Of a stretch of 45,577 bases of DNA, positions 1-45,577 are shown one piece after another (the first letter of the stretch is position 1; each line of letters opens with the position of its first letter). The translations under genes and the position numbers were made by a program. Below the pieces are notes generated by a model. The model ran no database searches. It had not been told where the DNA came from and saw nothing but the letters and a program-made list of their open reading frames with translations. The DNA is from Pirellulales bacterium (GTDB taxonomy: Bacteria; Planctomycetota; Planctomycetia; Pirellulales; Lacipirellulaceae), in NCBI GenBank assembly GCA_016930815.1, contig JAFGFZ010000437.1, positions 1 through 45,577 on the forward strand. Direction: 5' to 3'.

Positions 1-41
1 GACCCAACGCGTGCCAAGCCCGCAACCCAAAAGGGCTTACA

Positions 42-68
42 AACATGCGCGCACCACGCGCGCATGTT
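42..68. repeat. Perfect 11-bp hairpin
   Basis: AACATGCGCGC and GCGCGCATGTT form a perfect 11-bp inverted repeat around a 5-base loop. No T-run follows on either strand, so it is not a classical intrinsic terminator. It could end an upstream transcript lying outside the window or be a protein-binding palindrome. Function is unknown. Confidence 0.5.
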
Positions 69-160
69 ACAGACGAAGACTCTAAAGGACCAAAAGCTGG
101 AAAGACAAAGGCACGTGCCATCAGGAACTCGGCGGGAAAAGACTTGGCGCAAGGCTGATC

Positions 161-188
161 TTGGCTATTGCCATCGAACCGCTATAAT
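161..188 (+). promoter_or_regulatory. Candidate sigma70 promoter for the first lipoprotein gene
   Basis: TTGGCT at 161-166 and a perfect TATAAT at 183-188 are separated by 16 bases. Transcription from here would start near 195 and give a leader of about 115 bases before the ATG at 309. Confidence 0.5.
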
Positions 189-308
189 CCGTCGCTCTTT
201 CGGCCTGGGTATTTCTAAAGCTTCGTGAGTGGCCGCGCAGCGTGTGTCTTGTGGGATATCCGGGCGAGTCGATTCGTTCACACACCCTCCTTTGCAAGGG
301 ACGGCTCG

Positions 309-1097
309 ATGTGGAATGGCCCGGCAATTTTCCGACATGTCTACGCCTTGCTTCTTGGCGTCGCGGTCTGCTGCTTGGGTTGCGGGACCACTCGTTCGAC
401 GGACACGTCACGGACGGCGACCGAGCAACTCTTGATTTCGGATTCAATCGATCGGACTGTACAACAGATCAATTTTCGCCCGCTGGCAGGCCGGAGGATT
501 TATCTCGATACAACCTATCTTTCAAGTGTTACCGACCAGTCCTATCTCGTCAGCACACTCCGACAGCATATGCTTGCTAGCGGCTGCATTTTATCATCGT
601 CTCGGGACGAGGCCGAGTATATCGTCGAGGCACGAGCTGGCGCGGTGGGAACGAACCGCCATGATCTTCTGTTTGGGATTCCTGCTGTCAATATCCCAAC
701 CTATCTGCCAGGTTTGGGAGGAGCTCCGGCAAGCATTCCTGAAATGCCGATCATCAAACGGTCGCATGGGATCGGAGTCTCCAAGATTGCGGTATATGCC
801 TACCATCGAGAAACCGGTGCACCAATCTGGCAATCCGGTATCGCCATCGATCGTAGTACGGCCAGGGATACGTGGATTCTTGGTGCGGGTCCTTTCCAAA
901 GTGGGACTATCCGGGATGGGACTGCGTTTGCCGGTACCGAATTGCGCATTCCGCTTCTTCCCGAATCATCCGACAGGGACAAAACCGTACCCGTGGTGAA
1001 CATTCATGAAGAAGCCGTGTTCCAAGCACCGGTGGCGCCGGTCACGGCCCAGGCCTCGTACGAAGACCAATCCGAACAGACGCCCCAAAAGCAATAG
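309..1097 (+). CDS. Planctomycete lipoprotein, DUF6655-like
   Basis: Predicted lipoprotein of 262 residues. From the ATG at 309 the protein has a short N-terminus, a hydrophobic stretch (YALLLGVAVCCLGC) and a lipobox ending LGC, so it should be lipidated and anchored in a membrane. AAGGGA lies about 7 bases upstream, which favours this ATG over the GTG at 225, since that would bury the signal peptide behind 28 extra residues. The mature part resembles the family I remember as DUF6655: a TEQLL block, a repeated LAG/YLD core, then VEARAGAVGT, and a segment predicting IAVYAYHRETG and a PIWQSG motif. The fold looks like those envelope lipoproteins that carry a conserved periplasmic domain. No catalytic residues are evident and the function is unknown. 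The stop codon directly abuts the stop of the convergent hydrolase gene. Confidence 0.7.
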   Translation: MWNGPAIFRHVYALLLGVAVCCLGCGTTRSTDTSRTATEQLLISDSIDRTVQQINFRPLAGRRIYLDTTYLSSVTDQSYLVSTLRQHMLASGCILSSSRDEAEYIVEARAGAVGTNRHDLLFGIPAVNIPTYLPGLGGAPASIPEMPIIKRSHGIGVSKIAVYAYHRETGAPIWQSGIAIDRSTARDTWILGAGPFQSGTIRDGTAFAGTELRIPLLPESSDRDKTVPVVNIHEEAVFQAPVAPVTAQASYEDQSEQTPQKQ

Positions 1098-2123
1098 CTA
1101 ATCACCCGGACCGGTCATGGCCTGGTAAATTTCCAGGAGGATCTTGGGGAGCAGTACGATGCCCGAGTAGTGATCCACGGGCAATTGGATGTGATGGCCA
1201 TCGGGCAGACGCGCGGCTTTCGCCAGCGCCTGCGAACATGCGGGTGGAACCACATCGTCGAATTCTCCATAATAAAGCCAAGTTGTTTGGGGATCCATGC
1301 GATGGGCTAGCCGCAAAGGTTCAATCGTTCGCGTTAATTCCCGTAGCCTCGTGCCCTCAATCCCAGCCGCTTTCAGCTGATCGCGGAGAGAAGCCGAGTC
1401 GCGAGCCCCCTGCTCAATCACCTCATGCAGGTTTCCGCCGGCCAACAGGATAAAAATCCGGTTGTAACCATGGTCGAGTCCAGCGACTGTTGCCGTAACA
1501 AAGCCACCCAGACTGGTCCCCTGCAGACCAATCTTCGTGGTGTCGATCGAGGGTAGAGCCGCCACGGCATCCCGTGCGCGACGCACGTCCGCCACCCCTT
1601 GTTTTAATATCTCAAAGGTGTTTGCAACGTCCCGTGCCGCGTCCGTTTTCCGGACTCCGTAACCGGGTAGCTGGATTAAAAAAGTATGCATCTTCAATCC
1701 GGCAAGACCGCGGGCAATCATCCGCCCAACCGTCATGTTCCGCCCCGACTCATGCACGATCACAATGGCAGGGGCACGGAGGATATTTTTTTCGGTGTCC
1801 CGAGCGACATACCATTCCATGGCAACCAGGTCATTGGCCGGATCGCGGGTGTCAATTGGCGAAGGATATCGTACAAGAAAATTCCCGCAACCCTCCTCTG
1901 GTTTGTCGCAACGAACGGTGAACTGGCTTGGAACCCATCGGAGGGCTGCCAGGCACTGCTGGGCGTCCTCGGATGGTTCCTCGCCGCAGGATAACGTGTC
2001 TTGCGCGGTATAAGTGGAACCTGCAACAATCGGAAATTCACCAGCTCGCGCTGGATATGCCACCACGCACCCAAGGCACATGATGATACCCCATTTGGCC
2101 CGTTCGTTTCTTCGGGAGGTCAT
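1098..2123 (-). CDS. Exported alpha/beta hydrolase (dienelactone hydrolase-like)
   Basis: Likely secreted serine hydrolase. The nucleophile elbow G-T-S-L-G (in GLQGTSLGGF) matches GxSxG. A later acidic residue in GEFDDVVPP and a histidine in DHYSG complete a credible Ser-Asp-His triad in the usual order. The N-terminus from the Met at 2123 (MTSRRNERAKWGIIMCLG) has a positive n-region, hydrophobic core and an ARA cleavage-like site before GEF. The open frame continues upstream to 2198, but those extra residues would place the signal deep inside the protein, so the shorter start is preferred; neither has a strong Shine-Dalgarno. A Cys-rich segment precedes the hydrolase core. The substrate cannot be read from sequence; esters or acylated polysaccharides are possible. 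The gene is convergent with and directly abuts the upstream lipoprotein gene. Confidence 0.75.
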   Translation of the reverse strand: MTSRRNERAKWGIIMCLGCVVAYPARAGEFPIVAGSTYTAQDTLSCGEEPSEDAQQCLAALRWVPSQFTVRCDKPEEGCGNFLVRYPSPIDTRDPANDLVAMEWYVARDTEKNILRAPAIVIVHESGRNMTVGRMIARGLAGLKMHTFLIQLPGYGVRKTDAARDVANTFEILKQGVADVRRARDAVAALPSIDTTKIGLQGTSLGGFVTATVAGLDHGYNRIFILLAGGNLHEVIEQGARDSASLRDQLKAAGIEGTRLRELTRTIEPLRLAHRMDPQTTWLYYGEFDDVVPPACSQALAKAARLPDGHHIQLPVDHYSGIVLLPKILLEIYQAMTGPGD

Positions 2124-2259
2124 CTGGCAGAATGTATTCCAGTTAGGCATCGGCTTCATCCAGTTCAATCGGTGGTACTTCATGTTAGGTGTTCGCAAGA
2201 TCCAGTTGATGTTGTCTTGTTGAGTAGATGTCGGTTTTCATCATCGATAGGACATCGTG

Positions 2260-3471
2260 TTAATCCTCGATGCTGTGATGGCGATTGGCCATGAACCGTT
2301 CAGCTCCTAGGATCAGAATGAAAAATCCTACCATCAGCAAGAGGCTGCTAAAACCGAGCAAAAGCAATGGGCCTTGCGGTCGGCCAGGTTCAAGCACTGA
2401 TCTTTGCGGGTGATTTGGATTGTAAAAAACGGGAACCTCTTTTCCTTTCTGGTATCGATTGACGATGTTGAAAGCCGAGCGATAACTGCTACTGGCAAAG
2501 TCCGAAAATGAGATGCGATTGCCAGTATATCGGTAGCGATCCACCGCGTATCCATAGCTGATAGCAGCTGAGTAGCTTTTTCCTCCCTCGGAATCTTCCG
2601 ATGATTCTACTTTTGATACCAGAATCCGGCCCGGCACCTGGGGCCAGTCGCGGCTGGCCAGGGCCTGGTTGAGTTCGATCACGGCCCAGGCACAGAGGCC
2701 ACCGCCCACCAGCGTCGACACGATTCCGATAACAGCCACAAACCAGGGCAGTTTCTTTCCTCGAAGAGCCGCTATTCGTTCTTGGTGATGGTGAGTCCGG
2801 ATGGAGGCTGGCACAGTCTTCAGGTATCGCACGTACATCAAAAGACCATAGACTATTCCGCCGACGTATCCAACGCCACCCGATACGAACATCGGAGCCA
2901 AGGCCAGTATCAAGGCAATGGGATGCGACGTGGTCATGCTCATCCCGTCGTCATGATGCCGCGGAGAATCAGAGCCGAATTCAATCGCGTCGAACCAACC
3001 GCCGGGAGCAAAAGGACTCATGGCAAGCGAAAACCAGCACATCATCAGATGCATACCAAGAATGAATCCAATCCCTGCGCAAATGAATCCGCACCAGCTA
3101 GCTCCCTTAACAACACTGCCTAGTGTTGGAAAATCGTGAGAATCCCAGGTGCCTTTTTTCTGTTCAACCTTCTTGGATCGCCGCTTGGCAACGTGGTTTG
3201 ATAATTGCTTTGTAAGCTTCCTGGGAGTTGGAAAAGAGAACTTCTTGTCGTTGGGGCGAACCCAACCTAGAGGCAGACCAATCGCTCCCACAACCACTCC
3301 GAGCACCCAACCAGACTGTCTCCCGTAACCATCCCAGTGATCCGTGACGAAAATGAGAATAACATCGACAATCGTAGCAAACATGCTACACACAAGCCCC
3401 AATAACAGCACAAAAAAGAGATATTCGCAGATAGCGAATGCCCATGAGAAAAAGAACTTACCAACTTCCAT
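2260..3471 (-). CDS. Multi-pass membrane protein with C-terminal DUF3592 domain
   Basis: Integral membrane protein of 403 residues. Hydrophobic segments lie at about residues 12-42, 52-70, 122-150, 182-212, 242-268 and 368-390. The C-terminal part at about residues 275-365 matches the DUF3592 pattern: WPQVPGRI, a Y.Y.V..YRYTGNRISF block, a YQKGKEVPVFYNP segment and SVLEPGRP. This domain is thought to be an extracytoplasmic beta module between two helices. A basic linker (residues 80-106) and a His-rich acidic loop near 165-180 are also visible. GAAGGA lies about 9 bases before the ATG. It is divergent from the arginine dihydrolase gene. No enzymatic role is indicated, and DUF3592 proteins remain largely uncharacterised. 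Confidence 0.75.
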   Translation of the reverse strand: MEVGKFFFSWAFAICEYLFFVLLLGLVCSMFATIVDVILIFVTDHWDGYGRQSGWVLGVVVGAIGLPLGWVRPNDKKFSFPTPRKLTKQLSNHVAKRRSKKVEQKKGTWDSHDFPTLGSVVKGASWCGFICAGIGFILGMHLMMCWFSLAMSPFAPGGWFDAIEFGSDSPRHHDDGMSMTTSHPIALILALAPMFVSGGVGYVGGIVYGLLMYVRYLKTVPASIRTHHHQERIAALRGKKLPWFVAVIGIVSTLVGGGLCAWAVIELNQALASRDWPQVPGRILVSKVESSEDSEGGKSYSAAISYGYAVDRYRYTGNRISFSDFASSSYRSAFNIVNRYQKGKEVPVFYNPNHPQRSVLEPGRPQGPLLLLGFSSLLLMVGFFILILGAERFMANRHHSIED

Positions 3472-3499
3472 CGCGATATTCCTTCAATTCTGATCGTCA

Positions 3500-3528
3500 C
3501 TGTTCCTTTCCAAAGATGGCGTTACAAT
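3500..3528 (+). promoter_or_regulatory. Candidate promoter of the arginine dihydrolase gene
   Basis: TACAAT at 3523-3528 is a good -10 element, with a weak -35 (CTGTTC, 3500-3505) 17 bases upstream. Transcription would start near 3535. That leaves room for the Shine-Dalgarno and ATG at 3575 and argues against translation from 3527. Confidence 0.4.
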
Positions 3529-3574
3529 GGCCTGGAATGTGCATGGAATTCCGATTCTCTTGGAAGGATGCTCG

Positions 3575-5671
3575 ATGTCCAGCCGCAGCCAGATCCTAAT
3601 GTGTCATCCGGCTCATTTCGATGTTCAATACGTGATCAATCCATGGATGGAAGGCCATGTGGGTCGCGTCCGCAAAGATGTCGCTCTTGAGCAATGGGAT
3701 CATCTCTTCTCGGTTGTCAGTCAGTTGGTACGGGTCGCGGTGATTGAGGGTTCCGAAGATCTGCCGGATATGTGTTTCACCGCGAATGCCGGTTTTATCT
3801 TGGGGAATCGATTTGTACCAAGTACATTCCGATTCTACCAGCGACAACCAGAAATTCCACTGTTTTCAAGTTGGTTTGACGATGCTGGATTCGACGTGGA
3901 CGACGCGATGGCCGATACCCCTTTTGAGGGTGAAGGAGATGCCCTATTGCAGTTGGATGGGAATCCTACACCCGTTTTGTGGGCAGGTTACAGTGTTCGC
4001 AGCTCCCTCGAATCGCACCGGGAAATCAACCAGCGCCTGCAGATCGACGTTGTGTCATTGCGACTTGTCGATGAAAGGTTTTATCACCTGGATACCTGCT
4101 TCGTCCCCTTGGGTGATGGGCGGGTGATGTATTATCCAGCTGCGTTCGATGAGATGTCCCTCAAGCAGATTCGCCAGCGGGTGCCCGGCGATCAGCGGCT
4201 CGAAGTTGGCGAATCCGACGCCATGCGATTCGCCTGCAATGCGTTGCTTCTGGATCATACCCTAATCACCAATCATGCCAGTGACAGGCTGATTCGGCAG
4301 TTGTCGGACTGGGGCTATGAAACCATCGTGACGCCCGTTGATGAATTTATACTGGCCGGTGGTGCGGTCAAATGCCTCTGCTTGATCATCGATCAGCATG
4401 CGAATCCTGTGGGTACCGGACACGTTGAATCTCCGATTCGATCCACCCATGTTGAACTTCACGGCCATCTACTCGACAGCGGTCTGATCAACCGGATTTT
4501 TGATTCAACGAATGATGCGGGTGGGGAAGCCAAGGTTGAGCAGCTAACCATTGCCCAACGTCACGATCAGCCATCGACTGCGCAATTGAGGATCATTGCT
4601 CCTTCCGCCGATCGACTCGACATGATCATCAATCGGCTGATGTTGCTCGGAGCCCGCCCGAGCGACGAACCGCAAGATGCCCGGCTCGAGCCCGTCACCA
4701 AGGATGGTGTTGCACCCAATGAGTTTTATTCAACGACCATTTACCCAACGGAAGTGCGTTGCGAGGGGAACTGGATTCCTGTTGATCGGCAGCGGATGGA
4801 TGCGGTGATCGTGGTTGAGATGGGCCATCGTGATCAATCCATGGCACGTTGCAGGCTGATCCGCGACTTGCGAATTGGGCAGCGGATCGTTTGTGGAGTG
4901 GACGGGGTCCGCGTGAATCGGCCGATGGCGAAACTAGGCGACAAGGAATTTTCATTCATGTCGGCTGGTGTATCCACGGAACGGCGTGTGGAATTGGCCG
5001 TTCAGGAATTGGCCTGGGAGATGCGAAGGATCAAGAACCGCGGTGGCCGCATCGTCTGTGTTGCCGGTCCTGTCGTGGTTCATACCGGGGGCGCTGCGTA
5101 TCTGAGCCAGATCATCCGGCTCGGATACGTTCAGGCCTTGCTCACCGGGAACGCACTCCCGGTGCACGATATCGAATACAATTTGTTCGGGACATCCCTC
5201 GGCGTGGATTTGCGTCGCGGGGTCGGTGTGCACGGTGGACATCAGCACCATATCCGGGCGATTAATCTCGTCCGCGGCGCCGGTTCGATCCGGGAGGCCG
5301 TGGAACAAGGATTGATCACGGGTGGGATCATGTATGAATGTGTCCGCAACGGGGTGGATTACGTCCTTGCCGGTTCGATTCGGGATGATGGTCCGCTCCC
5401 CGATACCTTCATGGACTTGACTCAAGCCCAGGCGGCCTATGCAGCCGCGATCGAGAAAACGGATATGATCTTGATGCTCGCATCGATGCTGCATGCGATT
5501 GGAACCGGTAACATGACACCCGCCGGTGTCCGACTCGTCTGCGTGGACATCACTCCCTCGGTGGTGACCAAACTCGCCGACCGAGGCAGCATCGAATCCA
5601 CAGGGATCGTCACCGATGTGGGACTCTTCCTGAACCTGCTCGCGAGGCGGCTCAGTCAATCGGATGCCTAG
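3575..5671 (+). CDS. argZ: Arginine dihydrolase / LOR-SDH domain fusion (ArgZ/AgrE type)
   Basis: Two-domain cytoplasmic enzyme of 698 residues. Residues 1-275 are a guanidino-group-modifying (arginine deiminase-like) domain: NPWM with Asn22, CFTAN with Asn71, FEGEGDAL at 117-124, FYHLDTCF with His171, and GGAVKCL with the catalytic Cys267. Residues 285-690 match the TIGR00300 LOR/SDH domain: HVELHGHLLDSG, a DGVAPNEFY block, PTEVRCEGNW, GPVVVHTGG, GNALPVHDIE, GTSLGVD, AGSIRDDGPLPD and a C-terminal TDVGLFLNLL. In cyanobacteria this architecture is arginine dihydrolase: it converts arginine to ornithine, CO2 and ammonia, with the C-terminal domain linked in AgrE to ornithine-to-proline conversion. 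GGAAGG 7 bases before 3575 fixes the start; the frame opens earlier at 3527. Arginine catabolism or nitrogen storage turnover is the inferred role. Confidence 0.88.
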   Translation: MSSRSQILMCHPAHFDVQYVINPWMEGHVGRVRKDVALEQWDHLFSVVSQLVRVAVIEGSEDLPDMCFTANAGFILGNRFVPSTFRFYQRQPEIPLFSSWFDDAGFDVDDAMADTPFEGEGDALLQLDGNPTPVLWAGYSVRSSLESHREINQRLQIDVVSLRLVDERFYHLDTCFVPLGDGRVMYYPAAFDEMSLKQIRQRVPGDQRLEVGESDAMRFACNALLLDHTLITNHASDRLIRQLSDWGYETIVTPVDEFILAGGAVKCLCLIIDQHANPVGTGHVESPIRSTHVELHGHLLDSGLINRIFDSTNDAGGEAKVEQLTIAQRHDQPSTAQLRIIAPSADRLDMIINRLMLLGARPSDEPQDARLEPVTKDGVAPNEFYSTTIYPTEVRCEGNWIPVDRQRMDAVIVVEMGHRDQSMARCRLIRDLRIGQRIVCGVDGVRVNRPMAKLGDKEFSFMSAGVSTERRVELAVQELAWEMRRIKNRGGRIVCVAGPVVVHTGGAAYLSQIIRLGYVQALLTGNALPVHDIEYNLFGTSLGVDLRRGVGVHGGHQHHIRAINLVRGAGSIREAVEQGLITGGIMYECVRNGVDYVLAGSIRDDGPLPDTFMDLTQAQAAYAAAIEKTDMILMLASMLHAIGTGNMTPAGVRLVCVDITPSVVTKLADRGSIESTGIVTDVGLFLNLLARRLSQSDA

Positions 5672-5748
5672 AGACATGCGTATTTGATTTGTCCACTCTG
5701 GGTGAGCCTGGTTCGGACAGGGCTTGCGCCCCCGTGGATCCAGCTATC

Positions 5749-5880
5749 TGAGGGTGTCCGGAAATTGGGAGGGCGAGGCTCCTGCCGAGCCGCATGCCAA
5801 TACTAGAGTTCCGGCTCGGCAGGAGCCTCGCCCTCCCGAAAACCGCAAATTCCAGCATATCAAATTCCCGGACACCCTCA
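5749..5880. repeat. MITE-like imperfect inverted repeat
   Basis: The element begins TGAGGGTGTCCGG and ends with its complement CCGGACACCCTCA. Inside lie second, near-perfect arms of about 26 bp, GGGAGGGCGAGGCTCC... and ...GGAGCCTCGCCCTCCC, around a short AT-richer centre (about 5803-5812). The right half carries roughly 27 extra bases between its outer and inner arms, so the two halves are not symmetric. There is no open reading frame inside. It sits between the convergently ending arginine dihydrolase gene and the PEBP lipoprotein gene. GGGAGGGCGAGGCTCC arms of this kind are, as I remember, dispersed in planctomycete genomes. No clear target-site duplication is visible. In RNA it would form a long hairpin and could also end transcripts. 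Confidence 0.75.
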
Positions 5881-5905
5881 GCTAGATTAAAGAAAGGAGA
5901 ATGGC

Positions 5906-6526
5906 ATGGTTGATCCAACGAATCCAAAGTTCGCAATGGCACTTGGGATCCTATTGATGTTTGGGTCCGGATGTGGTACCCGTGAGCCGAAGCGGCCCCA
6001 AGGAATCGAATCACAATCCCCCAACGCGAGGTCGATGATGCAACTGACAAGCAGCGCGTTTAAGAATGGCGAGGCGATTGAAAGAGACTATACCGCAGAC
6101 GGCAGGAATATCTCACCTCCCCTTGCCTGGTCGGGTGTTCCGGAGGGAACAGAATCCCTGGCATTGATCTGTGATGACCCGGATGCCCCGAATCCCCAGC
6201 GGCCCGCGGCCACTCCGTGGGTCCATTGGGTTCTCTACAATCTCCCGCCAGATCAGACTGAATTGCCACCAGCCATTGATCGGTCCCGCGAACTCGAATC
6301 GATTCCCGGCGCCCGCCAAGGGCAAAACTCCTGGCCTGGAGACAATATCGGCTACCTTGGACCGGAACCGCCTCCTAAGAGTGGTCTCCATCGCTATTTC
6401 TTTAAGCTCTATGCCTTGGATACGATGCTCGACCTGCGCGCCGGGGCGAACAAGGAAGAGCTGCTCAAGGCGATGGAAGGGCACATTCTCGGTGAGGGGC
6501 AACTGATCGGCGTCTACCAACGGTAG
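5906..6526 (+). CDS. YbhB/YbcL family (PEBP-like) lipoprotein
   Basis: Phosphatidylethanolamine-binding-protein family member with a lipoprotein signal. The N-terminus ([13 protein letters not shown]) ends in an SGC lipobox near residue 24. The domain from about residue 50 shows the family signatures: [12 protein letters not shown], a [17 protein letters not shown] block, [18 protein letters not shown], and the late [13 protein letters not shown] followed by a [12 protein letters not shown]-terminus. The D-P-D-A-P and H-W-V-L residues line the anion pocket in family structures. Length is normal for the bacterial family plus a signal. GGAG at 5896-5899 sits 6 bases before this ATG; another ATG at 5901 is out of frame. 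Bacterial PEBP proteins have no settled role. Confidence 0.88.
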
Positions 6527-6544
6527 GTACGAAGTTTCCTTCCT

Positions 6545-7540
6545 TCAGGAGGGATCCACGAGATCGTCGGACAATCTTCGTATCCAGACGGTTCGGCGGT
6601 CCCATGGGATGAATCCGACCCGTTCATAGATTCGGGTAACCGGTGTATTGGCAACATCGACGGCCAGGACGACCTGATCCGCGCCACCCAGTTTCGCCTG
6701 CCACAGGGCGAAACGTGCGATCCAATCACCCCACCCTTGACCGCGGGCATCCGGTACAAGCCCCATATACACAAGTTCCCATGGCTGGGCCGGTGCATGG
6801 CTGGTTAACAAGAGCACGCCGACATCCGTATTCTCGTGCCGCACGAAAAACCATCGCCCTGGATCATAAACACCGGTCGCCTGATAACCGGAAATGACAT
6901 CCTCGATTTCTCGCAATCCGTCCAGTGCCGGACAATCGAGGGAATTGATATAGGTTTGTTGAATCAGTTGGCCGAGCCGTGCCCGCTGATCATCCCGATA
7001 GGGCTGGAATGTGAGGGAGGTGTCGCGAGGTTGGGATGCCGAATGGGTTGGAGCCGCAAGGTAGACAAGATCCGTCAGGTCTTCAAAACCGGCTGATCGA
7101 AAGCGTTGGGCATCCTGCGTATCTTCCTTGCGTAGGAGGGTCTGGACCAAGATCACTCCCCTGGACCGAAGTTGGCCAAGTACATCGGCGATGAGCCGAT
7201 CCGCGATCCGGTGCCCAGGTTGGTTCATTCGAAACGCCTGCCGCGGTGGCATGAGGATGGCCGTCCGGCCAGGCAGGTGTTGAAACCACACAGCTCCGAC
7301 GAGTGTCCCCCGGTCCAGCGCGATAGAGAGGCTGTTCCGAGTCAAAGTGTCTTCTTGGAGGATGTTGGCCAATCCTTCGATCGCTGCGGTCCGGTCCGGC
7401 TCGGGCAGGTCGGAAAAAACAATCTGCAATGCGGCCGAATATTGGGACGGTTCACATGCTGAAATCTGGATTGATTCACCAATCGTGGGCCGGTTCATGA
7501 GGTTCAAGATAGCGGAATGGCCAGGATCCGGGCAGACCAT
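6545..7540 (-). CDS. GNAT-family N-acetyltransferase
   Basis: Two-lobed GNAT acetyltransferase of about 332 residues. The C-terminal half is the recognisable one: a DTDVGVLLL strand, LVYMGLVPDARGQGWG with the acetyl-CoA-binding R-G-Q-G-W-G loop, then NTPVTRIYERVGF, the usual end-of-domain motif. The N-terminal half (about residues 15-160) has GNAT-like strand pattern but no clear pyrophosphate loop, so it may be a degenerate second GNAT lobe. The open frame extends to 7825 but would then overlap the start of the divergent PDZ gene; GGAGAAGAG upstream of the Met at 7540 supports that start, and a further Met at 7498 is possible. The acyl acceptor is unknown. Confidence 0.75.
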   Translation of the reverse strand: MVCPDPGHSAILNLMNRPTIGESIQISACEPSQYSAALQIVFSDLPEPDRTAAIEGLANILQEDTLTRNSLSIALDRGTLVGAVWFQHLPGRTAILMPPRQAFRMNQPGHRIADRLIADVLGQLRSRGVILVQTLLRKEDTQDAQRFRSAGFEDLTDLVYLAAPTHSASQPRDTSLTFQPYRDDQRARLGQLIQQTYINSLDCPALDGLREIEDVISGYQATGVYDPGRWFFVRHENTDVGVLLLTSHAPAQPWELVYMGLVPDARGQGWGDWIARFALWQAKLGGADQVVLAVDVANTPVTRIYERVGFIPWDRRTVWIRRLSDDLVDPS

Positions 7541-7571
7541 TTCCAGATCTCTTCTCCTTTTGGGAAACCGC

Positions 7572-7599
7572 TTATATAACAGCGCCTGGAGGCTATAAT
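7572..7599 (+). promoter_or_regulatory. Candidate promoter of the PDZ-selA pair
   Basis: A perfect TATAAT at 7594-7599 follows TTATAT at 7572-7577 with 16 bases between. It lies about 147 bases upstream of the ATG at 7746 and in the divergent region shared with the acetyltransferase gene. Confidence 0.4.
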
Positions 7600-7745
7600 G
7601 ATGGGCGTGGAACGAAAACTCCAGGCCGAGGGCCACCTTGGGCGTTAGATTCGCGGTCGAAAAAAGCGTCGGATCCGCTGGATCAACACGAGCAACGGGG
7701 CTCCCATCAAGTCCCCCTGGCACATTCGCGGTGCAGGAGTCAATC

Positions 7746-8405
7746 ATGTCCAGTTCTCGACAAGGTGCCATGATTCTTCGTGTGATGATGATTGCCCTGC
7801 TTGGGATTCCTTGTGGAGGCATCATCCATGCCCAGACGCCATTGGAGCGGCTTGAACGGCAGGTGGCCGGTGATCTGGCGGCAACGAAGCCGCTCCCGGA
7901 CCCGGCGGCTGGAGCGGAACCGGAACCGGTGGCGGAATCCGGTTATTTCGGGATCATCGGAGACAGCTGCCCTGATGGAACGCCAGGGGTCCAGGTTTTG
8001 GAAGTGGTTCTTGGTGGCCCAGCGGCCCAGGCCGGAATGGTGGCCGGTGATATCATCACGGGATTGGCTGGCCAACCGATCCGGTCCGCCGAGGAATTCT
8101 CGGCCATCGCGATCCGGCTGGCCGCGGGGAATGAAGTGGAATTGCAGTTACTCCGATCGGGGAAACCGGCACGGGTTCTTGTCCGCCTCGATCGGCGGCC
8201 CAGTCCACAGAACACGCCTCCACCAAACATCGATTCACCAATTGAACCACCGAATCTCCCGCCCCATCCTGATCCAGCCACTGCCGCGTCGATTCGAGCG
8301 CTCAATCAACGGATCGAAGCATTGGAGCAGCGGATTCAACGGCTCGAACAGCTCGTATTGGAACTCTCAAAGACATTCCCTCCCGAAGCGGATTCACCTC
8401 CATGA
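7746..8405 (+). CDS. Secreted PDZ-domain protein with C-terminal coiled coil
   Basis: Exported or periplasmic 219-residue protein. Residues 1-29 form a signal peptide (MILRVMMIALLGIPCGG core, IHA cleavage-like site). Residues 66-150 are a PDZ domain of the HtrA/CPBP type: GYFGIIGD, VVLGGPAAQAGMVAGD and IITGLAGQPI, which mark the carboxylate-binding loop and the G-D-I-I strand. A Pro-rich linker (150-178) is followed by a heptad-like segment (183-207, LNQRIEALEQRIQRLEQLV) that should form a coiled coil. There is no protease domain, so it is probably an adaptor. GGAG lies 7 bases before the ATG; an upstream TTG start at 7638 lacks support. Its stop overlaps the selA start by ATGA, indicating coupled translation. 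Confidence 0.78.
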   Translation: MSSSRQGAMILRVMMIALLGIPCGGIIHAQTPLERLERQVAGDLAATKPLPDPAAGAEPEPVAESGYFGIIGDSCPDGTPGVQVLEVVLGGPAAQAGMVAGDIITGLAGQPIRSAEEFSAIAIRLAAGNEVELQLLRSGKPARVLVRLDRRPSPQNTPPPNIDSPIEPPNLPPHPDPATAASIRALNQRIEALEQRIQRLEQLVLELSKTFPPEADSPP

Positions 8406-9826
8406 AACCAGCCGATTTACTCCATCGTATTCCCTCGGTCACTGAGCTCCTTGAAAGCCCGCGACTCCGTTCTCTTGTGGACCGGGTCAGTCACAACGTC
8501 GTCGTTGCCGGGGCACGTTCCTTTCTCGACGAACTTCGCGATCAAATCCGGAACCGGACCGAAAATATCCAAGTTCCATCGGTTTCCGAAATCGCGGATT
8601 TGATTGCAAACCGGATTTTAGTGGGTGAACGCACCGCGCTCCGACCGGTCATCAATGCGACGGGAATCTTGCTCCATACCGGTCTGGGCCGTGCCTGTTT
8701 GGCCGAAGTGGCGGTGGCGGCCCTGACGGATATCGCCCGCAATTACGCCAGCCTTGAAATGGACCTGGCGTCAGGCCATCGGTCGAACCGGGTGGAGGCC
8801 GTTGCGAGCCTGCTCCGCCAGCGGACTGGCGCGGAGGCATCCCTTGTCGTCAACAACAACGCCGGCGCGACGATCCTGGCCCTCGCAGCCCTCGCAGCCG
8901 GCCGGGAAGTTCTGGTCTCACGCGGGCAACTCATCGAAATCGGTGGCAGTTATCGATTGCCAGACGTCATGGCTGCCAGTGGTGCGATATTGCGGGAAGT
9001 TGGCACGACGAATATAACCCATGCGAGGGACTATGAGCAGGCAATCGGTGATTCCACGGCCCTGTTGATGCGTGTCCATGCGAGTAATTTCCGGATTGTC
9101 GGGTTCGCGGAAACCCCACCGATCGCCGAGTTGGTCACCATAGCGCATCGACATGGGCTATTATGTCTGGATGATATCGGATCCGGGGCACTCCTGGACT
9201 TCACCCGCTTTGGATGTTCTGGAGAACCGAACGTCCGCGCGAGTATCGAGGCGGGCGCGGACCTGGTCCTGTTTAGTGGCGACAAACTGCTTGGTGGCCC
9301 CCAATGCGGAATCCTTGTCGGACGCCAGGAGCTTCTGGATCGGCTCGCCCGGCACCCGCTGGCTCGGGCGCTGCGGGTCGGCAAACTGACCCTCTCCGCG
9401 CTGGCAGCCACACTCCGCCTTTATCACGATGAAGCCCAGGCCGTGCGCGAGGTGCCCCTGCTCCAACTCCTCGCGGCACCCGTTGAAAACTTGAAAAACC
9501 GTGCCGAGCGGCTGGCGCCTCAAATTGCCCATGAATCGGTGATCGAAAATGCGGAGCCGGTCGAAGATGTAGCGTATCTCGGCGGCGGATCGATACCCGA
9601 CCAAGCACTGCCGACCTGGTGTATTGCGATCACGCCTGCCAGCCGAAATGCCGGAAAATTCGCCAAGGAACTTCGGCTAGGCAAGCCGGCAATCATTCCA
9701 CGAATCCAAAAGGATCGCGTATTATTGGACCTGAGGAGTGTCTTCCCGCATCAGGATATCGACCTTGTCTCGGCCATTGCGGCGCTGGCAAACAAGAACC
9801 CAGAGGCTCCGGAGAGCGAAACATAA
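8402..9826 (+). CDS. selA: L-seryl-tRNA(Sec) selenium transferase
   Basis: SelA, a PLP enzyme that converts seryl-tRNA(Sec) to selenocysteyl-tRNA(Sec) using selenophosphate. The 474-residue length is normal. The N-terminal segment (LLHRIPSVTELLES) matches the tRNA-binding domain, followed by RPVINATGILLHTGLGRA, VVNNNAGATILALAALA, SRGQLIEIGGSYRLPDVM, GTTNITHARDYE and SNFRIVGF. The PLP-binding Lys295 is in FSGDKLLGGPQCG, and the C-terminal substrate domain is complete. The start codon overlaps the stop of the PDZ gene (ATGA). No selB, selD or selC is visible within this window, so the rest of the Sec machinery, if present, lies elsewhere. Non-Sec paralogues of SelA exist, but the full set of blocks here favours a true SelA. 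Confidence 0.92.
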   Translation: MKPADLLHRIPSVTELLESPRLRSLVDRVSHNVVVAGARSFLDELRDQIRNRTENIQVPSVSEIADLIANRILVGERTALRPVINATGILLHTGLGRACLAEVAVAALTDIARNYASLEMDLASGHRSNRVEAVASLLRQRTGAEASLVVNNNAGATILALAALAAGREVLVSRGQLIEIGGSYRLPDVMAASGAILREVGTTNITHARDYEQAIGDSTALLMRVHASNFRIVGFAETPPIAELVTIAHRHGLLCLDDIGSGALLDFTRFGCSGEPNVRASIEAGADLVLFSGDKLLGGPQCGILVGRQELLDRLARHPLARALRVGKLTLSALAATLRLYHDEAQAVREVPLLQLLAAPVENLKNRAERLAPQIAHESVIENAEPVEDVAYLGGGSIPDQALPTWCIAITPASRNAGKFAKELRLGKPAIIPRIQKDRVLLDLRSVFPHQDIDLVSAIAALANKNPEAPESET

Positions 9827-9957
9827 TCTCCGACCAATCCACCAGTGAGCGATTCCCGCGGACATGCGATCATCGGTTTGGACCCCATGATGTTTTCGCC
9901 CCCAATTCTTTTATCCGCTCCTTTATCCGCGTGGTTCGGTTCACTTCGTGCGCCCTG

Positions 9958-10752
9958 TCACTCAGTCATGATGGAGCTTTTCCGGGATACCTCTTCCACC
10001 AGCTTGCGCGGGGCGCCGATATCGAGCACGTAGATGGAACCCGTCACAGGATTGGCGGCAGGAGTCAGGAATCCCCGTTTCATGGCAATGAATGTGCATG
10101 TCACCTCCGCGCGGACGCAATCGCCGGAGACATTGCCGGTATCGCAGTCGAGCCCGCTCGGTACGTCGACGGCTAAAACCTTGGCAGGTTGATCGTTGAT
10201 CCATGCAATGGCCGTATCCAATGGAGGCCGGGGCGGACCCGTCGCGCCGGTGCCGAGAAGGGCGTCCACAATCCACGCCGCGCCGTTTCCGTGCTGGTCG
10301 AGCCAATCTCTAAGTTCGCCACCCGCCCCTCCCAGGGTGTCTGGCACGAAGATCGGAACATCGGTCTTCGTGAGGATTTCGTAGTTGGATCGGGCGTCGC
10401 CGCGAAGTTCTTCAGGATCTGCTAATAGCAAGACCCGGATGGCAACACCACGGATCTCGAGATGACGGGCGATCACGAAGCCATCGCCCGCGTTGTTCCC
10501 TTTCCCGCAGAGCAGGACCACCGGCCCCGCCGATTCCAGGCGGGAAGATCTCTGCCGACTTTCCCGATCCGGGACGGGCATGCGTTCCTTGTCCAAAAGA
10601 TCCGATCCTGTGGCAGAATCCGCAAAAAGGCCGCAGAGTACATCCGCCACAGAGCGTCCCGCATTTTCCATCAGGAGGATCGAGGCAATACCGTATTCTT
10701 GAACGGCACGATGATCGATCTGGCGACATTGATCTTTGGTCAGTGATTGCAT
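9958..10752 (-). CDS. nnrE: NAD(P)H-hydrate epimerase (YjeF N-terminal domain)
   Basis: Metabolite-repair enzyme that interconverts the R and S epimers of damaged NAD(P)H hydrate so that the dehydratase can repair them. The 264 residues cover the YjeF_N fold only, with no C-terminal dehydratase domain. Seen are a DQCRQIDHRAVQEYGI start, LMENAGRSVADVL, the VLLCGKGNNAGDGFV nucleotide loop, an IVDALLGTGATG motif, and VLAVDVPSGLDCDTGNV. The stop is just beyond a 130-base intergenic gap from selA, and the genes are convergent. An adjacent nnrD is not present in the window. About 29 residues between the LLMENAGRS block and the CGKGNN loop form a charged insert (DLLDKERMPVPDRES) longer than is usual. 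Confidence 0.9.
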   Translation of the reverse strand: MQSLTKDQCRQIDHRAVQEYGIASILLMENAGRSVADVLCGLFADSATGSDLLDKERMPVPDRESRQRSSRLESAGPVVLLCGKGNNAGDGFVIARHLEIRGVAIRVLLLADPEELRGDARSNYEILTKTDVPIFVPDTLGGAGGELRDWLDQHGNGAAWIVDALLGTGATGPPRPPLDTAIAWINDQPAKVLAVDVPSGLDCDTGNVSGDCVRAEVTCTFIAMKRGFLTPAANPVTGSIYVLDIGAPRKLVEEVSRKSSIMTE

Positions 10753-10796
10753 GGCACATGCGGTCCCTTGTTATGGGTGATGGATCATGGTGGCTC

Positions 10797-10824
10797 TTGC
10801 CCGGAATCTTGAATTGTTCATAAT
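10797..10824 (+). promoter_or_regulatory. Candidate promoter of the PfkB kinase gene
   Basis: TTGCCC at 10797-10802 and CATAAT at 10819-10824 are separated by 16 bases. They lie in the divergent region between nnrE and the kinase, about 65 bases before the kinase ATG. Confidence 0.35.
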
Positions 10825-10890
10825 CGCGGAACAGGATTGTTTTCTCAAGCCTCCATCTGTGGAAACTCTAGCTGATAAAGACGCAAGATC

Positions 10891-11793
10891 ATGTCCCTGC
10901 TCGTCGTTGGATCCATTGCCTTGGATACAGTCGAAACACCCTCCGATCGACGGGATGACCTGGTCGGTGGTTCGGCGGTCCATTTCGCGTGTGCCGCCAG
11001 TTTCTTCACGCCGGTGCGACTGGTGGGTGTCGTCGGCGAAGACTGGCCAGACCAGCATACGGCATTACTGAACAGCCACCGGGTGGATACAGCCGGACTA
11101 ACCACGATCGCGGGCGGCGAAACATTCCGTTGGAGTGGTCGTTACGAATCCAACATGAACCACCGCGAAACAATGGAGACCCATCTCAATGTTTTTGAGT
11201 TCTTCGATCCGATATTACCCGACAATTACCGGGATTCTCAATACGTCTTTCTAGCCAACGGATTACCCCGCCTTCAGGGAAAAGTATTGGACCAGATCCC
11301 CAACGTACGGCTCGCGGTTGCCGATACGATGGATTTCTGGATTCACAACAATCACGATGAGCTGATGGAACTTCTTACCCGTCTTGATGGGCTGGTGATC
11401 AATGATTCCGAGGCGGTATTATTAACTGGCATGACGAACCTGGTTGCTGCGGGGCGCCGTGTCTGCCAGATGGGGCCGAAGTTTGTCATCATCAAGAAGG
11501 GCGAGCATGGGGCCATGTTTCTGACCCTGGATGACATTTCCGCCCTCCCTGCGTTCCCGACAGAAACTGTCACGGATCCGACAGGAGCCGGAGATTCCTT
11601 TGCCGGCGGGATGATGGGCTATCTCGCCGATCAAGACAACATCGAATCCGAAACCCTAAAGACCGCAATGGCTTATGGCATCCTTGTCGCCAGTTTCAAT
11701 GTCGAAGGTTTTGGATTGGAGCGTCTACTCGAGATCAACCGGCATGACATCGAAGACCGCATGCAGTCGTATCGAGGGATTGTGACCTTTTGA
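10891..11793 (+). CDS. PfkB-family carbohydrate kinase
   Basis: Ribokinase-fold sugar kinase of 300 residues. The N-terminus LLVVGSIALDTVETP and the DLVGGSAVHFACAA block are PfkB signature 1. The C-terminal signature 2 is intact: TVTDPTGAGDSFAGGMMGYL, with the catalytic base Asp235 and the anion hole GAGD. The substrate is not fixed; similar planctomycete and verrucomicrobial proteins are annotated as sugar or adenosine kinase-like. The middle has an unusual MNHRETMETHLNVFEFF segment where the substrate lid normally sits, which suggests that the acceptor is not ribose. No strong Shine-Dalgarno precedes the ATG. thpR follows 51 bases downstream on the same strand. Confidence 0.85.
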   Translation: MSLLVVGSIALDTVETPSDRRDDLVGGSAVHFACAASFFTPVRLVGVVGEDWPDQHTALLNSHRVDTAGLTTIAGGETFRWSGRYESNMNHRETMETHLNVFEFFDPILPDNYRDSQYVFLANGLPRLQGKVLDQIPNVRLAVADTMDFWIHNNHDELMELLTRLDGLVINDSEAVLLTGMTNLVAAGRRVCQMGPKFVIIKKGEHGAMFLTLDDISALPAFPTETVTDPTGAGDSFAGGMMGYLADQDNIESETLKTAMAYGILVASFNVEGFGLERLLEINRHDIEDRMQSYRGIVTF

Positions 11794-11844
11794 CCGGCCT
11801 TGCACTTTGTAACCCTTGTTTCCGATCTTTCCTCATTCCCTACC

Positions 11845-12411
11845 ATGGCATCCATTCGCACCTTCATTGCTGTCCCGGCGTCGGCGCCGGTTCGCCAACA
11901 TGCAATCCAATTGTCCAGAACATTAGGGCGGGGTATGGATTCGATCAAATGGGTAGCCGAGGAGAATCTCCATTGGACACTCCAATTTCTTGGTGATGTC
12001 GAGGAGACCCTGCTGGCGAATGTTTGCCACATGGTGGGAAAGGCACTATCCGGTACCGTGCCGTTTGACATCGAGGTTGTTGGAGCGGGAGCGTATCCGG
12101 CCCGTCACCGGCCGCGGACATTGTGGTTAGGAGTCGCCGCGGGCCGTGAATCCATGATCGAGTTACAGAACACAGTCGCATCGAGTCTGGAAAGTCTGGG
12201 CTTTCGCCGAGAACAACGGCCCTATGCACCACACCTGACCATCGGCAGGGTTCGTGGTGGCCAGCGGGCCGTTGAACCGCTGATTGAACGGCTCGCCGAT
12301 TATGCCGACTTCCATGCGGGGGCGATGTGTATTGATGCAGTGACCGTGTTTGCCAGCGAGTTGAATCCCGGGGGACCGACCTACCATGTCCTATCCAAGG
12401 TAACTCTCTAG
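11845..12411 (+). CDS. thpR: RNA 2',3'-cyclic phosphodiesterase (2H family)
   Basis: LigT/ThpR of the 2H phosphoesterase family, which opens 2',3'-cyclic phosphates of RNA ends. The two defining H-x-T/S-h motifs are present: HWTLQFLG and HLTIGRV, with the expected spacing of about 85 residues. The protein begins MASIRTFIAVPASAPVRQ, typical of the family, and ends in the VFASELNPGGPTYHVL block. The open frame starts at 11800, but ATG 11845 gives the standard N-terminus. The stop codon directly abuts the stop of the convergent aroF gene with no gap, so both transcripts must run past each other or be separated by other means. Confidence 0.9.
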   Translation: MASIRTFIAVPASAPVRQHAIQLSRTLGRGMDSIKWVAEENLHWTLQFLGDVEETLLANVCHMVGKALSGTVPFDIEVVGAGAYPARHRPRTLWLGVAAGRESMIELQNTVASSLESLGFRREQRPYAPHLTIGRVRGGQRAVEPLIERLADYADFHAGAMCIDAVTVFASELNPGGPTYHVLSKVTL

Positions 12412-13446
12412 TCAGCGGATGTCATGGTGTGGTGTTATTTCCCGGTCAACCGCCTCGGCAACGCGTCGACATATCTTCATCATCTCTCTGAACTGGTCGA
12501 ATGTTAAGGATTGGTAGCCATCGCTGAGGGCCTCCTCGGGATTGGGATGGACCTCAACAATGAGCCCATCCACTCCAGCAGCGATGGCGGCTTTCGCCAT
12601 ATCCGGGACAAGATAGGCATGGCCCGTTCCATGGCTAGGATCGATGATCACGGGCAGATGCGTTTTATGATGCAAGTAAGGGACCGTTGCCAGCGGAAGC
12701 GTGAACCGGGTATGGTTTTCGAACGTACGCACCCCGCGTTCGCATAACATGACATTCGGATTCCCGGCATCCAGGACATATTCCGCGGCCAGGAGCAATT
12801 CCTCGATTGTCGCGCTTGGGCCCCGCTTCAGGAGCACTGCGCGGTCGGAATGGCCAACTGCCTCCAAAAGCCGGTAGTTTTGCATGTTCCGTGCCCCGAT
12901 TTGGAGCACATCGGCGTATTCCGCCACGAGTCCGACATCTTCAGTGGCGATCACTTCAGTGACAACGGCCAATCCCGTTTCATTTCGGGCTTGGGCGAGG
13001 AGTTTCAGGCCCTGTTTCTTGAGTCCTTGGAAACTGTAGGGACTGGTACGTGGCTTGAACGCCCCGCCACGCAGTCCTGTTGCACCGGCATCTCGAACCG
13101 CCTTGGCAGTCTTGATAATCTGTGATTCATTCTCAACCGAACAAGGGCCCGCGATGATACCGATTCGGCGGGCGCCAACTTCGAGGCTCCCTGCTCGAAC
13201 AACCGAGCGTTCTGCTTTGACCTCGGAACTAGCCATCTTGTAGGGTGCGAGAATTGGGACGACCTCATCCACTCCCGGGCCGCTTTCCAATGACGCCCGG
13301 TACCCATTCCGCTTATCCCCAATCGCCGCAATGACGGTCCGCTCGGTTCCGTAAATGACATGCGATTTCAATCCAAGTTGCTCGACACGCTCAACCATAT
13401 GTTGAATTTCCTCTTGGCTTGCCCCCTTTTTCATGACAACAATCAT
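12412..13446 (-). CDS. aroF: 3-deoxy-7-phosphoheptulonate synthase (DAHP synthase, type I beta)
   Basis: First enzyme of the shikimate pathway, condensing phosphoenolpyruvate with erythrose 4-phosphate. Residues 1-75 are the ferredoxin-like N-terminal regulatory domain ([32 protein letters not shown]) seen in Thermotoga-type enzymes, which binds aromatic amino acids. The barrel follows: [98 protein letters not shown] and [22 protein letters not shown] 7 bases before 13446 fixes the start, as the 17 upstream residues are absent from the family. A leader peptide and intrinsic terminator lie upstream, so transcription is probably attenuated. It thus appears to have both allosteric and attenuation control. 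Confidence 0.95.
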
Positions 13447-13556
13447 GCCAGGTCCTCCAATCGATTCGTGAAAAAGCGAATACTTCACCCGGACCATTCG
13501 CGAACCATCCGCATGGAATGGAAGTGCGGTAAAGGATCCGGGCGTCGTCAGAAACC

Positions 13557-13600
13557 AAAAAAAAGCCCCGCCGGCCTTGAATCAGGGCCGCGGGGCTTTT
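13557..13600 (-). terminator. Attenuator terminator in the aroF leader
   Basis: Read on the minus strand, AAAAGCCCCGCGGCC and GGCCGGCGGGGCTTTT form a stem of about 15 bp with one bulged G and a loop of about 9 bases, followed at once by a run of eight T. It lies about 110 bases before the aroF start and after the leader peptide, so it would stop most transcripts before aroF unless an alternative structure forms. The CCCCG of its left arm can pair with CGGGG inside the leader peptide. Confidence 0.85.
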
Positions 13601-13626
13601 GCAAACAGTCAAGTTGAATGATGCGT

Positions 13627-13701
13627 CTAGCTACACCCTCCGGCCCCGTCACGCGGACGGGTAAACGTAAACCAGAAGAAATAGCCAACGCGTGCGATCA
13701 T
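13627..13701 (-). CDS. aroF leader peptide, aromatic-rich (24 codons)
   Basis: Short minus-strand frame that begins ATG ATC GCA CGC GTT GGC and then reads TAT TTC TTC TGG TTT ACG TTT ACC, coding for YFFWFTFT, and ends TAG after GGCS. Six of seven consecutive codons from 7 to 13 are Tyr, Phe or Trp, the end products of the pathway controlled by aroF. Just behind these codons, CCCGTC and GACGGG form a pause hairpin, and CGGGGC in the same region can pair with the GCCCCG of the terminator. A ribosome stalled on the aromatic codons would cover CCCGTC and free the pairing partner. No clear Shine-Dalgarno is seen. A weak promoter (TTGCAT, 17 bases, CACAAT) ends about 6 bases before the ATG, so the leader mRNA may be leaderless. 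Confidence 0.8.
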   Translation of the reverse strand: MIARVGYFFWFTFTRPRDGAGGCS

Positions 13702-13770
13702 GGGTCTATTGTGTCCAGTTTTTGGATCGGATGCAAGATCTAAATCCAATCATTCGGATGATTTCTCGTC

Positions 13771-14757
13771 TCAATGATCCTTTTGGGCGATCTTCATTTC
13801 TTCGTCGAATGAGAAGGTCAATTCGCGAGTATTGCCAGCTGCCAGGTCAAGCGTCCGTTCCTGTACCAAGGTCCGGCCATTCCTTTCGACCTCAACCCGC
13901 ACCATGTAGTTCTTCCATGCCTGGCCCGGTGCGAGGCGCTGCGTGGTAAATTCTCGAATTTCACCAACTTGCCGGGTTGGATTCCCAGCCAAAATGACCC
14001 TGGCTTCGGCGGGGACGTGGAGTGTGACCGTGGTATCGACCGGCTTGGCGACGATCCGTTCCTGCGTTACGGCCTGGCCGAAGGTCAGGGCGGCATGGTC
14101 CCCGGCGGTCATTCGAACGGTCCGCGTTTCCTGAACCGGGAGGTTGTCACGCAGATACTCCACTCGGATGTTGTATGTGTACGAGTTCTCTGGTCGAAGA
14201 CCCCGCGACACGTATCTGCGGATGGTTCCAGGATGTTTCGTCAGTGTATCGTTGACGTAGACCCGGGAGTTTGCCGGCACCTCGAGCTGGAGTGTTGCCG
14301 CGTCTTCGCCCGGTGCGGGTGCTGGACCAGGAGCTGGAGCCGTTTCCGCTGGGGTGGGAGAAGGCGTGGTCGCGGGAGTGGGCGGCGCATAAGTCTCGGG
14401 AGCTACAACCGTTCCACCGCAACAGGAATCGACAGTCGTATAGGATACGCAATCGTAGCAGCAGGGATCACAATAGGGTACGTAGTAATAGCTACTGGTG
14501 ACGTAATAGGGTGAATACCACCTTCGACACGGGAAGAAAATAAATCGCAGCGCACGGCGAATCGGTCCAGCGCGATAATAGTAGCGGACCGGTGCGTAAC
14601 AGCCATCCCAGCCTCCATACCAACCGCTGGAACAGCCCCAGCTGGAACAATATCCATAATAGCCATTATAGGCTGAGGCATTCGAATCCATCGAGACAAA
14701 TAGGGCCACAGCAGCAACAACGGTCAATGCCATCCTCCAGTGAGTGATACCTCTCAT
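13771..14757 (-). CDS. Secreted TIGR03000-repeat protein
   Basis: Exported protein of about 328 residues. It has a signal peptide (RMALTVVAAVALFVSMDSNA, ASA-like site), then a Tyr/Gly/Ser/Cys-rich segment (about residues 30-110, e.g. YYGYCSSWGCSSGWYGGW) with many Cys. A Pro/Ala/Thr-rich linker follows (TPATTPSPTPAETAP). The C-terminal half holds two TIGR03000 domains, at about 150-225 and 245-320. Each starts with L.VPA..RV and ends with an aromatic and TF pattern, with VRVE..R.GR. in the middle. This domain is found mainly in planctomycetes and is often on the cell surface. The role is unknown. The start is placed at the ATG at 14757; a GTG at 14769 is in frame. The aroF leader begins 69 bases downstream. 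Confidence 0.8.
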   Translation of the reverse strand: MRGITHWRMALTVVAAVALFVSMDSNASAYNGYYGYCSSWGCSSGWYGGWDGCYAPVRYYYRAGPIRRALRFIFFPCRRWYSPYYVTSSYYYVPYCDPCCYDCVSYTTVDSCCGGTVVAPETYAPPTPATTPSPTPAETAPAPGPAPAPGEDAATLQLEVPANSRVYVNDTLTKHPGTIRRYVSRGLRPENSYTYNIRVEYLRDNLPVQETRTVRMTAGDHAALTFGQAVTQERIVAKPVDTTVTLHVPAEARVILAGNPTRQVGEIREFTTQRLAPGQAWKNYMVRVEVERNGRTLVQERTLDLAAGNTRELTFSFDEEMKIAQKDH

Positions 14758-14769
14758 GATCTCATGCAC

Positions 14770-15117
14770 CTTTCAACAAATGAAAATGGGAAGGAAAAAC
14801 CATGGTTTCAAGGGATCCACAATACTCAAAATCCTACCATGCCCAGCCAGCCGATCAAGGTGATGGGGTTAAGTTTTCCGAGTGGGAAAGCTAGTTGAAG
14901 CAGGTAGGGCAGGGATTTATTTACATTTTAGTTCAAAGAGGTAGCAGTTGGCCATATATACAAGAAGGAATGAAAATAGGGGATTCGCCAATGGGAGTGG
15001 TTTTAGGGGTGGTTGTGCAACCCATGAATCCGGGTTCAGATCCTTGGATACGAGAGAGGCATCGGGCTCCCTTCGCAGTCGCCCAGGTCCTTTCCTGACG
15101 CAGGGGTAAAAAGGGAT
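14770..15117. other. Intergenic region without a supported gene
   Basis: About 350 bases between two minus-strand genes, so it must contain the promoter of the TIGR03000 gene. No strong inverted repeat or terminator was seen. A frame of 67 codons on the plus strand (14895-15098) has neither a recognisable motif nor a Shine-Dalgarno and is not called. Confidence 0.5.
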
Positions 15118-16377
15118 TTATGGCGAATCGGCAGCCCTCAATTGAATGGCATCGAAGCAGATTTTTCCAGTGGCACCCAGCAAGTCAATTCGAAAAATGG
15201 CTTCACGAGCAACGAGGGGAACTGGGACGCGGGTGGTTTGCCGGCGCCAGTCGAACGATCCGGAAAATGGCCCGATTCGTTCGGCTTGGAGCGGTTCTCG
15301 GCGGTCATCGTAGAAGGTGATCACGACATACGGCCATTGTTGGCGGTCCTGGCCGAAATGAATATCTTGTCCCTGGACCGAAAAATGGACTTCCAGGAAC
15401 GCGACATGGCGACCATCGACAGCAAATCCCTGCAAGGCCCGGCAACCACGGCCGGGATCCTTATTTGAAAATTTGGCATAGTTGGAACCTTCCGGAGCCA
15501 ACGGATCATCACGGACGATTTCCAGTTGCCGTTGGTAGTGCCAGTTCGTGGCGACGGGAGGGTCCCCGATCAATTCCTCAAAGCCGCCATTGGCAAGGGT
15601 TGGCCGTTTCGGATCAGGTTGGACCGTACGTAGTGTTTCCGCCTGGCCGGTCATTGGCACAAAAAGGGTTGCGTGGAGAGTTTTGGATGCGAGTTGGCCG
15701 TTCTGCTTGGTATAAAGGTACAGATTTTGAGCGTATCGTTCGCCCACGGGCACGATCATGCGTCCACCTTCACGAAGCTGATCGACGAGTGGTTGAGGAA
15801 GCTGTTCTGGGGAGCATGTCACGATGATCTTGTCGAATGGGGCCGCCTCGGGCCAACCTTGAAAACCATCTCCCACGCGAACATGGACGTTATCGTAATG
15901 GAGTTTTTCCAAGGTTCGCTTGGCCTTGCGTCCCAAGGGCTCGACGATTTCAATTGTGTAGACCTCTTTTACGAGCGGGCTCAGGACGGCCGCCTGGTAA
16001 CCACTCCCGGTACCGATTTCCAAAATGCGATCCGTTGGCTGGGGATCGAGCTGCTCGGTCATGTAGGCGACAACAAATGGCGGCGAGATCGTCTGTTGTT
16101 CACCAATCGGGAGGGCCATGTCATAGTAGGCATACTGGCGTTGATTGAGGGGGATGAATTCGTGCCGGGGGGTTGTCCGCATGACCTGGATCACCCGTTC
16201 GTTTTTGACTCCTGCGGCGACGATTTCATCGTCGACCATTCGATTCCGCACATCCTGGAACTTATCGGTCGCTCCGGCGAGGGAAGCTGGAGACGCCACC
16301 AGTGTGCCGAGGACGAGCAGGATCTTGAAAATGGAAGTGGCCTGGTGCATGGTGCTTGGCTGATTTCGTTGAAACAT
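15118..16377 (-). CDS. pcm: Exported protein-L-isoaspartate O-methyltransferase with C-terminal beta domain
   Basis: Methyltransferase of 419 residues that repairs isoaspartyl residues in damaged proteins. Residues 1-36 form a signal peptide (ILLVLGTLVASPASLAGA). Residues 40-255 are PCMT: MVDDEIVAAGVKNERVIQVM, RHEFIPLNQRQYAYYDMALPI, the family GEQQTISPPFVVAYM, then the SAM-binding ILEIGTGSGYQAAVLS, VGDGFQGWPEAAPFDKIIV and LREGGRMIVPVG. The extra region from 270 to 419 begins LANGGFEELIGDPPVATNWH, typical of a carbohydrate- or galactose-binding-like beta-sandwich, with ATGKICFDAIQL at its end. PCMT is normally about 210 residues and cytoplasmic. Export poses a question, as SAM must be available. 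The start is uncertain: a Met at 16350 would also give a signal peptide. Confidence 0.85.
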   Translation of the reverse strand: MFQRNQPSTMHQATSIFKILLVLGTLVASPASLAGATDKFQDVRNRMVDDEIVAAGVKNERVIQVMRTTPRHEFIPLNQRQYAYYDMALPIGEQQTISPPFVVAYMTEQLDPQPTDRILEIGTGSGYQAAVLSPLVKEVYTIEIVEPLGRKAKRTLEKLHYDNVHVRVGDGFQGWPEAAPFDKIIVTCSPEQLPQPLVDQLREGGRMIVPVGERYAQNLYLYTKQNGQLASKTLHATLFVPMTGQAETLRTVQPDPKRPTLANGGFEELIGDPPVATNWHYQRQLEIVRDDPLAPEGSNYAKFSNKDPGRGCRALQGFAVDGRHVAFLEVHFSVQGQDIHFGQDRQQWPYVVITFYDDRREPLQAERIGPFSGSFDWRRQTTRVPVPLVAREAIFRIDLLGATGKICFDAIQLRAADSP

Positions 16378-16450
16378 GTAGAAAACAATTACCTCCTATT
16401 CGATTATACCCATCTTTGGATCGTTCCACAGGGAATGGAAGGATAAAGTT

Positions 16451-17593
16451 GTGACTGCTACTACCGAAACTCGCAATGCCCTTCGCGAACAGATGCCGAT
16501 TGTCGAGCGTTGGGCCTACTTTGATCATGCCGCAGTATCACCGCTTCCGCAGACAGTTCGTGATACGATTTGTACCTGGGCTGATGAAGCGGTTACCGAG
16601 GGGAATGCGATTTGGCCCATGTGGGACCTTGCAATCGAGCAGACACGTTCCTTGGCTGCCCAACTGATTGCCGCGAATCGAGAAGAAATCGCCCTAGTGC
16701 TGAACACGACGACGGGCATCAACTTGGTGGCGGAGGGTTATCCATGGAGGCCGGGCGACAACGTCATCCTCCCCGACGATGAATTTCCATCCAATGCCTA
16801 TCCCTGGCTGAATCTCAGGGATCGGGGAGTCGAAATACGCCGGGTCCCGACCGACCGTGGTCGCATCGGGCTGACCGAACTGGATGCGGCGTGTGATGAT
16901 CGGACCCAGGTGGTCTCGATCAGCTGGGTGGCTTATGCAAACGGTTTCCGGCGTGATTTGGCTGCCATCGGTCAAATTGCCCATCGTCATGGTGCCTTGT
17001 TCTTTGTGGATGCCATCCAGGGATTGGGGGTTTTCCCGCTCGATGTCAAGAAGGCCGGAATCGACTGTTTGGCGGCGGATGGACACAAATGGATGCTCGC
17101 GCCGGAGGGAGCTGCGATTGCCTATTTCCACCGGGATACACTGGCACGACTTGCGCCGCGTGGTGTTGGCTGGCACAGCGTGGTGCATGCCGGAGACTTC
17201 ACCAATTGGGCTGTCGATTGGAAGCCAGCCGCCGAACGCTACGAAGGCGGTTCACAGAATATCGTTGGCACGCTCGGCCTCGGTGCAAGCCTGCAGCTCC
17301 TGCTGGATCTGGGTGTTGAAAATCTCGCTGCCTGCATCCTCGAAATCACCGATTTTGCCTGTGACCGGCTCGAAGCAGCCGGAGCCCGGATCGTTTCGCA
17401 TCGGGAGTCCGATTGCCGTTCAGGAATCGTATCCTTTCTATGGCCCGGTCATGATCCGATCGCAGTGCGGAAACATTGTATCGCCCATCAGGTCCTACTG
17501 AGCTGCCGGGATGGGCGGTTGCGAATGAGTCCACATGCCTACAATAATGAACAGGATGTGGATCGTTTGATTGAAGCCCTGCAAACGGCTTAG
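16451..17593 (+). CDS. Class V aminotransferase (cysteine desulfurase-like)
   Basis: PLP-dependent class V aminotransferase of 380 residues. Seen are VERWAYFDHAAVSPLP at the N-terminus, the NTTTGINLVAEG helix binding the cofactor phosphate, VVSISWVAYANGFRRDL, the FFVDAIQGLG aspartate (Asp187) that contacts the pyridine nitrogen, and the Schiff-base Lys213 in AADGHKWMLAPEG. A YEGGSQNIVGTLGLGASL segment is typical of isopenicillin-N-epimerase-like and desulfurase-like enzymes. No catalytic Cys loop of IscS/SufS type stands out near the C-terminus, so true desulfurase activity is not assured. Start is GTG, preceded by GGAAGGA at 7 bases. It is divergent from the methyltransferase gene. Confidence 0.85.
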   Translation: MTATTETRNALREQMPIVERWAYFDHAAVSPLPQTVRDTICTWADEAVTEGNAIWPMWDLAIEQTRSLAAQLIAANREEIALVLNTTTGINLVAEGYPWRPGDNVILPDDEFPSNAYPWLNLRDRGVEIRRVPTDRGRIGLTELDAACDDRTQVVSISWVAYANGFRRDLAAIGQIAHRHGALFFVDAIQGLGVFPLDVKKAGIDCLAADGHKWMLAPEGAAIAYFHRDTLARLAPRGVGWHSVVHAGDFTNWAVDWKPAAERYEGGSQNIVGTLGLGASLQLLLDLGVENLAACILEITDFACDRLEAAGARIVSHRESDCRSGIVSFLWPGHDPIAVRKHCIAHQVLLSCRDGRLRMSPHAYNNEQDVDRLIEALQTA

Positions 17594-17594
17594 C

Positions 17595-17636
17595 AATGGA
17601 CGAATGATGCGCGAACGTCCATTTGTTGTCGTTTTT
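17595..17636 (+). terminator. Candidate intrinsic terminator of the aminotransferase gene
   Basis: AATGGACG (17595-17602) and CGTCCATT (17616-17623) form an 8-bp stem two bases after the stop codon region, followed by a T-rich tract (TGTTGTCGTTTTT). The following gene coaD begins at 17666. Confidence 0.55.
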
Positions 17637-17665
17637 CAGTTCTACCCCTTCCTGAAATACCTTCC

Positions 17666-18187
17666 ATGACCCGCATTGCCGTTTACACTGGTTCTTTCGA
17701 TCCCATTACCCTGGGACACCTCAACGTCATCGAACGTGGGAGTCGCTTTGCAAATCAACTCATTGTGGGTGTTGGCACCAATATCGAAAAACAACCACTT
17801 TTTTCGGTAACGGAGCGAGTTGAACTCGTTCGCACCGTGACCAATGGTTTGGGCAACGTTGAAGTTCGGCCATTCACCGGCTTGGCGGTTCAATTCGTCC
17901 ATGATTGCGGTGCCCAGGTGATTATCCGTGGCATCCGAACCCTCTCCGATATGGAACATGAGTTCACGATGGCACTCACGAACCGGAAACTTGATCCGGC
18001 TATCGAGACGGTATTCCTGATGGCGGACGAGCAGTATTCCCATGTATCAAGTTCTCTCATCCGGCAGATTGCGGCTCTTGCCAATGACGAAGAATTGTCT
18101 CAATTTGTCCCGAGTGAAATCATCTCGTGTATTCGAACCAAACTCCGGGACCAGATGAGATCGAGCGATATGCCCCAAAGCGGGTGA
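17666..18187 (+). CDS. coaD: Phosphopantetheine adenylyltransferase
   Basis: CoaD transfers AMP from ATP to 4'-phosphopantetheine, the penultimate step in coenzyme A synthesis. The 173-residue length is slightly above the usual 160. Signatures are complete: YTGSFDPITLGHLNVIERG with the T-x-G-H nucleotidyltransferase motif, VGVGTNIEKQPLFSVTERVEL, GLAVQFVHDCGAQVIIRGIR (substrate loop), MALTNRKLDPAIETVFLM and the late SHVSSSLIRQIA, which corresponds to the ISSSLVKE motif. The extra C-terminal residues past VPSEIISCIRTKL have no clear role. No strong Shine-Dalgarno is visible. It is convergent with the protease gene. Confidence 0.95.
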   Translation: MTRIAVYTGSFDPITLGHLNVIERGSRFANQLIVGVGTNIEKQPLFSVTERVELVRTVTNGLGNVEVRPFTGLAVQFVHDCGAQVIIRGIRTLSDMEHEFTMALTNRKLDPAIETVFLMADEQYSHVSSSLIRQIAALANDEELSQFVPSEIISCIRTKLRDQMRSSDMPQSG

Positions 18188-18203
18188 CACGGTCCGTGTT
18201 TTA
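18183..18203. terminator. Short bidirectional hairpin between coaD and the protease
   Basis: ACACGG-T-CCGTGT followed by TTTT on the plus strand forms a short GC-rich hairpin right at the coaD stop. Given the convergent genes it may serve as a weak terminator. Confidence 0.3.
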
Positions 18204-18209
18204 AAACTG

Positions 18210-19346
18210 CTAAACGATAAAACGGACCAATCGCAGCATGATAAAGAGCAAACCGATTGCAGCAAGTAGCGTTTTGGTTTGTTCCAGCCAGGTCTCTCCA
18301 GCCACGTCACGCCAACGGATAATTTGCATCGGAGGCATTTCAGCTCGGATCGACGCTGTGGGAGGATTGGACTCGGCATGGGCTGCCACGCGTGGTTCCG
18401 AGTCCTGGTACATGGATGGTTTCGTTGGTTCCTTTTCATCGATCCATTCCGACTGCCCATGATCCTCGAACGAGTTTTCCAGGGCACCCATTTGATCTGG
18501 CGTCTCACCGGAATCCATGGCATCGCCCGGATGTTGTTCCCAGGTCTCCTGGTCGGCAGATCGGTTGCCTATCGGATCCATGTCGGTGGAGGTATTGGAT
18601 ACCCAGAGAGAGGCTGCCGGCTGGTCGGAAAGAGGTGTCTTGGGTATCTCCTGCAAATCCACCCTGGGTGCGGTAGCCAGGCGTTTCTGGGGATCTCCTA
18701 TATCCGGAGCCAGGGAGGTGAGAAAGGATTCGACTCGACCCCCAAAGCTACCGAGGGTTGTCCCTTGACTGACCCCGAATAAAACGCCCGCCAATTCGCC
18801 TTGTGCATTGAATATGGGGCCGCCGGAATCACCTTGCCGGGCTTGCACATTCAGTTCCACCATTTCTCGGGGGAAATCGATCCGTGGTGCAAGGTATTGG
18901 GTGCAGCGGCCGGTCGCTTGGCGGTATGTTCCCTGGCCATAACCACAGATGGTCAATTCGTCACCTGCTTGAGGGGCCCTTTGGGCGATTGGAACTGGCT
19001 GGATGGGCGGTCGCCAGATCACCAGTGCGGCAAGGTCCCAATCGGCATCCAGTTTTAACGGCCGCGCGTGCGAACGGAATCCACAAGGAAAGACCACCTC
19101 CACCAAATCGGCCGCATCACGCACTACGTGCCAATTGGTCACGACCAGGCCATACTGGTCCCGGACATCGATTAGTGTTCCAGAACCATAGGATACGGAA
19201 TTGCCCTCCGGCACGATGATCCTGGCAACGGCCGGATGTGGCGTGGATCCCAAAGACGAGAATTTCTCGGAACCACTGGCATATGCCGCACGCTGGGAGA
19301 CTATCCACAAGGCCACCCAAAGTAGGATCCTGGCTGAAGAATCCAT
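18210..19346 (-). CDS. Trypsin-like serine protease with C-terminal membrane anchor
   Basis: S1-family protease of about 378 residues. Signal peptide: SSARILLWVALWIVSQRAAYA. The catalytic triad is complete: His in VVTNWHVVRDA, Asp in DADWDLAALVI and Ser in QARQGDSGGPIFNAQGE. GSGTLIDVRD and FGVSQGTTLGSF show a normal trypsin-fold core. About 160 residues after the domain are low-complexity and acidic (DQETWEQHPGDAMDSGETPD), ending in a hydrophobic segment (TKTLLAAIGLLFIMLRLVRFIV) that should anchor the protein in a membrane. This linker-plus-anchor layout has no PDZ domain, unlike HtrA. The frame extends to 19400, but the Met at 19346 gives the best signal peptide. Convergent with coaD. Confidence 0.82.
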   Translation of the reverse strand: MDSSARILLWVALWIVSQRAAYASGSEKFSSLGSTPHPAVARIIVPEGNSVSYGSGTLIDVRDQYGLVVTNWHVVRDAADLVEVVFPCGFRSHARPLKLDADWDLAALVIWRPPIQPVPIAQRAPQAGDELTICGYGQGTYRQATGRCTQYLAPRIDFPREMVELNVQARQGDSGGPIFNAQGELAGVLFGVSQGTTLGSFGGRVESFLTSLAPDIGDPQKRLATAPRVDLQEIPKTPLSDQPAASLWVSNTSTDMDPIGNRSADQETWEQHPGDAMDSGETPDQMGALENSFEDHGQSEWIDEKEPTKPSMYQDSEPRVAAHAESNPPTASIRAEMPPMQIIRWRDVAGETWLEQTKTLLAAIGLLFIMLRLVRFIV

Positions 19347-19400
19347 AAGGATCCGTGCCCGGCGGATAGAAAATGAAATATCCATCTCGAATGCCGTCAT

Positions 19401-19800
19401 ATGGTGGTTCGTTGGCTACCCTGGAGATCTTCGTCCCATGGGCAGACCATCTTTTAGACCATCGGCAATCTTGTCGACGTTTCATCAAACGGCTGACTTT
19501 GTCCGGAGAGAAGATGTTATCCTCCAGGCCAACCTATGTGATACAGCTTGCCTGTGTTTCATATCCCGTGAGCCGAAAGCGTTGTAACGGGAAGACGGAT
19601 TGGTACAATGGCAATCACGCAATTGACTGCTGAGGTACCTGTAAGAAAACCTGTTTGAGCATCATGGCCCGGCGGCTCCTTGGGGGCGTTTCCCATTTCC
19701 AGTCCACACCCCGATGGACTAAAGGGGCGTCCCGGAACTGCCGATTTGCGATCCATCCCTACTTTCTGGTTCGTTTTCTCCAAAACGCCCTGTGACAAAT
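19401..19800. other. Divergent promoter region between protease and TPR genes
   Basis: About 400 bases shared by two divergent genes. It holds one good plus-strand promoter candidate, listed separately. The frames seen here on either strand are short and without family features. No terminator or riboswitch-like fold was recognised. Confidence 0.45.
19582..19609 (+). promoter_or_regulatory. Candidate promoter of the TPR protein gene
   Basis: TTGTAA (19582-19587) and TACAAT (19604-19609) are spaced by 16 bases, about 190 bases before the TPR gene start. Confidence 0.45.
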
Positions 19801-21282
19801 ATGTCTGCAGATCCCTCCTCAGGACGGAAAGACGCGACCTCCGCCAGCAAGTATGAATCTCTCTCGCCGGCGGTTCAGCATCGATTGCATCAGCTTTTCG
19901 AGCACGCCACTCGAGATGCCGAGAAAAACGACTTCGATTACGCCAACGACCTTTTTTCCCAATGTGTCGCCGGTGATCCAGCCAACCTTACCTATCTGCA
20001 GAGTTTTTTGGCGAATTTACAGAAGAAATATGACAACAACAAAAAGGGGAGCAAATTTGCAGGATTCAAAGGCGCAAGTGCCAAGAAATCCATGAAACAA
20101 GCGGCAAGCAAGCATGATTGGAAAGGGGTGATCCAAGCCGGTTGCCAGATGCTGAAACTGAATCCCTGGGATTCGGCTACGCTGATTGCCATGGCGAATG
20201 CGTGCCACGAAATGGGAATCGATGAGTGCCAACTCTACTACCTCCGCTGGGCACTCAATGCGGACCCGAAGAGTGTCGAGGTGAATAAGTTGGCGGCGCA
20301 GCAGCTGGCTCGGATGGGGCAGTTTGATCAGGCGATCATCTGCTGGCATCGCGTGGAAGAGGCGAAACCAGGCAACGAAGAGGCTGCAAACGCGATTTCT
20401 AAATTAACGGTGGAAAAGACAATCTTTCAGGGGGGATATGACCGGGAAGCGCTTCAGGCGGAGGGTGTTATCGGGGCGTCGGATAGCCAGATTGGACGGC
20501 CTCGAATCCGTCCCCTTGCCTCGTCCCGAGCGAATGAGGAGGAGGAAAATCCTGATGAACCGCCCAAATCGGACGAGCAACGCCTCCAGGAAGCCATTGA
20601 GGCTGCACCGGAAGATGTTGGGAACTATCTGCAACTGGCCGATCTCATGTCCCATTCCCAACGCTATCAAGAAGCGGAAGCCCTGCTTGTGAAGGCACTC
20701 GAGATCAGCCATCAAGATCTGAATATCCAGGAAAAATTGGAAGATACCCAGCTGCGTCGCGGGAGGCTTGAACTGGATGTTGCCGAACGGCGGGCAGCCG
20801 AGAGCCGATCGCCAGAGGAAATGGAACGCATTCGGCAGATGCGAGCCCAAATGAACCAGCGGGAGTTGGAAGTCTATCAAACTCGAAGCCAGCGGAATCC
20901 TGGCAATGCTTCGCTCCAGTATGAAATTGGACTCCGCCTGAAACGAGCCGGCATATTTGCGCAAGCAATTCAGGCATTCCAAAATGCCCGCGGGGACACT
21001 CGTCGCAAAGCCCGTGTGCATCTTGAGTTAGGTGAGTGTTTCCAGAAAATCGAACAGTACAAACTGGCTATGAAGGAATACGAAGCCGCCATTGATGCCT
21101 GTGCCAACCGCGATCCGGAGATAAAAAAACTCTGCCTCTATCGAGCCGGTGTGCTCGGGACCGGATTGCGGGACTTTGATCGGGCCGAACGGCATCTGAC
21201 GGAACTGGCAGCCATGGATTTTGGATACAAAGATGTTCCCGCACGTCTGGACAAAATCAATCGCCTGCGTAATAGTAGTTGA
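19801..21282 (+). CDS. Tetratricopeptide-repeat protein
   Basis: Cytoplasmic TPR protein of about 493 residues. There is no signal peptide. TPR-like helix pairs with the W-LG-Y-A-F-A-P signature are visible, for instance DADEKNDFDYANDLFSQCVA near the N-terminus, ARMGQFDQAIICWHRVEEA, HSQRYQEAEALLVKALEIS, and RAGIFAQAIQAFQNARGD and EQYKLAMKEYEAAIDACAN. A charged, acidic linker (REDEEENPDEPPKSDEQ-like, about residues 235-265) and a heptad-like region (QMRAQMNQRELEVYQTRS) split the repeats in two blocks. Such proteins are scaffolds; the partner is unknown. rpsT follows 38 bases downstream and may share the transcript. The frame also allows GTG at 19792. Confidence 0.8.
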   Translation: MSADPSSGRKDATSASKYESLSPAVQHRLHQLFEHATRDAEKNDFDYANDLFSQCVAGDPANLTYLQSFLANLQKKYDNNKKGSKFAGFKGASAKKSMKQAASKHDWKGVIQAGCQMLKLNPWDSATLIAMANACHEMGIDECQLYYLRWALNADPKSVEVNKLAAQQLARMGQFDQAIICWHRVEEAKPGNEEAANAISKLTVEKTIFQGGYDREALQAEGVIGASDSQIGRPRIRPLASSRANEEEENPDEPPKSDEQRLQEAIEAAPEDVGNYLQLADLMSHSQRYQEAEALLVKALEISHQDLNIQEKLEDTQLRRGRLELDVAERRAAESRSPEEMERIRQMRAQMNQRELEVYQTRSQRNPGNASLQYEIGLRLKRAGIFAQAIQAFQNARGDTRRKARVHLELGECFQKIEQYKLAMKEYEAAIDACANRDPEIKKLCLYRAGVLGTGLRDFDRAERHLTELAAMDFGYKDVPARLDKINRLRNSS

Positions 21283-21320
21283 TTCCACGGTTCAAACCAA
21301 TCACGTCTCCGAATACGAAC

Positions 21321-21593
21321 ATGCCTAATACGAAAAGCGCCAAAAAACGTCTTCGACAGAATGTCACTCGCCGTAGCCGGAATCGGTCGATCAAGTCCAG
21401 CGTGCGGACTCAAATTCATCAAGTCCGCCAGGCGATCCAAGAAAACGATATCCAGCGGAGCGAAATCGCATTCCGGCTTACCACGAAAAAACTGGATCAA
21501 GCAGCCGCCAAAAACGTCGTTCATCCCAATAAGGCCGCCCGCCTCAAATCACGGCTTTCGAAGGCGATTCAAAAAATCAAGACGTTGAGTTGA
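21321..21593 (+). CDS. rpsT: 30S ribosomal protein S20
   Basis: bS20, a three-helix protein binding the 5' domain of 16S rRNA. The 90-residue protein starts MPNTKSAKKRLRQNVTRRSR and carries the family K-SA-KR...R motif with NRSIKSSVRT, followed by a helix ending in HPNKAARLKSRLSKAI. Length and basic composition fit. The frame opens at 21279, but the ATG at 21321 gives the standard N-terminus. The TPR gene is immediately upstream, and pyrK is convergent. Confidence 0.95.
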   Translation: MPNTKSAKKRLRQNVTRRSRNRSIKSSVRTQIHQVRQAIQENDIQRSEIAFRLTTKKLDQAAAKNVVHPNKAARLKSRLSKAIQKIKTLS

Positions 21594-21607
21594 TTCGCAG
21601 GCAGTGC

Positions 21608-22507
21608 TCACCAGACAATCTTCGTCGCATCGAAGACTGGACCGTGGACACACGCTCGTTGGTAATCCCATCCGCCGTCCGGTTGCCGGATTTTTACGAC
21701 GCAGCTAAAGCAGAGGCCAATTCCACAAGCCATCGGTGTTTCAAGGGACACGTCGCAAGGCACGTTCCAAGTGGCTGCGATGCGTGCCGTGGCCTCCAGC
21801 ATCGGCTCCGGGCCACAACATACGATGTGGCAATCCTCGTTCGATTCACTCAGAATGGCCTGGAGACTTTCTGTGACTAGCCCCCTATGACCGATCGAGC
21901 CATCCTCGGTGCAGATTTCGACCTGGATACCAGCGTCTTGGAATTCGGCCACCCCAGCCAAAAAATTGGCGGACCGGACCCCATAGCAAAGGGTGACCTT
22001 TTCTACCCTCGGCACCGATCGCGATCGATTGCCATAGACCTTTTGGCCGAGGCGCTCTTTGGCAAGCGAATAGAAGGGTGTCTGGCCGATCCCTCCGGCA
22101 ACGAGCAGAAGATGCCGGCAGACCAGCGGGGGGAATCCATTGCCCAGAGGCCCCCAGACGTCGATTGGATCCCCAGATCTTTGGCCTGCGAGCAGGCGAG
22201 TCATCTTGCCGATCACACAATAGACAATATCCAAACCGACCACCCGACCCGCTGGATCGAAGACGGTGTCATACAAAGCCAGTGGCCTCCCAAGAAGTGG
22301 ATCGTTGCATGCGGGGATTCGAAGCATGACGAATTGGCCCGGTACAATGCGGTCTGCAATTGTGGGACATTCCATGCGCAGCCGATATGTCTGTTCGGCG
22401 ATCGATCGATGATCGAGGATCCTTGCGGTCTCCATGTGGGCTTTGTCGGCATAAAATACCGACCTGCCGGAATCCGTGGGAAATGAAGAAGACTGCATCG
22501 GAGCCAT
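21608..22507 (-). CDS. pyrK: Dihydroorotate dehydrogenase electron-transfer subunit
   Basis: FAD and [2Fe-2S] protein that passes electrons from DHODH type 1B to NAD+. The FAD-binding domain is seen as RLRMECPTIADRIVPGQFVMLRIP and LGRPLALYDT (the R-P-x-S/A flavin motif). The NAD-binding domain starts LLLVAGGIGQTPFYSLA. The C-terminal cluster motif is complete: MACGIGLCFSCVVK and a distal RACVHGPVF, giving four cysteines. Length (299) is a little longer than usual because of a 20-residue N-terminal extension; the domain itself begins at METARILDHRS. Two bases separate its start from the rluB stop, so translation is probably coupled to the pseudouridine synthase. The partner pyrD is not in the window. 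Confidence 0.9.
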   Translation of the reverse strand: MAPMQSSSFPTDSGRSVFYADKAHMETARILDHRSIAEQTYRLRMECPTIADRIVPGQFVMLRIPACNDPLLGRPLALYDTVFDPAGRVVGLDIVYCVIGKMTRLLAGQRSGDPIDVWGPLGNGFPPLVCRHLLLVAGGIGQTPFYSLAKERLGQKVYGNRSRSVPRVEKVTLCYGVRSANFLAGVAEFQDAGIQVEICTEDGSIGHRGLVTESLQAILSESNEDCHIVCCGPEPMLEATARIAATWNVPCDVSLETPMACGIGLCFSCVVKIRQPDGGWDYQRACVHGPVFDATKIVW

Positions 22508-22509
22508 TC

Positions 22510-23334
22510 CTAGGAGCCCTTTCTTGGACGGCGTGGTCGAATCGAAGCGGATTGTTGTTTGGGATCTCCTCCCCCCTTGCCGCGGACTGCTCGAAGGAGC
22601 GCGGCGACCTCAGTTGGGGCGAGAGGTCGCGCACCACCGCGGGGAAGTTGGCCGAGACGAAGTGGGCCGATCGCGACGCGGACCAGTCGCAGGACCTTGT
22701 GCCCCACCCGTGCCAGGAGCCGGCGAATTTCACGGTTCTTCCCCTCGGACAGGACGATCTCCAGAACCGTTGACTTCTTATGGAGGTTTTTAATTCGTAT
22801 GCGGGTCATGCGTGCCAATCCCTCCGCCAAATAGGTGCCATGGCGCAGCCGGTTGAGCGTATCGGTCGTTACATGACCGGCGACGGTGACATGATACGTC
22901 TTCTCAATCCCATGGCGTGGGTGGGTGAGTTGATTCGCCAGTGTGCCATCGTTCGTGACCAGGATGAGACCCTCGCTCGACGCATCGAGTCGACCTACGT
23001 TGAAGACACGCCCAGCCGACTGAGGCACCAGGTCAATCACCCGCGGCCTCCCGGTTGGATCACGGGCCGTGCTAACAACACCGGGTGGTTTATGGACCGC
23101 AAAGTAGACGTTTTTTGGATAAGGGAGGAGTTCCCCGTCGACGCGTATTTCTTGCCGGGATCGATCGACCCGCGTGCCGAGTTCGCAGACGACCTCCCGA
23201 TCGACCTCAACCCGCCCCAAGAGGATGAATGCCTCGCACTCTCGGCGACTCCCTATTCCAGCCGCGGCCAGAACTTTCTGGAGTCGTTCTTGATCCGAGC
23301 GAAGGTCCGTAGGGTGCCGGGGCGATTTGGACAT
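22510..23334 (-). CDS. rluB: 23S rRNA pseudouridine synthase, RluB/RsuA family
   Basis: S4-domain pseudouridine synthase of about 274 residues. The N-terminal S4 domain reads ERLQKVLAAAGIGSRRECEAFILLGRVEVD. The catalytic domain has YFAVHKPPGVVSTARDP, and the catalytic aspartate is in VGRLDASSEGLILVTNDG (Asp117). GIEKTYHVTVAG, VLSEGKNREIRRLLARVGHKVLRLVRVAIGPL and a basic tail (RPRRPRKGS) complete the family blocks. RluB and RsuA/RluE types cannot be told apart reliably by eye; the long basic tail and length suit RluB. The frame opens to 23409, but the Met at 23334 is chosen as the S4 domain follows soon after. pyrK begins 2 bases downstream of its stop. Confidence 0.88.
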   Translation of the reverse strand: MSKSPRHPTDLRSDQERLQKVLAAAGIGSRRECEAFILLGRVEVDREVVCELGTRVDRSRQEIRVDGELLPYPKNVYFAVHKPPGVVSTARDPTGRPRVIDLVPQSAGRVFNVGRLDASSEGLILVTNDGTLANQLTHPRHGIEKTYHVTVAGHVTTDTLNRLRHGTYLAEGLARMTRIRIKNLHKKSTVLEIVLSEGKNREIRRLLARVGHKVLRLVRVAIGPLRLGQLPRGGARPLAPTEVAALLRAVRGKGGGDPKQQSASIRPRRPRKGS

Positions 23335-23378
23335 GGAATGATCGTTTGGTGAAAGGATCCTGTGAAATCCAGGATAGC

Positions 23379-23720
23379 CTATTGTGCATGCCCTCGCCAA
23401 TTTCCCCACGGCAATCCCTGCCTGGCACGCATCACTTCATTCGGCGGTTTCTCGAATCCAGGAGGCCGGGCTCCCAGCACTTCGGGGCCGATGTCGTTGA
23501 GTGGATAGGGATCGTGCCGTATTGCCGCGTACTGCTGTTCAGCGGCAGTCCCCGGATGCTCGAGGGATGGTGTATGAAATTTCGGGGTCTGCATCCACCC
23601 GCAACCACCCGTGCCAAGGAGCATGAAGATGAAAACGACTCGGATGAGAAAGATCCCGCGAACGATGTTGGATTCCGATACGATCCACTGGATCGGTCCA
23701 GACCGGGATGCCCTGTCCAT
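23379..23720 (-). CDS. Small conserved planctomycete lipoprotein
   Basis: Predicted lipoprotein of about 113 residues. The hydrophobic stretch (GIFLIRVVFIFMLLGTGGC) ends in a TGGC lipobox. The mature part has HPGTAAEQQ, then DPYPLNDIGPEVLGARPPGF and a PPNEVMRAR segment; I remember this D-P-Y-P..GP...G.RP block from many Pirellulales short secreted or membrane proteins of unknown function. The frame opens at 23840 with a GTG overlapping the manA stop, which would suggest coupling, but that puts about 60 residues before the signal. The start at 23720 is preferred, yet is uncertain. Confidence 0.62.
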   Translation of the reverse strand: MDRASRSGPIQWIVSESNIVRGIFLIRVVFIFMLLGTGGCGWMQTPKFHTPSLEHPGTAAEQQYAAIRHDPYPLNDIGPEVLGARPPGFEKPPNEVMRARQGLPWGNWRGHAQ

Positions 23721-23833
23721 TTTGGGAAAGGCGAATCCGGAAACCTGCATGCGATTGTATGGTTGCGACATAAACGGATCCGATCCGAGTTCTCGAAGAT
23801 GAAGCGATGGCGGATTATAGGCACCCTTCCCTG

Positions 23834-24937
23834 TCAGCACAAAGGCACTTCTGGTCGGGATGGATCGGGTGCCCAGATATTCAGGATCGTGGCCGGAGTG
23901 CGTGGGATCATGGGAAAGGGGACCAGGGTGGCGGGAATCAATGCCAGCCCGCCCTTTCGCAGCGGCTCGACTTGATGGTCGGCAACCAGCTCGACGGTGC
24001 CTTCGAGCACAACCATGATGTGGAACCGGTCGTCTCCACCGATGCTTGCAGGGACCGTTCGACAGCGATTCTCAAGAGGATGGGAAATGGAGGCGACGCT
24101 AGGGGACGTTGAGTCGGTACCGGCCTCCAGCCGGTCCGTCGGCATCGCGCATTGCCAGCGATCAAGGACAAACACATCACATGCAATGAGACGCTCGATC
24201 CCCGCATCGAGGGTCGGCTGGGGCACGACCGGTTCCACGGGTCCGCGCGAGAAATCGATGGCATCGAGCGCCTGTTCGATATGGAGTGGGCGAGGCCGGC
24301 CCTCGGCATCGACGCGGTTCCAGTCAAAGAGTCGAAAAGTCGTATCGCTGGCCTGTTGAATTTCGGCAATGACAAGACCTTCGCTGGTGGCATGGACGGT
24401 GCCGGCTGGGATAAGGACGCAGTCGCCAGCTTGCGGTTCGAAGCTGTGCAAACAGTTTTCCAGCGACCCCCGAGCTAGTTCGCGGATCAAGGCGGGGCGA
24501 TCCATTCCAGATTTCAAGCCGGCGTAAATCTTGCTCCCAGGTTTCGAGGCAATCACCACCCAGGCTTCCGTCTTCCCCAGATCGGGTGGATCCAGCTGGG
24601 CGGCCTGGGCGTCGTCGGGATGGACCTGGACCGATAGGGGATGGTGGACATCCAGGAATTTGAAGAGGAGTGGAAACCGGTCGAAATGCCGATGGCGGCC
24701 AAAAAATTCTGGAGCATCCCGCTGAATCAAATCGGTCAGGCGCTTCCCGGCAAAAGGTCCGTTCGTCACAATACTCTGATCATCCCCATGGTCCACAATT
24801 TCCCAGCTCTCAGCACACGTGCCCGTATCACCAATCGATTTCCCTAGGAGAGTTGCCAGCCGGCGGCCGCCCCAGATGTAGCGACGAAAAATCGGTTGAA
24901 ACCGCAATGGATAGGGAATTACCATGGGAAACGGCAT
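23834..24937 (-). CDS. manA: Mannose-6-phosphate isomerase, type I
   Basis: Zinc enzyme that interconverts fructose 6-phosphate and mannose 6-phosphate. The cupin core shows the metal ligands: QVHPDDAQA (His, preceded by Gln) and GTVHA in CVLIPAGTVHATSEG, as well as a glutamate in the GKTEAWVVI block. Other family blocks are RRYIWGGRRLA, SWEIVDHGDDQS, FPLLFKFLDVHHPLS and an R-L-F-D-W-N-R motif. The length is about 367 residues. The frame opens to 25003; the start at 24937 (MPFPMVIPYPLRFQPIFR) fits the family, with another Met at 24925. A 23379-23720 lipoprotein gene follows on the same strand. The role is sugar-phosphate supply for polysaccharide synthesis or mannose use. Confidence 0.92.
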   Translation of the reverse strand: MPFPMVIPYPLRFQPIFRRYIWGGRRLATLLGKSIGDTGTCAESWEIVDHGDDQSIVTNGPFAGKRLTDLIQRDAPEFFGRHRHFDRFPLLFKFLDVHHPLSVQVHPDDAQAAQLDPPDLGKTEAWVVIASKPGSKIYAGLKSGMDRPALIRELARGSLENCLHSFEPQAGDCVLIPAGTVHATSEGLVIAEIQQASDTTFRLFDWNRVDAEGRPRPLHIEQALDAIDFSRGPVEPVVPQPTLDAGIERLIACDVFVLDRWQCAMPTDRLEAGTDSTSPSVASISHPLENRCRTVPASIGGDDRFHIMVVLEGTVELVADHQVEPLRKGGLALIPATLVPFPMIPRTPATILNIWAPDPSRPEVPLC

Positions 24938-25041
24938 GATAAGGCGGATGGGGAATCGACCCAGCAGGTATTCCAATCTATGATCGGAATTTTGGATTGG
25001 CATGCAATGGTATCTTTCAGAGAATTTGACCTGTATTTTTC

Positions 25042-26115
25042 ATGCGATACCAGTACAACGAAGATCTGTTCGAACACACAAAGATGACGTTTGGCGAACA
25101 CTTGGAGGAGCTCCGCGGGGCCCTTATCAAGGCGTTGTCTGCGCTGGTCTTCTTCGTTTTAATCGGTCTTTTCTTCGCGGGTGATGTTGTTGATGGTATC
25201 CAAGCACCGTTGCGCGAAGGCTTGTTGCACTTCTACCAGGATCAGGGGAAACGGGAACTTGCGCAAAGGCTGGCTGCCCGTGAGGGCCGGACATCACCCA
25301 ATGATGCGGATTTGGCAGAAGCGACCCGGATTGTCGAGGAGGAGGGTTTCTTATCCGAGGAGCGGTACATCGACCGCAAGCGGCTCTTGGAGATCCTTGA
25401 TTTCAAAGAACACCGTCCTACCGCAGCCAAGGAGGCGACAGGAACGAAGGAATCCCAGGCCTCCTCCCGACCATGGAGAGAAAAAGATCTGGTCAAAGTT
25501 CTCCTCTATTTCCCGGCGGACAAGGATCCGCGAATTCGCGTCATTGGATTGAGTGTCCACGAAGCATTTACCGTTTGGATCAAGGCGGCATTCCTGGTCG
25601 GAGTTCTATTGGCGAGCCCTTTAATTTTCTATTTCATCTGGGAGTTTGTCGCCGCCGGTCTCTATCCCCATGAGAAACATTACGTCCACGTCTTTTTACC
25701 CTTCAGCCTGGCCCTCTTTATCGCGGGAGCGCTCTTGGCCTTCTATGCCGTCATGGGATTCATCCTCGATTTCCTTTTTCCGTTCTACGCGCTGCTTGGA
25801 ATTGATCCCGACCCACGGATCGGTGAATGGCTTAGCTTCGTATTGATCCTGCCAGTCGGTTTTGGCATCAGCTTTCAGCTCCCCCTGGTCATGTTATTCC
25901 TGGAGCGGATCGGAATCTTTACAATCCAGAGTTATCTATCCAAGTGGCGGATATCTATCCTGGTCATCTTTACGCTATCCATGTTGTTGACTCCGGCCGA
26001 TCCGTGGAGCATGATCCTGATGGCAATCCCGTTGACCGCCCTTTATTTTGGGGGCATCGCTCTATGCCATTATTTGCCCAAGCAAAAGACTCCGTTTGGG
26101 AACACGGTTGAATAG
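25042..26115 (+). CDS. tatC: Sec-independent protein translocase TatC with enlarged periplasmic loop
   Basis: Core receptor of the twin-arginine translocon, which recognises RR signal peptides. The cytoplasmic start is MTFGEHLEELRG (family FxxHLxELR) at residue 15. TM1 is 28-47, TM2 about 178-205 (AAFLVGVLLASPLIFYFIWEFVAAGLYPHEK), and TM3-TM6 follow to the end, including FPFSLALF-like and ISFQLPLVMLFLERIG. Between TM1 and TM2 is a charged insert (residues 47-170, about 120 residues), where E. coli has a short loop. The usual TatC length is about 250-260; here 357. Such insertions are, as I recall, found in planctomycete TatC. tatA and tatB are not next to it. A long hairpin lies downstream. 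Confidence 0.93.
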   Translation: MRYQYNEDLFEHTKMTFGEHLEELRGALIKALSALVFFVLIGLFFAGDVVDGIQAPLREGLLHFYQDQGKRELAQRLAAREGRTSPNDADLAEATRIVEEEGFLSEERYIDRKRLLEILDFKEHRPTAAKEATGTKESQASSRPWREKDLVKVLLYFPADKDPRIRVIGLSVHEAFTVWIKAAFLVGVLLASPLIFYFIWEFVAAGLYPHEKHYVHVFLPFSLALFIAGALLAFYAVMGFILDFLFPFYALLGIDPDPRIGEWLSFVLILPVGFGISFQLPLVMLFLERIGIFTIQSYLSKWRISILVIFTLSMLLTPADPWSMILMAIPLTALYFGGIALCHYLPKQKTPFGNTVE

Positions 26116-26166
26116 TAGCGCGGTGTCTGACCATTATTTTAATAGATTATTCTTAATCGATCAAAG

Positions 26167-26229
26167 AATGAACATAAGGGAACGAAGAAAACGGATGAAG
26201 AGTTCTCTGTTTCCTTATGTTCATTTTTT
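26167..26229 (+). terminator. Long inverted repeat with T-run downstream of tatC
   Basis: AATGAACATAAGGGAAC (26167-26183) and GTTTCCTTATGTTCATT (26209-26225) pair over 17 bp with one mismatch. A TTTT run follows on the plus strand, so it may end the tatC transcript. Its AT-rich arms and 25-base loop are longer than for most terminators, and it could also be a small repeat element. It lies between tatC and the convergent P-II gene. Confidence 0.5.
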
Positions 26230-26271
26230 CGGCGATTGAGTTTTCTCCATGATGAAAAATGGACAGATACA

Positions 26272-26619
26272 TTAGATTGCGTCGCCGCCCCGTTCGCCGG
26301 TTCGGATCCGGACACAATCATCGAGCGGGAGAACAAAGATCTTGCCATCGCCGATCTCGCCCTTCTCGCCGGTGCGCCCACCCCGAATAATTGCATCGAT
26401 CGTCGGTTCGACGAATGCTTCATTCACGGCGATTTGGAGCTGGACTTTCCGGATCAGCCGGACACCGATCTCACGGCCGCGGAAATATTCCGTTTCCCCC
26501 TTCTGACGTCCGAAGCCTTGCACATCCATGACCGTGAGGCGAACCACTTCCGCCTCCGATAAAGCGGCAATGACGTCTTCGAGTTTGCTAGGTTGAATTA
26601 TCGCAATGATCAGCTTCAT
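26272..26619 (-). CDS. glnB: P-II family nitrogen regulator lacking Tyr51
   Basis: P-II signal protein of 115 residues. Seen are MKLIIAIIQPSKLEDVIAAL, TVMDVQGFGRQKGETEYFRG, the B-loop GRTGEKGEIGDGKIFVLP and C-terminal IRTGERGGDAI, so the ATP/2-oxoglutarate site appears intact. The T-loop reads RGREIGVRL where E. coli GlnB has RGAEYMVDF, so the uridylylated Tyr51 is Ile and the residue at 46 is Phe. Uridylylation in the enterobacterial manner is therefore not possible at that position. No amtB or glnA is nearby. The symbol is given for family; it could equally be called glnK. Confidence 0.88.
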   Translation of the reverse strand: MKLIIAIIQPSKLEDVIAALSEAEVVRLTVMDVQGFGRQKGETEYFRGREIGVRLIRKVQLQIAVNEAFVEPTIDAIIRGGRTGEKGEIGDGKIFVLPLDDCVRIRTGERGGDAI

Positions 26620-26775
26620 AACAGACAGCCCTCGCTCGACAGATCTGACGGCGCATCGTAACGGACTTGCACCGATCCATCAAGCGGGAACTAGTCAAAA
26701 TGGATCGAATGGGGAACTCGAATCTCGCATGGAATCAGGAGGCGGCCCGTGCTGGGAACGGGGGCAACTGAGCCG

Positions 26776-27696
26776 TTATTTGACGTCATCGAAGAGTGCA
26801 TCGACAAATTCGTCGGGTTGGAACAGGGCCAGATCTTCGAGCTGTTCCCCGACTCCAACATATTTGACTGGCAGGCCGACCTGACGGCGGATTGCGACGA
26901 CGACACCCCCTTTCGCCGTCCCATCGAGTTTTGCCAGAATAATGCCAGTGCAATCAACGGCCTCGGTGAATTTGGACGCCTGACTGATCCCGTTCTGGCC
27001 GGTGGTTGCATCGAGAACGAGCAGCACCTCGTGGGGCGCGGCGGGAATTTGTTTTCGGATGGATTGTTGGATTTTTGTCAATTCGGCCATTAAATTCGTC
27101 TGGGTTTGAAGGCGCCCGGCCGTGTCGACGATACAGACATCCAGCTGATCGGCAACCGCCTTCTCAACGGCACGATAGGCAACGGATGCTGGATGACTGC
27201 CATGTTCGCCGGTGACAATTTCCACTCCGAGCCGATCGGCCCAAATCGAGAGCTGCTGGACGGCTGCAGCCCGAAATGTATCCCCGGCACCGAGAATGAC
27301 GTGCCGCCCGCTTGTCTTGAACATATGGGCCAGCTTGGCAATCGATGTTGTCTTTCCAGTGCCGTTGACTCCACACACGAGGAGGACCGTGGGTCCGCTA
27401 TCGGCGAACCGGATGGGTGACTCATCCTGGGCCATGAGTTCCTTCAGCTTCTCGCTCCAGCTGGCAATGATATCGTGCCGCTGGACTTTCCGGGCGCGGA
27501 ACTTGGAAGCGACTTCCCCAATGATTTCCTCGGTGGCATCGTAACCCATATCCGTTTTGAACAGGATCGCCCGCATTTCGTCGAGGAAGGCATCATCCAA
27601 GAGACGGCCCTCCTGCTTGAAAAGATCGCGGATGTCGGTCTTGAGAAGGCGGGTGGTTTTGGTAAGGCCCTGTTTAAATTTCTTGAAAAAACCCAT
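26776..27696 (-). CDS. ftsY: Signal recognition particle receptor FtsY
   Basis: SRP receptor GTPase of 306 residues that docks ribosome-nascent-chain complexes at the membrane. The NG domain is complete: P-loop GVNGTGKTT (109-117), ILGAGDTFRAAAVQQL (the conserved D-T-F-R-A-A-A), DTAGR (191-195), and KLDGTAKGG with FIGVGE-like YVGVGEQLEDLALF. The N-terminal A domain is minimal (MGFFKKFKQGLTKTTRLLK), as in many non-enterobacterial FtsY. The frame opens to 27750; ATG 27696 gives the standard start. Its first 23 bases overlap the end of nusB, so translation is likely coupled. Confidence 0.95.
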   Translation of the reverse strand: MGFFKKFKQGLTKTTRLLKTDIRDLFKQEGRLLDDAFLDEMRAILFKTDMGYDATEEIIGEVASKFRARKVQRHDIIASWSEKLKELMAQDESPIRFADSGPTVLLVCGVNGTGKTTSIAKLAHMFKTSGRHVILGAGDTFRAAAVQQLSIWADRLGVEIVTGEHGSHPASVAYRAVEKAVADQLDVCIVDTAGRLQTQTNLMAELTKIQQSIRKQIPAAPHEVLLVLDATTGQNGISQASKFTEAVDCTGIILAKLDGTAKGGVVVAIRRQVGLPVKYVGVGEQLEDLALFQPDEFVDALFDDVK

Positions 27697-28117
27697 GGCC
27701 CTCTGATTTGTTTGAAGTGTCGTTGGCGATGAATTTATCCAAAATCCCATTCACGAACGGCGCCGAATGGCAACCTCCGAACCGTTTGGCCAATTCGATT
27801 GCTTCGTTGACCGCAACCCGGTCTGGCGTATCCGTATAGAGGATCTCATAGGCACCCATCCGCAGAACGTTGCGGTCGGTTGCGGCCATGCGGTCCAGCG
27901 ACCAATTCGCTGCCGTCCTGGACAACAGGGCGTCGAGTTCGTCCTGGTTCCTTTTGACGCCGAGGATCAACGAAAGGCAGAACGCCTCAAGTTCTTTCGA
28001 TTTGAGCCGCCCCCGCACGAACTGCTCCATCTCCGCCGTCGATTGGCGCGGATTCAGATCCTCTTGATACAGGACCTGGAGAGCGACCTGGCGTGCACGG
28101 CTACGGAACGCATTCAT
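27674..28117 (-). CDS. nusB: Transcription antitermination protein NusB
   Basis: RNA-binding protein of 147 residues for rRNA antitermination with NusE. The N-terminus is RSRARQVALQVLYQEDLNP, the standard R-x-x-A-x-x-x-L-Y motif, and the domain runs with an ANWSLDRMAATDRNVLRMGAYE block, near VAVNEAIELAKRFG and PFVNGILDKFI at the C-terminus. The frame opens to 28192, but the Met at 28117 starts the family sequence. Its stop lies 23 bases inside ftsY. The NusB-FtsY order is not the common one with ribH. Confidence 0.94.
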   Translation of the reverse strand: MNAFRSRARQVALQVLYQEDLNPRQSTAEMEQFVRGRLKSKELEAFCLSLILGVKRNQDELDALLSRTAANWSLDRMAATDRNVLRMGAYEILYTDTPDRVAVNEAIELAKRFGGCHSAPFVNGILDKFIANDTSNKSEGHGFFQEI

Positions 28118-28285
28118 GGCAGGCAACGTGGAGGGAGTGGATCGGCGAGCTATTGTAAAGGATAGCAACCTCAGCCGTTTAGGAAAGATCAAACGCTACT
28201 CCTCGTAGCGCCCCTGTTGTTTTCCCGAACCAAACGGTATTGTTACAAGGAAACTGGCCATAGACCTCTATCAGGAGATCGAACG

Positions 28286-30037
28286 ATGCGTTCCCCTGCC
28301 CCGCTTTATTGGTTCCTCGTGGTGGCCATCTGGTGCTCCGATATCGAGGGAACGGAATGGAAATCTCCGCGGAGTCTCGATCCGCTCGACCGAGGCCTGG
28401 TCGTTCGGCCGGCTGGCGGCGACAAGGTGGTTCTTAGCTGGCGGCTCTTGGATTCCGATCCCGCCAATGTGGCATTTTATGTCTATTCCAAAACGGGCTC
28501 TTTTGCCGCGGCCCGGATGCATGCCACGCCGATCTCCAAGACAACCGATTTCGTGGCAACCGTTCCCGACACTCCGGCCGGCGCGACCTACTTTGTTCGC
28601 GGTGTTCTCGATGGCAAAGAGATGCCTCCCTCGATCGAAGTCCCGGGACCGCCTGCCGATGACGATCGCCCTTACATCTCCATACGACTCGCCGGCAATT
28701 CTACTTTCCAAAAGATTGGCATTGCTGATCTGGACGGCGACAGGCGTCTGGATTACGTCATCAAACAACCCAATACGAACGTCGATCCTTACATCCACTA
28801 CTGGAAGCCAAGCGAGGGCACCTACAAGCTGGAGGCCTATTCGCACGAGGGAGAATTCCTCTGGCGCTACGATCTGGGCTGGGCCATTGAGTGTGGGATC
28901 TGGTATTCACCCTATGTTGTTTATGATTTCGATGGTGACGGTTGCGCCGAGGTAGCCGTGAAAACCGGTGATCAAGACCCGCGTGACGCGAATGGTCGCG
29001 TGCAGACAGGCCCAGAATATCTCACAATCCTAGACGGCCAGACAGGCAAGCAGATCGCCCAGACGGATTGGATTGGCCGGGACGCGTTTCCCGGCGAACA
29101 CGGATACAACTACGCGTCACGGAACCAATTGGGAGTTGCCTATCTTGACGGCAAGAGGCCTTCGATCATCGTGGCACGCGGTACCTATGGGGTCATGAAA
29201 GCCGTGGCCTACAACCTGGAAGGCGGACAACTCCGCCAAGTCTGGGCTTGGGAAAATTCCAGCCAGGATCGAAGGTCCTGGGGCCAAGGGGCCCACTGGA
29301 TGCACTGTGCCGATATCGACAACGATTGCCGCGATGAGGTGTTACTCGGCTCGATTGTCCTGGACGACGATGGCACGGCCCTCTGGTCCACCGGATTAGG
29401 ACATCCGGACCACTTCTATCTGGCTGACATTGATCCAGAGCGGCCTGGTTTGGAGATTTATTACGGAATCGAAACCCGGCAGAAAGAACGCAATGGAATG
29501 TGCCTGGTCGATGCGGCTTCCGGCAAGATTCTATGGGGGCATGAGGGCGCGACGCGGCATGTCCACGGATCGGGCCTTTGCGGGGACATCGATCCGGAAC
29601 ATCCGGGCTCCGAATGCTACAGCGCCGACAGCGATTCGGCCAAGCAATTTGCCTGGGCCCGATTGCGGAACTGCCATGGGACGGTGATCTGTGAGGAGAA
29701 CCTGGGCGGTTTCAGCCCGCGAAGCGTTTATTGGGATGCCGATCTCCAACGCGAGTTGCTGATCGGGAGCCGCATCACCAAGTACCGCGGCGGCGAAATT
29801 CCCACGCGGATTGAAGGTTCTCTTGTCGCCGTGGCCGATATTCTCGGCGATTGGCGCGAGGAAATGATCACGAGTATGCCAGGGGAGTTGCGGATCTACT
29901 TGTCGACGATCCCCGCCACCGATCGCCGCGTCTGCCTGATGCAGGACCCGATTTACCGGACCGACGTCATCCATGCCGCCATGGGCTACTACCAAAACCC
30001 CATGCTAAGTTATGATCCCGCAAGTACGTCCCCGTAA
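28286..30037 (+). CDS. Secreted rhamnogalacturonan lyase, PL11 family
   Basis: Polysaccharide lyase that cleaves the rhamnogalacturonan I backbone of pectin. The 583-residue protein has a signal peptide (PLYWFLVVAIWCSDI). An N-terminal beta domain (PLDRGLVVRPAGGDKVVLSW, a typical start of PL11) is followed by an eight-bladed propeller with several Ca-binding D-x-D-G-D-G repeats: IGIADLDGDRRLDYVIKQ, DFDGDGCAEVAVKT, DIDNDCRDEVLLGS and DADLQRELLIGS. HGSGLCGDIDPEHPG and GDWREEMITSMPGELRIYLST are also typical. AGGAGA at 7 bases precedes the ATG at 28286. The SSS symporter gene starts 38 bases downstream and is probably co-transcribed. Confidence 0.9.
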   Translation: MRSPAPLYWFLVVAIWCSDIEGTEWKSPRSLDPLDRGLVVRPAGGDKVVLSWRLLDSDPANVAFYVYSKTGSFAAARMHATPISKTTDFVATVPDTPAGATYFVRGVLDGKEMPPSIEVPGPPADDDRPYISIRLAGNSTFQKIGIADLDGDRRLDYVIKQPNTNVDPYIHYWKPSEGTYKLEAYSHEGEFLWRYDLGWAIECGIWYSPYVVYDFDGDGCAEVAVKTGDQDPRDANGRVQTGPEYLTILDGQTGKQIAQTDWIGRDAFPGEHGYNYASRNQLGVAYLDGKRPSIIVARGTYGVMKAVAYNLEGGQLRQVWAWENSSQDRRSWGQGAHWMHCADIDNDCRDEVLLGSIVLDDDGTALWSTGLGHPDHFYLADIDPERPGLEIYYGIETRQKERNGMCLVDAASGKILWGHEGATRHVHGSGLCGDIDPEHPGSECYSADSDSAKQFAWARLRNCHGTVICEENLGGFSPRSVYWDADLQRELLIGSRITKYRGGEIPTRIEGSLVAVADILGDWREEMITSMPGELRIYLSTIPATDRRVCLMQDPIYRTDVIHAAMGYYQNPMLSYDPASTSP

Positions 30038-30075
30038 TCTACCGTTTCTCAGGTTCGTTTTTTATCTGGTCCGCC

Positions 30076-31716
30076 ATGCAGATCCATACGTTTGATGTCG
30101 TGGTGATTGCCGTCTATATGATGGCCATCGTGGGGTTGGGATGCTGGGCCGGTTTTCGAAAGCGGCAACGGGCCGCGGCGGACGAATATTTCCTGGCTGG
30201 GAAAAGCTTGCGCTGGCCAGTGATTGGACTTGCTCTGTTCGCCACGAACATCTCCACGGTCCATCTGGTGAGCCTGGCACAGGAGGGCTATTCCAATGGG
30301 CTTGCCTATGGAAATTTCGAATGGATGGCGCCCTTCACGCTGATTGTCTTGGCCCTCTTTTTTGCTCCATTTTATATTCGATCCGGAGTAGCCACATTAC
30401 CCGACTTTCTGGAGAAGCGGTACAGCCGCGCAAGCCGCGATTGGCTGGCCATGCTATCCATCATTTCGGCAATTTTTATTCATATCGGTTTTTCGCTCTA
30501 CGCCGGAGCAACCGTCCTGGAAGGCATGTTTGGGATCCCCAAAATCTGGAGTATCATTCTGGTTGCCGTGATTACAGGTTTTTACACCATGGTCGGAGGA
30601 TTGATGGCCGTGGTGCTCACGGAATCCGTGCAGACCATTATTCTATTAGCCGGCGCGATGGTCCTGACGGGAATCAGTTACTTCAAAGTCGGCGGCTGGA
30701 GCGGCCTGACCGCCGAGGTCGATCCGGTTCAACTCACGGTGCTGCGTCCGACCGGCGATGCATCCGGCCTGCCATGGTACTCGGTCTTTCTAGGCTATCC
30801 GATCATTGGGATCTGGTACTGGTGCACCGACCAGACGATTGTCCAACGCGTCCTGGGCGCCAAGGACGAAAATCATGCACGGGTGGGGCCGCTCTTCGCG
30901 GGATTTATCAAGATCCTGCCGATGTTCATCTTCGTGCTGCCAGGCCTGCTCTGCTTCGCGCTGGTCAAGAAAGGAGTTCTAACGGCCTTGCCGCTAAACG
31001 AAAACGGCCAACCCGATGCCGAGATGACCTATTCGCACATGATCACCCATCTGTTACCCGTTGGATTGCGTGGCCTCATGGCCGCCGCGTTGCTGGCGGC
31101 GTTGATGAGCACGGTCTCGGGTGCCCTGAATTCCGTGGCCACGCTCTTCTCGTACGACCTGTTCCAGCGATGGGCTCCCAACACATCCGACCGGAAGCTC
31201 GTGATGATCGGACGGATCGTCACGTTGGCCGGCATGGTATTGGCCGTCCTCTGGTCGCCACTCTGCGGGGAATTCCCAACCGTGTTCCAAGGAATCAATG
31301 CGGCCATCGGTTACCTCGCTCCGCCGATCACCGTTGTCTTCCTGGCAGGTGTTTTCTGGAAAAGGGCCTCCTCGAAGGCAGCATTTGTTACGCTCGTTTC
31401 GGGATCGGCCCTGGGTTTTGTCGTATTCCTCCTGGATTTCACGAAGCGGCTCGATGCATTCAAGGAAGCATTCCCGCGCTATGCCTTTTTAAACTTCATG
31501 ATGATCAGCTTTTTGCTTGCCTGTCTCTGCGGTGTCGTCATGGTTGTTCTGTCGTTGCTTTTCCCGGACAAGCCGACGGAAAATCAAATGACCCTCGTCT
31601 GGAAATCGCCACTCGAACCGCTCCGTGAGCAAGGCTGGTCCGGCTTGGGAAACTACAAATTGCTCAGCGGATTGCTCGCGCTTTCAATGATTGTTTTGTA
31701 TTGCATCTTTGGATAA
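30076..31716 (+). CDS. SSS-family sodium:sugar symporter
   Basis: Solute:sodium symporter of 546 residues with about 13-14 membrane helices. Visible blocks are VIAVYMMAIVGLGCWAGFRKR, DEYFLAGKSLRWPVIGLALFATNIS, a MVGGLMAVVLTESVQTIILLAGA segment, WYWCTDQTIVQRVLGAKDENHAR, ALLAALMSTVSGALNSVATLF, and a FPTVFQGINAAIGYLAPPI block. These match the SGLT/SodiumGlucose cotransporter branch (the W-Y-W-C-T-D-Q motif is typical of it). The location 38 bases after the PL11 lyase suggests uptake of pectin-derived sugar, but the substrate is inferred only from this neighbourhood. Confidence 0.9.
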   Translation: MQIHTFDVVVIAVYMMAIVGLGCWAGFRKRQRAAADEYFLAGKSLRWPVIGLALFATNISTVHLVSLAQEGYSNGLAYGNFEWMAPFTLIVLALFFAPFYIRSGVATLPDFLEKRYSRASRDWLAMLSIISAIFIHIGFSLYAGATVLEGMFGIPKIWSIILVAVITGFYTMVGGLMAVVLTESVQTIILLAGAMVLTGISYFKVGGWSGLTAEVDPVQLTVLRPTGDASGLPWYSVFLGYPIIGIWYWCTDQTIVQRVLGAKDENHARVGPLFAGFIKILPMFIFVLPGLLCFALVKKGVLTALPLNENGQPDAEMTYSHMITHLLPVGLRGLMAAALLAALMSTVSGALNSVATLFSYDLFQRWAPNTSDRKLVMIGRIVTLAGMVLAVLWSPLCGEFPTVFQGINAAIGYLAPPITVVFLAGVFWKRASSKAAFVTLVSGSALGFVVFLLDFTKRLDAFKEAFPRYAFLNFMMISFLLACLCGVVMVVLSLLFPDKPTENQMTLVWKSPLEPLREQGWSGLGNYKLLSGLLALSMIVLYCIFG

Positions 31717-31771
31717 TTCATTGTTTTGATCCGCCACGGACCCGCACACGCGTGGTATTCGATCCGTTCGT

Positions 31772-33265
31772 TCACTTCCCTGCTGGAGCATAATCGGCCA
31801 GGTATTGATTCAGTTGGAGCTTTCGAGCCGTATTTTCCGAGCTCATATACCGGACCTTGCCAAAGATTGGCCGCTCCGGGCCCCAGGGCCGATCGTAGCG
31901 GCCGAGCACCCAGAAGATGCCCGAGTAGGAATTCGGATCCTGGCCGTCCAGCGCGTACTTATTGTTCAATTCGATCATCACATCGAGGGCTTCTTGGGGA
32001 TGTGCCGACCATTCGAGGATTTTCTTACCCCAGAGCATCCGCATATAGTTGTGCATGCGGCCCTCGCAAACGAGCTGGTTTTGCGCGGCGTTCCACAACC
32101 GGTCGTGCGTTCGGGCCTGCTCGAATTCTTCCAATGTGTAGACATATTCACGCCGATCGGCCGCATGCTTCGCCAGGGTTGACTTGGCCCAATCGGGCAG
32201 AGAGTCATACAGGAAATAGTTTTTCGCATGGCTGCACATGTTGAATCCAACCTCGCGCCAGGTAACCAACTCATCGAGAAACGCCTCGGACGCTTCCGAC
32301 ATCCCCCACCAGCCTTCCCGCTTCCCGGTTGCCTGGCCACGCACCCGCGCGGGCGACCAGCCATCCGCTTCGGCCAGCTCCCGAAAGACTTCATGGACGG
32401 AGATGTGCCCGAAATGCAGGTAGGCGGACAAGCCACTCGTGCCATCCGCGTCCGGGTGGTTGCGATCCCCTGGGTAGTTCGCCAACTTCCGTTTCAGGAA
32501 TGTCTTCCATGTTTTCCGCGCAGCGGATGCCCCCCCCTGGAAAGGAACTGGATGGACTGCATGGTCGATCGGCAGGCGGGCTAGGGCAGCCATGTCGGCG
32601 GATAATAACTTCGAAGATGCCGGTGGCCAGCGGTGCCGGATTTCGTGAGGTATCCCGCCTAGTCGCGGCAGATTGGTTCGGGCCAAGGGATTTGCCGCCG
32701 GTGGATCGGGCAGATGGTCGGGGAGGCTCCGCTGAAGAAAACGGCGGAATGCGTAGGCTGTTGGAAAGACCCGATCCGTTGCCCGGATCGGTAACAGCCC
32801 GTTCGAATCAACGCATTCGGTGCGTACGCCGATCTGGCGGGCAACGTGGGATACCTCGGCCGTTGAGGAATCCATCGGGAAATCGTCGGTGATCACGGCG
32901 CAAGAATGGGAGGCCAAGGCCACGACCAAATCGGCCGTAGTCCCTTGTTTGTGTTCGACGAACGGATAATAGCGAATGCCGTGCTTTTCACAGGACGCTC
33001 TGTTCTCGGCCATGCCTTGCAGAATAAAACGGTGATGCCGGTCGCTGGACCAACGGCTTCCGGAAGAAAGTGTCTCGACGATCAGCAGGGATTTTCGCAG
33101 TTCTTTGGCAAGTTCCACGGACCGCTCCAACGCGGCGTTCCACGTGGTTCGCCGAGAAGCGGTCATCCAGTAGAGTACGAAGCAACCTTGCGGGTTGAAA
33201 TCGGCGTCATTCCAGGATGTCACACGAACGGATGGGACCCGTACCTTCACGGTCGCTTTCGCCAT
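31772..33265 (-). CDS. phr: Class II deoxyribodipyrimidine photolyase
   Basis: Light-driven DNA repair enzyme (497 residues) that splits cyclobutane pyrimidine dimers. The class II features are CFVLYWMTASRRTTWNAAL near the N-terminus, TDDFPMDSSTAEVSHVA, LSAYLHFGHISVHEVF, FLDELVTWREVGFNMC, ARTHDRLWNAAQNQLV, the GRMHNYMRMLWGKKILEWS block (FAD/DNA contact region), and NNKYALDGQDPNSYSGIFWVLGRYDRPW with a PIFGKVRYM end. The frame opens to 33355; the Met at 33265 begins the family sequence, 14 bases after the upstream peptidase stop, so the two genes are probably an operon. Confidence 0.93.
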   Translation of the reverse strand: MAKATVKVRVPSVRVTSWNDADFNPQGCFVLYWMTASRRTTWNAALERSVELAKELRKSLLIVETLSSGSRWSSDRHHRFILQGMAENRASCEKHGIRYYPFVEHKQGTTADLVVALASHSCAVITDDFPMDSSTAEVSHVARQIGVRTECVDSNGLLPIRATDRVFPTAYAFRRFLQRSLPDHLPDPPAANPLARTNLPRLGGIPHEIRHRWPPASSKLLSADMAALARLPIDHAVHPVPFQGGASAARKTWKTFLKRKLANYPGDRNHPDADGTSGLSAYLHFGHISVHEVFRELAEADGWSPARVRGQATGKREGWWGMSEASEAFLDELVTWREVGFNMCSHAKNYFLYDSLPDWAKSTLAKHAADRREYVYTLEEFEQARTHDRLWNAAQNQLVCEGRMHNYMRMLWGKKILEWSAHPQEALDVMIELNNKYALDGQDPNSYSGIFWVLGRYDRPWGPERPIFGKVRYMSSENTARKLQLNQYLADYAPAGK

Positions 33266-33279
33266 GGGATGGCTCCAAT

Positions 33280-34134
33280 TTAGAGTGCATCGTAGGGAAG
33301 CGCAAACGTATCGCCCTGCGATACGTCTCCAGTCTTCAGCCCGCGAACGAACCATTTGCTACGCTGTTCGGAGGTCCCATGCGTGAATGATTCAGGGACG
33401 ATGTATCCTTGGGATTTCATTTGCAGCCGATCATCGCCAATGGCTGTAGCAGCCTGCAGAGCTTCCTCAATATCCCCCGCTTCAAGAATCTGCCAGTTCT
33501 GATGTGCGTGGTGCGCCCAGACTCCCGCGAAGAAGTCAGCCTGCAATTCGAGGCGGACCAGCAGCTCGTTGCTTTTTTCCTTATTCGCCCGCTGTTGGAG
33601 TATGTGGACTTGGTCACTGATCCCCAGCAACTTCTGCACATGATGGCCCACCTCATGGGCAATGACGTAGGCCTGGGCAAAATCTCCCGGTGCTCCCAAT
33701 TGATTTTTCATCTGGTCATAAAAGCTCAGGTCGATATAAACTTGCTCGTCGGGCGGGCAATAGAACGGACCGGTTGCGGCACTTTGAAATCCGCATGCCG
33801 AACGAACCTGGTCGCGGAAGAGTACTAGTTTTGGTTTGCGATAGGATTTACCCATCTTGCGGAATAGGTCGGTCCAGACATCTTCCGTATCCGCCAGGAC
33901 AACCGAAACAAATTGGGCCAACTCGTCTTCCTCAGCATTGGCGCGTACCGCGCCTTGCTGGCCTGGCTGATTTTTTTGCAATTCCTGGATGATTGGTCGC
34001 GGATCACCGCCCAGAAAATAAACGGCCGCAACCAGGATCAGTCCGAGAAGTCCACCTCCTCCAACCATGGCGGGTCCGCGGATGGACCGCCGGTCTTCCA
34101 CGTTTTCACTCTGCCGTCGACCTTTCCAACGCAT
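33280..34134 (-). CDS. ypfJ: Neutral zinc metallopeptidase, YpfJ (KPN_02809) family
   Basis: Membrane-anchored metallopeptidase of 284 residues. One transmembrane helix (VGGGGLLGLILVAAVYFL, 24-41) follows a short basic tail (MRWKGRRQSENVEDRRS), the N-terminus typical of this family. Zinc ligands are HEVGHH at 160-165, and RLELQADFFAGVWAHHA supplies the distal E/D ligand and completes the gluzincin-like arrangement. Upstream blocks KLVLFRDQVRSACGFQSAATGPFYCPPDEQVYID are characteristic. The frame opens to 34503, but the Met at 34134 is chosen because it starts the recognised sequence. The photolyase gene follows by 14 bases and the MFS gene precedes by 32 bases. Confidence 0.9.
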   Translation of the reverse strand: MRWKGRRQSENVEDRRSIRGPAMVGGGGLLGLILVAAVYFLGGDPRPIIQELQKNQPGQQGAVRANAEEDELAQFVSVVLADTEDVWTDLFRKMGKSYRKPKLVLFRDQVRSACGFQSAATGPFYCPPDEQVYIDLSFYDQMKNQLGAPGDFAQAYVIAHEVGHHVQKLLGISDQVHILQQRANKEKSNELLVRLELQADFFAGVWAHHAHQNWQILEAGDIEEALQAATAIGDDRLQMKSQGYIVPESFTHGTSEQRSKWFVRGLKTGDVSQGDTFALPYDAL

Positions 34135-34166
34135 GGTGATGGTTCCCAGTATTACTCGGTATCGCC

Positions 34167-36239
34167 TCAATGGCCACCGGAAGTTTCCACCCCGTGCAGA
34201 GACTTCGCTTTGCTCAGCAGGGGCCAACCGTAGCCATACAGCGCGATGATCACAAAGCAGGCCATCGGCACGATGAATCCTCGGGACATGTCGTATCGGT
34301 CGGCAACGGTACCCATCACCTTGGGTAGCATCGCACCGCCCATAATCGCCATGACGATGAATGCCGATGCTCCCTTCGCACGCTCCCCAAGCCCAAAAAT
34401 CCCCAGCGCGAAGATTGTGGGAAACATAATGGACATGAAGAAATAGCTCAGGAAAACAGAAACGACGGATATCCAACCTAATTTGAAGAAGATCAAGAGG
34501 CAAACGATGACATTGAGCGTCCCATACAAACCGACAATTTTATGGGCGGACGTTTTTCGCAAGAGGATGGCGCCGGTGAATCGTCCTATGAGGAAGCAGA
34601 TGAATCCGAGGGTGGCCAGAAAACTTGCCGCCCTGTTGCTGAAACACAGGATACCGTCCTGGAAAGGCAGCTCGTTGGGGAAAGCATCCTCCAGGAGCAT
34701 GCGATTGAGCCGGCAACGATCATTCCCCTTCGGATTCTGCGCGAGCAGTTGTTCTGTGCTTTCCTGCAAGCGGATGCCGCTAAACCTTGCTTCATTGTAG
34801 AGGGTTGGCTTCTTCTCCTTGGTCGATCGCATGTCGCGAGTGACAATTTCGTCTAAGTCGCGGGCCAAGTGGAAGCGTAACGCGTAATCCGAGCCTGAAC
34901 CGTCATAGGCATCCATTGCTTGAACCGTCTCGCTTGATAACTGGTCGCGTACGAATGATGAGACATTGTCGGACTTCTTCTTTAATTTCGCGACCATCGA
35001 CGACAGATCCTTGATGTCCGACTTATCGACTCTCGTCCTGTATTCGATCAACGACTCCTTCGCTTTCGCCTTCCCTTTCTCTTTCCCGTTTCCCTCTCCC
35101 TGCTCCAATGTCTCCGTGCTCGCCGTGACGTTTTGATGCCACGAGGCGGGGAGGGGAGGAACTTCCCATACCATATAGTTGATTACGAAGCTGAAAATAC
35201 CCGCCTGGGCAGCCACATAAAAGAACTGCGCCAATGTGGCTCCCGAAAAATGCGGATGCGACCAGATGCTGTGATGCGACATTTTTCTTATGACCGGGAT
35301 GAGTACCACGGCGAGGATGACAGATACGACGCAGCCAACCGCGGCCAGGATCACCAGCAATGAGTTGTTTGCCGTGATCTGCAAGCCGGATGGGTGGGGA
35401 ATCCGGCTTGCGATGTCCACCAGACTCGGACCCAAATTGAAGGCATTAAGGATTAGCCAGGAGATCATTCCAAAAACGCCGACCAGAACGATCGTGTTGA
35501 ACCAGAGCAGAAAGTAGGCTGGCACGCGAGCCACTTGCCGATCCGCCATTCCCGCGACTGGACCGGTTGCATCCTTCTTGCCGATGTTGTAGTCGTCCTC
35601 CGTCTGGATATCTGGGACCGGGGCAAAGAAGAAGATGAGGGCGAGGACGAGGACCACGACACCGACACCCGCATAAGGGATCCACAACGTTTCGGCACCG
35701 GTGCTCATACCGGCCGCATCCGTGCCATAGAAGAACATGCCACCGGCGATCGGGCCCAGAATCCAGCCGATGCCATTGCAGGATTGGGCCAGATTGATCC
35801 GCGTCGCCGCGTAGCGCGGCGGCCCCAAGACGGTGGTGTAGGGATTGGCCACCGTTTCTAAAAAGGTCAGGCCGGCGGCGATCACACAGACGCCCAACAG
35901 GAATGCCCAGAACTCAGCGATATTCGTTGAGGGAATGAACCAGAAACCACCTGCCGCGACCATCAGGAGGCCAGCAATAATGCCACCTTTATAACCCAGC
36001 CGCGTCGCCAACCAACCGGCTGGCATCGCCATCAAGAAATAGCCAAGATAATGGGCGAATTGGACCCAGGCGGATTGGGCCAAGGTCAAGTCCAATTCCT
36101 CCTGGAAATGCTTGTCCATGACGTCAATCATGCCGTTGCAGAATCCCCAGAGGAGAAACAGCGAACTGACCAACGCAAACGTGAATAATACGTTCCGCCC
36201 GTCACTTAGGACGAACATGCTTTCTTTGTCTTTTTTCAT
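34167..36239 (-). CDS. FucP-like MFS transporter with long inserts
   Basis: Sugar/proton symporter of the major facilitator superfamily, L-fucose permease type. The N-half is familiar: FTFALVSSLFLLWGFCNGMIDV, a WVQFAHYLGYFLMAMPAG block and TFLETVANPYTTVLGPP, ending with TRINLAQSCNGIGWILGPI. The C-half holds FFYVAAQAGIFSFVINY, GFICFLIGRFTGAILL and MFPTIFALGIFGLGERAKGASAFIVMAI. FucP is about 440 residues; this protein is 690. Two extra hydrophobic segments (about 241-265 and 290-318) lie after the central loop, and a 175-residue hydrophilic, Lys/Glu-rich region (about 360-535) sits between TM7 and TM8, probably outside the membrane. The start is uncertain; a Met at 36218 is also possible. Confidence 0.85.
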   Translation of the reverse strand: MKKDKESMFVLSDGRNVLFTFALVSSLFLLWGFCNGMIDVMDKHFQEELDLTLAQSAWVQFAHYLGYFLMAMPAGWLATRLGYKGGIIAGLLMVAAGGFWFIPSTNIAEFWAFLLGVCVIAAGLTFLETVANPYTTVLGPPRYAATRINLAQSCNGIGWILGPIAGGMFFYGTDAAGMSTGAETLWIPYAGVGVVVLVLALIFFFAPVPDIQTEDDYNIGKKDATGPVAGMADRQVARVPAYFLLWFNTIVLVGVFGMISWLILNAFNLGPSLVDIASRIPHPSGLQITANNSLLVILAAVGCVVSVILAVVLIPVIRKMSHHSIWSHPHFSGATLAQFFYVAAQAGIFSFVINYMVWEVPPLPASWHQNVTASTETLEQGEGNGKEKGKAKAKESLIEYRTRVDKSDIKDLSSMVAKLKKKSDNVSSFVRDQLSSETVQAMDAYDGSGSDYALRFHLARDLDEIVTRDMRSTKEKKPTLYNEARFSGIRLQESTEQLLAQNPKGNDRCRLNRMLLEDAFPNELPFQDGILCFSNRAASFLATLGFICFLIGRFTGAILLRKTSAHKIVGLYGTLNVIVCLLIFFKLGWISVVSVFLSYFFMSIMFPTIFALGIFGLGERAKGASAFIVMAIMGGAMLPKVMGTVADRYDMSRGFIVPMACFVIIALYGYGWPLLSKAKSLHGVETSGGH

Positions 36240-36315
36240 GCGTGGATTCTACTTTACTTTTTGTCTGGGGATCTGGAACAGATGACTGGAATATCAAGAA
36301 CTCAACAGGTAAAAA

Positions 36316-36329
36316 ACAGGCATGCCTGT
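36316..36329. promoter_or_regulatory. 14-bp perfect palindrome, possible operator
   Basis: ACAGGCATGCCTGT is a perfect 14-bp palindrome about 77 bases upstream of the MFS start. A dimeric repressor could bind it, but no regulator is encoded nearby. Confidence 0.3.
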
Positions 36330-36509
36330 ATCGTCGCGCGGCCCTTATCGATTGCCTGGCCGATAAGCGTAATCACACCCGGTTGGCGGCCGTAACATTA
36401 AATATCACGGTGTCGCGATTGTTAAGTCCCTTTTTTTCAAAATCTCGGTCTCGCCGGATCGAATCGATTTGAGTTGGTTCTGGGGGATGGATGGGCTGCG
36501 GTTGGTTTT

Positions 36510-36560
36510 TATCAAGAAGCCGAGGATGGTCTACGCGCCATTACCCTGTCTTTCTTGATA
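36510..36560. promoter_or_regulatory. Inverted repeat TATCAAGAA...TTCTTGATA
   Basis: TATCAAGAA (36510-36518) and TTCTTGATA (36552-36560) are perfect 9-bp inverted copies 33 bases apart, about 90 bases before the coiled-coil cassette. They could be paired half sites for a regulator or an RNA hairpin. Confidence 0.35.
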
Positions 36561-36650
36561 GGCACTTTTTAACAAATACTGGACCGCGATGAAAATTTCC
36601 GTTATACGTACCATTTTGGAAACGAAGATCGAAACCGGAAGGATAAAGCT

Positions 36651-37820
36651 ATGAACAGCTCACTCAAATATCTTGATCGTGCCATGGGCCAATTGCGTCA
36701 TCTGGGACTGGTGCCCGAGGCACCGTCGAAGGAGGACCCTATCGTAGCCCTATTGAATCAAATTTCCGACCTGGATGAGGATAAGGTGGTTGCCATCGCC
36801 CGAACACTCAACCAAGCCTCCTTGTTCAATGAGGTTGTTCGAGAGCAGGTCAGTGCCATGGAGTTGGGTAGTCGTTACGAAGAGATTACCAATGCGTTTA
36901 ACAGCATTCGCAACGACGCGAAGAACATGGTCGAACAGGTCGAAGATGGCAAGATCAGCACGTGGGAACGTGTTCAGAATATCTGGATGAAGACAACCCG
37001 CGGCGATATTGCCACCCGTTTTGACAAGATCAAAGATGTTTATCTTGATGTGGCCGAGGACTCACGGGACCAGATCCAACGCGAGCACTTGATCTCGAAT
37101 GCGTATCAGGATTTCCGCGGAGCACTCAAGGAAGCCGAGGTTTTGGCATTGGATGTATTGAAGAAAGCGGAGGAGAAACTGGCCAGTGCCAAGGAAGAAC
37201 TGAGCGAAGCCATGAAAGCGGTGGATGCTCACAAGGGTGATGATCGTGCCGAGCTAGCCAAGTTGGAACTGACGCGCGACGAGGCACTCCGCAAGGTGCA
37301 GGATGAAGAGAATCGCTATCAAATTGCCAAGGATCTGGCGGACAATTTGACGGTCAGCTACAACACGTCTGAAGTCATCATGGCTCGCTTGAAACAGACC
37401 ACCAACGCCAAAGAACGCGTCTACCAGCAATCGATCAGCTTCTTCGGTACCAATGAGAGTGTCTTGACGGCTCTCTCAGCGTCGTTCACGGGGCTATTCG
37501 GACTCCACGAGAGCACGCAAACGCTCGAAGCGATGAAGGAGGGGGTCAGCCAGAGCCTGGAAGATTTAGCCGAGATTGGCGGAAAGGTCCAGGAGGAGGC
37601 AATCAAGGCCGGTTATGGGCCGACGATCCGCTTCGAAGCCGTCAAGAAGCTGGTTGATTCGGTAACCAACTATCAGGAGCGTTCCCGTGAAATCATCGAT
37701 GAGATGCGGTTGCTGAGTACCAAAAATGCGGAAGAAATTCGCACCGCGGTTGAAGAAGGCAAGCAACGGCTTGCACGATTGACTCGGGAAAGCGCGGCAC
37801 TTCCGGTGAAACATGGCTGA
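36651..37820 (+). CDS. Cytoplasmic coiled-coil protein, TelA-like features
   Basis: Soluble protein of 389 residues, rich in charged and helical segments, with no signal or membrane helix. Heptad regions lie at about 155-235 (LKKAEEKLASAKEELSEAM, ELTRDEALRKVQDEENRY) and at the C-terminus (YQERSREIIDEMRLL). Between them are VSYNTSEVIMARLKQTTNAKERVYQ and VLTALSASFTGLFGLHESTQTLEAM. The general pattern of alternating helices before the end recalls the toxic-anion-resistance (TelA/COG3853) group, but I would not claim membership. GGAAGGA upstream is a strong ribosome site. Its last eight bases overlap the following gene, and it is the first gene of a three-gene cassette. Function unknown. Confidence 0.7.
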   Translation: MNSSLKYLDRAMGQLRHLGLVPEAPSKEDPIVALLNQISDLDEDKVVAIARTLNQASLFNEVVREQVSAMELGSRYEEITNAFNSIRNDAKNMVEQVEDGKISTWERVQNIWMKTTRGDIATRFDKIKDVYLDVAEDSRDQIQREHLISNAYQDFRGALKEAEVLALDVLKKAEEKLASAKEELSEAMKAVDAHKGDDRAELAKLELTRDEALRKVQDEENRYQIAKDLADNLTVSYNTSEVIMARLKQTTNAKERVYQQSISFFGTNESVLTALSASFTGLFGLHESTQTLEAMKEGVSQSLEDLAEIGGKVQEEAIKAGYGPTIRFEAVKKLVDSVTNYQERSREIIDEMRLLSTKNAEEIRTAVEEGKQRLARLTRESAALPVKHG

Positions 37821-38733
37821 TCATTCGACTGCAGAGCAATCCTTGGGCAAGCGGCCGCTCGATGACCTGATGCTGGCCATGGACGTGGTGGATACGTTGC
37901 GGCATCGTGCATCCTTGGTGGAACGGGAGTTGAACACCGAAAAGCGGGATCAGCAACTTATCGATCGGTTGCGCGAAATCTACGCGGCTCAAGGCATCGA
38001 GGTTCCTGACGAGGTCCTGGCGGAAGGTGTTGTGGCGCTGAAAGAGGACCGCTTCCGATACACGCCACCGCAACCGAGTCTATCGGTGACGTTGGCTAAA
38101 ATCTACGTCAACCGGAACCGATGGCTGTTGCCGATGGTAATCCTGCTCGGCTTGATCGGAGCCGCATGGTTGGGGTATTGGCTCTTCGTTGTTGCTCCCA
38201 GGGCTCGGGTGCTGAGAGAACTCCCCCAGCAAATCGCCGCTCAGCAACAGGCCATTGTCGATCAGGCCCGCGTCCCTGATGCGAAGGAGGACGCCCGGCA
38301 AATCGCCGCCACCGCTCAACGAGCACTCACCGAAGGTGATGTCAAGACCGCCCAACATGAATTAGATAAACTCAAGGAGCTTCACAGCCGTTTGGCACAG
38401 GAATACGAACTGCGGATCGTCGCGGAAGGTAGCACGGGCGTCTGGCGTATCCCCGATGTGAACCAGGCGGCTCGGAATTATTATATCATCGTGCAACCGA
38501 TCACTGACAAAGGGCAGGTCTTGACGTTACCGATCACCAGCGAGGAGGACGGTCAGACCAGACTTGTGTCCAAGTGGGGATTGCGCGTCGACGAAGAGAC
38601 GTTCCAACAAATTGCCGAAGATAAGAAGGATGATGGGATCATCCAACGAAACCGGTTTGGCGTCAAGCGAGTAGGGTATTTGGAACCAGAGTATTTAATC
38701 TTGACAACTGGTGATGCGATCACTTCGTGGTAG
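37813..38733 (+). CDS. Single-pass membrane protein, DUF6384-like
   Basis: Membrane protein of 306 residues. The N-terminal part begins RPLDDLMLAMDVVDTLRHRASLVERELN, with a DQQLIDRLREIYAAQGIEVPDEVLAEG block; I remember this as the start of the DUF6384 family. One membrane helix (NRWLLPMVILLGLIGAAWLGYWLFVV, about 103-128) is followed by a long Gln/Ala-rich coiled coil (QQQAIVDQARVPDAKED; TAQHELDKLKELHSRLAQEYELRI, 140-200), then a compact C-terminal domain (VWRIPDVNQAARNYYIIVQ, KWGLRVDEETFQQIAED). The start overlaps the first gene of the cassette by 8 bases. Function unknown; a role as membrane anchor of the two coiled-coil partners is an inference from the operon. Confidence 0.75.
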   Translation: MADHSTAEQSLGKRPLDDLMLAMDVVDTLRHRASLVERELNTEKRDQQLIDRLREIYAAQGIEVPDEVLAEGVVALKEDRFRYTPPQPSLSVTLAKIYVNRNRWLLPMVILLGLIGAAWLGYWLFVVAPRARVLRELPQQIAAQQQAIVDQARVPDAKEDARQIAATAQRALTEGDVKTAQHELDKLKELHSRLAQEYELRIVAEGSTGVWRIPDVNQAARNYYIIVQPITDKGQVLTLPITSEEDGQTRLVSKWGLRVDEETFQQIAEDKKDDGIIQRNRFGVKRVGYLEPEYLILTTGDAITSW

Positions 38734-38743
38734 GAACGACTCA

Positions 38744-40186
38744 ATGGCCAGCGGACTCGATACAATGGCGTCGATTGACCAGGCACTGCACCAGGTCCGC
38801 CGTGATATTCAGGACCTGGATCGTCAGATCCGGGCTGCCAGCGACAAGATCATCCATATGAACCAGGACCAGACGAATTGCCTTCGCGAGCTTGCCGAAC
38901 TGCGGCTGGACCAGTTGACGAGCGGCCCGCTTTTCATGGATCTGGACGATGCGGATCAACGTGTCACCGAGCTGCTTCGCGACCGCGCCAAGAGTCTGCA
39001 GGCCCTGCAAGAGCAAATCGAAGAATCGGACCGTCGCCAGTCGACGCTGGAAGCGGACCGCGCGACGCAACAGCAGAAAGTCCATGCGGCCTCGGCATCG
39101 CTCGATCGGGGGGAAGCTGGGACACAGCAACGGCTGGCGCGGGAGCCTGGCTATCAGGAACAGCTCAAACGCGCCCAGAATTCCGATCGTGTGGCCAAAC
39201 ACGCCGAGCAGAAGGCCCAGCAGGCACACAAGGATCGGTTGAACAAGGGCCAAGAATTTGAAGCGGATTCGCTCTTTGTGTATCTGTGGAAACGAGGCTT
39301 TGGTACTTCGAAGTATTCCGCGAATCCGCTGATGCGGACATTGGATGGCTGGGTTGCCAAACTGTGCCGATACCATGATGCTCGCCCCAACTATACGATG
39401 TTGCTGGAAATTCCGAAGCGGCTTGGCGAACACGCCGAGGATTTGCGAAAGGAAGCCGATCGCGAATTTGAAGCACTCCGCGAGCTGGAAGAGCAAGCGT
39501 CGGCGGCGGATGGAATACCTGGTCTGCGCGAAAACCTCCAACAAGAGGAACAACGGGCCCAAGATATCGACGACGCGATTCAGAAAGAGGAAATGCATTA
39601 CAGTGAATTGGTCAAGCTGAGATCGGAATTCGCTGGAGGCGAAGATGCGTACTCGCGTCAATGCCTTGAAATATTGCTCAATCAACTGCGTCGCGAACCA
39701 CTGGCGCAACTCCGACGCGAAGCCGAGCAGACCAGTTTCCCGGAAGATAATATCGTGGTTGGGCGGCTTGCTGATTTGGATCAAGCCAAACTGCGTCTTG
39801 AATCGCAGCTAGCGGAACACAAGCAACTGCATTTACGGTACCTGGACCGGCTGGAAGAGCTCGAAAAGATCCGCTGGAACTTCAAACAAAAACGCTTCGA
39901 TGATATCCATAGCGCCTTTCCCGATGGATCTCCGATTGGCGGGATGCTCAACGAGTTCCTGAAGGGGATGGTCAGCTCGGGACAGCTCTGGGGAATCATC
40001 GAACAGCTCCATCGGCGACTCCGTATTGAAGCCGATCCGAATTTTGGCAGCGGCAGCCTTGGCCGTTCCTCCGGCAGCACCTGGCGACTGCCTGCACCCG
40101 CGCCTCATCAATCTCAGAGCTACTCCATGGGAGGTGGTGGGGACATGGGAGGTGGCGGGGGTTTCCGAACCGGTGGTGGCTTCTGA
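38744..40186 (+). CDS. Large coiled-coil protein with Gly-rich C-terminal tail
   Basis: Cytoplasmic protein of about 480 residues dominated by coiled coil: QVRRDIQDLDRQIRAASDKI, LEADRATQQQKVHAASASLD, DRVAKHAEQKAQQAHKDRL and EELEKIRWNFKQKRFDDI. A central non-coil module near 165-230 (FVYLWKRGFGTSKYSANPL, WVAKLCRYHDARPNYTML) is likely folded, and a second part after 400 (GSPIGGMLNEFLKGMVSSG) precedes a Ser/Gly-rich tail ending GGGGDMGGGGGFRTGGGF. This tail is like that of other envelope proteins ending in Gly-Phe repeats. It is the last gene of the cassette. AGGA sits 8 bases before the ATG and overlaps the previous stop (TAGGA). Family unknown; no homologue name is recalled. Confidence 0.72.
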   Translation: MASGLDTMASIDQALHQVRRDIQDLDRQIRAASDKIIHMNQDQTNCLRELAELRLDQLTSGPLFMDLDDADQRVTELLRDRAKSLQALQEQIEESDRRQSTLEADRATQQQKVHAASASLDRGEAGTQQRLAREPGYQEQLKRAQNSDRVAKHAEQKAQQAHKDRLNKGQEFEADSLFVYLWKRGFGTSKYSANPLMRTLDGWVAKLCRYHDARPNYTMLLEIPKRLGEHAEDLRKEADREFEALRELEEQASAADGIPGLRENLQQEEQRAQDIDDAIQKEEMHYSELVKLRSEFAGGEDAYSRQCLEILLNQLRREPLAQLRREAEQTSFPEDNIVVGRLADLDQAKLRLESQLAEHKQLHLRYLDRLEELEKIRWNFKQKRFDDIHSAFPDGSPIGGMLNEFLKGMVSSGQLWGIIEQLHRRLRIEADPNFGSGSLGRSSGSTWRLPAPAPHQSQSYSMGGGGDMGGGGGFRTGGGF

Positions 40187-40217
40187 TCTCCCTTCGGTAA
40201 TGGCTGACGGATTGAGA

Positions 40218-40247
40218 TTCTCGAATTCCCCCCTCCAGTGCTATAAT
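40218..40247 (+). promoter_or_regulatory. Candidate promoter of the decarboxylase-ACT pair
   Basis: A perfect TATAAT at 40242-40247 follows a weak -35 (TTCTCG, 40218-40223) with 18 bases between. The -10 lies about 55 bases before the ATG at 40301. Confidence 0.4.
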
Positions 40248-40300
40248 TTATCAGTCGTGATTCGGTTGTATTCCCTGATCGGTTCGCTGTGTTATTGCAC

Positions 40301-41440
40301 ATGGCCATGGACACATTACCCGCATCGGATCAGCGAAGATTAGATGAACTCTACGAGTACATCGATACACAATCCAAAACTTTTATCGGGTATCCCTGTT
40401 CTCAGCAGTTCGATTACACACCCCTTTTTCGCTTCCTGAATTACCCGATTAATAACGTCGGCGACCCGTATGCCCCCAGCTCGTATCGCGTCAATACCAA
40501 GGAGATTGAGCGCGAAGTAATCCAGTGGTTTGCCGAGCTAACCCATGCAGATGAAAAGGGGTATTGGGGCTATGTGACCAACGGGGGGACCGAGGGCAAT
40601 CTCTATGGGCTCTATCTGGCCCGCGAGTTGCTGGCCAGTGGGATGGTGTACTATTCGGAGCACACGCATTACAGCGTCAGCAAGAATCTCCGTCTCCTTC
40701 AAATGCCGAATATTATGATTCGGACGCTTTCCAGTGGAGAGATTGATTACGAGGACCTGTACGAAACCATCCGGATTCACCGCGATAGGCCGCCGATCAT
40801 CTTCACCAATGTCGGCACGACCATGCAGCAGGGAGTTGACGATATCCCGAGAATCACAAGCATGGTCCACGAGCTAGCTATTCCGCAGTTCTATATCCAC
40901 TGTGATGCGGCACTGGGCGGCATGATCCTGCCATTTATCGCGAATGCGCCAACGTGGGATTTTAGCGCCGGAATCGACAGCTTGTCGATTAGCGGGCACA
41001 AGTTCATCGGTTCACCCATCCCCTGCGGCATCGTGCTGGCGCAGAAAAGGCACGTCGATCGAATTGCTCGGTCCATCGAATACGTGGGAACTCTTGACAC
41101 GACCATCACCGGCTCTCGAAATGGAATCACGCCCCTGTTTTTGTGGTACGCAATCCGCAAGTACGGCATAGAAGGATTTCGTCGCATGGCTCAACAATGC
41201 ATTGCCACCGCGGAATACGCAGTCGAGGCATTCGAGCGGATCGGGATCCAAGCCTGGCGCAATCCGTTTTCAGTAACTGTCGTCTTTCCGAAACCGCTCG
41301 ACACGGTCCAGAAAAAATGGCAAATTGCCGTGCAAGGTCAGATCGGGCATATCATCACAATGCAGCACGTCACCCGGTCCATGATCGACGAGCTGGTTGC
41401 TGACATAGAAGCCGCCTCGGTTGGGGAACCTGTGAAATGA
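40301..41440 (+). CDS. hdc: PLP-dependent histidine decarboxylase-like enzyme
   Basis: Group II decarboxylase of 379 residues, closest to bacterial PLP-type histidine decarboxylase (histidine to histamine and CO2). Typical blocks are FIGYPCSQQFDYTPLFRFLN, a PINNVGDPYAPSSYRVNTKE segment, YWGYVTNGGTEGNLYGLYLA (the cofactor-phosphate loop), YYSEHTHYSVSKNLRLL with the ring-stacking His, HCDAALGGM with the pyridine-nitrogen Asp202, and the Schiff-base Lys234 in SISGHKFIGSPIP. The C-terminal block RSIEYVGTLDTTITGSRNG is complete. Start is taken as ATG 40301, with another Met two codons later. Its stop overlaps the ACT gene by ATGA. Serine decarboxylases share the fold and cannot be excluded by sequence reading alone. 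Confidence 0.9.
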   Translation: MAMDTLPASDQRRLDELYEYIDTQSKTFIGYPCSQQFDYTPLFRFLNYPINNVGDPYAPSSYRVNTKEIEREVIQWFAELTHADEKGYWGYVTNGGTEGNLYGLYLARELLASGMVYYSEHTHYSVSKNLRLLQMPNIMIRTLSSGEIDYEDLYETIRIHRDRPPIIFTNVGTTMQQGVDDIPRITSMVHELAIPQFYIHCDAALGGMILPFIANAPTWDFSAGIDSLSISGHKFIGSPIPCGIVLAQKRHVDRIARSIEYVGTLDTTITGSRNGITPLFLWYAIRKYGIEGFRRMAQQCIATAEYAVEAFERIGIQAWRNPFSVTVVFPKPLDTVQKKWQIAVQGQIGHIITMQHVTRSMIDELVADIEAASVGEPVK

Positions 41441-41838
41441 AACAGATCACGATTATTGCTCAGACGACAAAGGGATTGATCGCCAGCATCTCTGAAAAAC
41501 TCGGTCAGGCCGGTATCAATATCGAATCGATCGCGGCCATGGTTGTTCAGGACCGCGATGTGGTCACGCTGACTGTCGATACATACGACAAAGCGCTCCT
41601 GGTTCTCCGCGATGCCGGATACAATGCTTTTTCCGAAGATGCTGAGATCATCAATATCAAGGACGAGCCTGGCGCGTTGGCGAAGATCACACGCCGACTT
41701 TACGAAGGCGGCATCAACGTCCGAAGCATTCGCCTTCTCTATCGCCAATATGGCGAAGCACTCGTCGCCGTCGCCATGGATTCTCCGGAGCTGGGCATGG
41801 AACTCATTCAGGACCTGCTCGTCAATCGGTCCAAATGA
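41437..41838 (+). CDS. Double ACT-domain protein coupled to the decarboxylase
   Basis: Protein of 133 residues that consists of two ACT domains and nothing else. The first is KQITIIAQTTKGLIASISEKLGQAGINIES (1-70), and the second IINIKDEPGALAKITRRLYEGGINVRSIRL (70-130). Each has the G-L/A-x-x-I-x-x-x-L core. ACT domains bind amino acids and control enzymes. The start overlaps the decarboxylase stop by ATGA, so it is made together with that enzyme. A free ACT sensor for an amino-acid decarboxylase, most simply histidine, is the inference. The second domain shares features with the D-E-P-G-A-L motif of stand-alone ACT proteins. Confidence 0.85.
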   Translation: MKQITIIAQTTKGLIASISEKLGQAGINIESIAAMVVQDRDVVTLTVDTYDKALLVLRDAGYNAFSEDAEIINIKDEPGALAKITRRLYEGGINVRSIRLLYRQYGEALVAVAMDSPELGMELIQDLLVNRSK

Positions 41839-41922
41839 CGGGGAAGCTGCGTTTACAGAAGGCATTTTCCCGGAGCTGATCAACTATCAAATATCTTTTT
41901 TGTACAGATATTGGCGGTGCAT

Positions 41923-42978
41923 ATGTCCCCACGCGAGCGATGGCTGGCCTTGCTGGCAGATCAATCAGCGGACCGTATCCCGACGGATTACCAGGCCACT
42001 GAGGAAGTCACGGCGCGTCTCCAATTGGAACTGGACTGTGCCGATGCGGATGCTCTGTGGCGGAAACTCCACATCGACAAGCGGAAATATGTCGAAGCGA
42101 AATGGAAATTGGCGCGTCATCCCACCGATCCGGAAGCGGATATGTGGGGTGTTCGTTTTCAAACAATCCATTATGGCACGGGATCCTACCGCGAACCGGT
42201 TCGCCATCCATTGGCCCAAGTCCAAACAGTGGCTGATGTTCATGCCTATTGCTGGCCAGACCCAGATGATTTCGACTACGAAGAAATCGCCCGCAGACTG
42301 GACGAGGACGATGGTTACTATCCCATTCATTCGTGTTGTTATGAGCCGTTTTTACTCTACTGCAACCTGCGCGGGAGAATGCTTTCGTACGAAGACCTGG
42401 CGATCCGGCCCCTTTTGGCGGAAACCATTTTGGGGCATCTCTTTGATTTCCATTACGAACATCATCGCCGTTGTTTCATTGCCGGCGAGGGCCGGATCGA
42501 TACGACATGGGTGGCCGAGGACCTCGGCTCGCAAACTGGGCCGCTGATCAGCCTCGAGATGTACCGCCGTTTTTTCCTGCCGAATCAGATCAAGATGGCC
42601 GAATTAGCCAGGTCCTTCGGTATCCATGTCATGTACCATACCGACGGCGCTGCCCGCCTGTTCTTGCCCGATTTGGTCGACCGCGTGGGAATCGAGGTCC
42701 TCAATCCGATCCAATGGCGCTGCCCGGGCATGGAGCGGGAGGGCCTGGTGGCCGACTTCGGCGATCGGCTCATTTTTCACGGTTCCATTGACAATCAGCA
42801 GACCTTGCCATTTGGCACCGTGGACGATGTCGTCGCGGAAGTGCGCGAGAGCATCGCGATCTACCAGAATGCCCGGTGGATCTGCAATCCGTGCCATAAT
42901 ATCCAGCCAATGACTCCCACCGAAAATATCGTGGCCATGTACGAATCGATTCACGAACTAGGGAAGCTATCTCCCTGA
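41923..42978 (+). CDS. Uroporphyrinogen decarboxylase (URO-D) family protein
   Basis: TIM-barrel protein of about 352 residues. Start MSPRERWLALLADQSADRIPTD is typical for COG0407 members that are not heme enzymes but methyltransferase-like (MtaA/CmuA) or of unknown role. Other blocks are a DMWGVRF segment, a WPDPDDFDYEEIARR region, WVAEDLGSQTGPLIS, HTDGAARLFLPDLVD, the GIEVLNPIQWRCPGM strand, FHGSIDNQQTLPFG and the C-terminal CNPCHNIQPMTP. The His in HTDG and the Cys in CNPCHN lie where MtaA-type proteins bind zinc, though the second Cys of the MtaA motif is Asp here. No corrinoid protein or MttB is nearby. The TTG at 41911 is a possible start. Confidence 0.8.
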   Translation: MSPRERWLALLADQSADRIPTDYQATEEVTARLQLELDCADADALWRKLHIDKRKYVEAKWKLARHPTDPEADMWGVRFQTIHYGTGSYREPVRHPLAQVQTVADVHAYCWPDPDDFDYEEIARRLDEDDGYYPIHSCCYEPFLLYCNLRGRMLSYEDLAIRPLLAETILGHLFDFHYEHHRRCFIAGEGRIDTTWVAEDLGSQTGPLISLEMYRRFFLPNQIKMAELARSFGIHVMYHTDGAARLFLPDLVDRVGIEVLNPIQWRCPGMEREGLVADFGDRLIFHGSIDNQQTLPFGTVDDVVAEVRESIAIYQNARWICNPCHNIQPMTPTENIVAMYESIHELGKLSP

Positions 42979-43069
42979 TGAAACAACTTGGCATCGAAAA
43001 TGTGATCGTGATGGGCGTTCATATCAAAACGGAGTTCGTTCATGCCTTTGATTCTTTGTAACCGTTCAC

Positions 43070-43150
43070 GGGGACTGTCCCGATTTTCGCGGCGACCAGG
43101 CGCCAACGGCATGAAACCGCTCGATTCGCCGCGAAAATGGGACTGTCCCC
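43070..43150. repeat. Palindromic REP-like repeat, copy 1 (GGGGACTGTCCC type)
   Basis: Starts GGGGACTGTCCCGATTTT and ends with its near-complement AAAATGGGACTGTCCCC. Between the arms are CGCGGCGA and TCGCCGCG, so pairing extends to about 25 bp, with a loop of about 30 bases. No coding content is supported. It is followed after 10 bases by a sister element. Confidence 0.8.
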
Positions 43151-43160
43151 TTGGCCCTAA

Positions 43161-43238
43161 GGAGACAGGCACATTTTTCGGCCTTCGTGCACGAACTGGC
43201 GGAAAGGCCCAAATGGGCCGAAAAATGAGCCAGTCCCC
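43161..43238. repeat. Palindromic REP-like repeat, copy 2 (GGGGACTGGCTC type)
   Basis: Starts GGAGACAGGCACATTTTTCG and ends CGAAAAATGAGCCAGTCCCC, an imperfect inverted repeat with GGCC/GGCC inner arms. It is related to but distinct from the first copy. Its end is 10 bases before the stop codon of the radical SAM gene, so it may also affect 3' ends of that message. Confidence 0.75.
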
Positions 43239-43247
43239 GGCGGCTCT

Positions 43248-44672
43248 TTACATAGACTGCGTACTGTTTTCCAAAAGCTTCCGCTGTTCCACATTTTTCA
43301 GGTAGCTTAGATACGCGATGTGCGCATCCGAGCACTTGCCGATGATCGCTTTGGCACCCGCCCTGATGAAGACAGTGCTTAGCCGGTACGCGTTCGCTCG
43401 GCGGAAATTAAAGACCAATGCATCCAGCAATACATTGAACGACATAAAGAGCATGTCGGATGCCGTGCGCCGGAGCGAATAGAACCGGCGATATGCCCGA
43501 TACGTCTCGATCTGTAGCCTCTCGGGGCTCATTCTGGCGGGCTGGAAGACGATGTACATCGCATTGTAGTAGTCCCAGTTCTTATGCAGGAGTCTGTTGC
43601 TGCCGGCGAGATCCTCGTAGCATCGGGTTCCCGGAAATGGTGTCAGGATCATGAACTGGACGGTGTCAATCCCATGTTGGGTGGCGAACTCAACCGTCTG
43701 ATCGATTGTCTCCAGAGTATTGTGATCCTCGCCGAACATGAACATCCCGTGGATGTTGATGCCGTACTGATGAAAAACTTGGATGGCATGGACGATATCC
43801 GCCCGCGTCTGGGATTTGTGCAAGGCTTTGAGGGTTTCGTCCTCAATCGATTCGAATCCGATGTAGACCCAACGGCATCCCGCTTTCGCCATCTTGGCCA
43901 CGAGGTTCGGATTTTCTGCCAGATCGCAGCGGACTTGCGCGGCCCAGTCGATGCCCAGCTTTTTTTTAAGGACGAGATCGCAGATTGCATCAACGCGGCG
44001 GCGATCGGCGGTGAAATTATCGTCGTAAAAGAAGAACTCTTTGGAGGAAAAATAACCCATTGCATTCTCGACATCCGCGACTACCCGCTCCGCGGATACC
44101 TTGCGGAACTTCCGCCCGAAAATTTTGGAGACTGTGCAGAAGGTGCAGTCGAAAGGGCAGCCGCGCGAAGTCATGACCGGGACGATATTCATGGTCGAGA
44201 AGCCATCCAGCAGCGCGTAGTTGATCGGAGGCAGGTCGGCCAAATTCTCTACTTTCCGGCCAGCGACCACCTTCTCCTGAATCCTCCCCTCCACCAGGTC
44301 GACAATGATCTCCTCGGCCTCCCCGACAACCACATGATCCGCGACATCCGTGAATTCCTCGGGCAACAGGGAAGCGTGAATACCGCCAATCAGGACTCGG
44401 CAGTCGGGATAGATCATCCGCAGCTGGGCGGCCAGGAATTTGGCGCGGCTAGCACTGACGGTCAGCGCCGTCAGGCAGAAGACATCCGCTTGAATTTCAA
44501 AGGGATCCACCTCGCGTCCCAGAATGTTCTCGTTGATGACACGAACCCGATAGCCATTGTGATGGAGTATCGTGGCCAGGTAGAGGCTGCCAAGCAGTGG
44601 CAGATGCATATAGTTCTCGAACACGTTGGACATGTGCCCCGTGGGTTCGATGAATATAACCGATTTCTTCAT
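43248..44672 (-). CDS. B12-binding-domain radical SAM protein
   Basis: Radical SAM enzyme of 474 residues with an N-terminal cobalamin-binding-type domain. Residues 1-130 (VIFIEPTGHMSNVFENYMHLP, a VFCLTALTVSASRAKFLA segment and VLIGGIHASLLPEE) are the Rossmann-like B12 domain; the D-x-H-x-x-G base-off motif is not seen. The [4Fe-4S] motif is SRGCPFDCTFCTV (Cys172, 176 and 179). Downstream are FFFYDDNFTADRRRVDAICD, GCRWVYIGFESIEDETLKAL, GINIHGMFMFGEDHNTLE and FMILTPFPGTRCYED. The C-terminal 130 residues have Arg/Tyr-rich helices without a known name. GGAGAAGG before 44672 and an ATGA overlap with the upstream membrane-protein gene support the start; the frame opens at 44912. Substrate unknown. 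Confidence 0.9.
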   Translation of the reverse strand: MKKSVIFIEPTGHMSNVFENYMHLPLLGSLYLATILHHNGYRVRVINENILGREVDPFEIQADVFCLTALTVSASRAKFLAAQLRMIYPDCRVLIGGIHASLLPEEFTDVADHVVVGEAEEIIVDLVEGRIQEKVVAGRKVENLADLPPINYALLDGFSTMNIVPVMTSRGCPFDCTFCTVSKIFGRKFRKVSAERVVADVENAMGYFSSKEFFFYDDNFTADRRRVDAICDLVLKKKLGIDWAAQVRCDLAENPNLVAKMAKAGCRWVYIGFESIEDETLKALHKSQTRADIVHAIQVFHQYGINIHGMFMFGEDHNTLETIDQTVEFATQHGIDTVQFMILTPFPGTRCYEDLAGSNRLLHKNWDYYNAMYIVFQPARMSPERLQIETYRAYRRFYSLRRTASDMLFMSFNVLLDALVFNFRRANAYRLSTVFIRAGAKAIIGKCSDAHIAYLSYLKNVEQRKLLENSTQSM

Positions 44673-45163
44673 TTGACCTTCTCCGCAACAAGAATGCTCA
44701 ACCCGACCAGAATCAAGATGATCCACCACCAGCCCGCGCCGAAGGACTGTGTCACGGAAAACATCGCGGACAGGGAGATCAGGAGCAGACCCGCCAGAAG
44801 AACCATCCGGCGTTTCTCTCGGATGGTGCATAGCGCCAGGAAGACCACACCCAGGAAAGTGATAAAAAGGGGCCAGAGACGAGCCATCGCGGTCCACGAT
44901 GTGAAGCTGCAATACAAGGCCAAGCCACTAAAGCATAGAAGATAAACTCCAGTCACCAGGAACATGGGCACTTGGGAATTGCCGTGGTAAAAGATCCCAA
45001 TCAGCCCGCCGCCAACCATCGCGATCAGGATGGGCCACAGCCGGTAGATGACGTCCAGTTTCAGGAAGGTATCCAGGGCTATCAGCAATCCAATCAGGAT
45101 CAACAGGAATGCAAGCCGCTTGATGGAGTTCGCCGTCGAACGGGTCAGTCCGTTCCCATGCAT
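44669..45163 (-). CDS. LiaI/LiaF-like (DUF5668-type) membrane protein
   Basis: Small integral membrane protein of 164 residues. Five to six hydrophobic segments: LAFLLILIGLLIALDTF (19-35), WPILIAMVGGGLIGIFY, MFLVTGVYLLCFSGLALYC, LWPLFITFLGVVFLALC, MVLLAGLLLISLSAMF and WWWIILILVGLSILVAE. The duplicated LWPILI and LWPLFI pattern is the signature I associate with the LiaI-LiaF-like transmembrane region (DUF5668). It is probably in the inner membrane. Its stop overlaps the radical SAM start (ATGA), so the two proteins are made in step; the functional link is not known. Confidence 0.78.
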   Translation of the reverse strand: MHGNGLTRSTANSIKRLAFLLILIGLLIALDTFLKLDVIYRLWPILIAMVGGGLIGIFYHGNSQVPMFLVTGVYLLCFSGLALYCSFTSWTAMARLWPLFITFLGVVFLALCTIREKRRMVLLAGLLLISLSAMFSVTQSFGAGWWWIILILVGLSILVAEKVK

Positions 45164-45220
45164 GATGTCATTCCTTCCTTAGTGTGTTCTTCAGGAGGGT
45201 ATCGCGAAATTATAGCAATG

Positions 45221-45235
45221 TGTCCCGAAGGGACA
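45221..45235. repeat. TGTCCC-GAA-GGGACA palindrome
   Basis: A 6-bp stem with a 3-base loop, the leftmost member of the right-edge palindrome array. Confidence 0.5.
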
Positions 45236-45289
45236 TCCGATCTTAGCCCAGCGATTGATCGTTAGGGAACCGTGGTCTTTGCTATTCCC

Positions 45290-45406
45290 GAGTCCCGGAG
45301 GAACGACTGGGTCCGCAGAAGGGGACCGTCCCATTTTCGCGGCATGCGAAGATTGGGACAGTCCCCGTGTCGACCAATGATCGATTCAGTCGTCCCTCCG
45401 GGACTC
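45290..45406. repeat. Inverted repeat enclosing a REP-like element
   Basis: GAGTCCCGGAGGAACGACT (45290-45308) and AGTCGTCCCTCCGGGACTC (45388-45406) are 19-bp inverted copies with one mismatch. The third REP-like copy lies between them, so a REP-like sequence may have inserted into an older GTCCCTCCGGGAC palindrome. Confidence 0.65.
45321..45366. repeat. Palindromic REP-like repeat, copy 3
   Basis: GGGGACCGTCCCATTTTCGC at the left and TTGGGACAGTCCCC at the right. The left arm matches the arms of copy 1 (GGGACTGTCCC-ATTTTCGCGG), but the interior is much shorter: 46 against 81 bases. Confidence 0.7.
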
Positions 45407-45427
45407 GATTATATGCTAGAAACCTTA

Positions 45428-45447
45428 CCCACCAGTGAACTGGTGGG
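45428..45447. repeat. CCCACCAGTGAACTGGTGGG palindrome
   Basis: A 9-bp stem around GA, flanked by TTA and CTA. Confidence 0.6.
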
Positions 45448-45479
45448 CTAGAATCGGTCGTCCCTCCGGGACGAAAGAT

Positions 45480-45516
45480 GTGTAAAAAAACGAGGGCGTT
45501 GCCCTCGTTGTTACAC
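45480..45516. repeat. Compound hairpin GTGTAA...CGAGGGC-GTT-GCCCTCG...TTACAC
   Basis: Outer arms GTGTAA and TTACAC bracket a 7-bp GC-rich stem with an A-run on one side. In shape it resembles a terminator reading on the minus strand, but it is part of the repeat array. Confidence 0.55.
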
Positions 45517-45577
45517 ACAAGTTCGATCCAAAGCCCCAAAGGGGCGTCGCTATCACAGCCCAGGGTGAAGCCAATGC

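Follow-up and report, generated by a model that had tools for sequence, protein, structure and literature searches.

Two described bacterial systems come closest to the locus analyzed here. The tellurite/colicin-type resistance operon klaABC (KilA-TelA-TelB) consists of three plasmid-borne genes, two of them for soluble helical proteins and one for a membrane protein, and the Psp system (PspA/IM30) joins a helical protein to a membrane partner and contains no enzyme. A further point of reference is DUF6384 (PF19911), a protein family with no stated function. Here we describe three adjoining genes, g1, g2, and g3 (the trio), in a 45,577-nucleotide stretch of DNA from a Pirellulales bacterium (the window, meaning the whole stretch that was analyzed). 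Its g2 is a full-length member of DUF6384, and the family thereby takes the middle place among three genes that are inherited together. A preliminary description made from the sequence had suggested that this may be a poorly described system, in agreement with our literature search, which found no paper mentioning DUF6384 or PF19911. We file the trio as a new system because no family of known function includes any of its parts and because its layout is unmatched among the systems tested or known and in the libraries searched.

The preliminary description had placed three plus-strand open reading frames at this locus, with the first two overlapping by 8 bases and the Shine-Dalgarno sequence of the third lying over the stop codon of the second, and the sequence bears out each of these points. 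The window's genome has one match each for g1, g2, and g3. The features of the locus are as follows.

36637 to 36643, plus strand: Shine-Dalgarno sequence GGAAGGA of g1, a good site
36651 to 37820, plus strand: g1, soluble all-helical protein of 389 amino acids without a family, 61 to 80% identity across phyla
37440 to 37625, plus strand: g1 residues 264 to 325, dense invariant columns, with low AlphaFold2 confidence over residues 277 to 326
37813 to 38733, plus strand: g2, DUF6384 single-pass membrane protein of 306 amino acids
37858 to 37905, plus strand: g2 N-domain motif LDDLMLAMDVVDTLRH, residues 16 to 31, predicted g1 docking element
38125 to 38202, plus strand: g2 transmembrane helix, about residues 105 to 130, single hydrophobic peak with the N side more positive
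38404 to 38730, plus strand: g2 C-terminal beta domain, residues 198 to 306, predicted extracytoplasmic, invariant Trp at its end, pLDDT mostly >90
38732 to 38735, plus strand: AGGA of g3, overlapping the g2 TAG stop at 38731 to 38733; the g3 ATG is at 38744
38744 to 40186, plus strand: g3, coiled-coil protein of 480 amino acids without a family
39245 to 39439, plus strand: g3 conserved core DxLFxYLWxRxFGTxxY ... EIPxRLxxHA
40052 to 40183, plus strand: g3 Gly-rich tail, ending in GGGFRTGGGF

Upstream, a 411-bp gap separates g1 from a minus-strand MFS gene. Of the isolated divergent promoter region and the inverted repeats claimed earlier, only the gap holds; the promoter and repeat signals are both at chance level. 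Sigma-70-like sites numbered 2 in the region scanned, against 2.4 expected, and the one inverted repeat, of 9 bp, was equaled in 12% of shuffles. In a compositional check for recent transfer, the GC content of the trio was the same as that of the window.

The product of g2 matched PF19911 with an E value of 3.7e-116 and 388 bits (cutoff, 25), from position 5 to position 308 of a 308-position profile, and has one transmembrane helix, which confirms its earlier reading as a DUF6384-like single-pass membrane protein. The domain layout predicted from its model runs from a helical N-domain through the transmembrane helix and a helical hairpin to a confident beta domain that ends in the invariant Trp. 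K plus R averages 3.6 before the helix and 2.3 after it, and D plus E averages 0.24 before and 2.1 after; because of these flanking charges, g2 is predicted to lie with its N terminus inside and its C terminus outside. A PDB structure search gave no fold match for the beta domain. In BFVD, the only strong match of g2 was a 440-amino-acid entry (E value, 1.3e-14) that, from its equal length, is probably g191 of phage phiR1-37. A GroES-like sequence match was dropped as weak (E value, 0.42), and the NCBIfam equivalog of the type II secretion protein GspM was also rejected, with 15 bits against a cutoff of 60 and a match to a helix and a coiled coil only.

The g1 product, a soluble and all-helical protein, is extremely conserved, with ∼100 invariant columns in the homolog alignment, where the other copies are 61 to 80% identical to that of the window; g2 and g3 are less conserved across the homologous loci. 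The AlphaFold2 model of g1 consists of long helices with a mean pLDDT of 75. The model is least confident over residues 277 to 326, yet these are among the most conserved stretches and may form a partner-binding site. Apart from coiled-coil noise, searches of Pfam, NCBIfam, PHROGs, and PADLOC assigned neither g1 nor g3 to a family, and the only defense-protein match of the trio in PADLOC was a weak one between the g3 coiled coil and JetC (E value, 0.003). Among solved structures, searches by sequence and by fold returned only long-helix look-alikes. The names given to g1 homologs in RefSeq, "cell surface protein" and "merozoite surface protein 3b," are misleading, and the present analysis corrects them. 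The g3 protein has no visible export signal. Its Gly-rich, Phe-ended tail, which had been pointed out earlier, proved to be conserved across phyla, with ends of the F-x-T-G-G-x-F or F-S-x-S-D-x-F type, often in two copies; a strict FxTGGxF-type C-terminal end occurs in 34 of 43 g3 sequences, with near-variants in most of the others, compared to 0.2% in shuffled tails. Family searches recovered no enzyme domain in g1, g2, or g3, as had been supposed.

We then asked about inheritance. Do the three genes belong together, or are they neighbors by inertia? The trio is both colocalized and co-inherited. A scan of a genome collection with g2 gave 33 loci, from the planctomycete Thalassoglobus, from purple-sulfur and other gammaproteobacteria, and from many alphaproteobacteria, and the order g1-g2-g3 was kept at every locus uncut by a contig end in all three bacterial groups. 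The spacing between g1 and g2 was −8 in 12 of 28 loci and, with two exceptions, lay between −8 and +33. Flanking genes vary by locus, and because they are not conserved, the unit comprises exactly three genes; no conserved fourth gene was found, the neighbors BON-LysM and HdeD-like DUF308 recurring only twice each. Profiles of g1 and g3 picked out the identical 11 of 392 Planctomycetota genomes, spread over 9 genera and six families. In the 294 genomes sampled for DUF6384, the family scored above its cutoff in 8, the same ones as g1 and g3, and the other three of the 11 also have a g2. If kinship is ignored, two sets of 11 would coincide with a nominal probability of 1.4e-21; the true figure is larger. 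In alphaproteobacteria, the trio was found in 2 of 289 genomes.

In four of the planctomycete genomes (G274, G105, G087, and G365), the trio is partly or wholly split over contigs or over hundreds to thousands of kilobases, and all three genes are present nonetheless; G105, for instance, has g1 at 1.91 Mb, g2 at 2.02 Mb, and g3 at 4.54 Mb. Because unlinked genes still co-occur, neighborhood inertia is excluded as the cause of the association. The genes were thus found apart in few genomes rather than in most. Pairwise distances among the three proteins correlate at 0.90 to 0.93, although such mirror-tree correlations can also stem from shared ancestry. Perfect co-inheritance that survives scattering is about the strongest comparative evidence possible for a machine of unknown function. 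The earlier proposal that the three act together is strongly supported by the conserved operon and by this co-occurrence, that of a complex is supported, and we regard it as very likely that g1, g2, and g3 work together.

The trio has also spread horizontally. It is carried by Pseudomonas megaplasmids, including the conjugative one of P. aeruginosa PA83, and by plasmids of Bradyrhizobium, Rhizobium, and Methylorubrum, with rhizobial megaplasmids among them. In the Yersinia jumbo phage phiR1-37, g190-g191-g192 are direct homologs in the same order: g190 is 41% identical to g1, g191 is a DUF6384 protein (E value, 7e-26), and profile comparison equates g192 with g3 (probability, 91%), whose tail it shares (...GGGGGFSSSDSF). 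These phage copies have diverged, and the g3 counterpart is seen only through the profile comparison and the tail. The phage record carries the note "phage structural protein" on g178 and no such note on g190 to g192. A search for further phage copies gave only phiR1-37, phage Dfl-JY45, which has g2 and g3 with no g1 in its genome, and four IMG/VR contigs, possibly of plasmid or host origin. In the g1 tree, the window grouped with Thalassoglobus at full support, with gammaproteobacteria nearby at low support; the planctomycete G290 and an alphaproteobacterium formed a pair (0.91), and the Pseudomonas plasmids and the phage grouped with a second lineage of planctomycetes (0.99). Taken as a gene history, these groupings imply transfer between phyla.

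Loss of modules is correlated between g2 and each of its two partners. The N-domain plus helix of DUF6384 proteins is here separable from the C-terminal domain: in the second planctomycete lineage, g2 consists only of the N-domain and helix in G274, G105, G087, and G315, and in these four genomes g3 comes without the Gly-rich FxTGGxF tail. Loss of g3 itself in these reduced forms was ruled out, since g3 was located elsewhere in each genome. The g3 of G315 ends in TFTRKKGF, a faint resemblance to the tail, and for this reason a strict coupling of tail and C-terminal domain is softened. G365, a relative of the reduced forms, has kept the beta domain together with a g3 tail ending in GGRYRTGRTL. 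In phage Dfl-JY45, which has no g1, the beta domain of g2 is present and the N-motif is absent. These sequence patterns point to the N-domain of g2 as the part that serves g1 and would place the beta domain in one branch with the tail of g3. The coupling comes from few independent events, because the reduced forms all belong to a single clade and Dfl-JY45 stands alone. The link between tail and beta domain is also not easily one of direct contact, because the beta domain is predicted to be outside, whereas no export signal is seen in g3. The split between the two ends of g2 lends itself to testing with simple deletions.

The best explanation overall, and one that we would cautiously call probable, is that the trio forms a membrane-tethered three-protein assembly that acts at the envelope and is acquired and lost as a whole. 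That g1, g2, and g3 make one physical membrane complex is likely; membrane association, as originally claimed for the whole, holds for g2 by its transmembrane helix and charge-predicted orientation, and for g1 and g3 we only infer it. In the proposed assembly, g2 would be the anchor, with a cytosolic N-domain, one transmembrane helix, and then, outside the cytoplasm, the helical hairpin and beta domain. The N-domain of g2 would recruit the highly conserved helical g1 to the inner membrane, and we see an even chance that g1 docks there directly. g3 would add a coiled-coil element, its FxTGGxF tail belonging to the same functional branch as the outer beta domain of g2. The assembly would act mechanically or as a sensor; coating, bracing, or sensing of the envelope by physical means appears most likely because the module has no enzyme. 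It may be an optional trait useful to hosts, to megaplasmids, and to at least one jumbo phage. A role in envelope protection is our first guess, ahead of defense or superinfection exclusion, and a tentative one that we would not expect to hold. A bolder version of the assembly is conceivable but somewhat doubtful: an envelope-spanning, enzyme-free machine of three obligate partners, moving as a unit across phyla, conjugative megaplasmids, and jumbo phages, with g2 as a two-ended adaptor. One end of g2 would serve g1 as a near-invariant cytosolic helical polymer, and the other end would form with the g3 FxTGGxF tail a second branch that can be lost separately.

How do other explanations compare? 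The mobility and rarity of the trio would also suit a self-contained anti-phage or superinfection-exclusion module that blocks competitors at the membrane on behalf of megaplasmids or a jumbo phage. Its low frequency in Planctomycetota and alphaproteobacteria, its carriage by plasmids and phage, and the cross-phylum g1 tree are all consistent with this, and the lack of a structural note on g190 to g192 is in keeping with activity in the infected cell. However, PADLOC gave nothing past JetC, no effector or sensor is recognizable, the neighbors are mostly housekeeping rather than defense genes, and the conservation of g1 is unusually high for a defense protein; we therefore consider defense unlikely. 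A further notion, that these are ordinary conserved hypothetical genes adjoining through vertical descent only, draws on the flanking genes that close relatives such as Thalassoglobus species have in common. A search for a clean empty site in a trio-free Thalassoglobus relative found none, the region not being syntenic. Patchy distribution, cross-phylum groupings, and unrelated flanks speak against mere descent, the co-occurrence of unlinked trio genes contradicts it, and it is the least probable of the explanations weighed here.

The remaining alternatives appeal to known helical proteins. A PspA/ESCRT-III-like membrane repair system would match the helical, membrane-linked, enzyme-free character of the trio and the weak resemblance that Foldseek found between g1 and F-BAR proteins. 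It is nevertheless improbable: hhalign against PspA/IM30 (PF04012) gave 0.2% for g1 and 1.2% for g3, in a mild test whose PspA set had two mis-picked frames; a search of the window's genome for the PspA family gave no match; and the 300 bp ahead of g1 contained no sigma-54 (PspF-type) promoter at any of 40 loci. Only three EcfG-like (general-stress) matches, weak and scattered, appeared upstream of g1 in the 40 loci, and the stress role once suggested gains no stress-type promoter from them. An operon working like klaABC is a little less probable still. The general make-up is the same, and the P. aeruginosa PA83 plasmid has a kla-like operon as well as the trio, but the TelA-like features attributed to g1 dissolved on profile comparison: g1 against TelA (PF05816) gave a probability of 0.4%, within the range of reversed decoys, compared to 97 to 99.9% between TelA subgroups, and TelA was absent from the Pfam matches of g1. 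Comparisons of g3 with TelA and PspA, run with positive controls and decoys, were negative too, leaving the analogy to either protein without sequence support, and no TelA was found in 59 planctomycetes sampled. A three-part helical pore akin to the tripartite alpha-pore-forming toxins would explain three adjoining genes without signal peptides, and Foldseek did match g1 to AhlB, SmhB, and ClyA (E values, 0.006 to 0.1). Yet TM-scores were <0.5, chemoreceptors matched equally well (a long-helix artifact), g1 has no hydrophobic head (peak 19-residue hydropathy, 0.87), and g2 is an anchored bitopic protein, which makes such a pore very improbable.

Our preferred reading thus remains a membrane-tethered assembly, and the analysis of the trio lends meaning to DUF6384. 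Because it occurs in culturable hosts, among them Methylorubrum extorquens AM1, where it lies on the megaplasmid, the trio is amenable to study in laboratory strains. Compared with klaABC, g1 and g3 have no detectable homology to TelA, which is missing from the sampled planctomycetes; compared with the Psp system, the trio has neither the profile similarity nor the sigma-54 promoter, and the architecture of g2 is different. The trio would work like these two systems at best in outline, through helical soluble parts and a membrane partner.

Homologues of g1, the first gene of the trio, carry the public names 'merozoite surface protein 3b' or 'cell surface protein' in records L066, L067 and L068 and in other records. 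These names were evidently carried over from coiled-coil look-alikes, and neither a signal peptide nor a membrane helix was seen in g1.

In the window, the minus strand at 34167-36239 encodes an MFS sugar-permease-like protein of 690 aa, the halves of which are separated by a long charged hydrophilic insertion (∼180 residues). Osmotic or acid stress genes adjoin the trio in other records: an HdeD-like DUF308 gene lies downstream at two loci (L015, 9462-10340; L025, 5243-6061), and a gene encoding a BON-LysM protein lies upstream at two (L017, 3085-3609; L016, 36-728). Each of these associations may possibly be due to chance. In the single case of Dolichospermum phage Dfl-JY45 (L105), the g2-g3 pair is followed by a DUF3584 gene encoding a MukB/Wadjet JetC-like SMC protein (7583-10303).

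Tellurium-linked genes were observed on two trio-bearing plasmids. On the Pseudomonas sp. Leaf58 megaplasmid (L070), the trio lies ∼2.4 kb downstream of a StiP/PELOTA gene of the tellurium-associated cluster (4477-5547), and a P. aeruginosa PA83 plasmid (W01) carries both the trio and a kla-like operon encoding a KilA-like protein, TelA and one membrane protein (164209-166004).
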